Made by a program: the position numbers and the translations under genes
Part shown: one piece after another, positions 1 to 64,000 of the stretch
Layout of the letters: each line of letters starts with the position of its first letter
Numbering within the stretch: position 1 is the stretch's first letter
DNA from: Streptomyces sp. AM 4-1-1
Lineage (GTDB): Bacteria; Actinomycetota; Actinomycetes; Streptomycetales; Streptomycetaceae
Assembly: GCF_029167625.1 (NCBI RefSeq)
Contig: NZ_CP119145.1
Span: 6,696,001-6,760,000 of the forward strand
Length of the DNA: 64,000 nt
Direction of reading: 5' to 3'
Notes under the pieces: generated by a model
What the model was told of the DNA's origin: nothing
Seen by the model: only the letters and a program-made list of their open reading frames with translations
Databases searched by the model: none

Positions 1-237
1 CAGGACCGAGGTCTCAAGCTCAACTACAGCGAGTCGGTCGCGCTCATCACCGAGGCGATCCTCGAAGCCGCCCGTGACGGCAAAAGCGTCGCCGACTGCA
101 TGGAACTGGGCCGGCACGTCGTGGGCGAGAAGGACACCATGCCGGGGGTACGGGAAATGCTCGGCCTGCTCCAGGTCGAGGCGTCCTTCGCCGACGGCAC
201 GAAGCTCGTCTCCTGTCACGACCCCATCGGCGGCTGA
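1..237 (+). CDS. ureA: Urease gamma subunit, C-terminal part (5' end outside window)
   Basis: Frame 1 is open from the first base to a TGA at 235-237 and encodes 78 residues beginning [20 protein letters not shown], the conserved helical body of the urease gamma chain. The end matches UreA ([26 protein letters not shown] split over two helices, then HDPIGG). UreA packs against UreB and UreC in the nickel-dependent urea hydrolase. The family is about 100 residues, so roughly 22 N-terminal residues lie off the left edge. The next gene starts 5 bases downstream, so it is co-transcribed with the rest of the urease genes. Confidence 0.95.
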
Positions 238-242
238 GTCCA

Positions 243-1106
243 TTGGCCGACCACTGCCGGGTGATCGCGGCCTGCGGCCACGAGGCCGCGCACGGCGCCG
301 CGTTGCGTGATCTCGTGGGCCCCGAGGTGGCCGTCGTGTCGAGCGGGCGCGAACTGTTCCGGACCGTCGCCGGACTGCGACGCCGGGGCGAGGAGGGCTG
401 CGTCATTCCCATGACCCTGGGCCGTGACCCCGAACTGGTCGCGGACACCGCCCGCACACTGCGCGCCCTTCCCGCCGCCGACCGGTCCGGGGTCCTGCTC
501 ACCGAGCCCTTCGGCACCGCACAGCATCTGACCGGCTGGCTCAGGGCGGCCGCGGGACGGGTGTCCGACACCTCGGCGCTGCTGGTCACGGCCCCGGCCG
601 GCGATCCGTTCGAGGACGCCGAGCTGTACCGGATCGCCGCCCTCGTACGCCGGTACGGCCGACACGCCCTCGTCGAGGTGGCGTTCGGGGGAGGGGACCC
701 GGACCTCACCGAGGGCGTCCGCCGCTGCCGGCTGCTCGGCGCCTCCCGGGTGACGCTGCTGCCGGCCGCGTTCGTACGCCCCGACGCGCCGGAGGTGTCC
801 GGCATCCGGACCGAGGTGGCGGGCCCCATCGTGCCGCCCTCCGCGCTGACGCGTGTGCTGGCCGAACGGGCGGCCGACGCCCGGCGGCGGTGGCGCAGAC
901 ACGGTGACGACGGTGTCGGAGCCGGTCTCGCCGCGGCCGACCACCACGGGCACAACCACACCCACCCGCCGGGCGAGGGCCACGACCACGGGCACGGGCA
1001 CGGCTCCGGACACGGGCACAGCCACGCGCCCGGGGAGGACCACTCGCACCCGCAGCGGCGTTCGCCCGGCCGGGCCACGCCCCAAGTCATCAGGAGTACC
1101 GCATGA
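243..1106 (+). CDS. CbiX/sirohydrochlorin-chelatase-like protein with His-rich C-terminal tail
   Basis: A 287-residue product from a TTG start 5 bases after ureA. Residues 5-115 and about 120-225 read as two related alpha/beta halves of the CbiX/SirB/CfbA chelatase type; the second has the hallmark [16 protein letters not shown] followed by [12 protein letters not shown]. His13 and His17 lie in the N-terminal segment where this family keeps a metal-binding His. The tail, residues 234-269, holds 14 His in 36 positions, mostly HG, HD and HS pairs, and should bind nickel or cobalt. Known family members insert Co, Fe or Ni into sirohydrochlorin. No other tetrapyrrole gene is near; the gene sits between ureA and ureB and overlaps ureB by 4 bases. 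I infer nickel handling for urease, possibly replacing UreE, which is absent. A tetrapyrrole chelatase role is the alternative. Confidence 0.8.
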
Positions 1107-1624
1107 CGTTCCGTCAGAAGTACATCTACGGCAAGGAACCCATCGAGATCAACGCCGGTCGGCGCACCGTGCGGGTCACCGTCAGCAACACCGGTGACCG
1201 GGCGGTCCAGGTCGGGTCGCACTACCACTTCTTCGAGGTCAACTCCGCGCTGTCGTTCGACCGCCAGGAGACGCTGGGGATGCACCTCAACATCGCCGCG
1301 GGCACCTCGGTGCGCTTCGAGCCCGGCGGCTCGCGCGAGGTCGAACTGTGCACGTACGCGGGCACCGGCCGGCTCGTCGGCTTCAGCGGACTGCTCAACG
1401 GCAGCACCGCCTCCCAGCCCGCCCGGCTCGAAGCCGTCCGCAGGGCGATCGAACAGGGCTTCCAGGGCGCTCAGAACCTCGCCGCGGCCACCACCGACGC
1501 CCCGCACGGGAGCGGCGAGGGCGGCAAGAACGGCCGAGGGGCCGAGCGGAGCAAGGAGACCCCGGCCCACCGGAACGCCGGTGCGAACAAGGACACCAAG
1601 GAAAAGAAGAAGGGTTCGCGCTGA
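1103..1624 (+). CDS. ureB: Urease beta subunit with lysine-rich C-terminal extension
   Basis: 173 residues; the ATG overlaps the stop of the preceding gene (ATGA) and the TGA overlaps the ureC start (TGATG), so translation is coupled on both sides. The core has classic UreB motifs: a [23 protein letters not shown] segment (residues about 24-47), then [18 protein letters not shown] and the [11 protein letters not shown] strand. UreB is structural and helps shape the active-site flap of urease. The usual length is about 100-105 residues; here residues about 108-173 form a low-complexity tail rich in Gly, Lys, Asn, Arg and Glu ending KEKKKGSR. The tail is likely disordered and its role is unknown. 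Confidence 0.95.
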
Positions 1625-3348
1625 TGCCCATTCTGCCGCGCAAGCAGTACACCGACATGTTCGGCCCGACGGTCGGTGACCGCTTCCACCTCGGCGACAC
1701 CAACCTCGTCGTCGAGGTCGAGAAGGACTACAGCGAGGGCCTGTACGGCGACGAGGTCGTCTACGGCGGCGGCAAGACCATGCGGGACGGCATGGCGTCC
1801 GACCCGCAGGCCACCGCCGCCCAGGGCGCCCTCGACACCGTCATCACCAACGTCGTGGTCATCGACGCCATGCTGGGCGTCGTCAAGTGCGACATCGGGA
1901 TCAAGGACGGCTTCATCGTCGGCATCGGCAAGTCCGGGAACCCGCAGACCCAGAACAACGTCGACCCCGCCCTCGTCATCGGCCCCGGTACGGAGGCCAT
2001 CGCGGGCGAACACCTGATCGCCACCGCCGGGGCCATCGACACGCACGTCCACCTGATCGCCCCCCAGCAGGCCGAACAGGCGCTGACCAACGGCATCACC
2101 ACCCTCATCGGCGGCGGCACCGGGCCGACCGACGGCAGCAACGGGACCACCTGCACCCCTGGCCCGTACAACATCGCCAAACTGCTCCAGGCCGCCGAGG
2201 GCTTCCCGATCAACCTCGGCATCATGGGCAAGGGCAACGGCAGCCTGCCGGAGGCGCTGGAGGAACAGATCATCGCGGGCGCCTGCGCGCTGAAGGTGCA
2301 CGAGGACTGGGGTGCGACCCCCGCCGTCATCGACAACGCGCTCAACGTCGCCGACCACCACGACGTCCAGGTCGCCATCCACACCGACAGCCTGAACGAG
2401 AGCGGCTTCTTCGAGGACACCCGCTCCGCGATCGACGGCCGTGCCATCCACACCTTCCACAGCGAGGGCGCGGGCGGCGGTCACGCCCCGGACATCCTGC
2501 GGGTCGCGGGCGAGCCGAACGTCCTGCCCTCCTCGACCAACCCGACCCTCCCGTACACCAAGAACTCGGTCGACGAACTCCTCGACATGGTCATGGTCTG
2601 TCACCACCTCAGCCACGACATCCCCGAGGACGTCTCCTTCGCCGACAGCCGGGTCCGCGCCGAGACGATCGCCGCCGAGTCGGTCCTGCACGACCTCGGG
2701 GTGATCAGCATGTTCTCCTCCGACTCGCAGGCCATGGGCCGCGTCGGGGAGTCCGTCACCCGTGCCTTCCAGACCGCTCACCACTGCAAGGACAAGCGCG
2801 GCAAGCTGCCCGAGGACTCCGAGCGCAACGACAACCAGCGCGTGCTGCGCTACCTCGCCAAGGTCACCATCAACCCGGCCATCGCCACCGGCATCGCGGA
2901 ACACGTGGGGTCCATCGAGAAGGGCAAGCTCGCCGACATCGTGCTCTGGCCCATCCACTCCTTCGGCGCCAAGCCGAAACTGGTGATCAAGGGCGGCATC
3001 ATCTCCTGGGCACAGATGGGCGACCCCAACGCCTCACTGCCCACCACCCAGCCCATCATCTACCGCCCGATGTACGGGCAGTACGGCAAGGCCCTCCAGG
3101 CGACCCATGTCACCTTCATGTCGCAGGCCGGCATCGCCGCGGGCGTACCGGCCGAACTGGGCCTGGAACGCAAGATCCTGCCGGTCCGCCGCACCCGCAA
3201 CATCGGCAAGCACAACATGATCCGCAACAACGCGCTGCCGCACATCGAGGTCGACCCCGAGACGTTCAAGGTCACCCTCGACGGTGAGGTCGCCACCATC
3301 GCGCCGGCCGAGGAACTGCCCCTCAACCAGCTGTACTTCCTGGTCTAG
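1624..3348 (+). CDS. ureC: Urease alpha (catalytic) subunit
   Basis: 574 residues from the ATG that overlaps the ureB stop; an upstream extension of the open frame is ureB in another frame. All nickel-site residues are present: His141 and His143 (DTHVHL), the carbamylated Lys224 ([11 protein letters not shown]), His253 (VAIHTD), His279 ([12 protein letters not shown]) and Asp367 ([10 protein letters not shown]), with the catalytic flap His327 (VCHHL). Offsets are a constant +7 relative to the Klebsiella enzyme numbering. It hydrolyses urea to ammonia and carbamate in the cytoplasm and needs UreD/F/G for Ni loading. It should be fully active once metallated. Confidence 0.98.
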
Positions 3349-3353
3349 GGCCG

Positions 3354-4169
3354 ATGTACCGGAACGAACGCGCACCCTCCGGCGAACCGGCCTCCGACTC
3401 CCTCGTCACGACGGCCGAAGCGGCAACGACGGCCGAAGCGGCGGGGACGGCCGGAGGAGACGTGTCGGCCGGGACGGCCGGGACCGGACTGGGCGCCCTG
3501 CTGGTCAGCCTCCAGCTGACGGACTCGGCCTTCCCCAGCGGTTTCTACACGCTGTCGCACAGCCTGGAGGGCTTCGCCCACGCCAAGGCCGTCGACCCGG
3601 AGAGCCTTCCGGAGCTGCTGGCCGACCTGCTCCGTCATGGCGTCGGCCCGGCCGACGCCACGGCGCTCGCCCTCGCCCACCGGGCGACGACGGCGGGCGA
3701 CCCGGAGACCGCCGTCGCCGTGGACGAGCATCTGTTCGCCACCAAACTGGGCCGGGAGATGCGCCAGGCAGCCACCCGGACCGGCCGTCAGCTCCTCGAC
3801 CTCGCCCAGGAGGTCTTCGGCCGTCCGCAGATCACCGACTACTTCGGCCGGGTCGTACGACGCGAGGCGCCCGGCACCCAGGCGGTCGCGGCGGGGGTCA
3901 TCCACGCCGCGACCGGGGTGCCGGTCCGGCAGGCCGTCGCGGCCGACCTGTTCGCGTTCTGCGCCAGCTTCACCGGAGCCGCGTTGCGCCTGCGGCTGAC
4001 CGACCACCGCAGGGCTCAGGTCCTGCTGCGCGGCGCCGCGCCCGTCATCGAGGAGACCGTCGAACAGGCGCTGCGCCGCGATCTCGCCGACGTCGGCGCG
4101 ACGGTCTTCGCCTCGGACATCATGTCGGGCCGTCATGAACGCGCGGAGGCCCGGCTCTTCGCCAGTTGA
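3354..4169 (+). CDS. ureF: Urease accessory protein UreF with Ala/Thr-rich N-terminal extension
   Basis: 271 residues, starting 5 bases after ureC. The all-helical UreF domain begins near residue 45 (LGALLVSLQLTDSAFPSGFY, followed by SHSLEGF) and continues to the C-terminal HERAEARLFAS. UreF bridges UreD and UreG in the apourease activation complex and gates GTP hydrolysis by UreG. Residues 1-44 are a low-complexity Ala/Thr/Gly stretch with EAATTAEAA repeats, not needed by the family; a later in-frame GTG could be the real start, so the N-terminus is uncertain. A 39-base gap separates it from ureG. Confidence 0.93.
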   Translation: MYRNERAPSGEPASDSLVTTAEAATTAEAAGTAGGDVSAGTAGTGLGALLVSLQLTDSAFPSGFYTLSHSLEGFAHAKAVDPESLPELLADLLRHGVGPADATALALAHRATTAGDPETAVAVDEHLFATKLGREMRQAATRTGRQLLDLAQEVFGRPQITDYFGRVVRREAPGTQAVAAGVIHAATGVPVRQAVAADLFAFCASFTGAALRLRLTDHRRAQVLLRGAAPVIEETVEQALRRDLADVGATVFASDIMSGRHERAEARLFAS

Positions 4170-4208
4170 CCCATCACTCGACGTACCACTCGACGAACAA
4201 GGAGCACC

Positions 4209-4829
4209 ATGGACGACAACGTATTGCGGGTCGGCGTCGGCGGCCCGGTGGGGTCGGGCAAGACCGCGCTCATCGAGGCACTGGTACCGGTGCTGATCGC
4301 GCGGGGCCACCGCCCGTCCGTCATCACGAACGACATCTACACACAGGAGGACGCCCAGCACATCCGCCGCACCCTCGACGGTGTCCTGGACCCCGCGCGG
4401 GTCGTCGGTGTGGAGACCGGCGCCTGCCCGCACACCGCCGTCCGTGACGACCCGACGATGAACCTCGCGGCCGGCGCGGAGATGCTGGAACGCTTCCCCG
4501 ACACCGACACGCTTCTGTACGAATCGGGGGGTGACAACCTCACCCTGACCTTCAGCCCGGTACTGGTGGACCTCTTCCTGTTCGTCCTGGACACCGCGGA
4601 GGGCGAGAAGATGCCCCGCAAACGCGGTCCCGGCATCACCGAATCCGATCTGCTGGTCATCAACAAGATCGACATCGCGAAGTACGTGCGGACCGACATC
4701 GGGGTGATGGAGGCGGACGCGCACCGGGTCAGGGAGGACCGGCCCGTCGTCCTGACCGACTGTCTGACCGGTATCGGCATCGACGACATCGCGGGGTACC
4801 TCGAGTCGCGGCGCAAGGTGCTGATCTGA
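4209..4829 (+). CDS. ureG: Urease accessory GTPase UreG
   Basis: 206 residues with a P-loop GPVGSGKT at residues 12-19, the Ni-binding CPH motif in ETGACPHTAVR (residues about 71-81), ESGGDNL and the guanine-specificity motif NKID. It is the SIMIBI-class GTPase that carries Ni2+ to urease within the UreD-UreF-UreG complex. A GGAG ribosome-binding site (AAGGAGCACC) lies just before the ATG. Unlike some UreG proteins it has no His-rich N-terminus, so metal storage in this operon rests with the His-tailed CbiX-like protein. ureD begins one base after its stop. Confidence 0.97.
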   Translation: MDDNVLRVGVGGPVGSGKTALIEALVPVLIARGHRPSVITNDIYTQEDAQHIRRTLDGVLDPARVVGVETGACPHTAVRDDPTMNLAAGAEMLERFPDTDTLLYESGGDNLTLTFSPVLVDLFLFVLDTAEGEKMPRKRGPGITESDLLVINKIDIAKYVRTDIGVMEADAHRVREDRPVVLTDCLTGIGIDDIAGYLESRRKVLI

Positions 4830-4830
4830 C

Positions 4831-5784
4831 GTGACGACCGCCCCGCCGCGCCGGCCGCGGGCCGACCGGCTCGCCGAGGGGTACTACGCCGCCGTCCGGA
4901 TTCCCCCCGAGGTGGCCGCCCTGGCGTCCGTCCCCGACACCCTCGTCCCGGGCTCCCCGGCCAAGGTCGGCATCCTCGACCTGGGCTTCACCGTGCGGGG
5001 CGGGCGCACCGAGCTCGTCGAGCGCTACCAGAAGACGCCGTTGCAGATCATGCGCCCGCTGTGGATCGACGACGCGCTGCCCGGCATGGCGTACGTCTAT
5101 CTGATGGCGACCGGCGGCGGTGTCGCGCAGGCCGACCGGTACCGGATGGACTTCCGCTGCGGACCCGGCACCCAGGTCCATCTGACCACCCAGGCGGCCA
5201 CCAAGGTGTTCCGGATGGAGCACGACTACGCCAGCCAGCGCGTGCACCTGGAGGCGGAGCCCGGCGCGTACGTGGAGTACCTGCCGGACCCGCTGATCCC
5301 GTTCCGCGACTCACGCTTCTACCAACGCACCGAGGTGACGGTGGCGCACGGCGCGACCGTCGTCGTGGGGGACACCCTGACGGCCGGGCGACTCGCCCGC
5401 GGGGAGCGTCACGCCTACCGGGTCCTCGCCACCGACCTGCGGATCACCCGGCCGGACGGCACCCTCCTCGCCATCGACACCCTGCGTCTCGCGTCCGGCG
5501 GGGGAGTGCTCGGGCCGGGCGTCTTCGCCGGGCACGACCATGTCGCCTCGCTCTTCGTCGTCACCGACGACGCCCCCGCCGCCGAGATCGCCGACACGCT
5601 GCACCGCGCGCTCGACGGTCAGGGAGTGCTGTACGGGGTCAGCGTGCTGCCCCGGGACTGCGGCGCCTGGCTGCGGCTCCTCGACGACAGCCCCGTCCGC
5701 ACCGCCGCCGCGACGAAGGCCGCCTGGCACGCGGTACGCACCCTGCTCACCGGCAGCCCGCCGCCCGATCTGCGCAAGCCCTGA
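4831..5784 (+). CDS. ureD: Urease accessory protein UreD (UreH)
   Basis: 317 residues from a GTG one base past ureG. Typical UreD segments are visible: KTPLQIMRPLWID, LTTQAATKVFRMEHDYASQ (the QAATK motif) and EYLPDPLIPFRDSRFYQRT. UreD is the scaffold that docks UreF and UreG onto apourease and contains a channel through which Ni reaches the active site. It is the last urease gene; the ammonium channel starts 76 bases downstream in the same direction, so a single transcript could run from ureA to amt. Confidence 0.95.
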   Translation: MTTAPPRRPRADRLAEGYYAAVRIPPEVAALASVPDTLVPGSPAKVGILDLGFTVRGGRTELVERYQKTPLQIMRPLWIDDALPGMAYVYLMATGGGVAQADRYRMDFRCGPGTQVHLTTQAATKVFRMEHDYASQRVHLEAEPGAYVEYLPDPLIPFRDSRFYQRTEVTVAHGATVVVGDTLTAGRLARGERHAYRVLATDLRITRPDGTLLAIDTLRLASGGGVLGPGVFAGHDHVASLFVVTDDAPAAEIADTLHRALDGQGVLYGVSVLPRDCGAWLRLLDDSPVRTAAATKAAWHAVRTLLTGSPPPDLRKP

Positions 5785-5860
5785 GTCCCCGGCCCGGCCC
5801 GGTCCGCCCGGAGGGACCCGGCGCCCGCCCTTCCCCCACACCCTCACGAGGTATCCGTCG

Positions 5861-7207
5861 ATGAACACCGCTCCCGCGCCGATGCCACCCGCGTACGACT
5901 CAGGGGACACCGCCTGGCTGCTGGCCTCCACCGCCATGGTGCTGCTGATGACCCCAGGACTGGCGTTCTTCTACGGCGGTATGGTCCGCACCCGGCACGT
6001 CCTGATGATGATCAAGATGAGCTTCGCCGCGCTCGCCTTCGGCAGCCTGGTCTGGTGGGCGATCGGCTACACGCTCGCCTTCGGCCCCGATGTGGGCGGC
6101 GCCGGACTCATCGGCAACCTCGACCACGCGTTCATGCGCGACATCGGCCTCACCACGCTGTCGGGCGCCATTCCCACGTACGTCTACAGCACGTTCCAGA
6201 TGGGCTTCGCCGTCATCACCGTCGCCCTGATCAGCGGCTCCATCGCCGACCGCGCCACGATGAGGGGCTGGCTGGTCTTCGTCGTCCTGTGGCTGCTCAT
6301 CGTCTACATCCCGATCGCGCACTGGGTGTTCGACCGGGACGGCTGGATCGTGCGCCATCTCGGCGCCCTCGACTTCGCCGGCGGGCTCCCGGTGGAGCTC
6401 AACTCGGGAATCGCCGGTCTGGCGGCGGCCATCGTGCTGCGGGCGCCCCGCGACTTCGCCCGGCGTGCGGAGCGGCCCAACAACATCCCGCTGGTGGTGA
6501 TCGGGGTGGCGCTGCTCTGGTTCGGCTGGTTCGGCTTCAACTCCGGTTCGGCGCTGACCGATCAGGGTACCGCCGCCGCGGCGTTCATCAACACCCAGCT
6601 CGGCGCCGTGGGCGCCATGGTCACCTGGCCGCTGGTGGAGAAGTGGCGCACCGGCCGGGTCACCACGACGGGAGTCGTCTCGTCGGCGGTGGCGGGCATG
6701 GTCGCCATCACCCCGGCCTGCGGTGAGATCGACACCACCGGGGCCGTCGTCACCGGGCTGGTCGTGGGACTCGTCTGCGCCTTCGCCATCACGCTGAAGT
6801 ACCGCGTCGGCGTCGACGACACCCTCGACGTCGTCGGCGTGCACGGGGTCGGAGGTCTCATCGGTCTGATCATGGTCGGACTGTTCGCCACCGCCCGGAT
6901 CAGCGGCAAGGAAGGGCTGTTCTACGGCGGTGGCTGGGGGCTGCTGGGCAAGCAGCTCGTCGCGGTTGTCTCCGTGGCCGCCTTCTCCTTCGTCCTCACC
7001 TGGCTCATCGCGAAGGCCGTGGACCTGACGGTCGGCTTCCGTGCCGGGGCGGAGTACGAGAAGGTGCCGGGCGACGAGGAGGAGCGCGCGTACGACTTCG
7101 AGACCGCCGAGCGCCTGGGCGCCCTGGTCCCGGGGAAGTCCGTCGCCGACGACGAACTCGTCGAGCAGATCCGACGGCTCCTCAGAGCCCGTCAGGACGC
7201 CGGATAG
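5861..7207 (+). CDS. amt: Amt/Mep/Rh-family ammonium channel with Glu in place of the first pore His
   Basis: 448 residues, start chosen at the ATG after CACGAGG; an N-terminal run of TM helices begins at SGDTAWLLASTAMVLLM. Eleven hydrophobic segments and the family signatures are present: STFQMGFAVIT (Phe gate), GALDFAGG with the conserved Asp, LLWFGWFGFNSGSA, and DDTLDVVGVHGVGG with pore His328. The first twin-His position is Glu179 (PVELNSGIAG instead of the usual VVHINAG). Yeast Mep1/Mep3 have the same His-to-Glu swap and remain transporters. No glnK/glnD follows. The cytoplasmic tail is long and charged. It probably retrieves or equilibrates ammonium released by the upstream urease. Confidence 0.95.
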   Translation: MNTAPAPMPPAYDSGDTAWLLASTAMVLLMTPGLAFFYGGMVRTRHVLMMIKMSFAALAFGSLVWWAIGYTLAFGPDVGGAGLIGNLDHAFMRDIGLTTLSGAIPTYVYSTFQMGFAVITVALISGSIADRATMRGWLVFVVLWLLIVYIPIAHWVFDRDGWIVRHLGALDFAGGLPVELNSGIAGLAAAIVLRAPRDFARRAERPNNIPLVVIGVALLWFGWFGFNSGSALTDQGTAAAAFINTQLGAVGAMVTWPLVEKWRTGRVTTTGVVSSAVAGMVAITPACGEIDTTGAVVTGLVVGLVCAFAITLKYRVGVDDTLDVVGVHGVGGLIGLIMVGLFATARISGKEGLFYGGGWGLLGKQLVAVVSVAAFSFVLTWLIAKAVDLTVGFRAGAEYEKVPGDEEERAYDFETAERLGALVPGKSVADDELVEQIRRLLRARQDAG

Positions 7208-7257
7208 CACCCTCCGGCCTCGCCGTCGCCTCCCGGCCTCGCTGTCGCCCCTCGGCC

Positions 7258-8685
7258 TCAGCGCCGCCCGGCGCGGGTGGGGCGCAGGAAGTCGCGCACC
7301 TGGACGCGGTGCCACCAGTGGCCGGTGGCCCGCAGCTCGCGCCAGGTCGTGAACCGGTAGCGGTACACCTGGGCGCGGATGTGCGCGGGCGGGGCGTCGG
7401 AGAAGGGATTGTGGCGCAGCAGCCGCAGGGTGTCCCGGTCGTTCGCCAGCAGCCGTTCGACGAACGGCCCGAACCATGACCGGGCGTACGCGGGGGAGAG
7501 GGCCGCGAACCACATCATCCAGTCCAGCCGCAGGTGGTACGGGGCGAACTGACGCGGCAGCCGGCCGGGCTCACCCGGCTTGCCCCGGAAGCCGTACTCC
7601 TTCCACACGGTGTCCTCGCGGACCACCGCCTCGTCCGTGCCCTCGACGACGACTTCGAGCCGGACCCGGCTGACGCTGCCGAACGCGCCGTAGGAGTTGA
7701 CCAGGCGCAGCGGGTCGAAGGACCGGTTCATCGCCTGGCGGCGCGAGACGAGATTGCGCGCCGGGTTCCGGCTCAGGAACAGGACCAGCACGGTGACGGC
7801 GATGACGGTCACCTCGTACCAGAGCGGCGCCGGCGGGCGGGGGGACGGTCCTGACGAGGGCGACCAGTCGACCACCGACAGGGCGAGCACGACGGTCAGC
7901 CAGTTGAGCCAGGCAAAGTTCCCCGAGAGCACCAGCCACATCTGGGTCACGATCATCAGGCCCGCCGCCACGCCGGCCACCGGCTGCGGGACGAAGAGCA
8001 GCACCGGCAGGACGAGCTGGGTGACGTGGTTGGCCGCCACCTCCACCCGGTGGACGGGCTCGGGCAGCCGGTGGAAGAACCAGCTCAGCGGTCCCGGCAT
8101 CGGCTGCGTCTCGTGGTGGAAGTCCAGACAGGTCAGCCGACGCCAGCAGTCGTCACCACGGATCTTGATCATTCCGGCGCCGAACTCCACCCGGAACAGC
8201 ACCCAGCGCAGCAGCCACAGCACCAGTACGGGTGGACCGGTGTCCGCGTTGCCGAGGAAGACGGCGAGGAAGCCGGTCTCCAGGAGCAGCGACTCCCAGC
8301 CGAACCCGTACCAGACCTGTCCGACCTGGACGATCGACAGGTACAACGCCCACGGCAGCGCCCACATCACCATCGCCGCCCAGAGCGGGAGGCGGGAGTC
8401 CACCCCGGCGGCCAGCAGGACGGAGAGCAGACAGCCGGTCCAGGCGACGGCGGCGAACGCGCGGTCGGAGTAGTGCAGCCGGAAGAGACCGGGAGCGTCC
8501 TGCCAGCGGGTGCGGCGCAGCAGTTCGGGTACGGGGAGCATGCCGCGCTCGCCGATCAGTGCCCGGAACTGGAGTGCGGCGGCGAGGAACGCGACCAGAT
8601 AGACACCGGCCAGAGCGCGCTGGAAGACCAGCCTGCTCAGCCAGTAGCCGTCCGAGGTGAACCAGTCCATCACGCTCAGTATCAC
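7258..8685 (-). CDS. Lipase maturation factor (LMF1)-like membrane protein
   Basis: 475 residues with at least six hydrophobic segments and the features of the lipase maturation factor family: RTRWQDAPGLF, FGWESLLLETGFLAVFLG, LLRWVLFRVEFGAGMIKIRGD with a following CWRRLTCLDFHHETQPMP, and the C-terminal W-rich RLDWMMWFAALSPAY. Eukaryotic LMF1 helps fold dimeric lipases in the ER; the bacterial homologues are of unknown substrate. It is monocistronic, convergent with amt (50 bases apart). A second Met five residues in is an alternative start. Confidence 0.85.
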   Translation of the reverse strand: MILSVMDWFTSDGYWLSRLVFQRALAGVYLVAFLAAALQFRALIGERGMLPVPELLRRTRWQDAPGLFRLHYSDRAFAAVAWTGCLLSVLLAAGVDSRLPLWAAMVMWALPWALYLSIVQVGQVWYGFGWESLLLETGFLAVFLGNADTGPPVLVLWLLRWVLFRVEFGAGMIKIRGDDCWRRLTCLDFHHETQPMPGPLSWFFHRLPEPVHRVEVAANHVTQLVLPVLLFVPQPVAGVAAGLMIVTQMWLVLSGNFAWLNWLTVVLALSVVDWSPSSGPSPRPPAPLWYEVTVIAVTVLVLFLSRNPARNLVSRRQAMNRSFDPLRLVNSYGAFGSVSRVRLEVVVEGTDEAVVREDTVWKEYGFRGKPGEPGRLPRQFAPYHLRLDWMMWFAALSPAYARSWFGPFVERLLANDRDTLRLLRHNPFSDAPPAHIRAQVYRYRFTTWRELRATGHWWHRVQVRDFLRPTRAGRR

Positions 8686-8847
8686 CCGGCCGTCGTGATC
8701 GGAGCGCTCCGAGGAGCCGGTGCGGCGTGGTGCCCGGCGATCGGCGTACCACCGATCGGGAGTGCCGCCCGGCTCACGGGGGCGGCCGTGCGGACCGGCC
8801 GGGGCCGCGGCCGGCGCGGACGAGCAGGGCGCCGCTCTCCCCGGCCG

Positions 8848-10062
8848 TCAGCCGGCCGGTTCGGGTTCCCGCCGGAAGCGGCGCGCCAGCAGCACACCGA
8901 TCACGGCCGCGATCACCACCACGCAGGCCGTGAACGCCAGGCCCGCGTCGCGCAGTCCGACGGCGAGGGTCAGCGCCCCCACTCCGAGCACCGGCAGCGA
9001 GATCCCCAGATAGGCGACGACGAAGAACGCCGACGTGGTCTCGCCGCGCCGGTCCTGCGGGGTCCGCCCGGTCACCGCCGCCATTCCGGCGCGGAAGGAG
9101 AGACCCTGCCCGAGCCCCGCGACCACCGCCCCCGCGGCCAGCAGGGCCAGCGAGGAGAACAGCAGCGATCCACCGATCAGGAGCATGCCCGCCACCAGGA
9201 CGAAGCACCCGGCGGGCAGCGCCCGTCCCGCGCCGAACCGCCGCGTCGCCAACTGCCCCACGGTGGACGCGGCGAACGCGGCGAAGACGACCGCCCCGGA
9301 GACCGCCGGATCGTCCACCCCGAGGTCGTCGTGCATGAAGCTGGGGGCCACCGAGGTGAACAGACCGAACATGGAGAACCCGGCGAACGCGGCCAGCGCG
9401 GCGGGCACGAACACGCCCCGCACCTCCCGGGGCACGTGGGGCGGCCGGGGACGCAGCGGCGGCCGGGGCTCCCGGCGGCGGACGGTCTCGGGCAGCGGCA
9501 GCGTCAGACCGATGGCCACCACCAGCAGACCCAGATGGGTGAGGTACGGCAGCCGCAGCGGCCAGGGGGCGTAGGCGGCCAGCACTCCGGCGAGGAGCGG
9601 GCCGCAGCCGAGGCCGCCCATGTTGGCGGCGGTCGCGGCGAACGCCGCCCGGTCCTTCCGGTCCGGCGGCGCCAGTTCCATGACCGCGACGGTCGCCGTA
9701 CCGGTGAGCAGCCCCGCGGCCAGCCCGGACAGCACCCGTCCGGTGAACAGCAGGGGCAGACCGCTCTCCAGGACGAAGCACACCCCGCTCGCCAGGGACA
9801 GACCGAGCGAGGTCAGCAGCACCGGCTTGCGCCCCAGCAGATCGGAGAAGTCGCCCGCCAGGACGAGCACCGCGATCACCCCGGCCGCGTACGTCGCGAA
9901 GATCACCGTCACCATCAGCGAGGAGAAGCCGATCTCGTCCTGGTACAGGCCGTACAGCGGTGTCGGAAGGGTGGTGCCCGCCATGCCGACCGCGAAGGTG
10001 TAGGCGGCGGCCCGGTAGTGCCAGGGGCGTGCCGGAGGCGAGTCCGCTTTTCCGATCTCCAT
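8848..10062 (-). CDS. MFS transporter, drug-efflux type
   Basis: 404 residues, 12 predicted TM helices. The start is the ATG of MEIGKADSPP; a TAGGGT box lies 7 bases upstream on the coding strand, typical of a leaderless Streptomyces promoter. MFS motif A appears as GDFSDLLGRKPVLL, and GRVLSGLAAGLLTGTATVAVMEL matches the region of helices 4-5. Substrate cannot be read from sequence; the family exports drugs, sugars or siderophores by proton antiport. It is divergent from the SpoIIE-type gene with 255 bases between them. Confidence 0.9.
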   Translation of the reverse strand: MEIGKADSPPARPWHYRAAAYTFAVGMAGTTLPTPLYGLYQDEIGFSSLMVTVIFATYAAGVIAVLVLAGDFSDLLGRKPVLLTSLGLSLASGVCFVLESGLPLLFTGRVLSGLAAGLLTGTATVAVMELAPPDRKDRAAFAATAANMGGLGCGPLLAGVLAAYAPWPLRLPYLTHLGLLVVAIGLTLPLPETVRRREPRPPLRPRPPHVPREVRGVFVPAALAAFAGFSMFGLFTSVAPSFMHDDLGVDDPAVSGAVVFAAFAASTVGQLATRRFGAGRALPAGCFVLVAGMLLIGGSLLFSSLALLAAGAVVAGLGQGLSFRAGMAAVTGRTPQDRRGETTSAFFVVAYLGISLPVLGVGALTLAVGLRDAGLAFTACVVVIAAVIGVLLARRFRREPEPAG

Positions 10063-10305
10063 ATCGAGCACCCTAAGGTCCGTCCCGTAGTCCGCGGTGG
10101 AGCAGCGCGCGGCGCCGGACGCGGTGCGTCGCGAGGCGGAGGGACCTTCACATACCGGATGTGCACGTCGACGTTCCGACAGCGCCGCGAGACGCCGTGG
10201 CTGTCGTCGCGTGCCCGCCAGGGACCACGGGACGGCCCTCGGGGGCGGGACGGGAGGGCCGGCTCCATGGACGCCGTCCCGGGTGCGCGGGCCGATGGCT
10301 GCGCC

Positions 10306-10317
10306 TAGCGTGGCCCC
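10306..10317 (+). promoter_or_regulatory. Leaderless -10 box before the SpoIIE-family gene
   Basis: TAGCGT (10306-10311) stands six bases before the ATG at 10318 and there is no purine-rich ribosome-binding site. In Streptomyces TANNNT placed 6-8 bases before a start codon marks leaderless transcription. The same arrangement occurs at several other genes in this window. Confidence 0.55.
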
Positions 10318-12402
10318 ATGGACGCGGGCAGCCGGGGTGGTGAGGCGGCCGAGTGCTGCCGTGGGGGCGTGGGGGAGCCCGGCTGCTTTCTGCGGGAGTA
10401 CGGGCACGGGCTCGGCATGGGCAGCTTCGACTGGGACCTGGACAGCGGCCTGATGCGGATGGACGCGCCCGCCCTCGCGGTGTTCGACCTGACCCCCGAG
10501 GAGTACGACGACCGGCCCGAGACCCTGGCCCGGCGCATGCCGCCCGACGAGGCGGTCGGTCTGGACGCCAAGGTCGCGCGGGCGCTGAAGAGCGGGAAGG
10601 GCAACTACGGCGCCTACTTCCGGATCACGCGCGAGCACGGAGACCCGCGCTGGGGCCACACCCAGGGATTCATCCACCGGGACGGGACCGGCCGCCCGCT
10701 CCGCGTCGTCGGCATCGTCCGGGACGCCACCGACGAACTGGCCGAAGCCACCGCCCGCCGCGACGTGGACGAGGAACGCCGCCGCCGGACCAGCGTGGTC
10801 GAGGGCACCGCCGCCGCGCTCGCCCACGCGCGCACCGTCCAGGACGTCATCGAGGTGCTGAAGAACTCCCAGGGACTGGCGCACCTCGGCGCGGCCGACA
10901 TCGTCCTGGGACTGCTGGAGGCGGGGCGCATCCACCTCGTGACGGAGGCACCCGAAGGGACGCATCCGCCCACCGACCGCTACACCCGGTTGGACGAGCC
11001 GTACCCGATGGGCGAGGTGATGCGCACCCTCACCCCCCGGTTCTTCGAGTCCGCCGACGAGTTCGCCACCTCGTACCCGCTTCTGTGGCCGCACGTCAGC
11101 CCCCTCGGGGTCACCGCCGCCGCCTACCTGCCGCTGATCGCCCAGGCCCGGCCCATCGGGGCGATCGGACTGCTCTACCGCGACAAGGCGGGCTTCACCG
11201 CCGACGAACGCAACCTGCTGGTCGCGCTCGGCAGCTCCATCGCCCAGAGCCTCCAGCGCGCCGTGCTCTACGAGCAGGAGCACGACCTCGCACAGGGCCT
11301 CCAGCAGGCCATGCTGCCCCGCCGTATTCCCGAAGTGCCCGGAGCGCAGGTCGCCGTCCGCTACCGCCCGGCCCGGCTCGGCAGGGACATCGGCGGCGAC
11401 TGGTACGACATCATCCCCCTGCCCGGCGGCCGGGTCGGCGCCGTCATCGGAGACGTACAGGGCCACGACACCCACGCGGCGGCCGTCATGGGCCAGCTGC
11501 GGATCGTGCTGCGCGCCTACGCGGCCGAGGGGCACAGCCCCGCCACCGTCATGGCACGGGCCTCCGTCTTCCTCGACGAACTCGACACCGACCGCTTCGC
11601 GACCTGTACGTACGCCGAGGTCGACCTCACCACCGGAGTGGTCCAGCTGGTGCGGGCCGGACACGTCGACCCGCTGATGCGCGACACCGACGGCGACTGC
11701 CGCCGGGTGCCCTCCGAGGGCGGGCTGCCGCTCGGGCTCTCGGCCGAGTTCGGACGGCTCGAATACCCGGTCAGCACCATCGAACTCGACCCCGGACAGA
11801 CCATGGTGCTCTACACCGACGGGCTGGTGGAGCAGCCGGGCGCCGACCTCGACGAAGGCATGCGACTGCTCACCGCCCTGGTCCGCGACGGCCCCCGCGA
11901 CCTCCAGCGACTGGCCGACCGGCTCTGCGAGGTGATCGACGAACGCGGTGGTGAGGACGACGTCGCGGTGCTCCTGCTGCGCCGCCGGGTCTCCCAGGCC
12001 CCGCAGCCGGGCGGCCGGCTCCAGCAGCACGTCGCGCAGAGCGACCCGGAGGCGCTGAGCTCCGCCCGGCAGATGGTGCGGGCCGCGGTGGGGGCCTGGG
12101 GCGCCCGGGACAGGGCCGACGAGATCGAACTGGCCGCCGACGAGCTGATGACCAACGCGCTGATGCACACCGACGGCGGCGCGATCGTCACGGTACGGGT
12201 GCTCACCGGTCCCGCGCGGCGGCTGCGGGTCGATGTGGAGGACCGGTCGAGCGCGCTTCCGCGCCGCCGCGACGCTGGCGAGTCGGGGGTCTCCGGTCGT
12301 GGGCTGATGCTGGTGGACCGGCTGGCGGACGGCTGGGGCGTGGAGGCCCGGGGCAGCGGCAAGTGCGTGTGGTGCGAGTTCGTCATCCCCGGCCGGGAGT
12401 GA
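10318..12402 (+). CDS. PAS-GAF-SpoIIE phosphatase-HATPase_c regulator
   Basis: 694 residues. Order: PAS-like sensor (about 30-140: GSFDWDLDSGLMRMD to GIVRDATDELAEA), GAF domain (about 155-320), PP2C-type SpoIIE phosphatase (about 330-555) with GRDIGGDWYDIIPL and GDVQGHDTHAAAV, LYTDGLVEQ and GGEDDVAVLLL, and an anti-sigma-like HATPase (about 575-690) with N box ELMTNALMHT and GRGLMLVDRLADGWGV. Such proteins dephosphorylate anti-anti-sigma factors and can also act as Ser kinases in partner-switching of sigma-B-type regulation. The usual GDVMGHG is GDVQGHD here. No sigma or STAS gene is adjacent, so the partner is unknown. Confidence 0.92.
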   Translation: MDAGSRGGEAAECCRGGVGEPGCFLREYGHGLGMGSFDWDLDSGLMRMDAPALAVFDLTPEEYDDRPETLARRMPPDEAVGLDAKVARALKSGKGNYGAYFRITREHGDPRWGHTQGFIHRDGTGRPLRVVGIVRDATDELAEATARRDVDEERRRRTSVVEGTAAALAHARTVQDVIEVLKNSQGLAHLGAADIVLGLLEAGRIHLVTEAPEGTHPPTDRYTRLDEPYPMGEVMRTLTPRFFESADEFATSYPLLWPHVSPLGVTAAAYLPLIAQARPIGAIGLLYRDKAGFTADERNLLVALGSSIAQSLQRAVLYEQEHDLAQGLQQAMLPRRIPEVPGAQVAVRYRPARLGRDIGGDWYDIIPLPGGRVGAVIGDVQGHDTHAAAVMGQLRIVLRAYAAEGHSPATVMARASVFLDELDTDRFATCTYAEVDLTTGVVQLVRAGHVDPLMRDTDGDCRRVPSEGGLPLGLSAEFGRLEYPVSTIELDPGQTMVLYTDGLVEQPGADLDEGMRLLTALVRDGPRDLQRLADRLCEVIDERGGEDDVAVLLLRRRVSQAPQPGGRLQQHVAQSDPEALSSARQMVRAAVGAWGARDRADEIELAADELMTNALMHTDGGAIVTVRVLTGPARRLRVDVEDRSSALPRRRDAGESGVSGRGLMLVDRLADGWGVEARGSGKCVWCEFVIPGRE

Positions 12403-12650
12403 CCGGCCCGGTCGTCGGGCCGCGCACGGCCGGGGCCCTTCGCCCCGCCGCGCCTGTCCGGGTGGCCTCCGCCCGCCACACGTGGGCATCGGAGCCCTCG
12501 GCTCCGCCGCGGCGCGCCCGACGGACGGAGCCTCGGACGTCCGGGGCGGGCAGGGGCCGGCGTGAGGCGGTCCGGGGGCCTGGTCCGGCACGGGGCGCCT
12601 CCCGGGAAACCCGGGAGGCATCCGCCCCCGGACTGCGGCAGGCTGGAACC

Positions 12651-13511
12651 ATGCCCGAACTCCCGGAAGTCGAAGCCCTGCGGGACTTCCTCGACACCCA
12701 CCTGGTCGGCAAGGAGATCGCACGGGTCCTGCCGCTGGCGATCAGCGTGCTCAAGACGTACGACCCGCCGCTCACCGCCCTGGAGGGCGGTACGGTCTCC
12801 GGTGTCGCCCGGCACGGCAAGTTCCTCGACATCGAGGCCGGCCCGCTGCACCTCGTCATCCACCTCGCGCGGGCCGGCTGGCTCCGGTGGAAGGACGGTT
12901 TCCCCGCGACCCCGCCCCGCCCCGGAAAGGGGCCCCTCGCCCTGCGTACCGTGCTCACCGGGGGCGACGGCTTCGACCTCACCGAGATGGGCACCACCAA
13001 ACGCCTCGCCGTCCATCTGGTGCGTGACCCGGCGAGCGTCCCCGGCATCGCCCGGCTCGGACCCGACCCGCTCGACGACTCCTTCGACCGTGAGGCGTTC
13101 GCCGCGCTGCTCGCCGGGGAACGCCGCCGCATCAAGGGCGCCCTGCGCGACCAGAGCCTCATCGCGGGCATCGGCAACGCCTACAGCGACGAGATCCTGC
13201 ACGCAGCGCGGATGTCCCCGTTCAAAACGACGTCGAGCCTCACCGACGAGGACATCACCCGGCTCCACACCGCGCTGCGCACCACACTCCTGGAGGCCGT
13301 CGAGCGCTCGCGCGGGGTCGCCGCCGGACGGCTCAAGGCGGAGAAGAAGGGCGGGCTACGGGTCCACGGGCGGGCGGGGGAGCCCTGCCCGGTGTGCGGC
13401 GACACCATCCGGGAGGTCTCGTTCAGCGACTCCGCGCTCCAGTACTGCCCCACCTGCCAGACCGGCGGCCGGCTGCTCGCCGACCGCAGACTGTCCCGGC
13501 TGCTGAAGTAA
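12651..13511 (+). CDS. Fpg/Nei-family DNA glycosylase
   Basis: 286 residues starting MPELPEVEALRDFL; after Met removal the Pro2 amino group is the Schiff-base nucleophile and Glu3 the catalytic acid. The H2TH region includes IKGALRDQSLIAGIGNAYSDEIL, and the C-terminal zinc finger is CPVC...CPTC. It excises oxidised bases and nicks the abasic site. The sequence following the finger start (GDTIREVSFSDSALQY) differs from classical MutM, so it may belong to the actinobacterial Nei-like branch. It is monocistronic, 248 bases downstream of the phosphatase gene. Confidence 0.93.
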   Translation: MPELPEVEALRDFLDTHLVGKEIARVLPLAISVLKTYDPPLTALEGGTVSGVARHGKFLDIEAGPLHLVIHLARAGWLRWKDGFPATPPRPGKGPLALRTVLTGGDGFDLTEMGTTKRLAVHLVRDPASVPGIARLGPDPLDDSFDREAFAALLAGERRRIKGALRDQSLIAGIGNAYSDEILHAARMSPFKTTSSLTDEDITRLHTALRTTLLEAVERSRGVAAGRLKAEKKGGLRVHGRAGEPCPVCGDTIREVSFSDSALQYCPTCQTGGRLLADRRLSRLLK

Positions 13512-13561
13512 CGGACGGCCACGAAGGGGCCCGCGCCGGGCGGACACCGGAGCGCCAGGGA

Positions 13562-13915
13562 AGGCCCTGGCGCCGGACCGGCATGTGGACCGGTCACGGC
13601 CGGGGCGAGACAGGGCGGGCCGCCGCCGGAGTGACGTGAGAACCGGTCACGGCCGGGGTGACACGGGTCCGCGCACGGCCGGAGGGACATGAGGACCGGT
13701 CACGGCCGGGGCGGCACTGGACCGCTCACGGCTGCGGTGACACGGGTCCGCCCACGGCCGGACGGACATGAGGACCGGTCATGGTCAGGGCGACACGGGA
13801 CCGGCCACGGCCGGGTGACGGGACCGGCCACGGCCGGGTGACACGGACCCGTGCCACCGCCGGAGTGTCATGAGGGCCGGTCACGGCCGGGTGACACGGG
13901 TCCGGTCACTACTGC
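13562..13915 (+). repeat. Degenerate tandem repeat, alternating 26- and 27-bp units (53-bp higher-order period)
   Basis: This 489-base space between the glycosylase and the LytTR gene has no credible gene. It is filled with units related to ACCGGTCACGGCCGGGGTGA plus CACGGG, alternating with a second form TCCGCGCACGGCCGGAGGGA plus CATGAGG. ACCGGTCA-type unit starts fall at 13589, 13642, 13695 and 13774, giving a 53-base spacing for the first three and further decayed copies to about 13910. There are roughly a dozen half-units. Copies differ from each other, unlike CRISPR repeats, and there are no unique spacers. Confidence 0.75.
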
Positions 13916-14000
13916 CCGTACCGCCCGGAACCGTCCCGTACGACGAGAACCCGTCCGCGGACCGGGCCATCCGCCCGGCAAGCCCCTAAACTCCGGCCTC

Positions 14001-14753
14001 ATGCTCCGCGTACTCGCCGTCGACGACGAAGAACCCGCCCTGGAAGAACTGCTCTACCTGCTGCGCGCCGACCCCCGCATCGGCAGCGCCGAAGGCGCCA
14101 CCGGGGCCACCGAGGCGCTGCGCCGCATCGGCGCCGCCGTCGACGCGGGACCCGAAGACCCGGCCGCCGTCGACGTCGTCTTCCTCGACATCCACATGGC
14201 GGGCCTCACCGGGCTCGACGTCGCCCAGCTGCTGGCCGGATTCGCCGCGCCCCCGCTCATCGTCTTCGTCACCGCCCACGAGGGGTTCGCCGTCCACGCC
14301 TTCGACCTCAAGGCCGTCGACTACGTCCTCAAACCCGTCCGCAGGGAACGCCTCGCCGAGGCCGTGCGCCGGGTCGCCGAACAGGTCGGCGACCGTCAGG
14401 CGCCCGTCCACGACACCGCCGCCGACCAGATACCCGTCGAACTCGGCGGCGTCACCCGGTTCGTCGCCGTCGACGACATCACCTACGCCGAGGCCCAGGG
14501 CGACTACGCCCGTCTGCACACCGCGACCGGCAGCCACCTCGTACGCGTCCCCCTCACCACCCTTGAGGAACGCTGGCGCTCACGCGGTTTCGTCCGCATC
14601 CACCGCCGTCATCTCGTCGCCCTCGGCCGCATCGACGAACTCCGGCTCGACGCGGGCAGCATGAGCGTCCGAGTCGGCACCGCCGAACTCGCCGTGAGCC
14701 GCCGCCACACCCGCGCCCTGCGTGATCTGCTGATGCGGCAGACCGGCCGCTGA
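14001..14753 (+). CDS. LytTR-family response regulator
   Basis: 250 residues from an ATG with a TAAACT box 8 bases upstream. The receiver domain (1-125) contains the acidic pair DDE at 8-10, phospho-acceptor Asp63 (VVFLDIHMAGL), Thr/Ala switch (FVTAHEGFAVHAF) and Lys (YVLKPVRRERL). A LytTR DNA-binding domain spans about 150-245 (YAEAQGDYARLHT, FVRIHRRHLV, VSRRHTRALRDLL). Such regulators pair with LytS-type kinases; one lies three genes downstream in the same direction, with a symporter between. Control of the symporter by this pair is inferred. Confidence 0.95.
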   Translation: MLRVLAVDDEEPALEELLYLLRADPRIGSAEGATGATEALRRIGAAVDAGPEDPAAVDVVFLDIHMAGLTGLDVAQLLAGFAAPPLIVFVTAHEGFAVHAFDLKAVDYVLKPVRRERLAEAVRRVAEQVGDRQAPVHDTAADQIPVELGGVTRFVAVDDITYAEAQGDYARLHTATGSHLVRVPLTTLEERWRSRGFVRIHRRHLVALGRIDELRLDAGSMSVRVGTAELAVSRRHTRALRDLLMRQTGR

Positions 14754-14809
14754 CCAGCGGCTTCCCGGCCCTTCCCAGGCGGGCCCCGCGCTGCGTACAC
14801 TCCGAGGCC

Positions 14810-15172
14810 ATGTCCGCAGAGCCCACACCCCGGCGCGAAGTGGTGACGGGAGAGCCCCGGCGGGTACGCCCGCTGCCCCGCTACCGCGCCCAGTCGGAGA
14901 TCGACGAGCAGACCGCCCTCGGCGGCGCCTACGTCCGCTCGCTGATGCGCAGTCAGCTCCGCGCCGGAGTCACCGCGTTCGCCGTGCTCGCCCTCGTCGT
15001 CGGCACCCTGCCCCTGGTCTTCGAGGCACTGCGCAGCGCCGCCCTCGTCTGGGCCGTCCTCGGCTTCGCCGCCTATCCGCCGCTCACCCTCATCGCCTGG
15101 TGGTACGTGCGCCGCGCGGAACGCAACGAACGGGACTTCGCCCGGCTGGTGGAAGGCCGCCCCGCGCAGTGA
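14810..15172 (+). CDS. Small two-TM membrane protein (DUF485-like), symporter partner
   Basis: 120 residues: a basic Pro/Arg-rich N-terminus, then two hydrophobic segments (about 45-70, GVTAFAVLALVVGTLPLVF, and 78-100, AALVWAVLGFAAYPPLTLIA) and a basic C-terminus. Small proteins of this shape (DUF485/DUF4212 type) regularly precede acetate- and carboxylate-type SSS transporters and are thought to be an accessory subunit. The stop overlaps the symporter GTG by four bases. A TACACT box sits 8 bases before the ATG, so this operon segment may have its own leaderless start. Confidence 0.8.
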   Translation: MSAEPTPRREVVTGEPRRVRPLPRYRAQSEIDEQTALGGAYVRSLMRSQLRAGVTAFAVLALVVGTLPLVFEALRSAALVWAVLGFAAYPPLTLIAWWYVRRAERNERDFARLVEGRPAQ

Positions 15173-16659
15173 GCAGACCCGATCACCTGGCGTCGGTGGT
15201 GGCCGTGGCCGTCGTGGTCCTCGCCACCGTCCTCGTCGGCGGCTTCGGCCTGCGCATCTCCCGCACCACCTCCGACTTCTACGTCGCCTCCCGCACCGTG
15301 CGGCCCCGGCTCAACGCGGCGGCGATCAGCGGCGAATACCTCTCCGCCGCCTCCTTCCTCGGCATCGCGGGACTCGTGCTCACGCACGGCCCCGACATGC
15401 TCTGGTACCCGGTCGGCTACACCGCCGGCTACCTCGTGCTCCTGGTGTTCGTCGCCGCGCCGCTGCGCCGCTCGGGGGCGTACACCCTGCCCGACTTCGC
15501 CGAGGGCCGGCTCGAATCGCTCCGGGCCCGCCGACTGGTCAGTGTGCTCGTCGTCGGCGCGGGCTGGCTCTACCTCGTCCCCCAACTCCAGGGCGCCGGG
15601 CTCACCCTGAACATCCTGACCGGGGCGCCGGGCTGGTTCGGTGACGTCCTCGTCGCCTCGGTGGTCGTGGTCGCCGTCGCCGCCGGGGGCATGCGCAGCA
15701 TCACCTTCGTCCAGGTCTTCCAGTACTGGCTGAAACTGACCGCGCTGCTCGTCCCGGCCATCTTCCTGGTGCTGGCCTGGCGGGGCGACGGTCAGCCCCG
15801 CGTCACCTTCGACCCGCAGCTGTCCGTCTTCCGCGCCGCCCACCCGCTGTACGCCACCTACGGGCTGATCGTCGCGACGTTCCTCGGCACCATGGGGCTG
15901 CCGCACGTCGTCGTCCGCTTCTACACCAGCCCCAACGGCCGCGACGCCCGCCGCACGACCGTCGCCGTACTCGCCCTGGTCGGCCTGTTCTACCTGCTGC
16001 CACCCGTCTACGGGGCCCTCGGCAGGCTGTACGCCCCCGAGCTGATCCAGGGCGGGGACGCGGACGCCGCCGTGCTCCTGCTGCCCGCCCGGATCGTCGG
16101 CGGCCTCGGCGGGGACCTGCTCGGCGCGCTCATCGCGGGCGGGGCGTTCGCCGCGTTCCTGTCCACCGCCTCCGGGCTCACCATGGCGGTCGCCGGGGTC
16201 ATCACCCAGGACGTCCTCCCGTCACGCGGTGTACGGCACTTCCGGCTGGCGACCCTCCTCGCCGTCGCCGTCCCGCTCTGCGGCTCGCTGCTGGTCGGCC
16301 GGGTGCCGGTGGCCGACGCCGTCGGCATGGCGTTCGCGGTCTCCGCCTCCTCCTTCTGCCCCCTGCTGGTCCTCGGCATCTGGTGGCGGCGGCTGACCCC
16401 GCCCGGCGCGATGGCCGGGCTGCTGCTCGGCGGCGGCTCGGCGCTGCTGTCGGTCGCGATCACCGTCAGCGGCGCGGTGCGCCCGCCCGGCTGGCCGCAC
16501 GCGCTGCTCGCCTGGCCCGCCGTCTGGTCGGTCCCGGTCGGCTTCCTCGCGATGATCCTCGTCTCGCTCGCCACCCCCGGCCGGATACCCGCGGGCACCA
16601 ACGCCGCCATGACCCGCTTCCATCTGCCGGAGGCGCTGGCCTCGGGACGGCAGCGATGA
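15169..16659 (+). CDS. Sodium/solute symporter (SSS family, ActP-like)
   Basis: 496 residues from the GTG that overlaps the previous stop; around 13 TM segments. SSS hallmarks include DFYVASRTVRPRLNAAAISG, YLSAASFLGIAGLV, FLGTMGLPHVVVRFYTSPN and AAFLSTASGLTMAVAG. The ASFLGIAG and GLPHVVVRF segments are those of acetate/pyruvate-type carriers, so a short carboxylate is the likely substrate, driven by Na+. The stop overlaps the kinase start (ATGA), so transporter and sensor are translationally coupled. Confidence 0.93.
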   Translation: MSRPDHLASVVAVAVVVLATVLVGGFGLRISRTTSDFYVASRTVRPRLNAAAISGEYLSAASFLGIAGLVLTHGPDMLWYPVGYTAGYLVLLVFVAAPLRRSGAYTLPDFAEGRLESLRARRLVSVLVVGAGWLYLVPQLQGAGLTLNILTGAPGWFGDVLVASVVVVAVAAGGMRSITFVQVFQYWLKLTALLVPAIFLVLAWRGDGQPRVTFDPQLSVFRAAHPLYATYGLIVATFLGTMGLPHVVVRFYTSPNGRDARRTTVAVLALVGLFYLLPPVYGALGRLYAPELIQGGDADAAVLLLPARIVGGLGGDLLGALIAGGAFAAFLSTASGLTMAVAGVITQDVLPSRGVRHFRLATLLAVAVPLCGSLLVGRVPVADAVGMAFAVSASSFCPLLVLGIWWRRLTPPGAMAGLLLGGGSALLSVAITVSGAVRPPGWPHALLAWPAVWSVPVGFLAMILVSLATPGRIPAGTNAAMTRFHLPEALASGRQR

Positions 16660-17846
16660 CCGGGCCCGGCGCCGCCGCCCTCGTCCTCCTCGCCCTGCTG
16701 CTGCTCGGCGCCGGCTTCGTCGCCGGCCGCCGTACCGCCACCCCCGTCCGGCCCAGTGACGTCGGCACCCCCGTCGAACACGCCACCTTCGAGACCCTGC
16801 ACACCGCGTCCCTCGCCGCACCCCCGCTGCGCGCCGGACTCACCGAGGAGAGCGCCCGCCGGTCCGCGCGCCGGCTGCGCTCACTGCTCGGCACCGACGC
16901 GCTCTGTCTGACCGACCGGGACCGGGTGCTCGTCTGGGACGGCGACGGCGAACACCACGGCAAGGAGGTGATGGACCACCTCCAGGGGCTGCTGGCCAGC
17001 GGCCGGGACACCGCCTTCCGCAGCGGCTGCGGCGACCTCGACTGCCCCCTGCGCTGGGCGGTGGCCGTACCGCTGACCGTCGACCACCGCGTCCTCGGCA
17101 CCCTGGTCGCGTACGCCCCACGTGAGTCGGCGGTCCTGGCCAGGGCCGCCGGGGAGGTCGCGCGCTGGGTCTGCGTCCAACTGGAGCTGGCCGAGCTGGA
17201 CCGGTCCCGCACCCAGCTCATCGAGGCGGAGATCAGGGCGCTGCGGGCACAGATATCCCCGCACTTCATCTTCAACTCACTCGCCGCCATCGCCTCGTTC
17301 GTCCGGACCGACCCGGAACAGGCCCGCGAACTCCTGCTGGAGTTCGCCGACTTCACCCGCTACTCGTTCCGCAGGCATGGCGAGTTCACCACGCTCGCCG
17401 ACGAACTCCACTCCATCGACCAGTATCTGGCGCTGGTACGGGCGCGGTTCGGCGAACGGCTCGCGGTCACCCTCCAGGTCGCCCCCGAGGTGCTGCCGGT
17501 CGCGCTGCCGTTCCTCTGTCTCCAGCCCCTGGTCGAGAACGCCGTCAAACACGGCCTGGAAGGCGCGGTCACCCGCAGCCGCATCACCATCAGCGCCCTG
17601 GACGCGGGCTCCGAGGCGGAGGTCGTCATCGAGGACGACGGCACCGGCATGGACCCCGGGCGGCTGCGCCGGATTTTGCGGGGAGAGGGCGACACCTCGA
17701 CCGGCATCGGACTGCTCAACGTGGACGAGCGGCTGCGCCAGGTGTACGGCGACGACTACGGGCTCGTCATCGAGACGGGCGTCGGCGCGGGGATGAGGAT
17801 CACCGTACGACTGCCCAAGTACCGCGCCGGGGTGCACGGTTCCTGA
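16656..17846 (+). CDS. LytS/YehU-type sensor histidine kinase
   Basis: 396 residues: one N-terminal TM helix (AALVLLALLLLGAGFVAGRR), a GAF-like sensing region (about 40-180) and a His_kinase domain with phospho-acceptor His203 in AQISPHFIFNSLAAI, followed by HATPase boxes QPLVENAVKHGLEGAV (N), DDGTGMDPG (G1) and STGIGLLNVDERL (G2). There is no multi-helix 5TM-LYT sensor, so the input may come through the adjacent symporter or the cytosolic GAF domain. It should phosphorylate the LytTR regulator encoded at the head of the cluster. Confidence 0.94.
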   Translation: MTGPGAAALVLLALLLLGAGFVAGRRTATPVRPSDVGTPVEHATFETLHTASLAAPPLRAGLTEESARRSARRLRSLLGTDALCLTDRDRVLVWDGDGEHHGKEVMDHLQGLLASGRDTAFRSGCGDLDCPLRWAVAVPLTVDHRVLGTLVAYAPRESAVLARAAGEVARWVCVQLELAELDRSRTQLIEAEIRALRAQISPHFIFNSLAAIASFVRTDPEQARELLLEFADFTRYSFRRHGEFTTLADELHSIDQYLALVRARFGERLAVTLQVAPEVLPVALPFLCLQPLVENAVKHGLEGAVTRSRITISALDAGSEAEVVIEDDGTGMDPGRLRRILRGEGDTSTGIGLLNVDERLRQVYGDDYGLVIETGVGAGMRITVRLPKYRAGVHGS

Positions 17847-17895
17847 CGAGCCGGGACGAGACCGTTCGACAGGGACGGGCCCACGGGGGCTCCGC

Positions 17896-18495
17896 TCAGC
17901 ACAGATGGACCGCCAGATGCCCCAGTGGCAGCCCCAACTGCCAGGCCGGGGTCCACACCTGCGCCTCCCGCGTCCCCGGCCGGCCGCCCTCCCCGTCCAT
18001 GTCCATATCCATGTCCACGTTCTCCACGCGTTTCCCGGACGCCTCCCACCCGAGGGACGGGCCGATCGCTTCGAGATCGGCGGCGAGCAGCTCGGTCTCC
18101 TCCAGCCACCGCCAGGCCGCGCGGGCGAGTGCCAGATCGGGACCGGTCCGGCCCCGGTTCCCGTGCCGGTCCCCGGAAGCGGCCTCGTGCTGCGCGGCCG
18201 CCAGGACCGCCAGGCTGTCGAGCCGTTCCCGGACCCAGCCGCGCCACGCCGGTCCGCAGGCCGTGAGCCGGCGCAGTTCGTCCGCCCGGGCCGACGGCGG
18301 GGTGTCGGCCGCCGCCCCGTCCGACAGGAACACGGTCAGGGCCAGTGCGTCGCGCCCCGCGCGGTACTCCAGCGTGGTCGGCGGCATCAGATCGCCGGAC
18401 CGCAGCAGCCCGTCCGCGATGTATTCGGCGTACAACCAGGCCATCGGGACCAGCAGCCCGCCCCCACCGGTTCCATCCGTATGATCCGGACGCAT
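17896..18495 (-). CDS. Hypothetical protein
   Basis: 199 residues; the ATG at 18495 is preceded by AGAGG at nine bases. I do not recognise a family. The protein is soluble, rich in Ala, Trp and Asp, with LVPMAWLYAEYIADGLLRSG at the start and a low-complexity DMDMDMDGEGG near the C-terminus encoded by repeated ATGGACATG-like triplets. It is divergent from the anti-sigma gene (111 bases apart) and convergent with the kinase gene. The frame stays open upstream, so a longer form is possible but would lack a ribosome site. Confidence 0.6.
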   Translation of the reverse strand: MRPDHTDGTGGGGLLVPMAWLYAEYIADGLLRSGDLMPPTTLEYRAGRDALALTVFLSDGAAADTPPSARADELRRLTACGPAWRGWVRERLDSLAVLAAAQHEAASGDRHGNRGRTGPDLALARAAWRWLEETELLAADLEAIGPSLGWEASGKRVENVDMDMDMDGEGGRPGTREAQVWTPAWQLGLPLGHLAVHLC

Positions 18496-18606
18496 CCCGT
18501 CTCGCCTCTTTCTCTCTCGGCACCGCGCTTCACGGAGCATTGAACCGGGGCCGCGCGCCCCGCGTGGGCAGAAGGGCAGTATCCGTCGGCAGGACACGAG
18601 GTTGCG

Positions 18607-18804
18607 ATGACCGGTGAGCCCGTGGAGGGCCCGCATGTGCGGCAGTTGCTCGGTGGTTACGTCCTCGACGCGCTGCCCGCCGACGAGACCTGGCTGGTCT
18701 CCCGGCATCTGCAGATCTGCGACGGCTGCGCCGCCGACTACGTGGAGGTCGCGGAGGCCGCGGCCTTGCTCGCCCTGCTCGACGAGGACGACCTGCTGGA
18801 GTAG
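18607..18804 (+). CDS. Small zinc-finger anti-sigma factor
   Basis: 65 residues with the ZAS-type zinc motif His-x3-Cys-x2-Cys in SRHLQICDGCAADYVEVAEA and the preceding LGGYVLDALPADETWLV helix, as in the cytoplasmic domains of zf-HC2 anti-sigma factors. No TM helix follows, so it is a soluble, minimal anti-sigma. Weak GAGG lies 7 bases before the ATG. Its last 67 bases overlap, in antisense, the 3' end of the ECF sigma gene on the other strand. It presumably sequesters that sigma factor and may respond to redox or zinc. Confidence 0.8.
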   Translation: MTGEPVEGPHVRQLLGGYVLDALPADETWLVSRHLQICDGCAADYVEVAEAAALLALLDEDDLLE

Positions 18805-19307
18805 CCCGGGAGACCGCGCGACAGCAGCCGCAGGGCGTAGTAGGAACGGGACTTGACCGTGCCCGGCGGAATGCCGAGCACCCGCGCGGTCTCGCCCACG
18901 CTGAGCCCACGGAAGTAGATCTGGACCAGCACGGCCCGGTGCTCGGGGCTGAGCGTCCTGACCGCCTGGCGCACATCGAGCGCGGCGACCGTGGTCTCCG
19001 CCGGGTCCCCGGGACCTGGCGCCCCGTCCAGCCCGGTGTCGCCGACCTCGACCGGACGGGCCTGCCGGGACCGGCGCGCGTCGATCGCCAGCCGTCTGCC
19101 CACCGTGAAGAGCCAGGGCCGCATCGATTCGTACGGCCCGTCGAACGCCTCCGGGTGCTGCCAGGCCCGTACCAGCGTCTCCTGGAGCAGATCCTCGGCC
19201 CGCTGCCGGTCGCCGAAGGTCAGACCGAGCAGGAAGTGGAAGAGCGCGGGCCCGTGCTCGCGCTGCAACTCCGCGATGGCCCGCTCATCGGTCGTGGTGA
19301 TGGTCAT
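18738..19307 (-). CDS. ECF-family RNA polymerase sigma factor
   Basis: 189 residues. Region 2 spans about 10-80 (FHFLLGLTFGDRQRAEDLLQETLVRAW, MRPWLFTVGRRLAIDARR) and region 4 about 110-165 (LSPEHRAVLVQIYFRGLSVGETA and GIPPGTVKSRSYYALRLL), resembling SigK/SigL-type ECF factors that pair with zinc anti-sigmas. The last 23 residues are a Ser/Ala run (GYSSRSSSSSRASKAAASAT) that is only the antisense reading of the anti-sigma gene. The two genes are convergent and overlap 18738-18804, so each transcript covers the end of the other. Confidence 0.93.
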   Translation of the reverse strand: MTITTTDERAIAELQREHGPALFHFLLGLTFGDRQRAEDLLQETLVRAWQHPEAFDGPYESMRPWLFTVGRRLAIDARRSRQARPVEVGDTGLDGAPGPGDPAETTVAALDVRQAVRTLSPEHRAVLVQIYFRGLSVGETARVLGIPPGTVKSRSYYALRLLSRGLPGYSSRSSSSSRASKAAASATST

Positions 19308-19554
19308 CGTGAACGCCCTTCCCCCGCGGAGGTCCCTGCCGCCTCGCCGCTGCCTGCCGTATCCGAACGCATCGCGGCGCGCGGGAACAGGCGGTGCGCC
19401 GCGACGTGCGACGAGCGGTCGGACGGAGCGGTGAATGGTGCGGTGAACGGTCGGCCGGTGGCAGGCGCGGCATCCGCCGGTCTCCCCGGCCGTGGTCCGG
19501 CAGGGGAGACCGGGCGGTGGGGCACGGGGAGGACCACCCGCTCGGCGCAGGAGG

Positions 19555-20997
19555 CTACCGCCCGTCCGGGCCCGGGGAGCCGGTCCCGCTCCGGGCCATC
19601 TCCGACTTCCGGTACGAGTACCCGAAGTAGACGACCAGACCGATCACGAACCAGACGGCGAACCGCACCCAGGTCTGCCACTGGAGGAACGTGATCAGCC
19701 AGACCGAGAACACCACACCGAGCGCGGGCACGAACGGCATTCCGGGAGTCCGGAACGTACGCGGCAGGTCCGGCTGCTTGTAGCGCAGCACGATCACCGC
19801 GACACACACCACGACGAACGCCAGCAGGATGCCGATGTTGGTCAGCTCGGCGGCCTCACCGATCGGCAGGAACCCGGCGATCACCGCCGAGGCGCCACCC
19901 ACGATCCAGGTCACCCGGGTCGGCACATGACGTGTCGGGTGGGTCTTGGCGAACCACTTCGGCAGCAGCCCGTCGCGGCTCATGGAGAACCACACCCGGG
20001 TGACACCCAGCATGAAGGTGAACATCACCGTGAGGATGCCGATGATCGCGCCGACGGCGATCACATCGGCGAGACCGCCGAGTCCCACCGACTTGAAGGC
20101 GGTCGAGAAACCGGACTCGGGGTCGATGTCCTTGAAGTCCTGCATCCCCGTCAGCACCAGGCACGCCAGCACGTACAGCACCATGGAGATCGCCAGCGAG
20201 TACAGGATGGCCTTGGGCATGTGCCGCTGCGCGTCCTTGGACTCCTCGGCGGCCGTCGACATCGCGTCGTACCCGAACACCGCGAAGAACACCGTGGCCG
20301 CCCCGGTGAACGCCCCGCTCACCCCGAACGGGAAGAACGGGTGGTAGTTCCCGGTGTTGATGTGGAAGAACCCGACGGCGATGACGATCAGGACGACGAG
20401 CACCTTGAGACCGACCACGACGGTCTCGAAACGCGCCGCGTTCCGGATGCCGAGCGTGAGCAGGTACGCCACCAGCAGACACAGCAGCGCGGCGAACAGG
20501 TCGACCCGGTGTCCGTCCCCGGTGCCCGGCGCGCCCAGCATCCAGAACGGCAGGTCGAGTCCCGTCTCGCCGAGCAGGAAGCTGAAGTACCCGGAGATGC
20601 CGATGGCGACCACCGCCACGATCGCCGTGTACTCCAGCAGCAGGTCCCAGCCGATGAACCAGCCGACCAGCTCACCGAGTACCGCGTAGCCGTACGTGTA
20701 CGCGGAGCCCGCCTTGGGGATCAGCCCCGCGAACTCCGCGTAGCTGAACGCGGCGGCGGCGCTCGCCACACCCGCGATCAGGAACGAGAGCAGGACGGCG
20801 GGCCCGGCCGTGCCGTTCGCGACGGTTCCGGCGAGGGTGAAGATGCCGGCCCCGATGATGCCGCCCACGCCGATCGCGGTGAGCTGCCACAGCCCGAGCG
20901 TTCTGGTGAGTGCGCTGCCGCTGCCCCCCGCCGTCTCGTCGATCAGCTCGATCGGCTTGCGGCGCAGTACTCCTTCGCCCGCCCGGAGCCTTGCCAT
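19555..20997 (-). CDS. APC-family amino-acid permease (CAT-type)
   Basis: 480 residues, 12-13 TM segments. The start region has the cationic amino-acid transporter signature RRKPIELIDE...LTRTLGLWQLTAIGVGGIIGAGIF, and later VGWFIGWDLLLEYTAIVA, FFAVFGYDAMSTAAEESK and FSMSRDGLLPKWF match the CAT branch (YfnA-like). It likely imports amino acids by proton symport; the exact substrate cannot be fixed. The ATG follows AGGTGACTC-type upstream sequence. It lies 109 bases before the universal stress gene on the same strand. Confidence 0.93.
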   Translation of the reverse strand: MARLRAGEGVLRRKPIELIDETAGGSGSALTRTLGLWQLTAIGVGGIIGAGIFTLAGTVANGTAGPAVLLSFLIAGVASAAAAFSYAEFAGLIPKAGSAYTYGYAVLGELVGWFIGWDLLLEYTAIVAVVAIGISGYFSFLLGETGLDLPFWMLGAPGTGDGHRVDLFAALLCLLVAYLLTLGIRNAARFETVVVGLKVLVVLIVIAVGFFHINTGNYHPFFPFGVSGAFTGAATVFFAVFGYDAMSTAAEESKDAQRHMPKAILYSLAISMVLYVLACLVLTGMQDFKDIDPESGFSTAFKSVGLGGLADVIAVGAIIGILTVMFTFMLGVTRVWFSMSRDGLLPKWFAKTHPTRHVPTRVTWIVGGASAVIAGFLPIGEAAELTNIGILLAFVVVCVAVIVLRYKQPDLPRTFRTPGMPFVPALGVVFSVWLITFLQWQTWVRFAVWFVIGLVVYFGYSYRKSEMARSGTGSPGPDGR

Positions 20998-21106
20998 GAG
21001 TCACCTCTCCCTTGACGACTGTCGTTGACGGCCGCTCATGATCCTCCGGCCGGGGCCGGTGGGGAAGACGCCCTGCCGTCATGGAGAAGTGAGGATTCAG
21101 CGGTGA

Positions 21107-21568
21107 TCAGGGAACGACGGTGACGGGCCAGCGCCCGGCCTTGACGAGACGGACCGCCACCGAGCCGATGAACCGGTGCCCCGCCGACTCCGAGGCACCG
21201 ACCACCACGGCGTCCGCCTTCAGCTCGTCGGCGGCCGTGACGAGGCCGTTGTACGGGTCGCCGCGGAAGGTGTGGAACTCCCAGCGCACGTCCCAGACGT
21301 CCTTCAGACGCTCCGTCGCCGCCCGGATCTCACTCACCAGCCCCTCGGCGACCTCACCGGTCGTCTCCGCGACCGGCACGCCCATCGCCGCCCCCGCGGG
21401 CATCACCGGCTGGACGTAGACGAGGGCGAGCAGGGCGTTCTGCCTGCGGGCGAGTCCGGCGGCGTACGCGGCGGCGCGCATCGACGAATCGGACCCGTCC
21501 ATACCCGCGACGATCACTTTCGGTCCGTCTGTGCCACGTTCGAACTGGTGGGGCTGCTGATCTGTCAC
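21107..21568 (-). CDS. Universal stress protein (UspA family)
   Basis: 153 residues, single USP domain: KVIVAGMDGSDSSMRAAAYA, a middle LALVYVQPVMPAG and the nucleotide loop VVVGASESAGHRFIGSVAVRLV followed by PVTVVP (the G-x2-G-x9-G-S/T pattern). The start is the GTG of VTDQQPHQF: a TAGCCT box lies 7 bases before it, consistent with a leaderless message, and the open frame upstream runs into the divergent gene's promoter. USPs bind ATP and are induced by stress in actinomycetes. It may be co-transcribed with the permease downstream. Confidence 0.9.
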   Translation of the reverse strand: MTDQQPHQFERGTDGPKVIVAGMDGSDSSMRAAAYAAGLARRQNALLALVYVQPVMPAGAAMGVPVAETTGEVAEGLVSEIRAATERLKDVWDVRWEFHTFRGDPYNGLVTAADELKADAVVVGASESAGHRFIGSVAVRLVKAGRWPVTVVP

Positions 21569-21743
21569 GGCAGTGAGGCTATCCGCTCCTCTCGGCGCGT
21601 CCCGTCCAGGTCTCTCCGTGCGCTCCGGAGGCCGCTCCCGACCGTGCGCCGCTTCCCTGGCACGCTCCCTCCAACGGGTGGAGAACGCCGCCTCCGCGGT
21701 GTCGTGACACGGCAGGGCACTCTCACCATGCGAGCAGTTGGTC

Positions 21744-22598
21744 ATGAAATATGACAAACGGCCACCGAGTCGTCGGACCCTGCTGCGCCTGACCGCCGGG
21801 CTCGGCGCCGCCGTCACCGTACGCGTGATCGCCGCCGACCCGGCCGGAGCCCCCGGCCCGCTCGCCGGACCGTCGCCCGTCGCGGCGCCCGCCGCCGGTC
21901 CGGCCTCGCGGGCCGCACCACGGGCAGTGCCCGCCGCCTACCGGCTGCGGCCCATGACGGGGCACACCCCGTCCCGCTTCCGGCCCGCCGCCCCGCCCGT
22001 GCGTACCCGCCCCTTCGAAAGGCTCCCCGGCCTGGGCCGCTCCATGGTGCTCACCTTCGACGACGGCCCGGACCCGGTCCACACGCCACGAATCCTCGCC
22101 CTCCTGCGCAGGTACGACGTCCGGGCGATGTTCTTCGTCTGCGGCGAGATGGTCGCCGACAACCCGGACCTGCTGCGACGGATCGACGGCGAAGGGCATG
22201 TGATCGGCAACCACTCCTGGTCGCATCCGCAGCTCTGGACCCTCTCCCGGGCGGTCACCCGTGACGAGCTGGGCCGCACCAGCGAGGTGATCGCGAGGAC
22301 CGTCGGGGCTCCGCCGCTGTGGTACCGGGCCCCCTACGGCGCCTGGAACCGGAACTCGTTCGAGATCGGCGCCGAGCTGGGCATGGAGCCGATGGCCTGG
22401 ACCGTCGACTCCCTCGACTGGAAGACGCCCGGCACCGACACGGTCGTCCGCCGGGTGCTGGACGGGGCGGGCCCCGGAGTCGTCGTCCTGTCGCACGACG
22501 CCGGCGGCGACCGCTCGCAGAGCGTGGCCGCGCTGGGCCGGTATCTGCCCGCCCTGCTCGACGAGGGCTACCGCGTCCTGGTGCCGCACCGCTCCTGA
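21744..22598 (+). CDS. Secreted polysaccharide deacetylase (NodB domain), Tat signal
   Basis: 284 residues from ATG (an in-frame TTG two codons earlier is possible). SRRTLLRLTAGLGAAV is a twin-arginine-type signal peptide, followed by an Ala/Pro linker to about residue 85. The NodB domain carries the metal Asp motif TFDDGPDPVHTPRIL, the two His in IGNHSWSHPQL and the catalytic-side YRAPYG and LSHDAGG motifs. It should deacetylate N-acetylglucosamine in peptidoglycan or chitin-like polymers outside the cell. It is divergent from the stress-protein gene with 175 bases between. Confidence 0.93.
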   Translation: MKYDKRPPSRRTLLRLTAGLGAAVTVRVIAADPAGAPGPLAGPSPVAAPAAGPASRAAPRAVPAAYRLRPMTGHTPSRFRPAAPPVRTRPFERLPGLGRSMVLTFDDGPDPVHTPRILALLRRYDVRAMFFVCGEMVADNPDLLRRIDGEGHVIGNHSWSHPQLWTLSRAVTRDELGRTSEVIARTVGAPPLWYRAPYGAWNRNSFEIGAELGMEPMAWTVDSLDWKTPGTDTVVRRVLDGAGPGVVVLSHDAGGDRSQSVAALGRYLPALLDEGYRVLVPHRS

Positions 22599-22982
22599 GG
22601 AGGGCACGGTGCCCGTACCGCGTCGTCCGACGCCCGCACCGCGGCCGAGGACGGCATCGCCCCGGAAACGGCACCGTGTCCTCCGCGCCGCACCTCTCGG
22701 GCGCGGCCCTCCTGGGGCGGCGGCCGGGGAACGGCGAACGGGTGCGTTCGCGCGACGGCGTCTGCTCATCGGAGTAACGGACGGGCGGAACCTCCGTCGC
22801 GCTGTGACCTGCGGCTCTGCCCCCTCCGGGAGCAGGGCGCCGGTGTGTCGGGTCACCGGGCTGGAGCAGCCCCGAAATGCGGTGTCGCGCGGGCGTGGTG
22901 AGGGTTCGTCATGGGACGCGTTTTCCGCCGGTCTCTTCCGGGGCACCCGGCCCCGGGGCGTGTTCCACCGGAGGTTCACACC
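22599..22982. other. Intergenic region, 384 bases, no gene seen
   Basis: Open frames here are GC-bias artefacts without ribosome sites or recognisable protein sequence. The last 15 bases carry a clear GGAGG that serves the next gene. I see no hairpin strong enough to call a terminator for the deacetylase gene. Confidence 0.5.
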
Positions 22983-23444
22983 ATGCGTGTTTCACGCGCG
23001 TTCGCGGTCGTCGCGGGCGTCTGCGCGGCGGTCGGGCCGTGCGCCTCACCGGCCGCCGCGGGTCACGGACCGGGGGCTGTCACCGTCGCCCACCCGGTCC
23101 ACCGGGACGCCACGTCAGGGGCAGGCACGGAAGAGGGGTGCGGGCGGGGCGGCCCGGCGGCGTCGGACACCTCCGGGGACCTGCCGCTGCCCATGAGCGG
23201 CGCCGGGGAGGACGCCGCCCATGCCACCGGGAGGACGACGCCCGGCCACCACGACCTGTCCGCGCGGTGCGGTGACGACGTACCGACGACCACGCACGGC
23301 CCCGCCGTGCGCGGTGGCGTCGACGGTCCCATGGGCCCGAGCACCACCGACATGCGCGTCGGAGTGGGGCTGATCGCCGCCGCCGCGCTCGGTGGCGGCG
23401 TGTTCGCCGTACGGGGCCGCCGGACCCGCGACGAGCGGGTCTGA
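22983..23444 (+). CDS. Small secreted, cell-surface anchored hypothetical protein
   Basis: 153 residues from the ATG placed 9 bases after GGAGG. An N-terminal signal peptide (MRVSRAFAVVAGVCAAVGPC to SPAAAG) is followed by a polar Gly/Thr/His/Asp segment, and a C-terminal TM helix GVGLIAAAALGGGVFAV with basic stop-transfer RGRRTRDERV. This is the layout of many Streptomyces small exported membrane proteins. No LPXTG motif and no family recognised. It is convergent with the DUF4239 gene across a strong palindrome. Confidence 0.7.
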   Translation: MRVSRAFAVVAGVCAAVGPCASPAAAGHGPGAVTVAHPVHRDATSGAGTEEGCGRGGPAASDTSGDLPLPMSGAGEDAAHATGRTTPGHHDLSARCGDDVPTTTHGPAVRGGVDGPMGPSTTDMRVGVGLIAAAALGGGVFAVRGRRTRDERV

Positions 23445-23475
23445 CCGGACCGGCCTCCACACCGGCCGGGTCGGA

Positions 23476-23497
23476 CGCCCCCGGCCGGCCGGGGGCG
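23476..23497. terminator. Perfect palindrome, probable bidirectional terminator
   Basis: CGCCCCCGGCC directly followed by its exact inverse GGCCGGGGGCG, lying between two convergent genes (stop codons 32 bases to the left and 12 to the right). Streptomyces terminators often lack a U-tract, so this hairpin fits. Confidence 0.65.
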
Positions 23498-23508
23498 CCG
23501 CCGCCGTA

Positions 23509-24273
23509 TCAGCCGGACGCGTGCGGGAACAGATCGAGGAACGGCGCGGTGGTGGCCGAGATGCCCCGCCCGAACGGCTGGTCGAAGTCCCAGATCAGGA
23601 AGAGCAGGAAGGCGATCAGGACACTGAAGAGCCCCGCCAGCAGGAGCTCACGGAAGGTTCTGCGGATCTGGAGCGTGAAGATCAGCCCCACGGTCACCAG
23701 CGCCCCCACGATCAGCCCGAACCAGACCACGCCCGGCATCGTGGCGCCCGCGTTCTGTCCCCGGGAGGTGCGCGCGTCGTCGGCCGCCGCGACCTGGTCG
23801 ACCAGGGGCTGGTACGCCTGGCCCTCGTGGTCGTCCGCCGGACGGTAGTCGGTGACGTCGGCCCGTACCCGGTCCAGCAGCCGGGCCCCCCGGTCGGTGA
23901 GTTCACCGCGCTCGGTCATCACCTTCCATTCGTCGTGGACGACGTGGTGGACGTACGCGTCGACGTCGGCGCGGATCCGGTCGCGGACCTCGGCCGGGTA
24001 CACCGAGGCCCGGGCGCTCACCTCGTGCAGGGCCTGGGCCTCCTGGCGCACGGACTCCTGGGCCGCGCTGCGCCCCTCCCAGACCCCGGCGATGGCGAGC
24101 CCGAGCACGATGGCGTAGACCACACCGATCATCATCGTCATGTATTCGATGACGTCGGGGGTCTGCGACGGGTCGTCGTCGTCACCCACCCGGCGGTTGT
24201 TGAGGACCGCGATGGTGAGGACGACGGCCGCTGAGGCGGCCAGCGCAATGGTCAGAACAAGCCATTCCGACAT
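23509..24273 (-). CDS. DUF4239 (bestrophin-like) membrane protein
   Basis: 254 residues with an N-terminal TM (LVLTIALAASAAVVLTIAVL), a second at EYMTMMIGVVYAIVLGLAIAG, a charged soluble loop (about 70-185, with HEVSARASVYP) and two C-terminal TMs (VVWFGLIVGALVTVGLIF and LLLAGLFSVLIAFLLFLIWD). This is the DUF4239 pattern; function unknown, possibly channel-like. A GGAGAAGAG site precedes the ATG. It follows the Pro-rich gene by 19 bases on the same strand, so the two probably form an operon. Confidence 0.85.
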   Translation of the reverse strand: MSEWLVLTIALAASAAVVLTIAVLNNRRVGDDDDPSQTPDVIEYMTMMIGVVYAIVLGLAIAGVWEGRSAAQESVRQEAQALHEVSARASVYPAEVRDRIRADVDAYVHHVVHDEWKVMTERGELTDRGARLLDRVRADVTDYRPADDHEGQAYQPLVDQVAAADDARTSRGQNAGATMPGVVWFGLIVGALVTVGLIFTLQIRRTFRELLLAGLFSVLIAFLLFLIWDFDQPFGRGISATTAPFLDLFPHASG

Positions 24274-24292
24274 GGTTTCTCTTCTCCGTCGG

Positions 24293-24862
24293 TCAGCGGG
24301 ATCGGGGCCGCAGCACGGCCACGGCGAACACCGCGGGGGCTGTGATCAGCAGGGTGAGGGACACCAGGGAAGGTCCGCTCCTGGGCTTTCCGCGTGGCGG
24401 CCTGTGATAGGCGGGCAGGGCCACGGGGCGGGCCGCCGGAGAGGCGGGCCGTACCGAGGGCGTCGGTGACGGAGAGGGGCCGGGCGGTTCCGGACGCGGT
24501 GCGCGTGGCGCGGGGGCGGTCGGCGCCGGAGCCGGTGGCACCACCGGGCGGACCGGCGCCGCTGTCGCACGGGGAGCCGGTGTCGCACGTGGCGGGGGCG
24601 GAGAGGGCCGCGGAGGTGGGGGAGTGGGCGTCCGGGTGGGCGGTGGCGGCTCAGGCGGGGGCAGGGGCCCCGCGGAACAGTCGCCGTCGCCCGACACGAC
24701 GACCGAGGAGTCCTCGCCTCCCGGCCCGACGGAGGCGTAGGCGCAACTGCTCGCGGTCGCGGGAACCGGCGCGGCGAGCAGACACACGAGCGCGGTGGCC
24801 GCGGCGAGCCGCGCGGCGAGGCACATCAGGGATATGAGCGATCCGTTCACGACCGCGAGCAT
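24293..24862 (-). CDS. Proline-rich exported membrane-anchored protein
   Basis: About 189 residues if started at the ATG of MLAVVNGSLI; a GTG four codons later or one upstream at 24934 are alternatives, none with a good ribosome site. A signal-like hydrophobic segment (LAAATALVCLLAAPVPATA) precedes a short Cys-containing domain (SSCAYASVGPGGEDSS ... GDGDCSAG), then about 100 residues of Pro/Ala/Thr-rich wall-spanning sequence and a C-terminal TM (LVSLTLLITAPAVFAVAVL). It probably sits at the cell surface; two Cys may form a disulfide. Operonic with the DUF4239 gene. Confidence 0.6.
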   Translation of the reverse strand: MLAVVNGSLISLMCLAARLAAATALVCLLAAPVPATASSCAYASVGPGGEDSSVVVSGDGDCSAGPLPPPEPPPPTRTPTPPPPRPSPPPPRATPAPRATAAPVRPVVPPAPAPTAPAPRAPRPEPPGPSPSPTPSVRPASPAARPVALPAYHRPPRGKPRSGPSLVSLTLLITAPAVFAVAVLRPRSR

Positions 24863-25459
24863 GGTCCGGTCGCCGACCGGACACGCGGTGTCCGGTCGGT
24901 ATTCGCCTGATGGTGGGGTCCTCGGGCGGTTCACGTTTCACGCCGCCGGAGGATTCCCCGGCGCGATTCGAACGGTGCGCGAGCCGTCACGCGCGGGGAC
25001 GGCGCGGGCCCGCCCCGGGGAATTTCGAAGACGGTCCGGCGAAGAACTGAAGGCGTCCGCCTCGGGGCTAACCTCCTTTATCCGGAAGGAAGTTGGTTCA
25101 CGTTCGCGCGGGCCCCGACAACAGGGCGGCATGCGGGGCGGGTTCGTGGGACGTACGGCGTCGACGGCCCCGTGGCGCGATCGCGCGTGAACGGTGACGA
25201 CGGCCGCCACAACGAACTTTCGGACAACGGCCGGGTAACGCGAGTATCGCGTCATCGGTGACCTCGGGCCCTTCCGGAACCCCTCGATCACCGAATGTCA
25301 CCCCCAGCGACTGGGTGGTTGCACATGCCAGTGGTGTGTGACCAATAACGGACCGCTAATTTCCGTTTCCGCTCGCTCTCTTGGCGGTCGATCAGTAGCC
25401 TCTGCTCAACACTGACCATGAACATGGCCGGATCGCCGTGCGACTTGTTGGAGACATCG
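24863..25459. other. Intergenic region, about 600 bases, no convincing gene
   Basis: The segment is less GC-rich than its surroundings from about 25190 on (for example AATAACGGACCGCTAATTTC). A 117-residue minus-strand frame has no homologous-looking content. A perfect AAAGGAGG occurs on the minus strand near 25075 but no start codon follows at a usable distance. The right part probably holds the promoter of the methyltransferase operon. Confidence 0.5.
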
Positions 25460-26278
25460 ATGGATCGTCCCGCCTGGGCCCCGCAAGGCATTGACATTTC
25501 GGTGCCGAGCGTGTCCCGCATGTACGACTTCTACCTGGGCGGTTCGCACAATTTCGAGGTGGACCGGGAAGCCGCGCGCAAGGCGATGGAGTTCATGCCC
25601 GGACTCCCCAAGATCATGCAGGCGAATCGTGCCTTCATGCGCAGGGCGGTACGCCACGCGCTGAGCGAGGACGTCACCCAGTTCCTGGACATCGGCTCCG
25701 GCATTCCCACTTTCGGCAATGTCCACGAAGTGGCCCAAGCCGCCGACCCGGAGGCCCGGGTGGCCTACGTGGACCACGATCCGGTCGCCGTCGCGCACAG
25801 TCAGGCCGTCCTGGAGGGCAACGACCGGGCCGTGATCGCCACCGCCGATCTGCGCCGCCCGCGGGAGATCCTGGACAACGCGGTGATCGGTGAACTCCTC
25901 GACTGGGACCGCCCGGTGGCCCTGCTGCTCGTCGCGGTCCTGCACTTCGTCGAGGACGCGGACGACCCGTACACCGCCATCGCCGAGCTGCGCGACGCGC
26001 TCGCACCCGGCAGCCTGATGGTCGTCACCCACGCCTCGTACGAGGGCATACCGCTCACCGAGGACGAGGCGCGCGGCACCGTCGGCGTCTACCGCGACAT
26101 CCGCAACCCGCTGGTCATGCGCTCGCACGACGAGGTCGCCCGGTTCTTCGACGGGTACGAGATGGTCGAACCCGGCCTGGTGTCCATGCCGCACTGGCGT
26201 CCCGACAGTCCGGTGCTGCCCGACCAGGAGGACCCATTCGTCTTCTCGGGCTTCGCGGGAGTGGGACGCAAGGCGTGA
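25460..26278 (+). CDS. SAM-dependent methyltransferase, DUF574/SAV2177 type
   Basis: 272 residues from the ATG 8 bases after GGAG. Signature sequence of the actinobacterial DUF574 family: VSRMYDFYLGGSHNFEVDR at the N-terminus, SAM site FLDIGSGIPTFGNVHEVAQ, acidic YVDHDPVAVAHS, then DWDRPVALLLVAVLHFVEDAD. The fold is known from structure but the substrate is not. The stop overlaps the start of the c-di-GMP protein (GTGA), so the two are made together, an association that suggests a role in the same signalling. Confidence 0.92.
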   Translation: MDRPAWAPQGIDISVPSVSRMYDFYLGGSHNFEVDREAARKAMEFMPGLPKIMQANRAFMRRAVRHALSEDVTQFLDIGSGIPTFGNVHEVAQAADPEARVAYVDHDPVAVAHSQAVLEGNDRAVIATADLRRPREILDNAVIGELLDWDRPVALLLVAVLHFVEDADDPYTAIAELRDALAPGSLMVVTHASYEGIPLTEDEARGTVGVYRDIRNPLVMRSHDEVARFFDGYEMVEPGLVSMPHWRPDSPVLPDQEDPFVFSGFAGVGRKA

Positions 26279-28449
26279 CTATCCCCGCCCCGGCGCCGCA
26301 GCCCGCGGCCGAGCAGCCGGACGGCGCCGAGGACCGGCTCCGGCGCTTCGCCAGGATCTGGAGCCGGGCCATCTTCCCCTCGACGGCCACCTCCCTGAGC
26401 CGCCCGGAGTTCGAGCGCCATCTGCTGCCCCTGGCACGGCAGTTGAGCGACGCCCTGCACATACGGCCGTTCGACCCGGCGCCCGCGCAACTCGTCGGCG
26501 CCGCCCTGGTCGCCGCCCACTGCACGGACCCGGACGCGCTCAGCCGCACCCTCGGCGTCGTCGACTCGTACCTGGTGCTCTACTGCGGTGGAAACGGCCC
26601 GCTGGAGCTCTCGACCGAGGAGAGCAGGGCGCGCTGCGCCCGTCTCCAGCACTCCCTCGCCGGCGGCTTCACCCAGGCGCTGCGCGAGCGGACCCTGGCG
26701 GAGCAGGAGGCCATCGCCCGCTCCGCACTCACCGCGCGCAGCGACGCGGAACAGGCCCTGCACATCACCGAGACCCGCTTCCGCGCCGTCTTCAAGGACG
26801 CCGCCATCGGCATCGGCATCGCTGACCTCGACGGCAACGTGCTGGAGATCAACGACACCCTCACCCGGATGTTCGGCGGCCTCGAACACCACGTCCGCAG
26901 CCACAAGGTGAACGAATGGGTCCACCCCGAGGACTCCCCGGCGGTCTGGAAGTACTACGGCGAACTGGTACGCGGCGAACGCGACCACTACCGGGTGGAG
27001 AAGCCCTACTACCGCAACGACGGCACCGTCCTGTGGACCAACCTCACGGTGTCGCTGCTGCGTGACCCCGAGGGCCGCCCGCAGTACCAGCTGGCGCTGA
27101 TGGAGGACACCACCGAGCGCAGACTGCTCAACCTGCGGCTGCGCTACGAGGCCACGCACGACGCGCTCACCGGACTGCCCAACCGGACGCTGTTCTTCGA
27201 ACGCCTGGAGAAGGCGCTCGCGAGCCGGGACGGCGGCCGGTTCGGGCTCTGCTACCTCGACCTGGACGGCTTCAAGGCGATCAACGACAGCCTGGGGCAC
27301 GCGGCCGGGGACCGGCTGCTCGTCGAGGTGGCCGACCGGCTCGAGAGCTGCGCGACCGCGCGCGGCGAGATGGTGGCGCGGCTCGGCGGCGACGAGTTCG
27401 TGGCCCTCACCACCGGGCCGGACACCGAGCGCGAGGTCGACGACCTGGCCTGCCGGATTCTCGGGGCGCTGTCCTCACCGATCAGGCTCGACGGCCGTGA
27501 ACTGACCGTACGGGGCTCGATCGGCATCGTCGAGGGACCGGCCGGCGAACGCAGCGCCGCCGAGGTGCTGCGCAGCGCCGACATCACGATGTACCGGGCC
27601 AAGTCGGCGGGTGGCAACCGGTTCGAGTTCGCCGACGCCGAGGCGGACGCCCTCGCCATCACCCGGCACGGCCTGACCACCGCCCTGCCCGCGGCCCTGG
27701 AGCGTGGTGAGTTCTTCATCGAGTACCAGCCGCTCGTGCACCTGGGCGACGGCAGTGTGCACGGGGCGGAGGCGCTGGTGCGCTGGTGCCATCCGCAGCA
27801 CGGGGTGCTCGGACCGGACCGGTTCATCGCGCTCGCCGAGCACACCGGGCTGATCGTCCCGCTCGGCCGCTGGGTGCTGGAGGAGTCCGTACGCCAGGCC
27901 AACTTCTGGCAGGAGCGGCACAGCGACGGCGGTCCGCTGCGGATCAACGTCAACCTCTCGCCGGCCCAGCTGCACCATCCGAGGCTGGTCGCCGAGACGG
28001 TGGACGTCCTGGAGCGGTCGGGCCTGGAGCCCGCGGCGCTCTGCCTGGAGGTCACCGAGTCCGCGCTGATCGGCGCCGACGACGATCTGCTCAAGCCGCT
28101 GCGGCAGCTGGCCGAGATGGGTGTGAACATAGCGCTCGACGACTTCGGCACCGGTTATTCCAACCTGGCCAATCTGCGCCGGCTGCCGGTGAGCGTCCTC
28201 AAGCTGGACCGCTCCTTCACCCAGGGGATGCAGCAGCACCCGGCCGACCCGGTCGATCTGAAGATCGTCGAGGGCATCGTCTCGTTGGCGCACAGCCTGG
28301 AGCTCGCCGTGACGGTGGAGGGCGTGGAGACCGGGGCCCAGGCCGAGCAGTTGCGGGCCCTGGGCTGCGACACGGCCCAGGGCTGGTACTACGCGCGGCC
28401 GGGAGCCCCCGACCGCATCCACTCACTGCTGCTGGCCGACGCCGTCTGA
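26275..28449 (+). CDS. PAS-GGDEF-EAL protein (RmdA-like c-di-GMP enzyme)
   Basis: 724 residues, cytosolic, from the GTG overlapping the previous stop. N-terminal helical region (1-150), PAS domain (about 165-285: RFRAVFKDAAIGIGIADLDG to YQLALMEDTTERR), GGDEF (about 295-450) with intact GGDEF at 371-375 and no RxxD I-site before it, and EAL (about 465-715) with Glu499 in EALVRW, NVNLSPAQL, CLEVTES, DDFGTGYSNL and VEGVET. Both cyclase and phosphodiesterase motifs are intact. Order and location beside the sdh genes recall S. coelicolor RmdA (SCO0928, near SCO0922-0924), where the protein affects aerial growth; orthology is inferred. Confidence 0.93.
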   Translation: MTIPAPAPQPAAEQPDGAEDRLRRFARIWSRAIFPSTATSLSRPEFERHLLPLARQLSDALHIRPFDPAPAQLVGAALVAAHCTDPDALSRTLGVVDSYLVLYCGGNGPLELSTEESRARCARLQHSLAGGFTQALRERTLAEQEAIARSALTARSDAEQALHITETRFRAVFKDAAIGIGIADLDGNVLEINDTLTRMFGGLEHHVRSHKVNEWVHPEDSPAVWKYYGELVRGERDHYRVEKPYYRNDGTVLWTNLTVSLLRDPEGRPQYQLALMEDTTERRLLNLRLRYEATHDALTGLPNRTLFFERLEKALASRDGGRFGLCYLDLDGFKAINDSLGHAAGDRLLVEVADRLESCATARGEMVARLGGDEFVALTTGPDTEREVDDLACRILGALSSPIRLDGRELTVRGSIGIVEGPAGERSAAEVLRSADITMYRAKSAGGNRFEFADAEADALAITRHGLTTALPAALERGEFFIEYQPLVHLGDGSVHGAEALVRWCHPQHGVLGPDRFIALAEHTGLIVPLGRWVLEESVRQANFWQERHSDGGPLRINVNLSPAQLHHPRLVAETVDVLERSGLEPAALCLEVTESALIGADDDLLKPLRQLAEMGVNIALDDFGTGYSNLANLRRLPVSVLKLDRSFTQGMQQHPADPVDLKIVEGIVSLAHSLELAVTVEGVETGAQAEQLRALGCDTAQGWYYARPGAPDRIHSLLLADAV

Positions 28450-28503
28450 GGCGGCTCCCGGGCCGGGGCGGGCCCTCCCGGGCGGCTCCCCGGTCCGGAC
28501 CGC

Positions 28504-29400
28504 TCAGCCGGTCGCCGGCCGGCTCGTCAGCAGGAGTCTCTGCAGTTCACGGGCCGCGCGTGGCGGTGCCACGTCGCTGCGGTGCGCGAGGGCGATCGCG
28601 CGCCGCAGCCCGGGTCCGGCCAGCGGGGTGGTGCGCAGGTCATGGCCCGCCCGGGTGGCGACCATGCTCGGCACCACGGCGATGCCCAGCCCCGCCCGTA
28701 CGAACCCGAGCACCGCGTCCATCTCACCGCCCTCCACCGTGAACGACGGCTCGAACCCCTCGGCGCGGCAGGCGGCCACCGTGAGTTCCCGCAGGTCGTA
28801 GCCGTGCCGGAACATCACGAGCGATTCGTGGCGAAGATCGGAGATCCGTACGGCCCCGCCCCGCCCGGGACGCGGCCGGGCCGTCGACGACACGACCACC
28901 AGGTCCTCGTGCAGCAGCTCCACCGTCGTCAGCGCGGGGGAGGCGGCGGGCAGCGGCAGCACCACCAGCGCGAGGTCGAGAGCGCCCCGCGCCAGTTCCC
29001 GTACGAGGTCGTGCGAGCCCCCCTCCTCCAGCAGCAGCTCGATCCCGGGGTGCAGATCGTGGAAGGCGCGCAGCACATCGGGCAGCAGCCCGGTGCAGAT
29101 GCTCGGGGTGGCGCCGAGCCTGACCCGGCCCCGGCGCAACTGCACCAGTTCCTGCACCTCGCGGCGGGCGGTGTCGGCGTCGGCGAGAATCCGCCGGGCG
29201 AGCGGGAGCAGCGTCCCGCCCGCGTCGGTGAGCGTGATGTTCCCCCGGGCCCGGCTGAACAGCTCGGCGCCCAGCTCCTTCTCCAGTGCCCGGATCTGCT
29301 GGGAGAGCGAGGGCTGTGAGACATGCACCGCCTCGGCGGCGCGGGTGAAGTGCCGGGCCTCGGCGACGGCCACGAAATAGGCGAGCTGTTGGAGGTGCAT
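28504..29400 (-). CDS. LysR-family transcriptional regulator
   Basis: 298 residues from the ATG of MHLQQLAYFVAVAEARHFTR; ten codons more are open upstream but would cover the operator. The winged HTH occupies residues 1-60 (AAEAVHVSQPSLSQQIRALE), followed by the LysR substrate-binding domain with VRLGATPSICTGLLPDVL and a C-terminal VLGFVRAGLGIAVVPSMVA. It is divergent from the sdh operon with 96 bases between the start codons, the usual LysR arrangement, so it probably controls sdh and itself in response to a dicarboxylate. Confidence 0.94.
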   Translation of the reverse strand: MHLQQLAYFVAVAEARHFTRAAEAVHVSQPSLSQQIRALEKELGAELFSRARGNITLTDAGGTLLPLARRILADADTARREVQELVQLRRGRVRLGATPSICTGLLPDVLRAFHDLHPGIELLLEEGGSHDLVRELARGALDLALVVLPLPAASPALTTVELLHEDLVVVSSTARPRPGRGGAVRISDLRHESLVMFRHGYDLRELTVAACRAEGFEPSFTVEGGEMDAVLGFVRAGLGIAVVPSMVATRAGHDLRTTPLAGPGLRRAIALAHRSDVAPPRAARELQRLLLTSRPATG

Positions 29401-29428
29401 GGGCCCACGATAACGAGGCGTGATAGTC

Positions 29429-29489
29429 ATAGCCTATGGAGATGAGCCGGACCATGTCTTGGACTGATGGGGTTGTCCGGTCCTAGCGT
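29429..29489 (+). promoter_or_regulatory. LysR-type operator and leaderless sdh promoter
   Basis: The perfect palindrome ATAG-C-CTAT (29429-29437) lies between the divergent LysR and sdhC genes and fits the T-N11-A style of LysR boxes. Downstream, TTGGAC (29459-29464) and TAGCGT (29484-29489) form a promoter with a 19-base spacer, and the ATG of sdhC follows the -10 box by seven bases, predicting a leaderless transcript. The palindrome is just upstream of the -35 box, a position for activation. Confidence 0.6.
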
Positions 29490-29496
29490 CGTGTCC

Positions 29497-30204
29497 ATGG
29501 CATCGGCAACCCGGACGGACCGACGGCCGTCCATGACGCGCACGCTCTGGGACTCGTCCGTCGGCAAGAAGACGATCATGGCGGTGAGCGGCCTGGTCAT
29601 GCTCCTGTACCTGGTCGCCCACATGGTGGGGAACCTGAAGATCTTCTTCGGGCCCGGCGAGTTCAACCACTACGCCCACTGGCTGAGGGTCATGGGCGAG
29701 CCCGTGCTGCACCGCGAGTGGGGGCTCTGGATCGTCCGTGTGGTGCTCGTCGCGGCCGTCGTGCTGCACGCCGTCTCCGCGTACCAGCTGAGCCGCCGCG
29801 ACATCCGGGCGCGGCCCGCCAAGTACGTCCACAGCAGGCCCCGCGCGAGCTATGCCACCCGCACCATGCGCTGGGGCGGGATCATCCTGGCCCTGTTCAT
29901 CGTCTGGCACATCCTCGATCTGACGACCGGTACCGCGCATCCCGGCGGCTTCCAGCCCGGACATCCGTATCAGAACGTCATCGACACCTTCTCCACCTGG
30001 TACGGAGACGTCGTCTACATCGCGGCGGTGCTCGCGCTCGGCCTGCACGTCCAGCACGGCTTCTGGAGCGCGGCCCAGACCCTCGGTGTGGGCAACGCGG
30101 CCCGCGACCGTGTCCTCAAGACCGCCGCCAACGTCCTCGCGGTGGCACTGACCGCGGGTTTCGTCTCCGTACCCGTCGCCGTCATGACCGGAGTGGTGAG
30201 CTGA
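29497..30204 (+). CDS. sdhC: Succinate dehydrogenase/fumarate reductase cytochrome b subunit
   Basis: 235 residues with five TM helices (GKKTIMAVSGLVMLLYLVAHM; LWIVRVVLVAAVVLHAVSAY; MRWGGIILALFIVWHILDL; VVYIAAVLALGLHVQHGFWS; VLAVALTAGFVSVPVAVM). His in VAHMVGN, VLHAVSA, IVWHILD and LHVQHGF are candidate ligands of two hemes b, as in single-subunit (B-type) membrane anchors of Bacillus and Wolinella. I chose the second ATG because the -10 box falls directly in front of it; an ATG ten codons earlier is in frame. It transfers electrons between the quinone pool and SdhB. Confidence 0.93.
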   Translation: MASATRTDRRPSMTRTLWDSSVGKKTIMAVSGLVMLLYLVAHMVGNLKIFFGPGEFNHYAHWLRVMGEPVLHREWGLWIVRVVLVAAVVLHAVSAYQLSRRDIRARPAKYVHSRPRASYATRTMRWGGIILALFIVWHILDLTTGTAHPGGFQPGHPYQNVIDTFSTWYGDVVYIAAVLALGLHVQHGFWSAAQTLGVGNAARDRVLKTAANVLAVALTAGFVSVPVAVMTGVVS

Positions 30205-32150
<1,946 letters not shown>

Positions 32151-32154
<4 letters not shown>

Positions 32155-32897
32155 GGCTCACCCTGCGCGTCTGGCGTCAGCGCGACGCCGAAGCACCTGG
32201 CGCCATGGCCACCTACGAAGTCGACGGAATCTCACCGGACATGTCGTTCCTGGAGATGCTCGACACCCTCAACGAGGAACTGATCCTGGGCGGGGACGAC
32301 CCCGTCGCCTTCGACCACGACTGCCGCGAGGGCATCTGCGGGGCGTGCAGTCTCGTCATCAACGGCGACGCCCACGGTCCCGAGCGCACCACCACCTGCC
32401 AGCTCCACATGCGGTCCTTCCGGGACGGCGACACGATCGACGTCGAGCCGTGGCGCGCCTCGGCCTTCCCGGTGGTCAGGGATCTCGTCGTGGACCGCTC
32501 CGCCCTCGACCGGATCATCCAGTCCGGCGGATACATCACCGTCCCGACCGGGGCCGCGCCCGAGGCGCACGCCACCCCGGTGCCCAAACCGGACGCCGAC
32601 CTCGCCTTCGAGCACGCCGAGTGCATCGGCTGCGGAGCCTGCGTCGCCGCCTGCCCCAACGGATCGGCGATGCTCTTCACCTCGGCGAAGGTCAACCACC
32701 TCAACGTCCTCCCGCAAGGCGCTCCCGAGCGGGAGACCCGGGTGCTGGACATGGTCGCCACCATGGACGAGGAGGGCTTCGGCGGCTGCACACTGGCCGG
32801 CGAGTGTGCCACCGCCTGCCCGAAGGGCATCCCGCTGCCGTCGATCGCCGCGATGAACAAGGAGTGGCTGCGCGCCACCCGCAAGGTCCGCCGCTGA
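32151..32897 (+). CDS. sdhB: Succinate dehydrogenase/fumarate reductase iron-sulfur subunit
   Basis: 248 residues. The plant-type ferredoxin domain holds the [2Fe-2S] ligands in [16 protein letters not shown] and TTCQLHM; the C-terminal half holds [18 protein letters not shown] and [18 protein letters not shown] for the two further clusters. It wires FAD to heme b. Its TGA lies within the left arm of a 21-bp terminator hairpin, so translation termination and transcription termination are physically tied. No fourth subunit gene follows, as expected for the B-type enzyme. Confidence 0.96.
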
Positions 32898-32938
32898 CGG
32901 CGGGCGGGCCGCCACCGCCCGCCCGCCGTCAGCGGCGG
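32888..32938. terminator. Strong intrinsic terminator, 21-bp perfect stem
   Basis: CCGCCGCTGACGGCGGGCGG plus G (32888-32908) is followed after a 9-base loop by its exact complement (32918-32938). The sdhB stop codon (32895-32897) is in the left arm. The hairpin can also end the convergent chitinase transcript. Confidence 0.85.
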
Positions 32939-33007
32939 AACACGGCGAGTTCCTGGCCCCGGAGGCCGCCCACCTCCAGGACCAGGAAGAACCGATGGAT
33001 CACACGG

Positions 33008-34774
33008 TCAGGAGGTGACGGAGATGTCGTCGCCGTGGACCGTGCCCTGCGCGTACCAGCCGTGCAGATAGACCGTCACCGTGCCGGACGAGCCGGTGGT
33101 GAAGGACGTCGACTGCTGCGACCAGCCGCTCGACGAGGTCCAGACGCTCGCCGTCGCACCGCCGCGCACGCCGAGGTAGGCGTAGTTGCCCTGCACCCAG
33201 CCGCTCAGCTTGTACGTGGTGTTGGGGGAGAGGGCGAGCGTCTGGGTGCACTCACCGGTCTGCGAGGCGCTCGCCGCCGCGGCCAGGGCGTGCGAACCGC
33301 CGTGCACCGGGGTGGTCACGACCGCGCCGCCGCTCTCACAGGTCCACGGACCCAGCGAGCCGGTCTCGAAGTCGCCGTTCACCACGGCGCCGCCGCCTCC
33401 GCCGCCCGGGGAGGTGACCGAGAGCGTGAAGGACGCCGAGTGGCTGAGTGAGCCGGACGCACCGGTCACCGTGAGCGGGTACGTGCCGGGAGCGGCCGAC
33501 TCCGCCGCGCTGAGCGTCAGTTGTGACGTGCCGCCCGCGGTGACCGAGGACGGGCTGAGCGTGGCCGTCACTCCGGCGGGCGCCCCGGTGACCGTCAGGG
33601 CGACGGTCTTCGCGTTGCCCGAGATGACCGAGGTCTTCACGGTGGCCGTGGCCGAAGCGCCCGGCTGCACCGTGCCCGCTCCGGGGACGATGTCCACGGA
33701 GTAGTCGTCCGTCACCGGGCCGCCCGGGCCGGAGAACGGTGCGAAGGTGTGGGAGAAGTACCAGGTGTCCTGCGCGATGCCGGAGCAGGTGTCCGAGCCG
33801 CCGGTACCGGGGCAGCCGCCGTTGTCACGCTGGAGCGCCCAGAACGAGAGCGTGTTGATGTTCCTGGAGACGGCCCAGTTGTAGACCGCGGTGGCGTCGG
33901 CGGTGGTGAACGTTTCGGCCGGGCCGTAGTCGTCGATGCCCGGCATCTCGGTGACACCGATCATGCCCCAGAGCTGGGACGCCGTCCGGTCCGGGTAGAG
34001 ATCGGCCAGTTGGTCGCGCAGACCGGCCGCCGCCGTCTGGGTGTCCTGCGCCATGTTGTGCGAGGCGCCGTCGTAGTAGTCGAACGTCATGAGGTTCACG
34101 ACGTCGACCTTGGCGCCGTTGGACTTGGCGTTCTCCAGCACCGCGAGGCCACTGTCGGCGAGACCGCTCGTGGTGGTGGGCAGGGTGTACGAGATCTGCA
34201 CCGAACGGCCGTTGGCCGCCGCCCAGTCCTGCACCTTCTTGATCGCCTTGTTGCGGCGGTCGACACCGCCGCTGTTCTCCAGCGAGTTGTCCTCGATGTC
34301 CATGTCGAGGCGGGAGACGTCGTAGGTCGTGATGACCTTCTCGTACGCCGCCGCGATGGAGTCGACGCTCGTGCAGCTGTCGGCGATCTCGGTGCCGCCG
34401 TTGTCGGCCGTGTAGCCGCCGAACGACGGGATCACGTCACCCCCGCGCGACCGCATGGCCGTGAAGTCGGCGCCGAACTCGGACTGGGCGATGGGCTGTC
34501 CCGAATCGCCGTTCCAGTACGGGGTGCAGGAGCCGCGTGTCGCGGTCTGGATGAACGCCATGGTCAGGTACTTGGCGCCGGACTGCTGCGCGAGCGCGGC
34601 GGGGCTGTCCCCGTTCCACGCCTCGAAGTAGGGGGCGAAGACATGCGCGGGCAGTGGGGTGGCGGCGGTCGTGGCGGCCTGCGCGGCGGGGCCCGCGCCG
34701 AGGAACAGACCGGCGGAGGCGGCGGCCGTGGCCAGGACGCTCAGCAGGACACTGGCGGATCTTGGACGTCTCAT
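33008..34774 (-). CDS. Secreted GH18 chitinase with Ig-like and carbohydrate-binding domains
   Basis: 588 residues. Signal peptide to about 33 (LLSVLATAAASAGLFLGAGP then AQA), GH18 barrel about 40-350 with the catalytic DxDxE in RLDMDIEDNS (Asp157, Asp159, Glu161) and YYDG/WALQRDNGG motifs, an Ig-like fold about 360-450 (DYSVDIVPGAGTVQPG ...), a Gly6 linker and a C-terminal CBM-like beta-sandwich (VVNGDFETGSLGPWTCESG ...) of about 130 residues. It hydrolyses chitin outside the cell by substrate-assisted catalysis. A DasR-like operator overlaps its promoter. The ATG is preceded by GGGAGAATC. Confidence 0.95.
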   Translation of the reverse strand: MRRPRSASVLLSVLATAAASAGLFLGAGPAAQAATTAATPLPAHVFAPYFEAWNGDSPAALAQQSGAKYLTMAFIQTATRGSCTPYWNGDSGQPIAQSEFGADFTAMRSRGGDVIPSFGGYTADNGGTEIADSCTSVDSIAAAYEKVITTYDVSRLDMDIEDNSLENSGGVDRRNKAIKKVQDWAAANGRSVQISYTLPTTTSGLADSGLAVLENAKSNGAKVDVVNLMTFDYYDGASHNMAQDTQTAAAGLRDQLADLYPDRTASQLWGMIGVTEMPGIDDYGPAETFTTADATAVYNWAVSRNINTLSFWALQRDNGGCPGTGGSDTCSGIAQDTWYFSHTFAPFSGPGGPVTDDYSVDIVPGAGTVQPGASATATVKTSVISGNAKTVALTVTGAPAGVTATLSPSSVTAGGTSQLTLSAAESAAPGTYPLTVTGASGSLSHSASFTLSVTSPGGGGGGAVVNGDFETGSLGPWTCESGGAVVTTPVHGGSHALAAAASASQTGECTQTLALSPNTTYKLSGWVQGNYAYLGVRGGATASVWTSSSGWSQQSTSFTTGSSGTVTVYLHGWYAQGTVHGDDISVTS

Positions 34775-34910
34775 GGATTCTCCCAGCGGGGTGAGACAGC
34801 AAGCGGATCGCGCGGCTCGGCCGCGCCCGGGGGTGAGGGCGCGGCCCGTTCCTGTGAGTCCCGGCCGGGGTCACGTGCCCCACGACACACAGCCGCCGTG
34901 GGGCATGCCC

Positions 34911-34939
34911 ATAATTGGTCTGGACCATCATGTGGTCAA
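34911..34939 (-). promoter_or_regulatory. Chitinase promoter with DasR-like (dre) operator
   Basis: On the minus strand TTGACC (34939-34934) and AATTAT (34916-34911) are spaced by 17 bases. The spacer is filled by TGGTCCAGACCA (34927-34916), an inverted repeat matching 12 of 16 positions of the dre consensus ACTGGTCTAGACCAGT with flanks. The site is about 140 bases upstream of the chitinase ATG. DasR is the GlcNAc-responsive GntR regulator of chitin use in Streptomyces; binding here is inferred. Confidence 0.65.
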
Positions 34940-35020
34940 TGTTCTTTGCCTTTTCATTCCCTACTCTTGCCTGGAGCGGTAACTCCGCTTCTCACCGCAC
35001 CGGTTGGGAATGTCCGGCGT

Positions 35021-37507
35021 TCAGCGCGCCCGGAGGGCGGCGGAGAGGTACGGCGCGGTACGGCTGTCCGCCGCCCCGGCCACCTCGCCCGGGGGGCCCG
35101 CCGCGACGATCCGGCCGCCCCGGTCACCACCGCCCGGACCCAGGTCGATCACCCAGTCGGCGCCCGCCACCACGGCCATGTCGTGTTCGACGACCACCAC
35201 CGTGCCGCCGGCCTCCACCAGCCCGTGCAACTGCCGCATCAGCACCTCGACATCGGCCGGATGCAACCCCGTCGTCGGCTCGTCCAGGAGGTACACCGTC
35301 CGTCCGCGCCGGGTCCGCTGCAACTCGGTCGCGAGCTTGATCCGCTGCGCCTCGCCGCCGGACAGCTCCGTGGCCGGCTGACCGAGTGTCAGATAGCCGA
35401 GTCCGACATCGAGCAGGGTCCGCAGACCGCGCGTGGCGGCGGGGGTGCCGGCGAAGAACTCGGCCGCCGACTCCACGGTCAGGCCGAGCACCTGCGCGAT
35501 GTCCAGGCCGCGCAGCGTGACTTCCAGCGTCCGCGGGTTGTAGCGCGCGCCGTGACAGTCCGGGCAGGGGGTGTACGTACTGGGCAGGAACAGCAGCTCC
35601 ACGGAGACGAAACCCTCGCCCTGACAGGTCTCGCACCGCCCGCCCGGCACGTTGAACGAGAACCGCCCCGCCCGGTAACCGCGCTCGCGCGCCTCGTCCG
35701 TCGCGGCGAACAGCTTCCGTACGACGTCGAAGAGACCGGTGTACGTCGCCAGATTGGAGCGGGGCGTACGGCCGATGGGCTTCTGGTCCACCTGCACCAG
35801 CCGGTCCACCGCGTCCAGCCCCGACACCGACGCGCACCCGGAGAGAGCCACCGCCCTCCCGGAACTCCCGGAGTCGCCGGACGCCTCCGGAGCTCCGCGA
35901 CCCTCCGGACCCCCATCGCCTTCCGGCCCCCCACCGGTGCCTTCGCGGTCCCCGGCGAGCACCCCCGCCAGCACCTGCCCGACCAGCGTCGACTTCCCCG
36001 AGCCCGAAACCCCGGTGACCGCCGTGAACACCCCCAGCGGGAACGCCGCGTCCACCCCGCGCACATTGTGCCGCTCGACCCCGTCGAGCCTCAGCCAGCC
36101 GGAGGGCACCCGCGGTTCCCGGACCGGCGGCGGGTCCTCGTCGAACAGGAAGCGCCGTGTCGCCGACCCGGTCACCTGGGCCAGACCGGCCGGGGGCCCG
36201 CTGTGCAGCACCCTGCCACCGTGCTCGCCCGCCAGCGGGCCCACGTCGACCAGCCAGTCCGCCCGCCGCACCACGTCCATCTGGTGCTCCACCACGAAGA
36301 CCGTGTTCCCGGCCTCCTTCAGCCGTACCAGTACCGCGAGCAGCGCCTCGGTGTCCGCCGGGTGGAGACCCGCCGACGGTTCGTCGAGCACATAGACGAC
36401 TCCGAACAGCCCCGACCTCAACTGGGTCGCGAGCCGCAGCCGTTGCAGTTCCCCGGAGGAGAGCGTCGGCGCGGTGCGGTTCAGGCTCAGATAGCCGAGA
36501 CCCAGTTCGGTGACCGTCGCGATCCGGGCCAGCAGATCGGCCGTCAGCACCCGGGCAGTCCCGCCACCGTCCGCCGCCGACAGGACGTCGGCCAGGGAGG
36601 CGAGGGGCAGCGCGGCCAGTTCGGCGATCGTCCGCCCGGCGAACGTGACCGCCATCGCCTCGGGGCGCAGTCCGCCACCGCCGCAGACCGGGCACGGCTC
36701 ACTGGTCAGGAACCGCTCGGCCTTCGCCCGCAGCGACCGGCTCCTGGTGTCGGCGAACGTGTGCGTCACATAGCGCCGCGCACTCATGTACGTGCCCTGG
36801 TAGGGGCGTTGGATGCGCCCCGCGTCGCGTACCGGATGGACCGTGACCACCGGCTGCTCGTCGGTGAAGAGAATCCAGGTCCGGTCCTCCGGAGCCAGCT
36901 CGCGCCACGGCCGGTCGATGTCGTACCCCAGCGCGTCCAGCACATCGCGGAGGTTCTTGCCCTGCCAGGCGCCCGGCCACGCCGCGACGGCGCCCTCCCG
37001 GATCGACAGCGACGGGTCGGGCACGAGCAGTTCCTCGCTGGTGCGGTGCACGCGCCCCAGCCCGTGGCACTCGGGGCACGCCCCGGCGGCCGTGTTCGGC
37101 GAGAAGGAGTCCGAGTCGAGACGCCCGGCCCCGGCCGGGTAGTCACCGGCCCGCGAGAACAGCATCCGCAGCGAATTGGAGAGCGTGGTGACCGTGCCGA
37201 CCGACGACCGGGCGCCGGGCGCGGAACGCCGCTGCTCCAGGGAGACCGCGGGCGGCAGCCCGGTGATCTCCCCCACCTCGGGTGCCCCCACCTGGTGGAT
37301 CAGCCGCCGGGCGTACGGCGCGACGGACTCGAAGTAGCGGCGCTGCGCCTCGGCGTAGATCGTCCCGAACGCCAGTGAGGACTTGCCCGAGCCGGAGACC
37401 CCGGTGAAGACGGTCAGGGTGTCCCGGGGGATGTCGACGTCGACGTTCCGCAGATTGTGCTCACGGGCGCCGCGCACCCGGACGTACGGATCGTGGGGCG
37501 TGGACAT
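35021..37507 (-). CDS. UvrA paralogue (UvrA2/DrrC-like ABC excinuclease subunit)
   Basis: 828 residues, against about 950-1000 for true UvrA. Two ABC ATPase modules with Walker [15 protein letters not shown] (near 40) and [14 protein letters not shown] (near 510), signature [15 protein letters not shown] and [15 protein letters not shown], Walker [14 protein letters not shown] and [13 protein letters not shown], and zinc modules [24 protein letters not shown] and CPDCHG. The short signature-I insertion suggests loss of the UvrB-binding domain. Such paralogues give DNA-intercalator or drug tolerance in actinomycetes (for example DrrC). A low-complexity Gly/Glu/Ser stretch (about 540-580) separates parts of module 2. 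No uvrB nearby. Confidence 0.93.
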
Positions 37508-37569
37508 CGGCGCGGGAACTCCGTACGGATCGGGACGGAACGGTTGGTGTCGGTCGAACAGTCCGAATT

Positions 37570-38691
37570 CTACCGCTGTGACCGGTGACGGTCGCCCGGA
37601 AGGGACGTGCGCGCCGGCGGCCCTCCTCCCGGACGCGCGTCGCCGGTCACGGCCCGGACCTCCGGCGTGCCCCGGCCGTCGGCGAGACCCGCCAGCCGGG
37701 CGAGCCGGCGCAGGGAGTCGACCAGCGCTTCGCGGTCGTACGTACTGGTCGTGACCAGCACCTCGTCCGCCCCGGTCGCGGCGACAACGGCTTCGAGTTC
37801 CCCGGCCACCTGCTCCTCGGTGCCCTGGACGCCGCCGCTCAGCCCGCGCTCGTACAGATCGCGCTCCCTCCCGGTCATGGCGGGGACCAGTGCCTCGATC
37901 CGCTCCGGCGGGGCGAGCGGCGGGAAGATGCCGTGGGTCCGGGAGTACGCCATCGACCAGGACTCCGGCATCAGCAGCCGGCGGGCCTCCTCGGGAGATC
38001 CGGCGACCGCGACGCTCCCCGACACCACGACGTACGGGTGTGCGTTGCGGGCGGAGGGCCGGAACTCGCGCCGGTAGCGCTCGACGGCGCGCAGCAGCTT
38101 CGGGCAGTCGCGCAGATCACCCACGACCAGGGGGAGCCCGGCCGCGGCCGCGACGGCGGCGCCCTCCCCGATCGCGAGGACGTACGCGGGGATGCGCAGC
38201 CCCTCGGCCGGACGGGCGTGCACATGCGGGTGGTCGCGCTGGGTGCCGTCCAGCCAGCCCAGCAGTTCAGCGAGCTGCCCCGCGAAGTCCTCGGCGTCCT
38301 CCTTGCCGCGTCCGAGCGCCCCGCGGACCGCGTCGGTGAACCCGACGGAGCGCCCCAGGCCCATGTCGATCCGGCCGGGGAAGAGGGATTCCAGGACCCC
38401 GAACTGCTCGGCGACGACGAACGGCCGGTGGTTGGGCAGCATCACCCCGCCGGTGCCCACCCGGACGGTGGAGGTCGCGGCGGCGACCGCGGCGGCCAGG
38501 ACCGTCGGCGCCGAGCCCGCCACCCCCGGCACGCTGTGGTGCTCGGAGACCCAGAACCGGTGATAGCCGAGCGCTTCGGCCTCCACGGCCAGGGCCACGG
38601 TGTCGCGCAGGGCGGCCGGACCGTCGTACCCCTCACGGGTGCGGGAACGGTCGAGCAGGGAGAACCGGGTCGAGGTGATCAGCGGGCTCAC
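37570..38691 (-). CDS. LLM-class flavin-dependent oxidoreductase
   Basis: 373 residues from a GTG after GAAGAG. Luciferase-like monooxygenase fold: [13 protein letters not shown] start, [21 protein letters not shown] (the EHH motif), [22 protein letters not shown] and [15 protein letters not shown], typical of the Streptomyces MsnO8-like group. It uses reduced flavin and O2; the substrate is unknown. The last 25 residues are Pro/Arg-rich. It lies 62 bases upstream of the UvrA2 gene on the same strand and may be co-transcribed with it. Confidence 0.9.
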
Positions 38692-38951
38692 GCTCTCTTC
38701 AACGCGCCCGCGCCGTCAGGATTCCCCTACGCGCGACCGTCCGCGGTCCGCGGTCCGCCGTTCGCTGTTCGCGGTCCGCCGGGTGGACGGCGAGCCGCGC
38801 GCCGGGCCGTGCCCCGCACGGCGGATGGGCGGGGCACAGCCCGCGGCAGTGCGAGAGGCGCGTCGGATCACGGGGGGAGTCGTCCGGGTCCGTGCGCCCG
38901 TCGCACGCCTGCCAGGGGATACGGGACAGCTCCTGGTGCACGCGTGGCGCG

Positions 38952-39167
38952 TCAGCCGTCGCCGTCGAGCCGGAAGCCGATTTTGAGGGTCACCTGGAAG
39001 TGCTCGATCCGGCCATCCTCGATGTGGCCCCGGACCTCTTTGATCTCGAACCAGTCGAGATTGCGCAACGTTTCCGACGCCCTCGCCACCCCCTTGCGAA
39101 CGGCGTCATCGACCCCTTCGTGGGAGGTTCCTACGATTTCTGTGACCCGGTAGACGTGGTTTGTCAT
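38952..39167 (-). CDS. Dodecin (flavin-storage protein)
   Basis: 71 residues from the ATG 6 bases after AGGAGA. Full-length dodecin: MTNHVYRVTEIVGTSHEGVD, then NLDWFEIKEVRGHIEDGRIE with the conserved flavin-stacking Trp, and QVTLKIGFRLD. Dodecins assemble as hollow dodecamers that bind riboflavin, FMN or FAD pairs and buffer free flavin. An LLM flavin oxidoreductase gene lies next on the same strand (260 bases away), a sensible neighbour. A longer upstream frame exists but lacks family similarity. Confidence 0.95.
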   Translation of the reverse strand: MTNHVYRVTEIVGTSHEGVDDAVRKGVARASETLRNLDWFEIKEVRGHIEDGRIEHFQVTLKIGFRLDGDG

Positions 39168-39253
39168 CTTATGTCTCCTCTCCTGGTTCCACGGTGCACC
39201 ACCTGGGACGAGTGCGCGAGAGGTCATGGCGCAGAATGGGCGGACAGTGGGCC

Positions 39254-39282
39254 TTGACCGGAGCAATGGTCCATACCAAAAT
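39254..39282 (+). promoter_or_regulatory. Promoter with DasR-like operator before the sugar-binding lipoprotein
   Basis: TTGACC (39254-39259) and CAAAAT (39277-39282) are separated by 17 bases, and the spacer and -10 box contain TGGTCCATACCA (39267-39278), an imperfect dre-like inverted repeat (11 of 16 to the consensus). The layout mirrors the chitinase promoter 4.4 kb away. The leader to the GTG start is about 80 bases. Confidence 0.55.
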
Positions 39283-39367
39283 CCAGCCACGCCCGTGCGA
39301 GCGCCGCCCGCAATCCCCCACACATCGGGTTCAGATTTCGTCGTGTTGTTTCGCAGAAGGTGACCCC

Positions 39368-40618
39368 GTGAAAAACCGCATACTCGCTGGAGCCGTCGCG
39401 CTCGTTTCCTCCGTCGCGCTCGGCGGATGCGGCTACTTTTCGAGCGCGTCAGGCAAGAGCACCGTCACCGTCTGGCTGATGAAGGACAGTGTCTCGTCCG
39501 ACTTCCTGAAACGTTTCACGACGTCGTACGAGAAGGAACACCCCTCCGTCGAACTGGAATTCAAGATTCAGGAGTGGAGTGGCATCGGTCCCAAGGTGAC
39601 GGCCGCCCTCAAGGGCAAGGACGCCCCCGATGTCATCGAGGTCGGCAATACCCAGGTCGCCCAGTACGCGGAGAGCGGCGGGCTCCGCGATCTGACCCTG
39701 GAATCGATGCGTGACCTCGGCCGGGACGACTGGCTGCCCGGTCTCGCCGACCCCGGCAGCATCAACGGCGTCCAGTACGGCGTCCCCTGGTACGCGGCCA
39801 ACCGCGTGGTGATCTACAACAAGGAACTCTTCCAGCAGGCGGGCATCAAGGCCCCGCCGAAGACCCGTGAGGAGTGGGTCCAGAACTCCAAGGAGCTGAA
39901 CCGGGACGGTAATCAGGGGATCTACCTCGCGGGCCAGAACTGGTACGTACTCGCCGGATTCATCTGGGACGAGGGCGGGGAACTGGCCACCGAGAACGGT
40001 GGCGAATGGCAGGGCGCGCTCGCCACCCCCGCGGCGCTCAAGGGCATGGCTTTCTACAAGGAACTCCAGCAGTACGGACACGGCCCGAAGAACGCCGACG
40101 AGCAGAAGCCCCCGCAGTCCGACGTGTTCGCGAAGGGCGACGTCGCCCAGATCATCGATGTCCCCGGCAGCGCGAAGCTGATCGAGCAGAAGAACCCCGA
40201 ACTCAAGGGGAAACTCGGCTACTTCCCGATCCCCGGCAAGACCGCGAAAGAGCCTGGTTCCGTCTTCACCGGCGGCTCCGACCTGATCGTCCCCGAGAAG
40301 GCCGACCACCGCAGCGAGGGCATCGCCGTGATCAAGGCCCTGGCGAGCGAGAAGTGGCAGACGGATCTGGCCAGAACCATGAGTTACGTGCCCAACAAGC
40401 CTGGCCTCGCTCACGTCATCGAGGGTCAGGAGGGTACCGCCGCGATGGCGCAGGGCGCCACCAAGGGCCGGGCCACACCCAACTCGCCCCAGTGGGCGGC
40501 GGTCGAGGCCGCCAACCCGATCAAGCCGTACATGACGGCCGTCCTCCAGGGGCGTGACCCGCTGGCGGAGGCGAAGGCGGCGTCCGAGCACATCTCGGGC
40601 ATGCTCGCGGGCAACTGA
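39368..40618 (+). CDS. DasA-like sugar ABC transporter substrate-binding lipoprotein (orphan)
   Basis: 416 residues from a GTG with AAGGTGA upstream. Lipobox LGGC with Cys21 after a hydrophobic signal. The body resembles the chito-oligosaccharide binder DasA: KSTVTVWLMKDSVSSDF, EFKIQEWSGIGPKVTAALKG, PDVIEVGNTQVAQYAE, PWYAANRVVIYNKELFQQAG, LAGQNWYVLAGFIWDEGGEL, and a C-terminal NPIKPYMTAVLQGRDP. DasA delivers chitobiose to DasBC-MsiK. Here no permease or ATPase gene follows; a terminator and the convergent egtD come next. It may feed a permease encoded elsewhere or act as a sensor. Family call is strong; chitobiose as ligand is inferred from similarity and from the dre-like site. Confidence 0.88.
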   Translation: MKNRILAGAVALVSSVALGGCGYFSSASGKSTVTVWLMKDSVSSDFLKRFTTSYEKEHPSVELEFKIQEWSGIGPKVTAALKGKDAPDVIEVGNTQVAQYAESGGLRDLTLESMRDLGRDDWLPGLADPGSINGVQYGVPWYAANRVVIYNKELFQQAGIKAPPKTREEWVQNSKELNRDGNQGIYLAGQNWYVLAGFIWDEGGELATENGGEWQGALATPAALKGMAFYKELQQYGHGPKNADEQKPPQSDVFAKGDVAQIIDVPGSAKLIEQKNPELKGKLGYFPIPGKTAKEPGSVFTGGSDLIVPEKADHRSEGIAVIKALASEKWQTDLARTMSYVPNKPGLAHVIEGQEGTAAMAQGATKGRATPNSPQWAAVEAANPIKPYMTAVLQGRDPLAEAKAASEHISGMLAGN

Positions 40619-40737
40619 CCCGCCCGTCTGACCCGCCCGTCTGACCCGGGCGGCGGGTCCGGGCCGCGGGTCCGGCGGCGGAGGTCCGCCGGTCCCGGGG
40701 CCGCCCGGCGCCGGCCCCGCGCCCCGTGGCCGGATGA

Positions 40738-40766
40738 CCGGGGTGTCCGTCAGGCGGACACCCCGG
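40738..40766. terminator. Bidirectional intrinsic terminator
   Basis: CCGGGGTGTCCG (40738-40749), loop TCAGG, then the exact complement CGGACACCCCGG (40755-40766). It lies between the lipoprotein gene and the convergent egtD. Confidence 0.8.
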
Positions 40767-40831
40767 GTACCGCACGCCGTGCCACGGCCGGGAAGCGGGC
40801 GGCGCGCACGCCCGGCCCCGGCCGGCGCCGC

Positions 40832-41794
40832 TCAGACCGCCGTGGCCAACGACAGCGCGAACCGGTCCGCGGAATCCGTCCACCACTGGTCCAGCCGAAG
40901 TCCGGCGGCGGCCAGTTCGCCCCCGATGCCCTCCTTCCGGAACTTCGCGGACACCTCGGTGCGCACCTCCTCCCCGGCCTCGAACGGCACCACCAGATCC
41001 AGTTCGGGGATCTTCACCGAGAGCGCCCGGCGGGCACGCAGCCGCATCTCGATCCATTCGTGGTGCGGGTCCCAGACCGCCACATGGCCGAAGTCGTCGC
41101 GGTCGAAGTCCGCGCCCAGTTCCCGGTTGACGACCGCGAGCACGTTCTTGTTGAACCGGGCCGTCACCCCGGCCGCGTCGTCGTACGCGGCGACCAGCGT
41201 CGCCTCGTCCTTCACCAGGTCCGTGCCGAGCAGCAGCCCGTCGCCGGGGGAGAGCAGCGACCGTACGGAGTGCAGAAACGCGGCCCGCTCGTCCGGCAGC
41301 AGATTGCCGATCGTGCCGCCCAGGAACGCGACCAGCCGAGGCCCCGGTGTGCCGGGCAGCGCGAGCCCCCGGGTGAAGTCCGCGATCAGCGCGTGCACGG
41401 ACAGTCCGGGGCGGTCGGCGAGCAGCGATTCGGCCGCGCCCCGCAGCGCGCTCTCGCTCACGTCGACGGGCACGTAGCTGTGCAGCGAGGGCAGCGCGTC
41501 CAGCAGATGGCGCGTCTTCTCGGACGAACCGGAACCCAGCTCGACGAGGGTCCGGGCCCCGGACACCTCGGCGATCCGCGCCGCGCGGGCGAGCAGGATC
41601 TCCCGTTCGGCGCGGGTCGGGTAGTACTCGGGCAGCCGGGTGATCTCCTCGAAGAGTTCGCTGCCGCGCGCGTCGTAGAACCACTTGGGCGGCAGTGTCT
41701 TGGGGCGCCGGGTCAGCCCCGTGCGCACATCGGCGCGCAACGCCGCGTCCGTGGCGTCCTCGGGCAGGGTGCGGGTCAGCAGGAAGGGACTCAC
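40832..41794 (-). CDS. egtD: L-histidine N-alpha-trimethyltransferase EgtD
   Basis: 320 residues from a GTG overlapping the egtC stop by four bases. EgtD family features: PPKWFYDARGSELFEEITRL, PEYYPTRAE, SAM site VELGSGSSEKTRHLLDAL, YVPVDVSESAL, VAFLGGTIGNLLPDERAAFL and the histidine-binding segment with AYDDAAGVTARFNKNVL. It makes hercynine from histidine, the first step of ergothioneine synthesis. Last gene of the egt operon. Confidence 0.97.
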   Translation of the reverse strand: MSPFLLTRTLPEDATDAALRADVRTGLTRRPKTLPPKWFYDARGSELFEEITRLPEYYPTRAEREILLARAARIAEVSGARTLVELGSGSSEKTRHLLDALPSLHSYVPVDVSESALRGAAESLLADRPGLSVHALIADFTRGLALPGTPGPRLVAFLGGTIGNLLPDERAAFLHSVRSLLSPGDGLLLGTDLVKDEATLVAAYDDAAGVTARFNKNVLAVVNRELGADFDRDDFGHVAVWDPHHEWIEMRLRARRALSVKIPELDLVVPFEAGEEVRTEVSAKFRKEGIGGELAAAGLRLDQWWTDSADRFALSLATAV

Positions 41795-42549
41795 GCTGTG
41801 TGCTCCTTGAGCGGGGTCAGCAGGACTTCGGTGCGGGTGGCGGTGAGCAGGGTGCGGTCGGGCACCTCGCGCCAGGACGGGTCGTCGTCGTACGGCTCCG
41901 AGGCCACGACCGTGCGGCCCGGCCCCGGGCCGGCGAGATACCAGAGGGTGTCGCCCCATGTGGTGGCCGCGATCGTCGCGCCGTCGGTGAGGAGCAGGTT
42001 CAGCCGCGAGCCGGGAGCCGCCGCCCCGACGTCCACGGTGGTGTCGGCGAGCGCCCCGGACAGCTCGTCGCCCGCCGCGATCCGGTGCTGGAGGAGCGCC
42101 CACACCAGCGCCGAGTCGGAGCGGGCGGTCAGGGTCAGCAGCTCGGCCACGGGCAGAGCGGCGGCGAGCGAGGAGACCGAATCCGGCCAGCCCCGTACGG
42201 CGCCGTTGTGGCTGAACAGCAGCCGGCCCGAGGAGAACGGCGCGGCCGCCGCCTCACCGTCCGCACCCGCGTCCGTGGCGTCCCGGACGGCGGCGAGCAG
42301 GGCCGTGCTGCGGACCACTCTGGCCAGGTCGGTGAAGGACTGGTCGGCCCAGACCGGCCCCTGGCGCCGGTACCGGCCCGGCACCGGATCACCCTGCGCG
42401 TACCAGCCCACCCCGAAACCGTCCGCGTTGACCGTCCCGTGGCGCTGCCGACGTGGTTCCCACGACTGCCGCACCAGGGAGTGCGCGGGTGCTGACAGCA
42501 CCTCGCCGAGCGCCAACTCGGGTCCCACGTAGGCGATGTGACGGCACAT
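41791..42549 (-). CDS. egtC: Gamma-glutamyl hercynylcysteine S-oxide hydrolase EgtC
   Basis: 252 residues. Ntn-amidohydrolase with N-terminal nucleophile Cys2 (MCRHIAYVGPELALGEVL), NADGFGVGWY and LLFSHNGAVRGW, all as in class-II glutamine amidotransferase folds. It removes the gamma-glutamyl group from the EgtB product. The ATG overlaps the egtB stop by one base and its own stop overlaps the egtD start. Confidence 0.96.
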   Translation of the reverse strand: MCRHIAYVGPELALGEVLSAPAHSLVRQSWEPRRQRHGTVNADGFGVGWYAQGDPVPGRYRRQGPVWADQSFTDLARVVRSTALLAAVRDATDAGADGEAAAAPFSSGRLLFSHNGAVRGWPDSVSSLAAALPVAELLTLTARSDSALVWALLQHRIAAGDELSGALADTTVDVGAAAPGSRLNLLLTDGATIAATTWGDTLWYLAGPGPGRTVVASEPYDDDPSWREVPDRTLLTATRTEVLLTPLKEHTA

Positions 42550-43916
42550 CAGGCGTCCCGGGCGGTGCGGAAGCCGGAGAAGATCTGGCGCCGCACCGGC
42601 AGGTCCCAGTTGCGGAACGTGCCCCGGCAGGCCACCTGGTCCACGGCGAACGAACCGCCGCGCAGCACCTTGTGGCCCGGACCGAAGAACACCTCCGAGT
42701 ACTCGCGGTACGGGAACGCCGCGAAGCCGGGGTGGGGCAGGAAGTCGCTCGACGTCCACTCCCACACGTCGCCGATCAGCTGCCCCACGCCCAGTGGCGA
42801 CCGGCCCGCCGGGTAGGCGCCGGCCGCGGCGGGCCGCAGATGGCGCTGGCCCAGATTCGCCAGCTCCGGTGTCGGGTCGCCGTCGCCCCACGGATACCGC
42901 CGGGACCGGCCGGAGACCGGGTCGTGCCGGGCGGCCTTCTCCCACTCCGCCTCGGTGAGCAGCCGGCGCCCGGCCCAGCGGGCGTACGCGTCCGCCTCGT
43001 ACCAGCTCACATGGAGGACCGGCTCGTCGTCGGGGACCGGCTCGGTCGTCCCGAACCGGCGCCGCAGCCACTGCCCGCCGTCCCGGTGCCAGAAGAGCGG
43101 GGCGGCCAGGCCGCGTTCGCGCACCATGGCCCAGCCGTCCGGCTCCCACCAGCGACGTTCGGTGTAGCCGCCGTCCTCGACGAAGCGGAGGTAGGCGCCG
43201 CAGGTGACCGGCGCCGTGTCGATGAAGAAGTCCGCCACCTCACGCCGGTGGGCCGGCCGTTCGTTGTCCAGCGCCCACGGCTCGGTGGAGGTGCCCATGG
43301 TGAACGCGCCACCGGGCACCAGGACTTCCGCGGGCAGGCCGGCCGCGTCGACAGGCGACGGCGGCTCCGGCGCGGACAGCGCGGCGGGCCCCGCACGCAG
43401 CTGGTGCGTGATCAGCATCGTCTCGTCGTGCTGCTGTTCGTGCTGGGCGATCATGCCGAAGGCGAACCCGGCCCGCGCGAGCCGGTCACCTCCGTCGTCC
43501 ATGCGGGCCCCGTCCAGCACGTCCAGTGCCCGGCCGCGCACCTCGTAGGCGTACATCCTGGCCTCGTCGGGAGCCAGGAGCGGGAGTGAGGGGCGGCTCG
43601 CGCGCGGGTGCTCGAAGGCGTCGTACAGCCCGTCGATCTCGGGCCGCATGGCCTCGCGCCCGGCGACGGCCCGCAGCAGCCACAGCTCTTCCTGGTTGCC
43701 GATGTGCGCCAGGTCCCAGACCAGTGGTGACATCAACGGGGAGTGCTGCGCGGTGAGTTCGCGGTCGTCGACGCAGCTGGTGAGGAGGGCCGTGCGCGTA
43801 CGTGCGGTGAGGAGCGCGGCAAGGGCGCGTTCCCGGAGGGAGTCGGGGTCGGTGCCGGGGGCGTGGGAGTCGGGGTGGCCGTCGGCGGGGTCGAGGGCTG
43901 CCGGGTCGTCGGTCAT
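42549..43916 (-). CDS. egtB: Hercynine oxygenase EgtB (sulfoxide synthase)
   Basis: 455 residues from the ATG that overlaps the egtA stop. A DinB-like helical domain supplies the non-heme iron triad His71 (WDLAHIGNQEELWLL) and His159/His163 (AQHEQQHDETML). The C-terminal formylglycine-enzyme-like domain (about 205-455) contains VPGGAFTMGTSTEPWALDNE and WGDGDPTPELANL and ends FSGFRTARDA. It couples hercynine and gamma-glutamylcysteine using O2. The open frame upstream of the start is egtA in another frame. Confidence 0.97.
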   Translation of the reverse strand: MTDDPAALDPADGHPDSHAPGTDPDSLRERALAALLTARTRTALLTSCVDDRELTAQHSPLMSPLVWDLAHIGNQEELWLLRAVAGREAMRPEIDGLYDAFEHPRASRPSLPLLAPDEARMYAYEVRGRALDVLDGARMDDGGDRLARAGFAFGMIAQHEQQHDETMLITHQLRAGPAALSAPEPPSPVDAAGLPAEVLVPGGAFTMGTSTEPWALDNERPAHRREVADFFIDTAPVTCGAYLRFVEDGGYTERRWWEPDGWAMVRERGLAAPLFWHRDGGQWLRRRFGTTEPVPDDEPVLHVSWYEADAYARWAGRRLLTEAEWEKAARHDPVSGRSRRYPWGDGDPTPELANLGQRHLRPAAAGAYPAGRSPLGVGQLIGDVWEWTSSDFLPHPGFAAFPYREYSEVFFGPGHKVLRGGSFAVDQVACRGTFRNWDLPVRRQIFSGFRTARDA

Positions 43917-45244
43917 CGGCTGGTGCCTTTCCCGTGGCGCGTGCGGGGCGGTGCCGGGGGGTCGATGAGTGCGTAGGCGGGGTCGTCCGCCAGCTCGTCT
44001 GCCGGACATCGGCCCCGGGCGACGAACCGGTCGTGGAAGTCGGCCACCGTGTCCTGCACGGCTCGCGTCGCACCGATCCGGGGCAGTGCCTCCAGGGCGA
44101 GCTGGAAACAGGTGGTGGCGGCCGTCCGCAGCTCGGGGTCGGCCAGGCCGTCCCGGGCGGCGACGGTCCAGAGCGGGTTGCGCGGCGCGGCCGCCCCGCC
44201 CGCCGTCTCGGCCAGCGGTTTGACGGCGCGGTACACGCTCTCGGCGGCCTCCGGGTCGTCGAACAGGGCGGTGGTGACGGCGAGCGGAACCAGCCATCCG
44301 TCGTCGCCGGACTGGGCGTCGATCATGCGCAGCTCCAGGTGTCCGCGCGGCCGGACCGGCGGGAAGAGCGTGCTGATGTGGTAGTCGAGATCGGCGCGCA
44401 CGGGCGGGCGCGGAGCCCCCGTGCGCAGCCAGTCGCGGAAGGTCAGTCCTTCCGGCACGGCCCACGGCCCGTCGTCCCGCCGGACACACATCACGGGTGT
44501 GTCGAGCACATGGGCGGCCCAGGCCGCGCGGGGCGGCCGGTCGAGGGCGGGCGCCAGCGTGCGCCAGGGGTCGAGATCGGCCCACAGCGACTGCCGGGTG
44601 GAGCGCCATCCGGTGCGCCGGCCCTGCTGGAACGGCGAATTGGCGAACACCGCCACCAGAACCGCTCCCAGCAGGTGGACCAGTCGCCAGCGCCGCCCGT
44701 GGCCGAGCGGTCCGGGTTCCTCCGTACCGGCGTCCAGACAGACCTGGACGGAGGCGGAGGTGCACATCATGGCCCGGCCCGCCGGGCCCGAACGGTCGAG
44801 CGAGGTCTCCATCGCGTCGTAGCGCGCCTCCCGCAGCCACCGGCGCGGGGGATGCCACGGATCGACCCCGAGGCCGACCGGGGCGAGACCGGCCTCGCCG
44901 AGGGTGCCGCGGACGGCGGTCAGATCGGCCGTCGTCGTGTCGACGCATTCCATCAGGGAGGCGGCGGGCCGGGAGCTGAGCTCCACCTGGCCCCCGGGTT
45001 CCAGGGTGAGCGCCGCGCTCAGGGGCAGTTCCCGCAGGGCGGCGACGGCGGCGCCGAGGCGGTCGTGGGACACGGGGAGCCGGGCGTCCCCGCGGTCATG
45101 GACGAGCCATTCGAGCTCCACACCGACAGTGCGGGGCGGGCCCGTCTTGAAACAGATACAGCGCAGTAAGTCCTCGGCCTCGGCCTCGCCGAGAAGCGGG
45201 TCGTGGCCGGGCGGGCCGTGTGTGCCGAACGCGTCGGACGGCAT
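43913..45244 (-). CDS. egtA: Glutamate-cysteine ligase EgtA, with a TTA codon
   Basis: 443 residues; ATG after AGACAGGAGG. GCS2-type ligase: TVGVELEWLVHD, TLEPGGQVELSS, MMCTSASVQVCLDAG, FANSPFQQGRRTGWRSTRQSLW and a C-terminal HLELRMIDAQ. It makes gamma-glutamylcysteine for EgtB. Leu26 is encoded by TTA (45169-45167), one of only three TTA codons I found in the window; in Streptomyces the single tRNA for TTA is the developmentally timed bldA product, so translation of the whole coupled egtABCD message may depend on it. Confidence 0.95.
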   Translation of the reverse strand: MPSDAFGTHGPPGHDPLLGEAEAEDLLRCICFKTGPPRTVGVELEWLVHDRGDARLPVSHDRLGAAVAALRELPLSAALTLEPGGQVELSSRPAASLMECVDTTTADLTAVRGTLGEAGLAPVGLGVDPWHPPRRWLREARYDAMETSLDRSGPAGRAMMCTSASVQVCLDAGTEEPGPLGHGRRWRLVHLLGAVLVAVFANSPFQQGRRTGWRSTRQSLWADLDPWRTLAPALDRPPRAAWAAHVLDTPVMCVRRDDGPWAVPEGLTFRDWLRTGAPRPPVRADLDYHISTLFPPVRPRGHLELRMIDAQSGDDGWLVPLAVTTALFDDPEAAESVYRAVKPLAETAGGAAAPRNPLWTVAARDGLADPELRTAATTCFQLALEALPRIGATRAVQDTVADFHDRFVARGRCPADELADDPAYALIDPPAPPRTRHGKGTSR

Positions 45245-45441
45245 GGCGTGGCCTCCTGTCTCGGGGGGTTTCTCCACCACCCAAACCCTTACCCCGGAGT
45301 TCGCACAAGAGTGCCCCCGCGTGGTGGAAACGGGTCGCGCCCGTGCCGCCGGGGCGCGGAGCGTCGCCCGTACGCAGCACACGGGGGAGCGCCGGTGGGA
45401 GCCCACCGCCGTCCCTCCCCGGGCCGCTCCGCCCCCCGGGT

Positions 45442-45909
45442 TCAGCTCCAGCCGTGGCGCTCCCGCATCCGCTCGGCGACCAGCTCGAACCGGTCCCGGT
45501 CCAGCGCGCAGGCCTCGCGCCGCATCCCGTCCTCGTGCAGCCGCAGCACCCGGTCCAGATCCACCCACGACGGGCGGCCCGAGCTGTCCCAGGGCCCGGC
45601 GCCGAGCCCCACCCACTCGCGAGCCCCGTCGTGCTGCTTGCTGGACAGCTGCACGGCCAGCAGCGTGCCCGTCGCCTCACGGGCCACCACCAGGACCGGG
45701 CGGTCCTTGCCCCGCCCGTCGTTCTCCTCGAACGGCACCCAGGTCCAGACGATCTCTCCCGGATCGGGGTCACCGTCGCGGTCGGGGGCGTACCTGGTCC
45801 GGACCGGGCCCACATCGCGCGGGTCGGCCTCGGACGTGGCGGTCGGGCCGGTGCGGCCGGGGAAGTCGGTCGGGTCATCCGTGCTGTCGGTGCGGTACTG
45901 AATGCTCAT
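45442..45909 (-). CDS. PemK/MazF-like protein without visible antitoxin
   Basis: 155 residues. After an acidic, likely disordered N-terminus (1-45), the PemK-like beta barrel shows PGEIVWTWVPFEEN, GKDRPVLVVAREATGTLLAV and SSKQHDG, then WVDLDRVLRLHEDGM. Classical members are mRNA interferases paired with a small antitoxin; no candidate antitoxin fits the 70 bases before or 197 bases after this gene. It may be a stand-alone regulator. A GTATTCCG-type region precedes the ATG without a strong ribosome site. Confidence 0.85.
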   Translation of the reverse strand: MSIQYRTDSTDDPTDFPGRTGPTATSEADPRDVGPVRTRYAPDRDGDPDPGEIVWTWVPFEENDGRGKDRPVLVVAREATGTLLAVQLSSKQHDGAREWVGLGAGPWDSSGRPSWVDLDRVLRLHEDGMRREACALDRDRFELVAERMRERHGWS

Positions 45910-45979
45910 CGGAATACCGTAGAACCTGTACGGCCCTTTCCATGGAGCGGGTCCGTCGAACGGACGGCAGGCTCGGACC

Positions 45980-47122
45980 ATGTCCCTCGTACGGCTCTCC
46001 CGCTCCGCGCTCCCGGCAGTGACCGTCTGCCTGCTGACCGCCGCCCTCCTCGCCCCCTTCCCGTCCGCCGCCCGGCCGGCCCCGGCCCCGGGGACCGCCG
46101 GGCCCTCGGCCCGGACCCCCTCCCCACCCCCGGCCTCGACCCCCTCCCCCTCCCCGGGCGCCGAGGCCGCCCCGGCGCGCACGGTCTCCGGCTGGCTCCC
46201 CTACTGGGACCAGGAGAACGCGTACCAGGACGCGCTGCGCCACGCGGACCAGCTGCACACCGTCAGCCCCTTCTGGTATCAGGCGACATCCGCCACCGCC
46301 GTCGACGGACACCCCGGAGCGGGTGACCGCCGGATCATCGACGGACTGCACAAGGCCGGCGCACGGGTCGTGCCCACGGTGATGGAGACCATGCGGCCCG
46401 GCGCCCTGGCCGCGATCCTCACCGACCCCGCCCGGCGCTCCCGGCACGTGGACGCGCTGATGAGCGTCGCGGACAGCCGCTCCTACGACGGCCTCGACAT
46501 CGACTACGAATCCATCGCCACGACCGGAGACTCCGCCTACCGGCAGGTGCGCGACGGCTTCGCCGCCTTCGCCACCGACCTCTGCCGCCGCCTGCGCGAA
46601 CGGCACCGGCTGTGCGTGATCACCGTCCTCCCCAGGACCGCCACCACCGGTCGGGTCTGGGACTACGAGGCGATCGGCCGGGCCGCCGACCGGGTGCGCG
46701 TCATGGCGTACAACCTGCACTCGGCGAACGGCGCCCCCGGCCCGCTGGCCGACCCGAAGTGGTACGACGACATCCTCACCCGCGCCACCGCGGCCGTGCC
46801 CCGGACCAAGCTGGAGATGGGACTTCCCGCGTACGGCTGGGACTGGCCCGCCGACGGCAAGGGCGTGACCCGGCACGTCACCTGGAAGGAGGCCGACGCG
46901 CTGCGCCGCGCGAAGGGCGCCCCCTACCGGCTCGACCCGGCGTCCGGCACCCCCCACTTCGGCTACCTCGACGGGGACGAGCGCCGCGAGGTCTGGTACC
47001 AGGACGCCCGGGGAGTCGCCGCGCACCTGCCGGTGCTGCGCCGCCACGGGGTGCGCGGCACCGCGCTGTGGGCCCTCGGATTCGAGGATTCACAGGTGTG
47101 GCCGGTCCTCGCCCGCGGCTGA
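45980..47122 (+). CDS. Secreted GH18-family glycoside hydrolase (spore-cortex-lytic-like)
   Basis: 380 residues. Signal peptide (SALPAVTVCLLTAALLAPFP) then a Pro/Ser linker (about 30-65), then a GH18 barrel with the full DxxDxDxE motif at Asp170-Glu177 (YDGLDIDYES), VMAYNLHSANGAPGP and a final GTALWALGFED. It lacks extra binding domains. The closest named types are YaaH/SleL N-acetylglucosaminidases acting on peptidoglycan, so cell-wall or spore-wall remodelling is more likely than chitin use. A LacI-type gene follows after 71 bases. Confidence 0.9.
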   Translation: MSLVRLSRSALPAVTVCLLTAALLAPFPSAARPAPAPGTAGPSARTPSPPPASTPSPSPGAEAAPARTVSGWLPYWDQENAYQDALRHADQLHTVSPFWYQATSATAVDGHPGAGDRRIIDGLHKAGARVVPTVMETMRPGALAAILTDPARRSRHVDALMSVADSRSYDGLDIDYESIATTGDSAYRQVRDGFAAFATDLCRRLRERHRLCVITVLPRTATTGRVWDYEAIGRAADRVRVMAYNLHSANGAPGPLADPKWYDDILTRATAAVPRTKLEMGLPAYGWDWPADGKGVTRHVTWKEADALRRAKGAPYRLDPASGTPHFGYLDGDERREVWYQDARGVAAHLPVLRRHGVRGTALWALGFEDSQVWPVLARG

Positions 47123-47171
47123 GCGGACACCGGCCGCGGAGGGTGCCCCGGAGCGTTTCCCCGGCGGGTGG

Positions 47172-47190
47172 GTCTGGAAGACTTCCGGAC
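47172..47190 (+). promoter_or_regulatory. 19-bp palindrome in front of the LacI-type gene, probable operator
   Basis: GTCTGGAAGACTTCCGGAC reads as an inverted repeat around the central A with a single mismatched pair. It ends three bases before the ATG of the regulator, a common place for autoregulation by LacI-family repressors. Confidence 0.5.
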
Positions 47191-47193
47191 GCC

Positions 47194-48216
47194 ATGAGCC
47201 AGTTATCGAAGCAGCCCACCGAGGGCCCCGTACCCACCAGCGCCGACGTCGCGAGGCTGGCCGGAGTGTCCCGGGCGACCGTGTCCTACGTACTGAACAA
47301 CAGCCCCACCGTGCGGATCAGCGAGGCCACCCGCCACCGGGTCAGACAGGCCGCCACCCAACTGGGGTACGTGCCCCACGCGGCGGCCCGCAGTCTGCGC
47401 GCCGGACACACCCGGATGATCCTGCTCGCCGCGGGGCACGCCCCCACCGGGCCGCTCCACCACCGGTTCTTCGACGAACTCCAGTCGGGCCTGCGCAGCC
47501 TCGACTACACCGTCGTCCAGTACGGCAGCGTCGGCCTCCACGCGGACGAGGCGGCCCGGGCCTGGGCGGAGCTGCGCCCCGTCGCCGTCGTCTCACCGGG
47601 CGGAATCCCCCTGACCCCGCACGGCATATCGGTGCTCAGGCGCTCCGGGGCCAAGGCGGTGATCACGCTCGGGCCCCGGCCGGTGGAGGGCGCCCACGCC
47701 CTGGTCATGGACCAGCGGGAGGTGGGCAGTTGCGCGGTCGGCCATCTGCTGGAGCGCGGTCGGCGCAGCATCGGCGTGGTGATGCCGGAGGCACCCGGCC
47801 TCGCCCTGTTCGCCGAACCGAGACTGGCCGGGGCCCGGCGGGCGGCCGAACGCGTGGGCGCCCAGGTGCGGCCGCTGCCCCTGCGGTACGAGGAGGAGGC
47901 GGCCGCCGCGCTCGCCACCGGCTGGCGGGCGCTGGGGCTGGACGGCGTGTTCGCGTACAACGACGCGTACGCGATGCTGCTGATGCGGGCCCTCCAGGAC
48001 GAAGGCGTCGAAGTCCCCGGGGACACGGCGGTGGTGGGCGCGGACGATCTGATGCTCGGCCGGCTGCTGCGCCCACGGCTGAGCAGCGTACGCATGGAAC
48101 TGGCCGCCGGACCGCCGCTCGCGGAGATCGTCGACCGGCTGGTGCGGAACCCCGGCGGAGCGCCGGAACGCCACGATCTGCTGTGCGCCCGGGCCGTTCC
48201 CAGGGAGTCCAGTTGA
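47194..48216 (+). CDS. LacI-family transcriptional regulator, TTA codon at position 4
   Basis: 340 residues. HTH at about 14-35 (TSADVARLAGVSRATVSYVL) with hinge region YVPHAAARSLRAG, then a periplasmic-binding-protein-like sensor domain (about 70-330; GVFAYNDAYAMLLMRALQ and VPGDTAVVGADDLML). The second hinge helix AAARSL is standard. Leu4 is TTA (47203-47205). The start follows the palindrome directly. Ligand unknown; the nearest possible targets are itself and the upstream GH18 gene. Confidence 0.93.
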   Translation: MSQLSKQPTEGPVPTSADVARLAGVSRATVSYVLNNSPTVRISEATRHRVRQAATQLGYVPHAAARSLRAGHTRMILLAAGHAPTGPLHHRFFDELQSGLRSLDYTVVQYGSVGLHADEAARAWAELRPVAVVSPGGIPLTPHGISVLRRSGAKAVITLGPRPVEGAHALVMDQREVGSCAVGHLLERGRRSIGVVMPEAPGLALFAEPRLAGARRAAERVGAQVRPLPLRYEEEAAAALATGWRALGLDGVFAYNDAYAMLLMRALQDEGVEVPGDTAVVGADDLMLGRLLRPRLSSVRMELAAGPPLAEIVDRLVRNPGGAPERHDLLCARAVPRESS

Positions 48217-48271
48217 ATCCCGGACGTGAGAAGACGTGCGTCGGGCGCCTTCGGTGTCTACCGTCGTGGGC

Positions 48272-48553
48272 ATGAGTCATCCGGAGAGTTACGAGATCCT
48301 GCTGTACCCGGAGCCCGCCGAGGGCACGGACCGGGCCCCGCACACCGCCGACGAACCCGGTACCGTCCTGCGCTCCGGCGTGGTGGCGGCCACCGGCGAC
48401 ACCGGGGAGTCCGGCTACCCACGCTACGAGGGGGACGGCATGGCGGCGGACATCGACCCGGAGACCCGGACCGTGGAGGCCCTGCTGGTCGACGGCGCGG
48501 AACTGGCCTACGGCCTGACGGTGCGGATCGCGGACCGGCCCGCGGGGAACTGA
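48272..48553 (+). CDS. Small conserved-looking hypothetical protein
   Basis: 93 residues, acidic: MSHPESYEILLYPEPAEGTD and a C-terminal half ETRTVEALLVDGAELAYGLT. TACCGT stands seven bases before the ATG, a leaderless promoter like others in the window, which favours this start over an ATG twelve codons earlier. No family recognised. A strong hairpin follows 36 bases after the stop. Confidence 0.6.
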   Translation: MSHPESYEILLYPEPAEGTDRAPHTADEPGTVLRSGVVAATGDTGESGYPRYEGDGMAADIDPETRTVEALLVDGAELAYGLTVRIADRPAGN

Positions 48554-48588
48554 CACCGCGCGGCAGCCGCCGGGAGACCCGGCGGAAA

Positions 48589-48624
48589 GAGGGAGGGCCC
48601 GGCCGTCCGGCCGGGCCCTCCCTC
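48589..48624. terminator. Bidirectional intrinsic terminator, 16-bp stem
   Basis: GAGGGAGGGCCCGGCC, loop GTCC, then exact complement GGCCGGGCCCTCCCTC, between the small hypothetical gene and the convergent thioredoxin gene. Confidence 0.85.
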
Positions 48625-48639
48625 ACGCGGTGGCAGGGT

Positions 48640-49011
48640 CTACTTCTGCTCCTGCTGCTGCTCCGCCACGGACTTGCGCACCTCGTCCATGTCCAGCTTC
48701 CTGGCCTGTCCGATGACGTCCTCCAGGGCGGTCTCCGGCAACGCGCCGGGCTGGGAGAAGACCGCCACGTTGTCCCGCACGATCATCAGCGTGGGGATGG
48801 ACCGGATCTCGAAGGCGGCCGCCAGCTCCTGCTGGGCTTCCGTGTCGACCTTGGCGAAGACCAGATCGGGGTGGCGCTCGGACGCCGAGTCGTAGACCGG
48901 CGCGAACTGCCGACACGGGCCGCACCAGGAAGCCCAGAAGTCGATCAGGACGAACTCGTTCTCGCTGACGACCTGATCGAAGTTTTCCTTGGTGAGCTCT
49001 ACGGTGCTCAT
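48640..49011 (-). CDS. trxA: Thioredoxin
   Basis: 123 residues with the WCGPC active site (Cys30/Cys33) in DFWASWCGPCRQFAPVYDSA, the cis-Pro motif IRSIPTLMIVRD and a charged KSVAEQQQEQK tail that extends the usual 105-110 residue length. GAGGAAGAGG lies before the ATG. It reduces protein disulfides. It is divergent from the FAD disulfide reductase gene (114 bases between), but that enzyme is not of the low-molecular-weight thioredoxin reductase type. Confidence 0.95.
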   Translation of the reverse strand: MSTVELTKENFDQVVSENEFVLIDFWASWCGPCRQFAPVYDSASERHPDLVFAKVDTEAQQELAAAFEIRSIPTLMIVRDNVAVFSQPGALPETALEDVIGQARKLDMDEVRKSVAEQQQEQK

Positions 49012-49125
49012 GCTCGATACCTCTTCCTCTGCCCGCTGAGACCTTTCCGGCACAACGGTGACGCCCCTTGCGGTATTCCGCCTGCCCGTGTGGCAGCGGA
49101 CCACACCCACGACCAGACTGGCCCC

Positions 49126-50595
49126 ATGACAGATGCAGCGGATGCCAAGGATGGGGCGGACAAGGTCGACAGCGCGGAGTACGACGTCGTCGTGATCGGA
49201 GCGGGACCGGTCGGCGAGAACGTCGCGGACCGGGCACGGGCGGCCGGGCTGAGCGCGGCCGTCGTCGAGTCGGAGCTGATCGGCGGCGAGTGCTCGTACT
49301 GGGCCTGCATGCCCAGCAAGGCCCTGCTGCGCCCCGTCGTCGCCCGCGCCGACGCCCGGCGGGTACCGGGGCTGAGCGGGGCGGTGGGCGGCCCCCTCGA
49401 CACGGCGGCGGTCCTCGCCCACCGGGACGAGTACGCCTCCCACTGGAAGGACGACGGCCAGGTCGCCTGGCTGGAGGGGATCGGCGCGGACATCTTCCGC
49501 GGGCACGGCAGGCTGACCGGCGTGAAACAGGTCTCCGTCACCGGCCCGGACGGTACGCGGCACCGGCTCACGGCCCGCCGGGCGGTCGCCGTCTGCACCG
49601 GCAGCCGGGCCGTCGTCCCCGACCTGCCGGGAATCGCCGGAGCCCGGCCCTGGACCAGCCGCGAGGCCACCAGCGCCCAGCGGGTGCCCGGCCGTCTCGT
49701 CGTCGTCGGCGGGGGAGTCGTCGGTGTCGAGATGGCCACCGTCTGGCGGGCACTCGGCGCCGAGGTGACGATGCTGGTGCGGGGCAAGGGCCTGCTGCCC
49801 AGGATGGAACCCTTCGCGGGCGAGCTGATCGCCGAGGCCCTGACCGAGGCGGGCGCCGACGTCCGGACCGGGGTCTCCGCCACCGCCGTCCACCGGACCG
49901 GCAAGGACGGTCCGGTCACCGTGGAGCTGGACGACGGCGGTCGGATCGAGGCCGACGAGGTCCTGTTCGCCACGGGCCGCGCGCCGCGCACCGACGATCT
50001 CGGGCTCGACACCGTCGGACTGGAACCCGGCAGCTGGCTGACGGTCGACGACAGCTGCCGGGTCGAGGGCAGCGACTGGCTGTACGCCGTGGGCGACGTC
50101 AACCACCGCGCGCTCCTGACCCACCAGGGCAAGTACCAGGCCCGCATCGCGGGCGACGCCATCGCCGCCCGCGCCCAGGGCGCACCGCCGCTGGAGACGG
50201 ACCGCTGGGGGGCGCACGCGGCGACCGCCGACCACGCCGCCGTGCCGCAGGTCGTCTTCACCGACCCCGAGGCGGCCTCGGTGGGCCTCACCCTCGCCGA
50301 GGCCGAACAGGCCGGCCACCGGGTACGGGCCGTCGACCAGGACCTCGCGGCGGTGGCGGGCTCCGGGCTCTACGCGGACGGCTACCGGGGCCGCGCCCGC
50401 ATGATCGTCGACCTGGACCGCGGGATCGTCCTCGGTGCCACCTTCGTCGGTCCGGGCATCGGGGAACTCCTCCACTCGGCGACGATCGCGGTCGCGGGCG
50501 AGGTGCCGATCGAACGGCTGTGGCACGCGGTGCCCGCCTATCCGACGATCAGCGAGGTCTGGCTGCGGCTGCTGGAGACATACCGGGACGAGTGA
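49126..50595 (+). CDS. Pyridine nucleotide-disulfide oxidoreductase (class I, mercuric reductase/lipoamide dehydrogenase fold)
   Basis: 489 residues. FAD site VVVIGAGPVGENVADRAR (about 21-38), redox pair Cys56-Cys61 in GGECSYWACMPSKAL (the family normally has CLNVGC), NAD(P) site RLVVVGGGVVGVEMATVWRA, second FAD motif YAVGDVNHRALLTHQGKYQA, and a dimerisation domain with the usual catalytic His replaced by a sequence VPAYPTISEVW that keeps the HxxP-like context (WHAVPAYPT). The disulfide spacing CxxxxC is intact. Substrate unknown; similar proteins are widespread in actinomycetes as NAD(P)/FAD-dependent oxidoreductases. Confidence 0.9.
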   Translation: MTDAADAKDGADKVDSAEYDVVVIGAGPVGENVADRARAAGLSAAVVESELIGGECSYWACMPSKALLRPVVARADARRVPGLSGAVGGPLDTAAVLAHRDEYASHWKDDGQVAWLEGIGADIFRGHGRLTGVKQVSVTGPDGTRHRLTARRAVAVCTGSRAVVPDLPGIAGARPWTSREATSAQRVPGRLVVVGGGVVGVEMATVWRALGAEVTMLVRGKGLLPRMEPFAGELIAEALTEAGADVRTGVSATAVHRTGKDGPVTVELDDGGRIEADEVLFATGRAPRTDDLGLDTVGLEPGSWLTVDDSCRVEGSDWLYAVGDVNHRALLTHQGKYQARIAGDAIAARAQGAPPLETDRWGAHAATADHAAVPQVVFTDPEAASVGLTLAEAEQAGHRVRAVDQDLAAVAGSGLYADGYRGRARMIVDLDRGIVLGATFVGPGIGELLHSATIAVAGEVPIERLWHAVPAYPTISEVWLRLLETYRDE

Positions 50596-50988
50596 CGCCG
50601 GGCGGACCGCGTCCCGGCGGGCGTGCGGGCGGCAGCCCGGTGGCGAGGGCGCGTGGGCCGAGCCGGACGCGTGGGGCGGGAGCGGCGCCGGTCCGGTGGC
50701 GACGTGTGCCTCGCGGTGCGTCAGCCGTACGGCGACGGCGGCTCCGGGCCGGTGCGCCGGGCCGCCCGTGCCCCCGGCCTCCGGGCCGGACCGGTCCGCG
50801 CCGCCCGCCCTCCGGGCCGGACCGGTCCGCGCCGCCCAGCCCCGGACCGGGCCGCGCGCCTGTACCGCCGGACGTCCGACGGCCCCATCTGCTCCGTCGC
50901 GGGGTCCGGACCAATTCGTCTTCCTGGAAGCGATCACGCCCGAGGACGGCCCATGAGACGCTGAGTCCGAGAACCCCTGGAGGTGCTT
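50596..50988. other. Intergenic region, 393 bases, with a short tandem repeat
   Basis: No credible gene. It contains two head-to-tail copies of a 31-base unit beginning TCCGGGCCGGACCGGTCCGC (50780 and 50811), followed by a decayed third piece. The last 40 bases hold the ribosome site GGAGG for the next gene. Confidence 0.5.
50780..50838 (+). repeat. 31-bp tandem repeat, two copies
   Basis: TCCGGGCCGGACCGGTCCGC plus GCCGCCC is repeated exactly over at least 27 bases at a period of 31. Contains the palindrome GGACCGGTCC in each copy. Confidence 0.6.
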
Positions 50989-51666
50989 GTGATCAGCCGG
51001 CTGCTCCCGTCCCATGTGGCCTGCGCGGAGACCCGGGAGGACGACGCGCCACCTGGCACGCTCTATCCGGAGGAAGAGGCCCTGATCACGAGGGCCGTGC
51101 CGCGCAGGCGGCGGGAGTTCGCCGCCGTCCGGGCGTGCGCCCGGCGCGTCATGGGCGAACTGGGACTGCCGCCCGCCCCGGTGCTCCCCGGCCACCGGGG
51201 CGCACCGCGGTGGCCCGAGGGCATTGTCGGAAGCATGACGCACTGTGACGGCTATCGGGCGGCGGCCCTGGCCCGGACCTCCGACGCCCTCGCGCTGGGC
51301 ATCGACGCGGAACCGCACGCGCCCTTACCCGAAGGGGTGTTGGAGACGATCGCGCTGCCTTCCGAGCGGGGACGGATCGCCCGGAGCGGCACGGGCGGCG
51401 AAATCCACTGGGACCGGCTGCTGTTCAGCGCCAAGGAGAGCGTCTTCAAGGCGTGGAACCCGTACACCCGGCTCGAACTCGACTTCACCGAGGCGGACAT
51501 CTCGTTCCGCCGGAGCCCCGGCCCGAGCCCCGGGGGCACCTTCGCCGCCCGGCTGCTGCGGACCGTACCAGGGCTTCCCACGGTTTTCGACGGCAACTGG
51601 CTGGTGCACGAGGGGATCGTGGTCACCGCGATAGCACTGCCCGCTCCCAGACCCCAACAGCCCTGA
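50989..51666 (+). CDS. 4'-phosphopantetheinyl transferase (Sfp/EntD type), TTA codon
   Basis: 225 residues. I chose the GTG of [10 protein letters not shown] because CTGGAGG lies five bases upstream; a GTG two codons earlier is less well placed. Motifs: [14 protein letters not shown], Mg site [11 protein letters not shown] (Asp106, Glu108) and [11 protein letters not shown] (Lys149, Glu150, Lys154). It transfers the phosphopantetheine arm from CoA to carrier proteins of polyketide, nonribosomal peptide or fatty-acid pathways. Leu113 is encoded by TTA (51325-51327), suggesting bldA-dependent translation. No biosynthetic cluster is visible next to it, so it may serve enzymes elsewhere. Confidence 0.93.
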
Positions 51667-51733
51667 GAACACCAGGCCCTTCAGTCCTGAGCGCGCCCCG
51701 CGCCCCGCACGGCGGGACGCCCTTCGTCCGTCC

Positions 51734-51787
51734 GCCGTACGGCACCGGGCGGGCCCTGGTGAGCGGCCCGTCCCGGTGCCGTACGGC
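51734..51787. terminator. Long bidirectional terminator hairpin
   Basis: GCCGTACGGCACCGGG (51734-51749) pairs with CCCGGTGCCGTACGGC (51772-51787); inside, CGGGCC pairs with GGCCCG, leaving one bulged base and a 9-base loop. It lies between the phosphopantetheinyl transferase gene and convergent metE. Confidence 0.85.
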
Positions 51788-51792
51788 CAGGA

Positions 51793-54117
51793 TCAGGAAG
51801 CCGCGCCCGGCAGGTCCTCCCGCACGGTGCGCGCCGCCGCCACCAGGTTCTCCAGCGAGGTCCGGACCTCGGGCCAGCCACGGGTCTTCAGACCGCAGTC
51901 CGGGTTGACCCACAGCCGCTCGGCGGGGATCGCCTCAAGTCCCTTGCGGAGCAGGGCGACCGCCTCCTCGGTGCTCGGCACGCGGGGGGAGTGGATGTCG
52001 TAGACCCCGGGGCCGGCCTCGCGCGGGTAGCCGTGTGCGGCCAGTTCCCGGGCGACCTGCATGTGGGACCGGGCGGCCTCCAGGCTGATGACGTCGGCGT
52101 CGAGGTCGTCGATGGCCTGGACGACGTCGCCGAACTCCGCGTAGCACATGTGGGTGTGGATCTGGGTGTCCGGCCGTACGCCACTGGTGGCCAGCCGGAA
52201 CGACTCGGTGGCCCAGGCCAGGTACTCGGCGTGGTCGGCGGCGCGCAGCGGCAGGGTCTCGCGCAGCGCGGGTTCGTCGACCTGGATGACCGAAGTGCCG
52301 TTCGCCTCCAGGTCGTCGACCTCGTCGCGCAGTGCCAGGGCGACCTGCCGGGCGGTCTCCCCGAGCGGCTGGTCGTCGCGGACGAAGGACCAGGCGAGCA
52401 TGGTGACCGGACCGGTGAGCATGCCCTTGACCGGGCGGTCGGTGAGCGACTGGGCGTACGCCGTCCAGCGCACCGTCATCGGTGCGGGGCGGGAGATGTC
52501 ACCGGCCAGGACCGGCGGCCGGACGTAGCGGGTGCCGTACGACTGGACCCAGCCGTGCTGGGTGGCGAGGTATCCGGTCAGCTGCTCGGCGAAGTACTGC
52601 ACCATGTCGTTGCGTTCGGGCTCGCCGTGCACCAGGACGTCGATGCCCGCCTTCTCCTGGAAGGAGAGCACGTCCCGGATCTCGGCCTCGATGCGTGCCT
52701 CGTACCCGGTGTGGTCGATGCGCCCGGCGCGCAGATCGGCGCGGGCGGTGCGCAGTTCGGTCGTCTGCGGGAACGAACCGATGGTGGTGGTGGGCAGCAG
52801 CGGCAGTCCGAGGTGGGCGCGCTGGGCGACGGCGCGCTCGGGGTACGGCTGCGAGCGGCGGCCGTCGGCGTCGGTGACGGCGCAGGTGCGGGCGCGCACC
52901 GCCGGGTCGTGGGTGAGGGCGGAGCTCTCCCGGGACGCCAGGTCGGCCCGGTTGGCGGCGAGTTCGGCCTTGATGGAGTCCGTACCGTGCGTCAGGCCGC
53001 GGGCCAGCACGGCGATCTCGGCGGTCTTCTGCCGGGCGAAGGCCAGCCAGCGGGCGATCTGCGGATCGATGTCGTGCTCGGCGGTGGCGTCCAGCGGGAC
53101 GTGCAGCAGCGAGCAGGAGGCGGCGACGTCGACCCGGTCGGCGAGACCGAGAAGGGTGCCGAGCGTCGCCAGCGACTGCTGGTGGTCGTTGATCCAGATG
53201 TTGCGGCCGTTGACGACGCCCGCGACGAGCCGCTTGCCGGGCAGACCGCCCGCGGCGGCGAGGTCGTCGAGGTTGGCGGCGGCCGGTCCGGTGAAGTCGA
53301 GGGCGAGGCCCTCGACCGGCGACTTGGCGAGCACCGGGAGCGCTTCGCCGAGCCGGTCGAAGTACGAGGCGACCAGCAGCTTGGGCCGGTCGGTGAGCGT
53401 GCCCAGCGCGTTGTAGGCGCGGGAGGCCGCGTTCAGCTCGGCCGGGGTGCGGTCCTGGACCAGGGCCGGCTCGTCGATCTGCGTCCACTCGGCGCCCGCC
53501 GACCGGAGATCGGCCAGGACCTCGGCGTACACGGGCAGCAGCCGGTCCAGCAGGGTCAGCGGTTCGAAGTCGGCCGCGACACCGGGCGCGGGCTTCGACA
53601 GGAGCAGATAGGTGACCGGGCCGACCAGCACCGGGCGCGCGGTGAGGCCGAGGGCGAGTGCTTCCCGCAGCTCGGCGACCTGCTTGGTGGAGTCGGCGGT
53701 GAACACGGTGTCGGGGCCCAGCTCGGGCACCAGGTAGTGGTAGTTGGTGTCGAACCACTTGGTCATCTCCAGCGGCGCCACGTCCTGGGTGCCGCGGGCC
53801 ATCGCGAAGTAGCCGTCCAGCGCGTCCGAGTCGACCGCGTCCCGGTGCCGGGCCGGCACCGCGCCGACCATGACACTGGTGTCCAGCACGTGGTCGTAGT
53901 ACGAGAAGTCGCCGGTGGGCACCTCGTCGGCGCCGTCGGCGGCGAGCTGCCGCCAATGGGCACCGCGCAGTTCGGCGGCGGTGTCCCGGAGGGCGGTCGC
54001 GGTGACGCGGCCCTTCCAGTACCCCTCGACGGCCTTCTTCAGTTCGCGGTTCTGGCCCTGTCGGGGGTAGCCGTACACGGTCGCTCGTGCCGCCGCGGCT
54101 GCGGGCTTGCTGGTCAC
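51793..54117 (-). CDS. metE: Cobalamin-independent methionine synthase MetE
   Basis: 774 residues from a GTG with GAAGGAGAG upstream. N-terminal half begins [20 protein letters not shown]; the catalytic half has [32 protein letters not shown] and the zinc-binding HTHMCYAEF and NPDCGLKTR (His, Cys and Cys ligands). It methylates homocysteine using methyl-tetrahydrofolate triglutamate without B12. A cobalamin riboswitch lies in its leader, so it should be shut off when B12 is available for MetH. Confidence 0.97.
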
Positions 54118-54284
54118 GGAACTCTCCTTCGCGAGTATGTGCCTGGGTCGACCCGGGACGGGACGAGGGCGCGAAGGGGTGACGGAACCGACGGGCCGCG
54201 GCTCGATGTCGCCCGAGCATGCCCGTCCGTGTGTGCGCCGACCCGCCCTCGAGGTCACCGGAATCACCGCGCACGAGGCCGTGC

Positions 54285-54500
54285 GCGGGCAGTGGCAGGT
54301 CTTCGGACTCGTGGGCACGTCCGCCCGAGGGCGGACACCTAGCGGCCGTCGCTTCCCAGGTCCCGTACGGGCCCAGTGCTCGATGACGGCGGTCGTTCCC
54401 ACTCACCGCTGCGGGGCAGTCCCGGATTCCCACCGGGTTCCCTCTTACGACGCATCCCGTCTGGCGGACGGGGCGAACCAGCTGCACCGCCACCCTAGGC
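54285..54500 (-). promoter_or_regulatory. Cobalamin riboswitch in the metE leader
   Basis: On the minus strand the core GGGACTGCCCCGCAGCGGTG (54423-54403) follows GGGAACCCGGTGGGAATCC, and the B12 box AGTCCGAAGACCTGCC is at 54309-54294; GTGGC near 54493 and GCCAC just after the box can close helix P1. This is the standard AdoCbl-class fold with a long variable part between core and box. The leader continues about 170 bases to the metE GTG. Repression of metE by cobalamin is the known use of this element. Confidence 0.92.
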
Positions 54501-54633
54501 GCTCGCACCCGCCCCGAACACCTCTGCCCGCATGCCGGACGCCGAAATGAGACAACCGATGTCCCCGCCCGGCCGGTCCGCGGCGGGTGGGGTGGACTTA
54601 CTAGGACGTCCAACTATATGTTCGTGGCCAAGG

Positions 54634-54784
54634 CCCGCGGTGCAGGGAAGCCGGTGCGATTCCGGCGCGGTCCCGCCACTGTGACCGGGGAGCACGTCCT
54701 CGCAGGAAACGCCACTGACGAGCGAGATGTCGGGAAGGCAGGAGGACGCGCGCCGATCCGGGAGTCAGGATACCGGCCGCGGGG
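54634..54784 (+). promoter_or_regulatory. Cobalamin riboswitch upstream of the valine-degradation operon
   Basis: Canonical AdoCbl aptamer: P1 arms CCCGCGG (54634-54640) and CCGCGGG (54777-54783); GGGAAGCCGGTGCGATTCCG core entry, CCGCCACTGTGACCGGGG, and the B12 box AGTCAGGATACCGGCC (54763-54778). It is back-to-back with the metE riboswitch, about 130 bases apart. The first real gene downstream is mmsA at 54996; a 21-codon frame lies in between. A GC hairpin (arms 54923-54929 and 54938-54944) could be its expression platform. Confidence 0.9.
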
Positions 54785-54820
54785 TGTTCCGTGTTTTCCA
54801 CGAGGATGGAGCAGACACGC

Positions 54821-54886
54821 ATGGCACCGGTCCATGTTCCCGGCCCAGGCGAGCACGCCCGCAGAGCCGCAATTCCCACGCCCTGA
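54821..54886 (+). CDS. Possible 21-residue leader peptide or remnant ORF after the riboswitch
   Basis: An ATG nine bases after GGAG opens a short frame (MAPVHVPGPGEHARRAAIPT plus P, stop TGA). It begins 37 bases after the riboswitch. It could be a regulatory leader peptide, or the start of a once longer riboswitch-controlled gene whose rest has been lost. Sequence similarity to any family cannot be judged at this size. Confidence 0.3.
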   Translation: MAPVHVPGPGEHARRAAIPTP

Positions 54887-54995
54887 CGGCCACTTCGCCC
54901 CTGCGTCCACGAAGCGGCCGACGGCGCGCCCCACAGCGCGCGCCGCGGGTCCGCCGTGCCATCCCCGGATCACACCCTGACGAGAGCAGGCTCCC

Positions 54996-56495
54996 ATGGT
55001 CCGAGAACTCACCCACTTCATCGGCGGCAAGCACGTCGCCGGAACGTCCGGCGCCCACGGCGACGTGTACGACCCCAACACCGGCCGGGTACAGGCCCGC
55101 GTCCCGCTGGCCGACCGCGCCGAGACGGAGGCGGCGATCACCGACGCCGCCGAGGCCCAGAAGGAATGGGGCGAGTGGAACCCGCAGCGCCGCGCCCGCG
55201 TCCTGCTGCGCTTCCTCCAACTCGTCGACGCCGAACGCGACTCGCTCGCCCGGCTCCTCTCCGCGGAACACGGCAAGACGGTCGCCGACGCCCACGGCGA
55301 CATCGCCCGCGGCCTCGACGTCGTGGAGTTCGCCGCCGGCATCCCGCACCTGCTGAAGGGGGAGTTCACCGACAACGCCGGTACGGGCATCGACGTGCAC
55401 TCGCTGCGCCGCCCGATCGGTGTCACGGCGGGCATCACCCCGTTCAACTTCCCGGCGATGATCCCCCTGTGGAAGGCCGCGCCCGCCATCGCCTGCGGCA
55501 ACTCCTTCATCCTCAAGCCGTCCGAACGCGACCCGTCCGTGCCGCTGCGGCTCGCCGAGCTCTTCCTGGAGGCCGGTCTGCCGCCCGGCGTGCTGAACGT
55601 CGTCAACGGCGGAAAGGAGGCCGTGGACACCCTCCTCGACGACCCCCGCGTCCAGGCACTCGGGTTCGTCGGCTCCACCCCGGTCGCCGCGCACATCTAC
55701 GCCACCGCCGCCGCCCGGGGCAAGCGCGCCCAGTGCTTCGGCGGGGCCAAGAACCACATGATCGTGATGCCGGACGCCGACCTCGACCAGGCTGTCGACG
55801 CCCTGGTCGGCGCGGGTTACGGATCGGCGGGGGAGCGGTGCATGGCGATCTCCGTCGCCGTACCGGTCGGCGAGGAGACCGCCGACGCGCTCGTCACCCG
55901 GCTGCGCGACCGCATCGCCACCCTGCGGATCGGCCGCTCCGACGACCCGGAGGCGGACTTCGGCCCGCTGGTCAGCCGCGACGCACTCGACCGGGTCCGC
56001 GGCCATGTCGGCATCGGGGTCGAGGAGGGCGCCGAACTCCTCGTGGACGGCAGGGACTTCGTACTCCCGGGGCATGAGAACGGCTTCTTCGCGGGGGCCT
56101 CGCTCTTCGACCGGGTCACCCCGGACATGCGGATCTACCAGGAGGAGATCTTCGGCCCCGTCCTCTCCGTGGTGAGGGCGGCGGACTACGAGGAGGCGCT
56201 GCGGCTGCCCAGCGAGCACCCGTACGGGAACGGCGTCGCCCTCTTCACCCGCGACGGCGACACCGCCCGCGACTTCACCCGCCGCGTCGACACCGGAATG
56301 GTCGGCGTCAACGTCCCGATCCCGGTACCCGTCGCCTACCACACCTTCGGCGGCTGGAAGCGCTCCGGCTTCGGCGACCTCAACCAGCACGGACCCGACT
56401 CCATCCGCTTCTACACCCGCACCAAGACCGTCACCTCGCGCTGGCCCTCCGGGGTCAAGGAGGGCGCGAGCTTCACCCTCCCGACCATGGGATGA
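54996..56495 (+). CDS. mmsA: CoA-acylating methylmalonate-semialdehyde dehydrogenase
   Basis: 499 residues; ATG after GAGCAGG. Aldehyde dehydrogenase fold: THFIGGKHVAGTSG start, PIGVTAGITPFNFPAMIPLW, FVGSTPVAAHIY, AKNHMIVMPDADLDQAVDAL and catalytic Cys282 in GSAGERCMAISV, with C-terminal TFGGWKRSGFGDLNQHGPDS, as in MmsA/IolA. It converts methylmalonate semialdehyde to propionyl-CoA, the last step specific to valine degradation. First gene of a five-gene operon whose members overlap by four bases. Confidence 0.96.
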   Translation: MVRELTHFIGGKHVAGTSGAHGDVYDPNTGRVQARVPLADRAETEAAITDAAEAQKEWGEWNPQRRARVLLRFLQLVDAERDSLARLLSAEHGKTVADAHGDIARGLDVVEFAAGIPHLLKGEFTDNAGTGIDVHSLRRPIGVTAGITPFNFPAMIPLWKAAPAIACGNSFILKPSERDPSVPLRLAELFLEAGLPPGVLNVVNGGKEAVDTLLDDPRVQALGFVGSTPVAAHIYATAAARGKRAQCFGGAKNHMIVMPDADLDQAVDALVGAGYGSAGERCMAISVAVPVGEETADALVTRLRDRIATLRIGRSDDPEADFGPLVSRDALDRVRGHVGIGVEEGAELLVDGRDFVLPGHENGFFAGASLFDRVTPDMRIYQEEIFGPVLSVVRAADYEEALRLPSEHPYGNGVALFTRDGDTARDFTRRVDTGMVGVNVPIPVPVAYHTFGGWKRSGFGDLNQHGPDSIRFYTRTKTVTSRWPSGVKEGASFTLPTMG

Positions 56496-57646
56496 GCGCG
56501 ATGCCGACCCTCCTGACCGACGACCAGCTCGCCATCGTCGAGACCACCCTCGACTTCGCCCAGGAACACCTCGCCCCGCACGCCGTGGCCTGGGACCAGG
56601 ACAAACACTTCCCGCTCGACGTCTTCCTCAAGGCCGCCGACCTCGGACTCGGCGGGGTGTACGTCTCCGAGAAGTGGGGCGGCTCGGGACTCACCCGCCT
56701 CGACGGCGTCCACGTCTTCGAGACCCTGGCCACCGGCTGCCCGTCCATCGCCGGATACCTCTCCATCCACAACATGGTCGCCTGGATGATCGACCGCTAC
56801 GGGAACGACCGGCAGCGCGAGCGGCTGCTGCCCGACCTCTGCGCGATGCGGTCCCTCGGCAGCTACTGCCTCACCGAACCCGGCGCGGGCTCGGACGCCG
56901 CCGCCCTGCGCACCCGCGCGGAACGCGACGGCGACGACTACGTCCTGACCGGCGTCAAGCAGTTCATCTCCGGCGCGGGCGCCTCCCAGGTGTACGTCGT
57001 CATGGCCAGGACCGGCGCCGACGGGGCGTCCGGAATCTCCGCCTTCCTCGTCGAACGCGGCGCCCCCGGGCTCTCGTTCGGCCCCGACGAGAAGAAGATG
57101 GGCTGGAACGCGCAGCCCACCAGGCAGGTGGTCCTCGACGGGGTGCGCGTCCCGGCCGACCACCTCCTCGGCGGCGAGGGCGACGGATTCCGCATCGCCA
57201 TGAACGGCCTCAACGGCGGTCGGCTCGGCATCGCCGCCTGCTCGCTGGGCGGCGCGCAGAGCGCACTCGACCGCAGCCTCTCCCACCTCGCGGACCGCGA
57301 GGCGTTCGGCGCCCGCCTCCTCGACGCGCAGGCGCTCCAGTTCAGGCTCGCCGACATGGCCACCGAACTGGCCGCCGCCCGGGCCCTGGTCGGCCAGGCC
57401 GCCGAGGCACTGGACCGAGGACTGCCCCAGGCACCTCAACTCTGCGCCATGGCCAAGCGGTTCGCCACCGACACCGGCTACACCGTCGCCGACCGGGCCC
57501 TGCAACTGCACGGCGGCTACGGCTACCTGAGCGAGTACGGCATCGAGAAGATCGTCCGCGATCTCCGGGTGCACCAGATCCTGGAAGGGACCAACGAGAT
57601 CATGCGCGTCATTGTGGCCAGGGAACTGACCGGAGCCCTCCGATGA
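56492..57646 (+). CDS. Acyl-CoA dehydrogenase, probable isobutyryl-CoA dehydrogenase
   Basis: 384 residues; ATG overlaps the mmsA stop. ACAD motifs: CLTEPGAGSDAAALRTRAE, MGWNAQPTRQVVLDGVRVP, ALQLHGGYGYLSEYGIEKI and catalytic Glu365 in QILEGTNEIMRV. The GFVSEKWGG-like segment VYVSEKWGGSGLTRLDG is typical of branched-chain members (ACAD8). In context it oxidises isobutyryl-CoA to methacrylyl-CoA with FAD, passing electrons to ETF. Its stop overlaps the next start. Confidence 0.94.
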   Translation: MSAMPTLLTDDQLAIVETTLDFAQEHLAPHAVAWDQDKHFPLDVFLKAADLGLGGVYVSEKWGGSGLTRLDGVHVFETLATGCPSIAGYLSIHNMVAWMIDRYGNDRQRERLLPDLCAMRSLGSYCLTEPGAGSDAAALRTRAERDGDDYVLTGVKQFISGAGASQVYVVMARTGADGASGISAFLVERGAPGLSFGPDEKKMGWNAQPTRQVVLDGVRVPADHLLGGEGDGFRIAMNGLNGGRLGIAACSLGGAQSALDRSLSHLADREAFGARLLDAQALQFRLADMATELAAARALVGQAAEALDRGLPQAPQLCAMAKRFATDTGYTVADRALQLHGGYGYLSEYGIEKIVRDLRVHQILEGTNEIMRVIVARELTGALR

Positions 57647-58710
57647 GCGGCGAAGACTCCGTACTCCTGCACACCGAGGGCCATGCCGGCCGCCTCACCC
57701 TCAACCGGCCGCGCGCCCTCAACGCCCTCGACCACTCCATGGTGCGCCGGATCGACCGGGCGCTGACCGCCTGGGAGCGGGACCCCGCCGTCCGTACCGT
57801 CGTCCTCACCGGAGTGGGCGAACGCGGGCTGTGCGCGGGTGGCGACATCCGGTCCATCCACGAGGACGCCCGTACGGGCGGGTCGGCGTCGGCCGACTTC
57901 TGGCGCGACGAATACGGCCTCAACGCCCGGATCGCCCGCTACCCGAAACCGTACGTCGCGGTGATGGACGGCATCGTGATGGGCGGCGGGGTCGGGATCT
58001 CGGCCCACGGCAGCGTCCGGGTCGTCACCGAACGCTCCACCGTCGCCATGCCCGAGACCGGCATCGGCTTCGTGCCCGACGTCGGCGGCACCTACCTGCT
58101 GGCCCTGGCACCCGGCGAACTCGGCACCCATCTGGCGCTCACCGGAGCCAGGATCGGAGCGGGCGACGCCCTCCTGTGCGGGCTCGCCGACCACTTCGTC
58201 CCCTCCCACCTGCTGCCCGCGCTCGTCGCGGACCTCGCACGCGAAGCCGTACCGGCCGTCCTGCCCCGCTACGTCCATGAGCCGCCGAAGGGCGAACTCG
58301 CGGGACACCGCGAGTGGATCGACCACTGCTACGCCGCCGACACCGTCGAGGAGATCATCGACCGCCTGCTCGGCAGCGGCGTGCCGGCGGCGAAGGACGC
58401 CGCGTCCGCCCTCCTCACCAAATCGCCCACCGCACTCAAGGTGACCCTGGCCGCCCTCCGCGGCGCCCCCGGACTCGGGCCGCTGGAACGGGTCCTGGAG
58501 CAGGAGTACCGCGTCTCGTGCGCGGCGCTCACCACCCCGGACCTGGTCGAGGGCATCCGCGCCCAGGTGATCGACAAGGACCGCGAACCGCGCTGGTCAC
58601 CCGCCACCCTCGTCGAGGTCGGCGACGACGACGTGGCCCGCTTCTTCACCCCGCTCGGCGACCGGGAACTCTCCCTCCCCGCCGAATCACAGCAGGAGGT
58701 TCCCTGGTGA
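57643..58710 (+). CDS. Enoyl-CoA hydratase/isomerase-family protein, probable 3-hydroxyisobutyryl-CoA hydrolase
   Basis: 355 residues, longer than a hydratase (about 260) as expected for HIBCH. Crotonase core: [30 protein letters not shown] oxyanion strand ([14 protein letters not shown]), [21 protein letters not shown] and the HIBCH hallmark [18 protein letters not shown]. The C-terminal helical part (about 215-355) has [15 protein letters not shown]. It would release free 3-hydroxyisobutyrate from its CoA ester, the substrate of the next gene product. Confidence 0.92.
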
Positions 58711-59639
58711 GCACGGACACAGCTCCGGACCCCGTGATCGGGTTCGTCGGCCTCGGCCACATGGGCGGCCCGATGGCCGCGAACCTCGTCGCCGCAGGTC
58801 ACCGGGTACGCGGCTACGACCTGGTGGCCGAGTCCCTTGCCGCTGCGGCGGACGCCGGGGTCGAACCCGTCCCGTCCGCAGCCCTGGCCGCCGAGGGGGC
58901 CGACGTGGTGATCACCATGCTGCCCGCGGGCCGCCATGTCCTCGCCCTCTACCGGGACGAGGGACTGCTCGCCGCCGCGCCGCCCGGCACCCTCTTCGTC
59001 GACTGCTCCACCATCGACGTCGCCGATGCCCGAGCCGCGCACCGAGCGGTGGCCGCGGCCGGACACCGCTCGCTCGACGCCCCCGTCTCCGGCGGGGTGG
59101 TCGGGGCCGAGGCCGCCACCCTGACCTTCATGGCGGGCGGCGGCGAAGCGGAGTTCGCCCAGGCCGCGCCGCTGCTGTCGGTGATGGGCAAGAAGGCCGT
59201 GCACTGCGGTACGGCGGGCGCCGGACAGGCCACGAAGATCTGCAACAACATGATCCTCGGCATCTCGATGATCGCGGTGAGCGAGGCATTCGTACTGGGG
59301 GAAAGCCTCGGCCTCTCCCACCAGGCGCTCTTCGACGTCGCCTCCACCGCGTCCGGCCAGTGCTGGGCGCTCACCGTCAACTGCCCGGTCCCCGGCCCGG
59401 TTCCGGCCAGTCCCGCGAACCGCGACTACCGCCCCGGCTTCGCCGCCCCACTGATGGCCAAGGACCTCGGTCTGGCCGCCAACGCGGTCCGCACCGGCGG
59501 AGTGAGCGCCGAACTCGGCCTGAAGGCGGCGGAACTGTACGGGGAATACGTCAACAACGGCGGGGATTCCGCGGACTTCTCCGGGATCGTCAACACGATC
59601 CGAGCACGCTCCGAACAGAACGGGACGACCACCCCATGA
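58707..59639 (+). CDS. mmsB: 3-Hydroxyisobutyrate dehydrogenase
   Basis: 310 residues; GTG overlaps the previous stop and AGCAGGAGG precedes it. Beta-hydroxyacid dehydrogenase family: Rossmann [20 protein letters not shown], substrate loop [31 protein letters not shown] and catalytic Lys177 in [13 protein letters not shown]. It oxidises 3-hydroxyisobutyrate to methylmalonate semialdehyde with NAD+, which MmsA then uses. An insertion of Pro-rich sequence ([17 protein letters not shown]) near residue 230 is usual in this group. Confidence 0.96.
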
Positions 59640-60469
59640 GCGAGACCCCCACCGGTCCCCACGATCCCTCCACGGGAGCGTACGAAGCCGCCCCGGGACC
59701 GTACGAGACCCTTCTCGTCGAACGCCGGAACCGCACCGCGCTGATCACCCTCAACCGACCGAAGGCCCTCAACGCCCTCAACCTCCAGGTGATGCGGGAG
59801 ACCGTCGCCGCGACGGAGGCCCTGGACCGGGACCCGGACGTCGGCTGCATCGTCATCACCGGTTCGAAGAAGGCGTTCGCGGCGGGCGCGGACATCAAGG
59901 AGATGCGTCCGCGGAGTTATATGGACATGTACCTCAGCGACTGGTTCGGTGCCTGGGACCGGCTCGGCGCCCTGCGCACCCCGACCGTAGCCGCCGTGTC
60001 CGGCTACGCCCTCGGCGGCGGGTGCGAACTGGCGATGCTCTGCGACATCCTGCTCGCCGCAGACACCGCGGTGTTCGGGCAGCCGGAGATCAAGCTCGGA
60101 GTCATCCCGGGCATCGGCGGCTCCCAGCGGCTGACGAGGGCGGTCGGCAAGGCGAAGGCGATGGAACTCGTCCTGACCGGTCGCACCATGGACGCCACCG
60201 AGGCGGAGCGCGCGGGGCTGGTGTCCCGGGTCGTCCCCGCCGACGAACTCGTCGACGAGGCGCTGGCGGTGGCCGCGACCGTGGCCGGGATGTCGGCCCC
60301 GGTCGCGATGATGGCGAAGGAGGCGGTGGCCCGCGCCTTCGAGACCACGCTCGCCGAAGGAGTGCGTTTCGAACGCAGGCTGTTCCACGCGGTGTTCGCC
60401 ACCGCCGACCAGAAGGAGGGCATGACGGCCTTCGTGGACAAACGACCGCCCGAGTTCACCCACCGCTGA
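59636..60469 (+). CDS. Enoyl-CoA hydratase
   Basis: 277 residues; ATG overlaps the mmsB stop. After about 25 disordered residues the crotonase fold follows: [32 protein letters not shown], and the two catalytic glutamates Glu131 ([11 protein letters not shown]) and Glu151 ([15 protein letters not shown]). It would hydrate methacrylyl-CoA to 3-hydroxyisobutyryl-CoA, completing the valine path within the operon. A strong hairpin follows 106 bases after the stop. Confidence 0.95.
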
Positions 60470-60492
60470 CGGCGGACCGGCACGGAGCCGTG

Positions 60493-60544
60493 GCACGGGC
60501 GGTCGGTCCGGGGCCGTCGCACGGGCGGTCGGTACGGGGCAGCC
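60493..60544 (+). repeat. 26-bp direct repeat, two tandem copies
   Basis: GCACGGGCGGTCGGT begins at 60493 and again at 60519, with most of the 26-base unit conserved. It lies between the stop of the hydratase gene and the operon terminator; no function evident. Confidence 0.6.
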
Positions 60545-60574
60545 GGTACGGGTATCCGCGCCGGATGGCCGGCG

Positions 60575-60611
60575 CGTGCTCCACGCGACGAACGCGACCG
60601 CGTGGAGCACG
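60575..60611. terminator. Terminator of the valine-degradation operon
   Basis: CGTGCTCCACGCG (60575-60587) and its exact complement CGCGTGGAGCACG (60599-60611) around an 11-base loop. It also faces the convergent histidine-phosphatase-like gene. Confidence 0.85.
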
Positions 60612-60669
60612 TACCGGACGCGCGATCGGCCCGCGCCGTTCCCGCTCCGGCGCCCGGCACCGCCGCGCG

Positions 60670-61281
60670 TCAGCTCTCCGGGCCCGTCGCCCCCTCAGGC
60701 ACCAGCGGCCGACCGCACCGCAGATTCCACCGGCCGGACCGCCCGCTCAGTTCCGTCAGGGTCAGCGGTGCGACGTCGAGACGCCAGAACGCCTGGGGCG
60801 GCAGAGCCAGGGCGTGCACGACGGCCGCGCGCACCACCGACGGCTCTCCGACCGCCAACACCCGCTGCACGGAAGGGGCTTCGCCACCGCCTTCCTGCCG
60901 GGCGTCCAGCCAGTCACCCACGCGTGCGCACAGATCGAGCAGCGACTCCCCGTCGTGGGGCGACGCGGCGGGATCGGCCAGCCAGGCCGAGACCGCCGCC
61001 GGCTCGCCCGCGCTCACCTCGGCCAGTGGCCGCCCACGCCAGCGGCCCAGGTCCCAGCCGGCGAGCGCCGGCTCGGGAACGGCCCGCAGCCCCAGCGCGG
61101 CGGCCGTCGCGGCGCACCGCTGCGAAGGCCCGCTCACCCGGTGATCGGCGGTGGGCAGCAGCGGAGCCGCGGCCCGGGCCCGCCGTTCCCCGGCGCCGTC
61201 GAGCGGCACGTCGTCGTCGAACCGGGCCTCGCGCAGCGCCCCGTTCAACGCCGGTGAGATCAACATCACCCGTACCGTCAT
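60670..61281 (-). CDS. Histidine-phosphatase-fold protein lacking catalytic histidines
   Basis: 203 residues from the ATG 7 bases after GGAG. The frame of a CobC/phosphoglycerate-mutase-like phosphatase is clear: RVMLISPALNGALREARFDD at the N-terminus, VSGPSQRCAATAAALGL, GWDLGRWRGRPLAEV, GESLLDLCARV and VLAVGEPSVVRAAVVHALAL. But the RHG motif is replaced by ISPA and the second catalytic His (VTHGG in the family) by Glu (VGEPS). It is therefore probably not a phosphatase. It is divergent from the riboswitch-controlled cbtBA genes; CobC-type enzymes act in cobalamin assembly, so a binding or regulatory role there is possible but unproven. Confidence 0.8.
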   Translation of the reverse strand: MTVRVMLISPALNGALREARFDDDVPLDGAGERRARAAAPLLPTADHRVSGPSQRCAATAAALGLRAVPEPALAGWDLGRWRGRPLAEVSAGEPAAVSAWLADPAASPHDGESLLDLCARVGDWLDARQEGGGEAPSVQRVLAVGEPSVVRAAVVHALALPPQAFWRLDVAPLTLTELSGRSGRWNLRCGRPLVPEGATGPES

Positions 61282-61403
61282 ACCCGTACTCCACTCCCTC
61301 GACCGGGCCCGTACGCCAAGGACACCATGGTGAGCGGGGGTTCGTACCACGGGGTCGCACCATGGCGGCCCTTGCCCGCAGGCGGTAGGGTCGCGTCGAA
61401 CAT

Positions 61404-61499
61404 GACGAGGGTGGGATGGAAGAACGGTGAGAATCCGGCACGGTCGCGCCACTGTGAACCCCGTACCCGTGCGGGGAAGTCAGACCCAGCACCTTCGTC
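61404..61499 (+). promoter_or_regulatory. Short cobalamin riboswitch upstream of cbtBA
   Basis: P1 arms GACGAGGGTG (61404-61413) and CACCTTCGTC (61490-61499, one G-U pair); core GAATCCGGCACGGTCGCGCC then ACTGTGAA, a small CCCCG hairpin and the B12 box AGTCAGACCCAGCACC (61478-61493). At about 96 bases it is much shorter than the other two in this window, lacking the long peripheral arm. The cbtB ATG follows 45 bases later with CAGGAGG. Confidence 0.9.
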
Positions 61500-61544
61500 T
61501 CAGGCACCACGATCGGGACGCGTGTTCCCACAGGAGGTTCTGCC

Positions 61545-61760
61545 ATGGCACAGTCCGCCGCCCCCGCCACCGGCGCACCCGCCATCACTCCCATCTCGCT
61601 GAAGGAAATCGCCCCTTGGGCGGTCTTCCTCGGCGTCGTCATGCTGGTCCTGCTCTACTTCGTCGGCGCCGAGCAGGGGGCCACGTCGGTCTTCTCCGGT
61701 TCAGGCGTCCACGAGTGGGTCCACGACGGCCGTCACCTCCTCGGCTTCCCCTGCCACTGA
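61545..61760 (+). CDS. cbtB: CbtB, small subunit of a predicted cobalt transporter
   Basis: 71 residues: an N-terminal polar stretch, one TM helix (APWAVFLGVVMLVLLYFVGA) and the C-terminal His-rich signature HEWVHDGRHLLGFPCH typical of CbtB, which likely binds cobalt. GGAGG lies 8 bases before the ATG. CbtB/CbtA pairs are known mainly from their association with cobalamin riboswitches and are predicted to import cobalt. Confidence 0.95.
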   Translation: MAQSAAPATGAPAITPISLKEIAPWAVFLGVVMLVLLYFVGAEQGATSVFSGSGVHEWVHDGRHLLGFPCH

Positions 61761-61779
61761 CGAAACAGGGGAACCTCTC

Positions 61780-62547
61780 ATGAACTCCATATCCGTCAGA
61801 GCTCTGCTCGTCCGCGGCATGCTGGCCGGTCTGATCGCGGGTGTGCTCGCGCTCATCGTCGCCTACGGCCTCGGCGAGTCCCACGTGGACGCGGCCATCG
61901 CCCTGGAAGAGTCCCACAGCCACGAACACGGCGGTGAAGAACTCGTCAGCCGTACCGTGCAGTCCACCGCCGGTCTCGCGACCGGCGTGCTGGTCTTCGG
62001 CGTGGCGATCGGCGGCATCGCCGCACTCGTCTTCTGTTACGCCCTCGGCAGGATGGGCAGGTTCGGTCCCCGGGCGACGGCCGGACTGATCGCCCTCGCC
62101 GCTCTGCTGACCGTGTACATCGTGCCGTTCCTGAAGTACCCGGCCAACCCGCCCGCGGTCGGCAACCCCGACACCATCGGCAAACGCACCACGCTGTTCT
62201 TCCTGATGATCGCGCTGAGCGTGCTTCTGGCCGTCGGCACCGTCATCCTCGGCAGACGGCTGGCCCCGCGCCTGGGCAACTGGAACGCCACCATCACGGC
62301 CTCCGCCGCCTTCATCCTCCTGGTCGGGCTGGCGTACGCCTTCCTGCCCTCGATCAACGAGGTCGGGGACGACTTCCCGGCCTCCCTGCTCTGGCAGTTC
62401 CGGCTGGCCTCCGTCGCCATCCAGATCACCCTGTGGGCCGCCTTCGGCCTGATCTTCGGTCACCTCGCCGAGCGACTGCTGGAACCGAGGACCGCGCGGT
62501 CCGCGACCGGTGACGGGGCGTCCCGGCCCGTCACGACCGCGAGCTGA
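61780..62547 (+). CDS. cbtA: CbtA, membrane subunit of a predicted cobalt transporter
   Basis: 255 residues with six or so TM helices: SVRALLVRGMLAGLIAGVLA (first), a His/Glu segment SHSHEHGGEEL facing outward, then TVQSTAGLATGVLVFGVAIGG and three more pairs, ending FGLIFGHLAERLL. It begins 19 bases after cbtB with GGGGAACC. Matches CbtA in order, size and the His-containing loop. Expression should fall when cobalamin binds the upstream riboswitch. Confidence 0.93.
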   Translation: MNSISVRALLVRGMLAGLIAGVLALIVAYGLGESHVDAAIALEESHSHEHGGEELVSRTVQSTAGLATGVLVFGVAIGGIAALVFCYALGRMGRFGPRATAGLIALAALLTVYIVPFLKYPANPPAVGNPDTIGKRTTLFFLMIALSVLLAVGTVILGRRLAPRLGNWNATITASAAFILLVGLAYAFLPSINEVGDDFPASLLWQFRLASVAIQITLWAAFGLIFGHLAERLLEPRTARSATGDGASRPVTTAS

Positions 62548-62572
62548 CGACTGGTCGACGCGGTACACGGCA

Positions 62573-62605
62573 GCAGGGCCCGCCGAGACGTTCGGCGGGC
62601 CCTGC
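62573..62605. terminator. Terminator after cbtA
   Basis: GCAGGGCCCGCCGA, loop GACGT, then exact complement TCGGCGGGCCCTGC, 25 bases downstream of the cbtA stop. Confidence 0.85.
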
Positions 62606-62835
62606 CGCGTCCTCACCGGCACCCGCCGGCCCTCACTGGCACCCACCGGCCCTCACCGGCACTCGCTCGCCGTCATTTCCCGCCCGGAGAAGACCCGCAC
62701 GCACCTCGGCCGCAGGGCGGGGGCGACGCCCGCGCACCTCCGTACCGCTTCATACTTCTTAGTACCGCGGTCGTACAGCCCTCGTACCACGACGCCCGCC
62801 GTGCGCTGATGCTCCCAGGGCCACGGGACAGCGCT

Positions 62836-62847
62836 TAGGTTGCCACC
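62836..62847 (+). promoter_or_regulatory. Leaderless -10 box before the pirin-like gene
   Basis: TAGGTT (62836-62841) followed six bases later by the ATG; no ribosome-binding site. Upstream, at about 62755, is an AT-richer patch (CATACTTCTTAGTACC). Confidence 0.5.
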
Positions 62848-63813
62848 ATGAGCAATCTCGATCGCCAGGCCGCGCTCTCCGTCTGCGGGGGCCGAGGGTT
62901 CGTCGTGGCCGAACCGGTACGTGAACTTCTCACCCCGCGCCACGTCCGGCTCGGCGAGTCCACCGAGGTACGCAGGCTGCTGCCCAACCTGGGCCGGCGC
63001 ATGGTCGGTGCCTGGTCGTTCGTCGACCACTACGGCCCCGACGACATCGTCGACGAGCCAGGAATGCAGGTTCCCCCGCATCCGCACATGGGCCTCCAGA
63101 CGGTCAGCTGGCTGCACGACGGGGAGGTTCTGCACCGCGACAGCCTCGGCAGCCTCCGGACGATCCGTCCCCGCGAGCTGGGACTGATGACGTCGGGGCG
63201 GGCCATCAGCCATTCGGAGGAGAGCCCCCGGGCACACCCCCGTCTGCTGCACGGCGCTCAGCTCTGGGTCGCCCTGCCCGGCGCCCACCGGGACGTCGAC
63301 CCCCACTTCCAGCACCACACCGAACTGCCGACCGTCACCGCACCCGGGTTCACCGCCACCGTGATCCTCGGCGAACTCGACGGCGCCGCCTCACCCGGCA
63401 CCACCTACACCCCGATCGTCGGCGCGGACCTCTCCCTGACCGCCGGCGCCGAGACCCTGCTGCCCGTCGACCCGGACTTCGAGTACGCCGTGCTGTCGAT
63501 GTCCGGCGAGGCCGAGGTGGACGGTGTGCCCGTACTGCCCGGCTCGATGCTGTACCTGGGCTGCGGGCGAACCGGCCTCCCCCTGCGCGCGGTGTCGGAC
63601 GCGGGCCTGCTGCTCCTCGGCGGCGAGCCGTTCGAGGAGGAGATCGTGATGTGGTGGAACTTCGTGGGCAGGACCCAGGACGATATCACGCAGGCTCGCG
63701 AGGACTGGATGAACGGTGATCGGTTCGGCACCGTACACGGCTACGACGGCCCGCCGATCCCGGCGCCGGTGCTGCCGGACGTGGCCCTGAAACCCCGTGG
63801 ACGCGTACGCTGA
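62848..63813 (+). CDS. Pirin-family cupin protein
   Basis: 321 residues. Pirin N-domain with HPHMGLQTVSWLHDGEVLHRD carrying the metal-binding His cluster (two His in PPHPHMG, one in DGEVLHRDS) and RELGLMTSGRAISHSEES; the C-domain begins near 190 and ends with GEPFEEEIVMWWNFVGRTQDDI and the GRFGTV-like DRFGTVHGYDG. Pirins bind Fe and may act as quercetinases or redox sensors; the bacterial role is mostly unknown. Transcription is probably leaderless. Confidence 0.93.
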   Translation: MSNLDRQAALSVCGGRGFVVAEPVRELLTPRHVRLGESTEVRRLLPNLGRRMVGAWSFVDHYGPDDIVDEPGMQVPPHPHMGLQTVSWLHDGEVLHRDSLGSLRTIRPRELGLMTSGRAISHSEESPRAHPRLLHGAQLWVALPGAHRDVDPHFQHHTELPTVTAPGFTATVILGELDGAASPGTTYTPIVGADLSLTAGAETLLPVDPDFEYAVLSMSGEAEVDGVPVLPGSMLYLGCGRTGLPLRAVSDAGLLLLGGEPFEEEIVMWWNFVGRTQDDITQAREDWMNGDRFGTVHGYDGPPIPAPVLPDVALKPRGRVR

Positions 63814-64000
63814 GCTGCGCATTCTCCATCTGCAGGGGGCGCCGCTTCTTTCTCCGCTATCTCGGGCTGAGCTTCGGAGATCAGGGCGTGGAAGTCGACC
63901 GAGACGGCTCCGGAGCGCACTCACTGCCGGGCCGGGTGTTCCCGTCTGTGCCAGCGTGCTCCCGTGTGTGCCAGGACGGATGCTGACTCAATGCTGACTC
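63814..64000. other. Right edge: no gene assigned; small direct repeats
   Basis: ATGCTGACTC occurs twice (63980-63989 and 63991-64000), and on the minus strand a 20-base unit CTGGCACACACGGGAGCACG is followed directly by a near copy (17 of 20). A minus-strand frame is open from the edge to a TGA at 63881-63883 (40 codons) and may be the end of a gene lying outside, but its sequence is not recognisable. Composition is less GC-extreme than in the genes. Confidence 0.35.

Follow-up and report, generated by a model that had tools for sequence, protein, structure and literature searches.

Why should a gene for a chelatase-like protein lie between the genes for two urease subunits, and what would its product do there? 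The question is raised by a window of 64,000 nucleotides (the whole stretch of DNA analysed) from Streptomyces sp. AM 4-1-1, namely positions 6,696,001 to 6,760,000 of contig NZ_CP119145.1. The original prediction was that a CbiX/SirB-type protein in a urease operon lacking ureE stores or delivers nickel to UreG as a substitute for UreE, or links tetrapyrrole metallation to urease. The features of the operon and of the chelatase-like gene are listed here.

1..237, + strand, 3' part of ureA (urease gamma); the gene starts upstream of the window
243..1106, + strand, urease-linked chelatase-like protein of 287 aa with a TTG start (open reading frame, predicted fold and profile match)
276..284, + strand, G12-H13-E14 motif of the chelatase-like protein; H13 lies outside the profile alignment and is assigned as the first catalytic His from the position of the motif
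411..449, + strand, residues 57-69, corresponding to the SirB/CbiX loop with the second catalytic His, which is lost here (alignment)
525..527, + strand, H95
942..1049, + strand, His-rich tail, with a His content far from chance
1103..1624, + strand, ureB (urease beta; Pfam E 9e-40), overlapping the chelatase-like gene by 4 bases (ATGA)
1588..3348, + strand, ureC (urease alpha)
3354..4169, + strand, ureF
4209..4829, + strand, ureG without a His extension (TIGR00101, E 1.5e-73)
4831..5784, + strand, ureD
5870..7207, + strand, AmtB-type ammonium transporter (Pfam E 2e-109)

The complete ureA gene is at L012:12933-13238 (Urease_gamma, E 3e-41), and five bases separate its stop codon from the TTG start of the chelatase-like gene. 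As had been claimed, a two-lobed class II chelatase-like protein is encoded directly between ureA and ureB, overlapping ureB; its tail contains 14 His in the 36 residues 234-269, and the UreG of the operon, as read from the sequence, has no His-rich extension. UreE was undetected anywhere in the genome, not just in the operon. The operon is flanked by a gene for a UT urea transporter upstream of ureA (L012:11868-12875) and by the AmtB-type transporter gene downstream, and both are in the same places in 16 of the 38 named loci described below. A second urease cluster is found about 466 kb away in the same genome (L011, C1 6226000-6238000). Its UreC belongs to another lineage and its UreG ends in HGHSHT; two urease types coexist in one genome.

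According to the available portions of PMC11301274 and PMC7689651, class II chelatase catalysis needs two His in one lobe, His10 and His76 of SirB, together with Glu43. The predicted fold of the window protein has the two lobes of a class II chelatase. Residues were counted in 241 sequences, made up of the window protein and 240 relatives (the best 120 from each of two protein searches). From the catalytic His pair of CbiX/SirB only the first was found: H13 is present in 232/241 sequences (R in 6, A in 1 and a gap in 2) and E14 in 239/241. There is no His anywhere in residues 57-69 in any of the 241 sequences, and residue 64, the counterpart in the alignment of the second His in the CbiX encoded elsewhere in the same genome, is variable (E, T, V, G and others). 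Position 32, at which the SirB Glu43 ligand can be placed by extending the profile alignment three residues, is occupied by V, T, A, S or C (with one gap), none of the kinds counted being acidic. A CxxC after residue 200 is likewise absent from 241/241; the own-genome CbiX has a CxxC ahead of its His tail. Elsewhere the core is highly conserved, H95 being present in 240/241 sequences and R61, R101 and R209 each in all 241.

The window protein scores 20.2 bits against Pfam CbiX, below the curated cut-off of 22; the relative in L052 scores 16.6 bits and that in L049 24.8 bits, a weak pass. No UreE family was found in the window protein up to E 1 (hmmscan). NCBIfam gave no meaningful family, with one low-complexity match (E 0.21), and a search of solved structures with the window protein sequence gave chance matches only (E 0.047 and 0.85). 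Canonical CbiX/SirB genes scoring above the Pfam cut-off were found elsewhere in the genome in 5/5 carriers examined.

The His-rich tail is widely retained. At least 8 His are found within some 36-residue stretch in 238/240 relatives, and the proximal part is conserved as H235-G-x-x-H239-x-H241, with wide variation in tail length. The tail is poor in His in P0200 and short in P0081. In L221 (G555, a genome of the genus), the tail is out of frame after HTHPPG, which may reflect either true loss of the tail or a sequencing error within a repeat. The own-genome CbiX (L013:5347-6408; L001, C1 at about 1.2205 Mb) also ends in a CxxC and a His-rich tail (HFHPDDDGHHHHPHHGEHAHTH); its gene adjoins cobalamin-type genes, the neighbours being judged by eye. 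A CxxC and a His-rich C-terminal end were also seen in several other CbiX relatives fetched.

Carriers of the gene were sought in a contig scan of one genome per species (84,980 species). The scan used only two short peptide patterns and hence does not list every carrier. At least 38 named loci were found, in Streptomyces, Kitasatospora, Streptacidiphilus, Speluncibacter and Cellulomonas, and the closest named relatives of the window protein are from Streptomyces. The order ureA, chelatase-like gene, ureB was found in 35 of the 38, and the contigs of the other three end inside the chelatase-like gene. In a later set, the gene is beside ureA in 25/25 regions (L210 and L212 without ureC to ureD, and L226 cut by a contig end). 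The neighbourhood survey suggested with the original prediction, for CbiX homologues between ureA and ureB, therefore gave a clean result, and the gene has the conserved place in a urease operon that marks a urease accessory protein. L210 and L212 (G786 and G720, family f26) retain ureA and the chelatase-like gene, with ureC to ureD absent from the next 8 kb, and are apparently decaying urease operons. Further relatives, in Georgenia, Mumia, Nocardioides, Sanguibacter, Arthrobacter, Leifsonia, Agromyces, Mycetocola and others (under the names used by the sources), came from a protein search with the Cellulomonas member and are known from protein sequence rather than neighbourhood.

Within the class, the gene was found in 5 of 394 genomes (E < 1e-60), and the urease linkage holds for all five of these strong matches. 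It was found in 21/246 genomes of the genus and in 9/245 genomes of family f26. Of the 73 genomes in the class sample with E up to 1e-3, 68 have nothing stronger than 1e-13 and were not counted as carriers. Among 25 weak-match loci inspected, 14 have a plausible frame bearing the HG[ST] motif of CbiX/SirB. The chelatase-like frames in L061, L064 and L080 (family f17) have GQGS replacing the first catalytic motif and seem to be another, separate instance of site loss in a chelatase. Spacing to ureB was measurable in 58 cases, with the 4-base overlap in 24 and a gap in 30. In Streptacidiphilus sp. 4-A2 (L049:7965-9170), the chelatase-like frame continues into ureB, in frame and without a stop, and could, from the reading frame, encode a fusion protein.

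UreE is uncommon in this class. The model PF05194 exceeds its cut-off in 4/394 genomes, compared with urease in 168/394, and the count is a lower bound because real UreE proteins were missed by this model, one in L126 (G281) that was found by BLAST and those in L195 and L197 that were found by UreE_N. A missing ureE therefore says little, and anticorrelation with ureE, the check that accompanied the original prediction, was rejected as the main test. The informative complement proved to be the His stretch on UreG. In the available portions of a 2009 comparative study (PMC2770081), organisms without UreE are described as carrying a His stretch on UreG, with a table that includes S. coelicolor, S. 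avermitilis, plants, fungi and mycobacteria; Bradyrhizobium and Frankia are given as exceptions, and HypB is proposed for both. The His in UreG were therefore counted across urease clusters.

The count covered the UreG start extension and the last 30 residues, with 3 or more His classed as His-rich. The UreG start was taken as the nearest ATG upstream of the P-loop or, failing that, the nearest GTG and then TTG. A total of 137 clusters were scored, 40 with the chelatase-like gene (linked) and 97 without it (unlinked). For the 97, 111 regions were hand-picked among the matches listed; 4 of these were linked and 11 had no UreG that could be scored, and the second cluster of the window's genome was added to the remainder. 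Most weaker urease matches (e.g. families f24, f34 and f39) lie outside this sample.

In the linked clusters, the UreG His count is 0 in 34/40 and 1 in 6/40, and no UreE was found by BLAST. Without the chelatase-like gene, 85/97 clusters have 3 or more His in UreG by the start rule (exactly 3 in 17). The remaining 12 comprise five with UreE by clear BLAST matches, two with UreE_N over the cut-off, L162 and four with neither. L162 was reassigned to the His-rich group by eye, as HGHEHSHGHGHGHTHT lies directly before the chosen UreG start, raising the number to 86/97. Sorted by carrier of the His-rich module, the 137 clusters thus include 86 with a His-rich UreG, seven with UreE, 40 with the chelatase-like protein and four with none; exactly one of the three carriers is present in 133/137 and two carriers in none. 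Apart from the five clear matches, BLAST with three UreE queries found UreE in no other cluster among the 137, and with so few queries a very divergent UreE could be missed. The UreG proteins of linked clusters are 206-221 aa long (median 206), compared with a median of 228 aa in unlinked clusters. However, a His-less UreG alone proves nothing, as UreG also has only 0-2 His in the seven UreE-bearing clusters.

The later 25 regions included four repeats and three without UreG in the stretch, and gave 18 new scorable UreGs, with 0 His in 17 and 1 His in one; no UreE was found by BLAST in this set. An exact match over 200 UreC residues was the criterion for discarding repeats, and near copies may therefore remain. 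The four clusters with no UreE, His-rich UreG or chelatase-like gene (L170, L173, L190 and L192) all belong to family f18. Their ureG is 3.0-4.2 kb from ureC, HypB was found in two of the four genomes, and they indicate that a His module is not strictly needed in cis.

Of 31 known carrier genomes, 26 were checked for other donors, the excluded genomes being G786 and G720 (operon remnants) and G502, G516 and G532 (gene near a contig end). UreE_C was found in none of the 26. HypB, considered as a general nickel donor, exceeded its cut-off in 5/26 and was rejected for most carriers. The HypB model also picks up UreG, and the single match in G311, G661, G705 and G783 is the His-less UreG of the operon. 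In these four genomes, the chelatase-like protein is therefore the sole His-rich urease partner seen.

A UreC tree was built for 135 of the 137 clusters, two being omitted for lack of an anchor motif, with a midpoint root only. All 40 linked clusters fall on one side of a single branch (SH-aLRT 100), and the order of branching between this group, a UreE-bearing group and the clusters with a His-rich UreG is not resolved. Because the linked ureases form a single group, the swap of the His module counts as one event. The association, as read from the sequences, is a single event kept over a long time and the 40 clusters are not independent; a Mann-Whitney test on the UreG His counts (2e-17) cannot be taken as 40 independent cases. 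The chelatase-like gene is a marker of one group of ureases, and within that group both UreE and a His-rich UreG went undetected.

Taken together, the sequence evidence points to a nickel-binding accessory protein that serves urease specifically and whose scaffold is a class II chelatase (CbiX/SirB) fold retired from catalysis, and we consider this reading probable. The protein is probably a nickel helper because it bears the His-rich, probably nickel-holding tail that is kept elsewhere on UreE or UreG, and it appears to be a third protein that carries the His-rich module, beside these two. On the fuller proposal, that the retired fold became a urease-specific nickel metallochaperone in which the residual GHE motif and H95 form a site for transfer from the tail to UreG, our opinion is evenly balanced. 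The observations beneath this mechanism are the place in the operon, the predicted fold, the loss of the second catalytic His, the retention of the tail, the His-less UreG and the undetected UreE.

In known urease maturation, as set out in the available portions of PMC10100864, nickel passes from UreE to UreG, then through UreF/UreD to urease. In the proposed variant, binding and delivery would both fall, we infer, to the chelatase-like protein. The His-rich tail would gather Ni(II), the folded part would dock on the urease maturation complex, and the core, perhaps via H13/E14 and H95, would position the metal. The His-less UreG would then accept nickel, which would reach the active site of urease via UreF/UreD, so that the net role would be the work done in other ureases by UreE or by the UreG His stretch. 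The nickel-delivery part of the original prediction thus survives in the form of an accessory protein dedicated to urease, with the holding or delivery of nickel as its most likely function, while the argument that the operon lacks ureE is unspecific. Substitution for UreE is right in spirit and is better put as a protein bearing the His module found elsewhere on UreG.

Other explanations have to be weighed against this one. The tail could simply sequester nickel, for protection or as a reserve, with no hand-over to UreG. The wide variation in tail length would suit such a passive store or buffer, as would the His-rich tail of B. megaterium CbiX-L, which in the available portions of PMC7689651 is proposed to serve metal storage or delivery and is dispensable for cobalt insertion. 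However, the constant position between ureA and ureB and the conserved folded core, with its three invariant Arg, suggest a partner in the urease pathway rather than a free buffer, and we regard storage alone as unlikely. A part in assembly or structure of the UreA and UreB subunits, with the His tail secondary, is suggested by the location between the two small-subunit genes, by the overlap with ureB seen in 24 of the 58 spacings measured (against 30 with a gap) and by the read-through in L049. This role would account neither for the tail retained in all but two of the 240 relatives nor for the co-occurrence of the gene with absence of the UreG His stretch, and we judge it very unlikely.

Catalytic activity as a metal-tetrapyrrole chelatase, for instance one for nickel or cobalt that is expressed together with urease, is slightly less probable again. 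The second catalytic loop is without His throughout the family, position 32 in the extended alignment offers no acidic counterpart of SirB Glu43 among the kinds counted, and the carriers checked have canonical CbiX/SirB genes. The loss of the second His and the presence of these canonical genes make a tetrapyrrole chelatase role unlikely, and leave the suggested link between tetrapyrrole metallation and urease unsupported. The least probable explanation in our view is coincidence of lineage, whereby a His-less UreG was ancestral in the linked group and the chelatase-like gene is an unrelated passenger. The single group on the tree and the similarly His-poor UreGs that accompany UreE fit this explanation, but the gene and its tail stay in place down to about 40% identity and across several families.

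The favoured reading, a nickel-binding urease accessory protein, can be set against the known systems. With CbiX-L, SirB and CfbA the protein shares the two-lobed fold, the first active-site His and a similar second-lobe stretch (DPxxxxE), and with CbiX-L also the His-rich C-terminal tail. It differs from them in the loss of the second catalytic His and the Glu ligand, in having no CxxC in the C-terminal region, and in a gene located in a urease cluster rather than in B12 or siroheme clusters. Like UreE, it belongs to a urease operon, has a His-rich C-terminal tail and occurs where UreG has no His stretch of its own, but the fold is different, no UreE domain was found and the position is between ureA and ureB. 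HypB and SlyD have folds that differ from the chelatase-like fold. They resemble the protein as His-rich nickel proteins serving a G3E GTPase pathway (in part from the available portions of PMC2770081), although HypB is over the cut-off in so few carriers. The UreGs with a His stretch, as described in the same portions, also provide a His-rich stretch for a UreE-less urease; there it is fused to the GTPase, whereas here it is on a separate protein beside a short UreG.

In a literature search for which subscription journals were mostly out of scope, no title or abstract opening joined a CbiX-type protein to urease maturation, and the passages on CbiX in the available portions of PMC2667541, PMC4531530, PMC7689651 and PMC4192464 make no such link. 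What appears to be new, going by the sequences, is an unexpected scaffold for a known kind of function, namely that of a His-rich protein donating nickel to urease. Many members of the family are named 'cobalamin biosynthesis protein CbiX' or 'sirohydrochlorin chelatase' in the sources; these names are probably incorrect and would introduce errors into models of how B12 and siroheme are made. For one actinobacterial urease group, the chelatase-like gene offers a concrete, testable answer to the UreG His-stretch rule, as stated in the available portions of PMC2770081, and the family illustrates how a metal-inserting enzyme may become a metal carrier.
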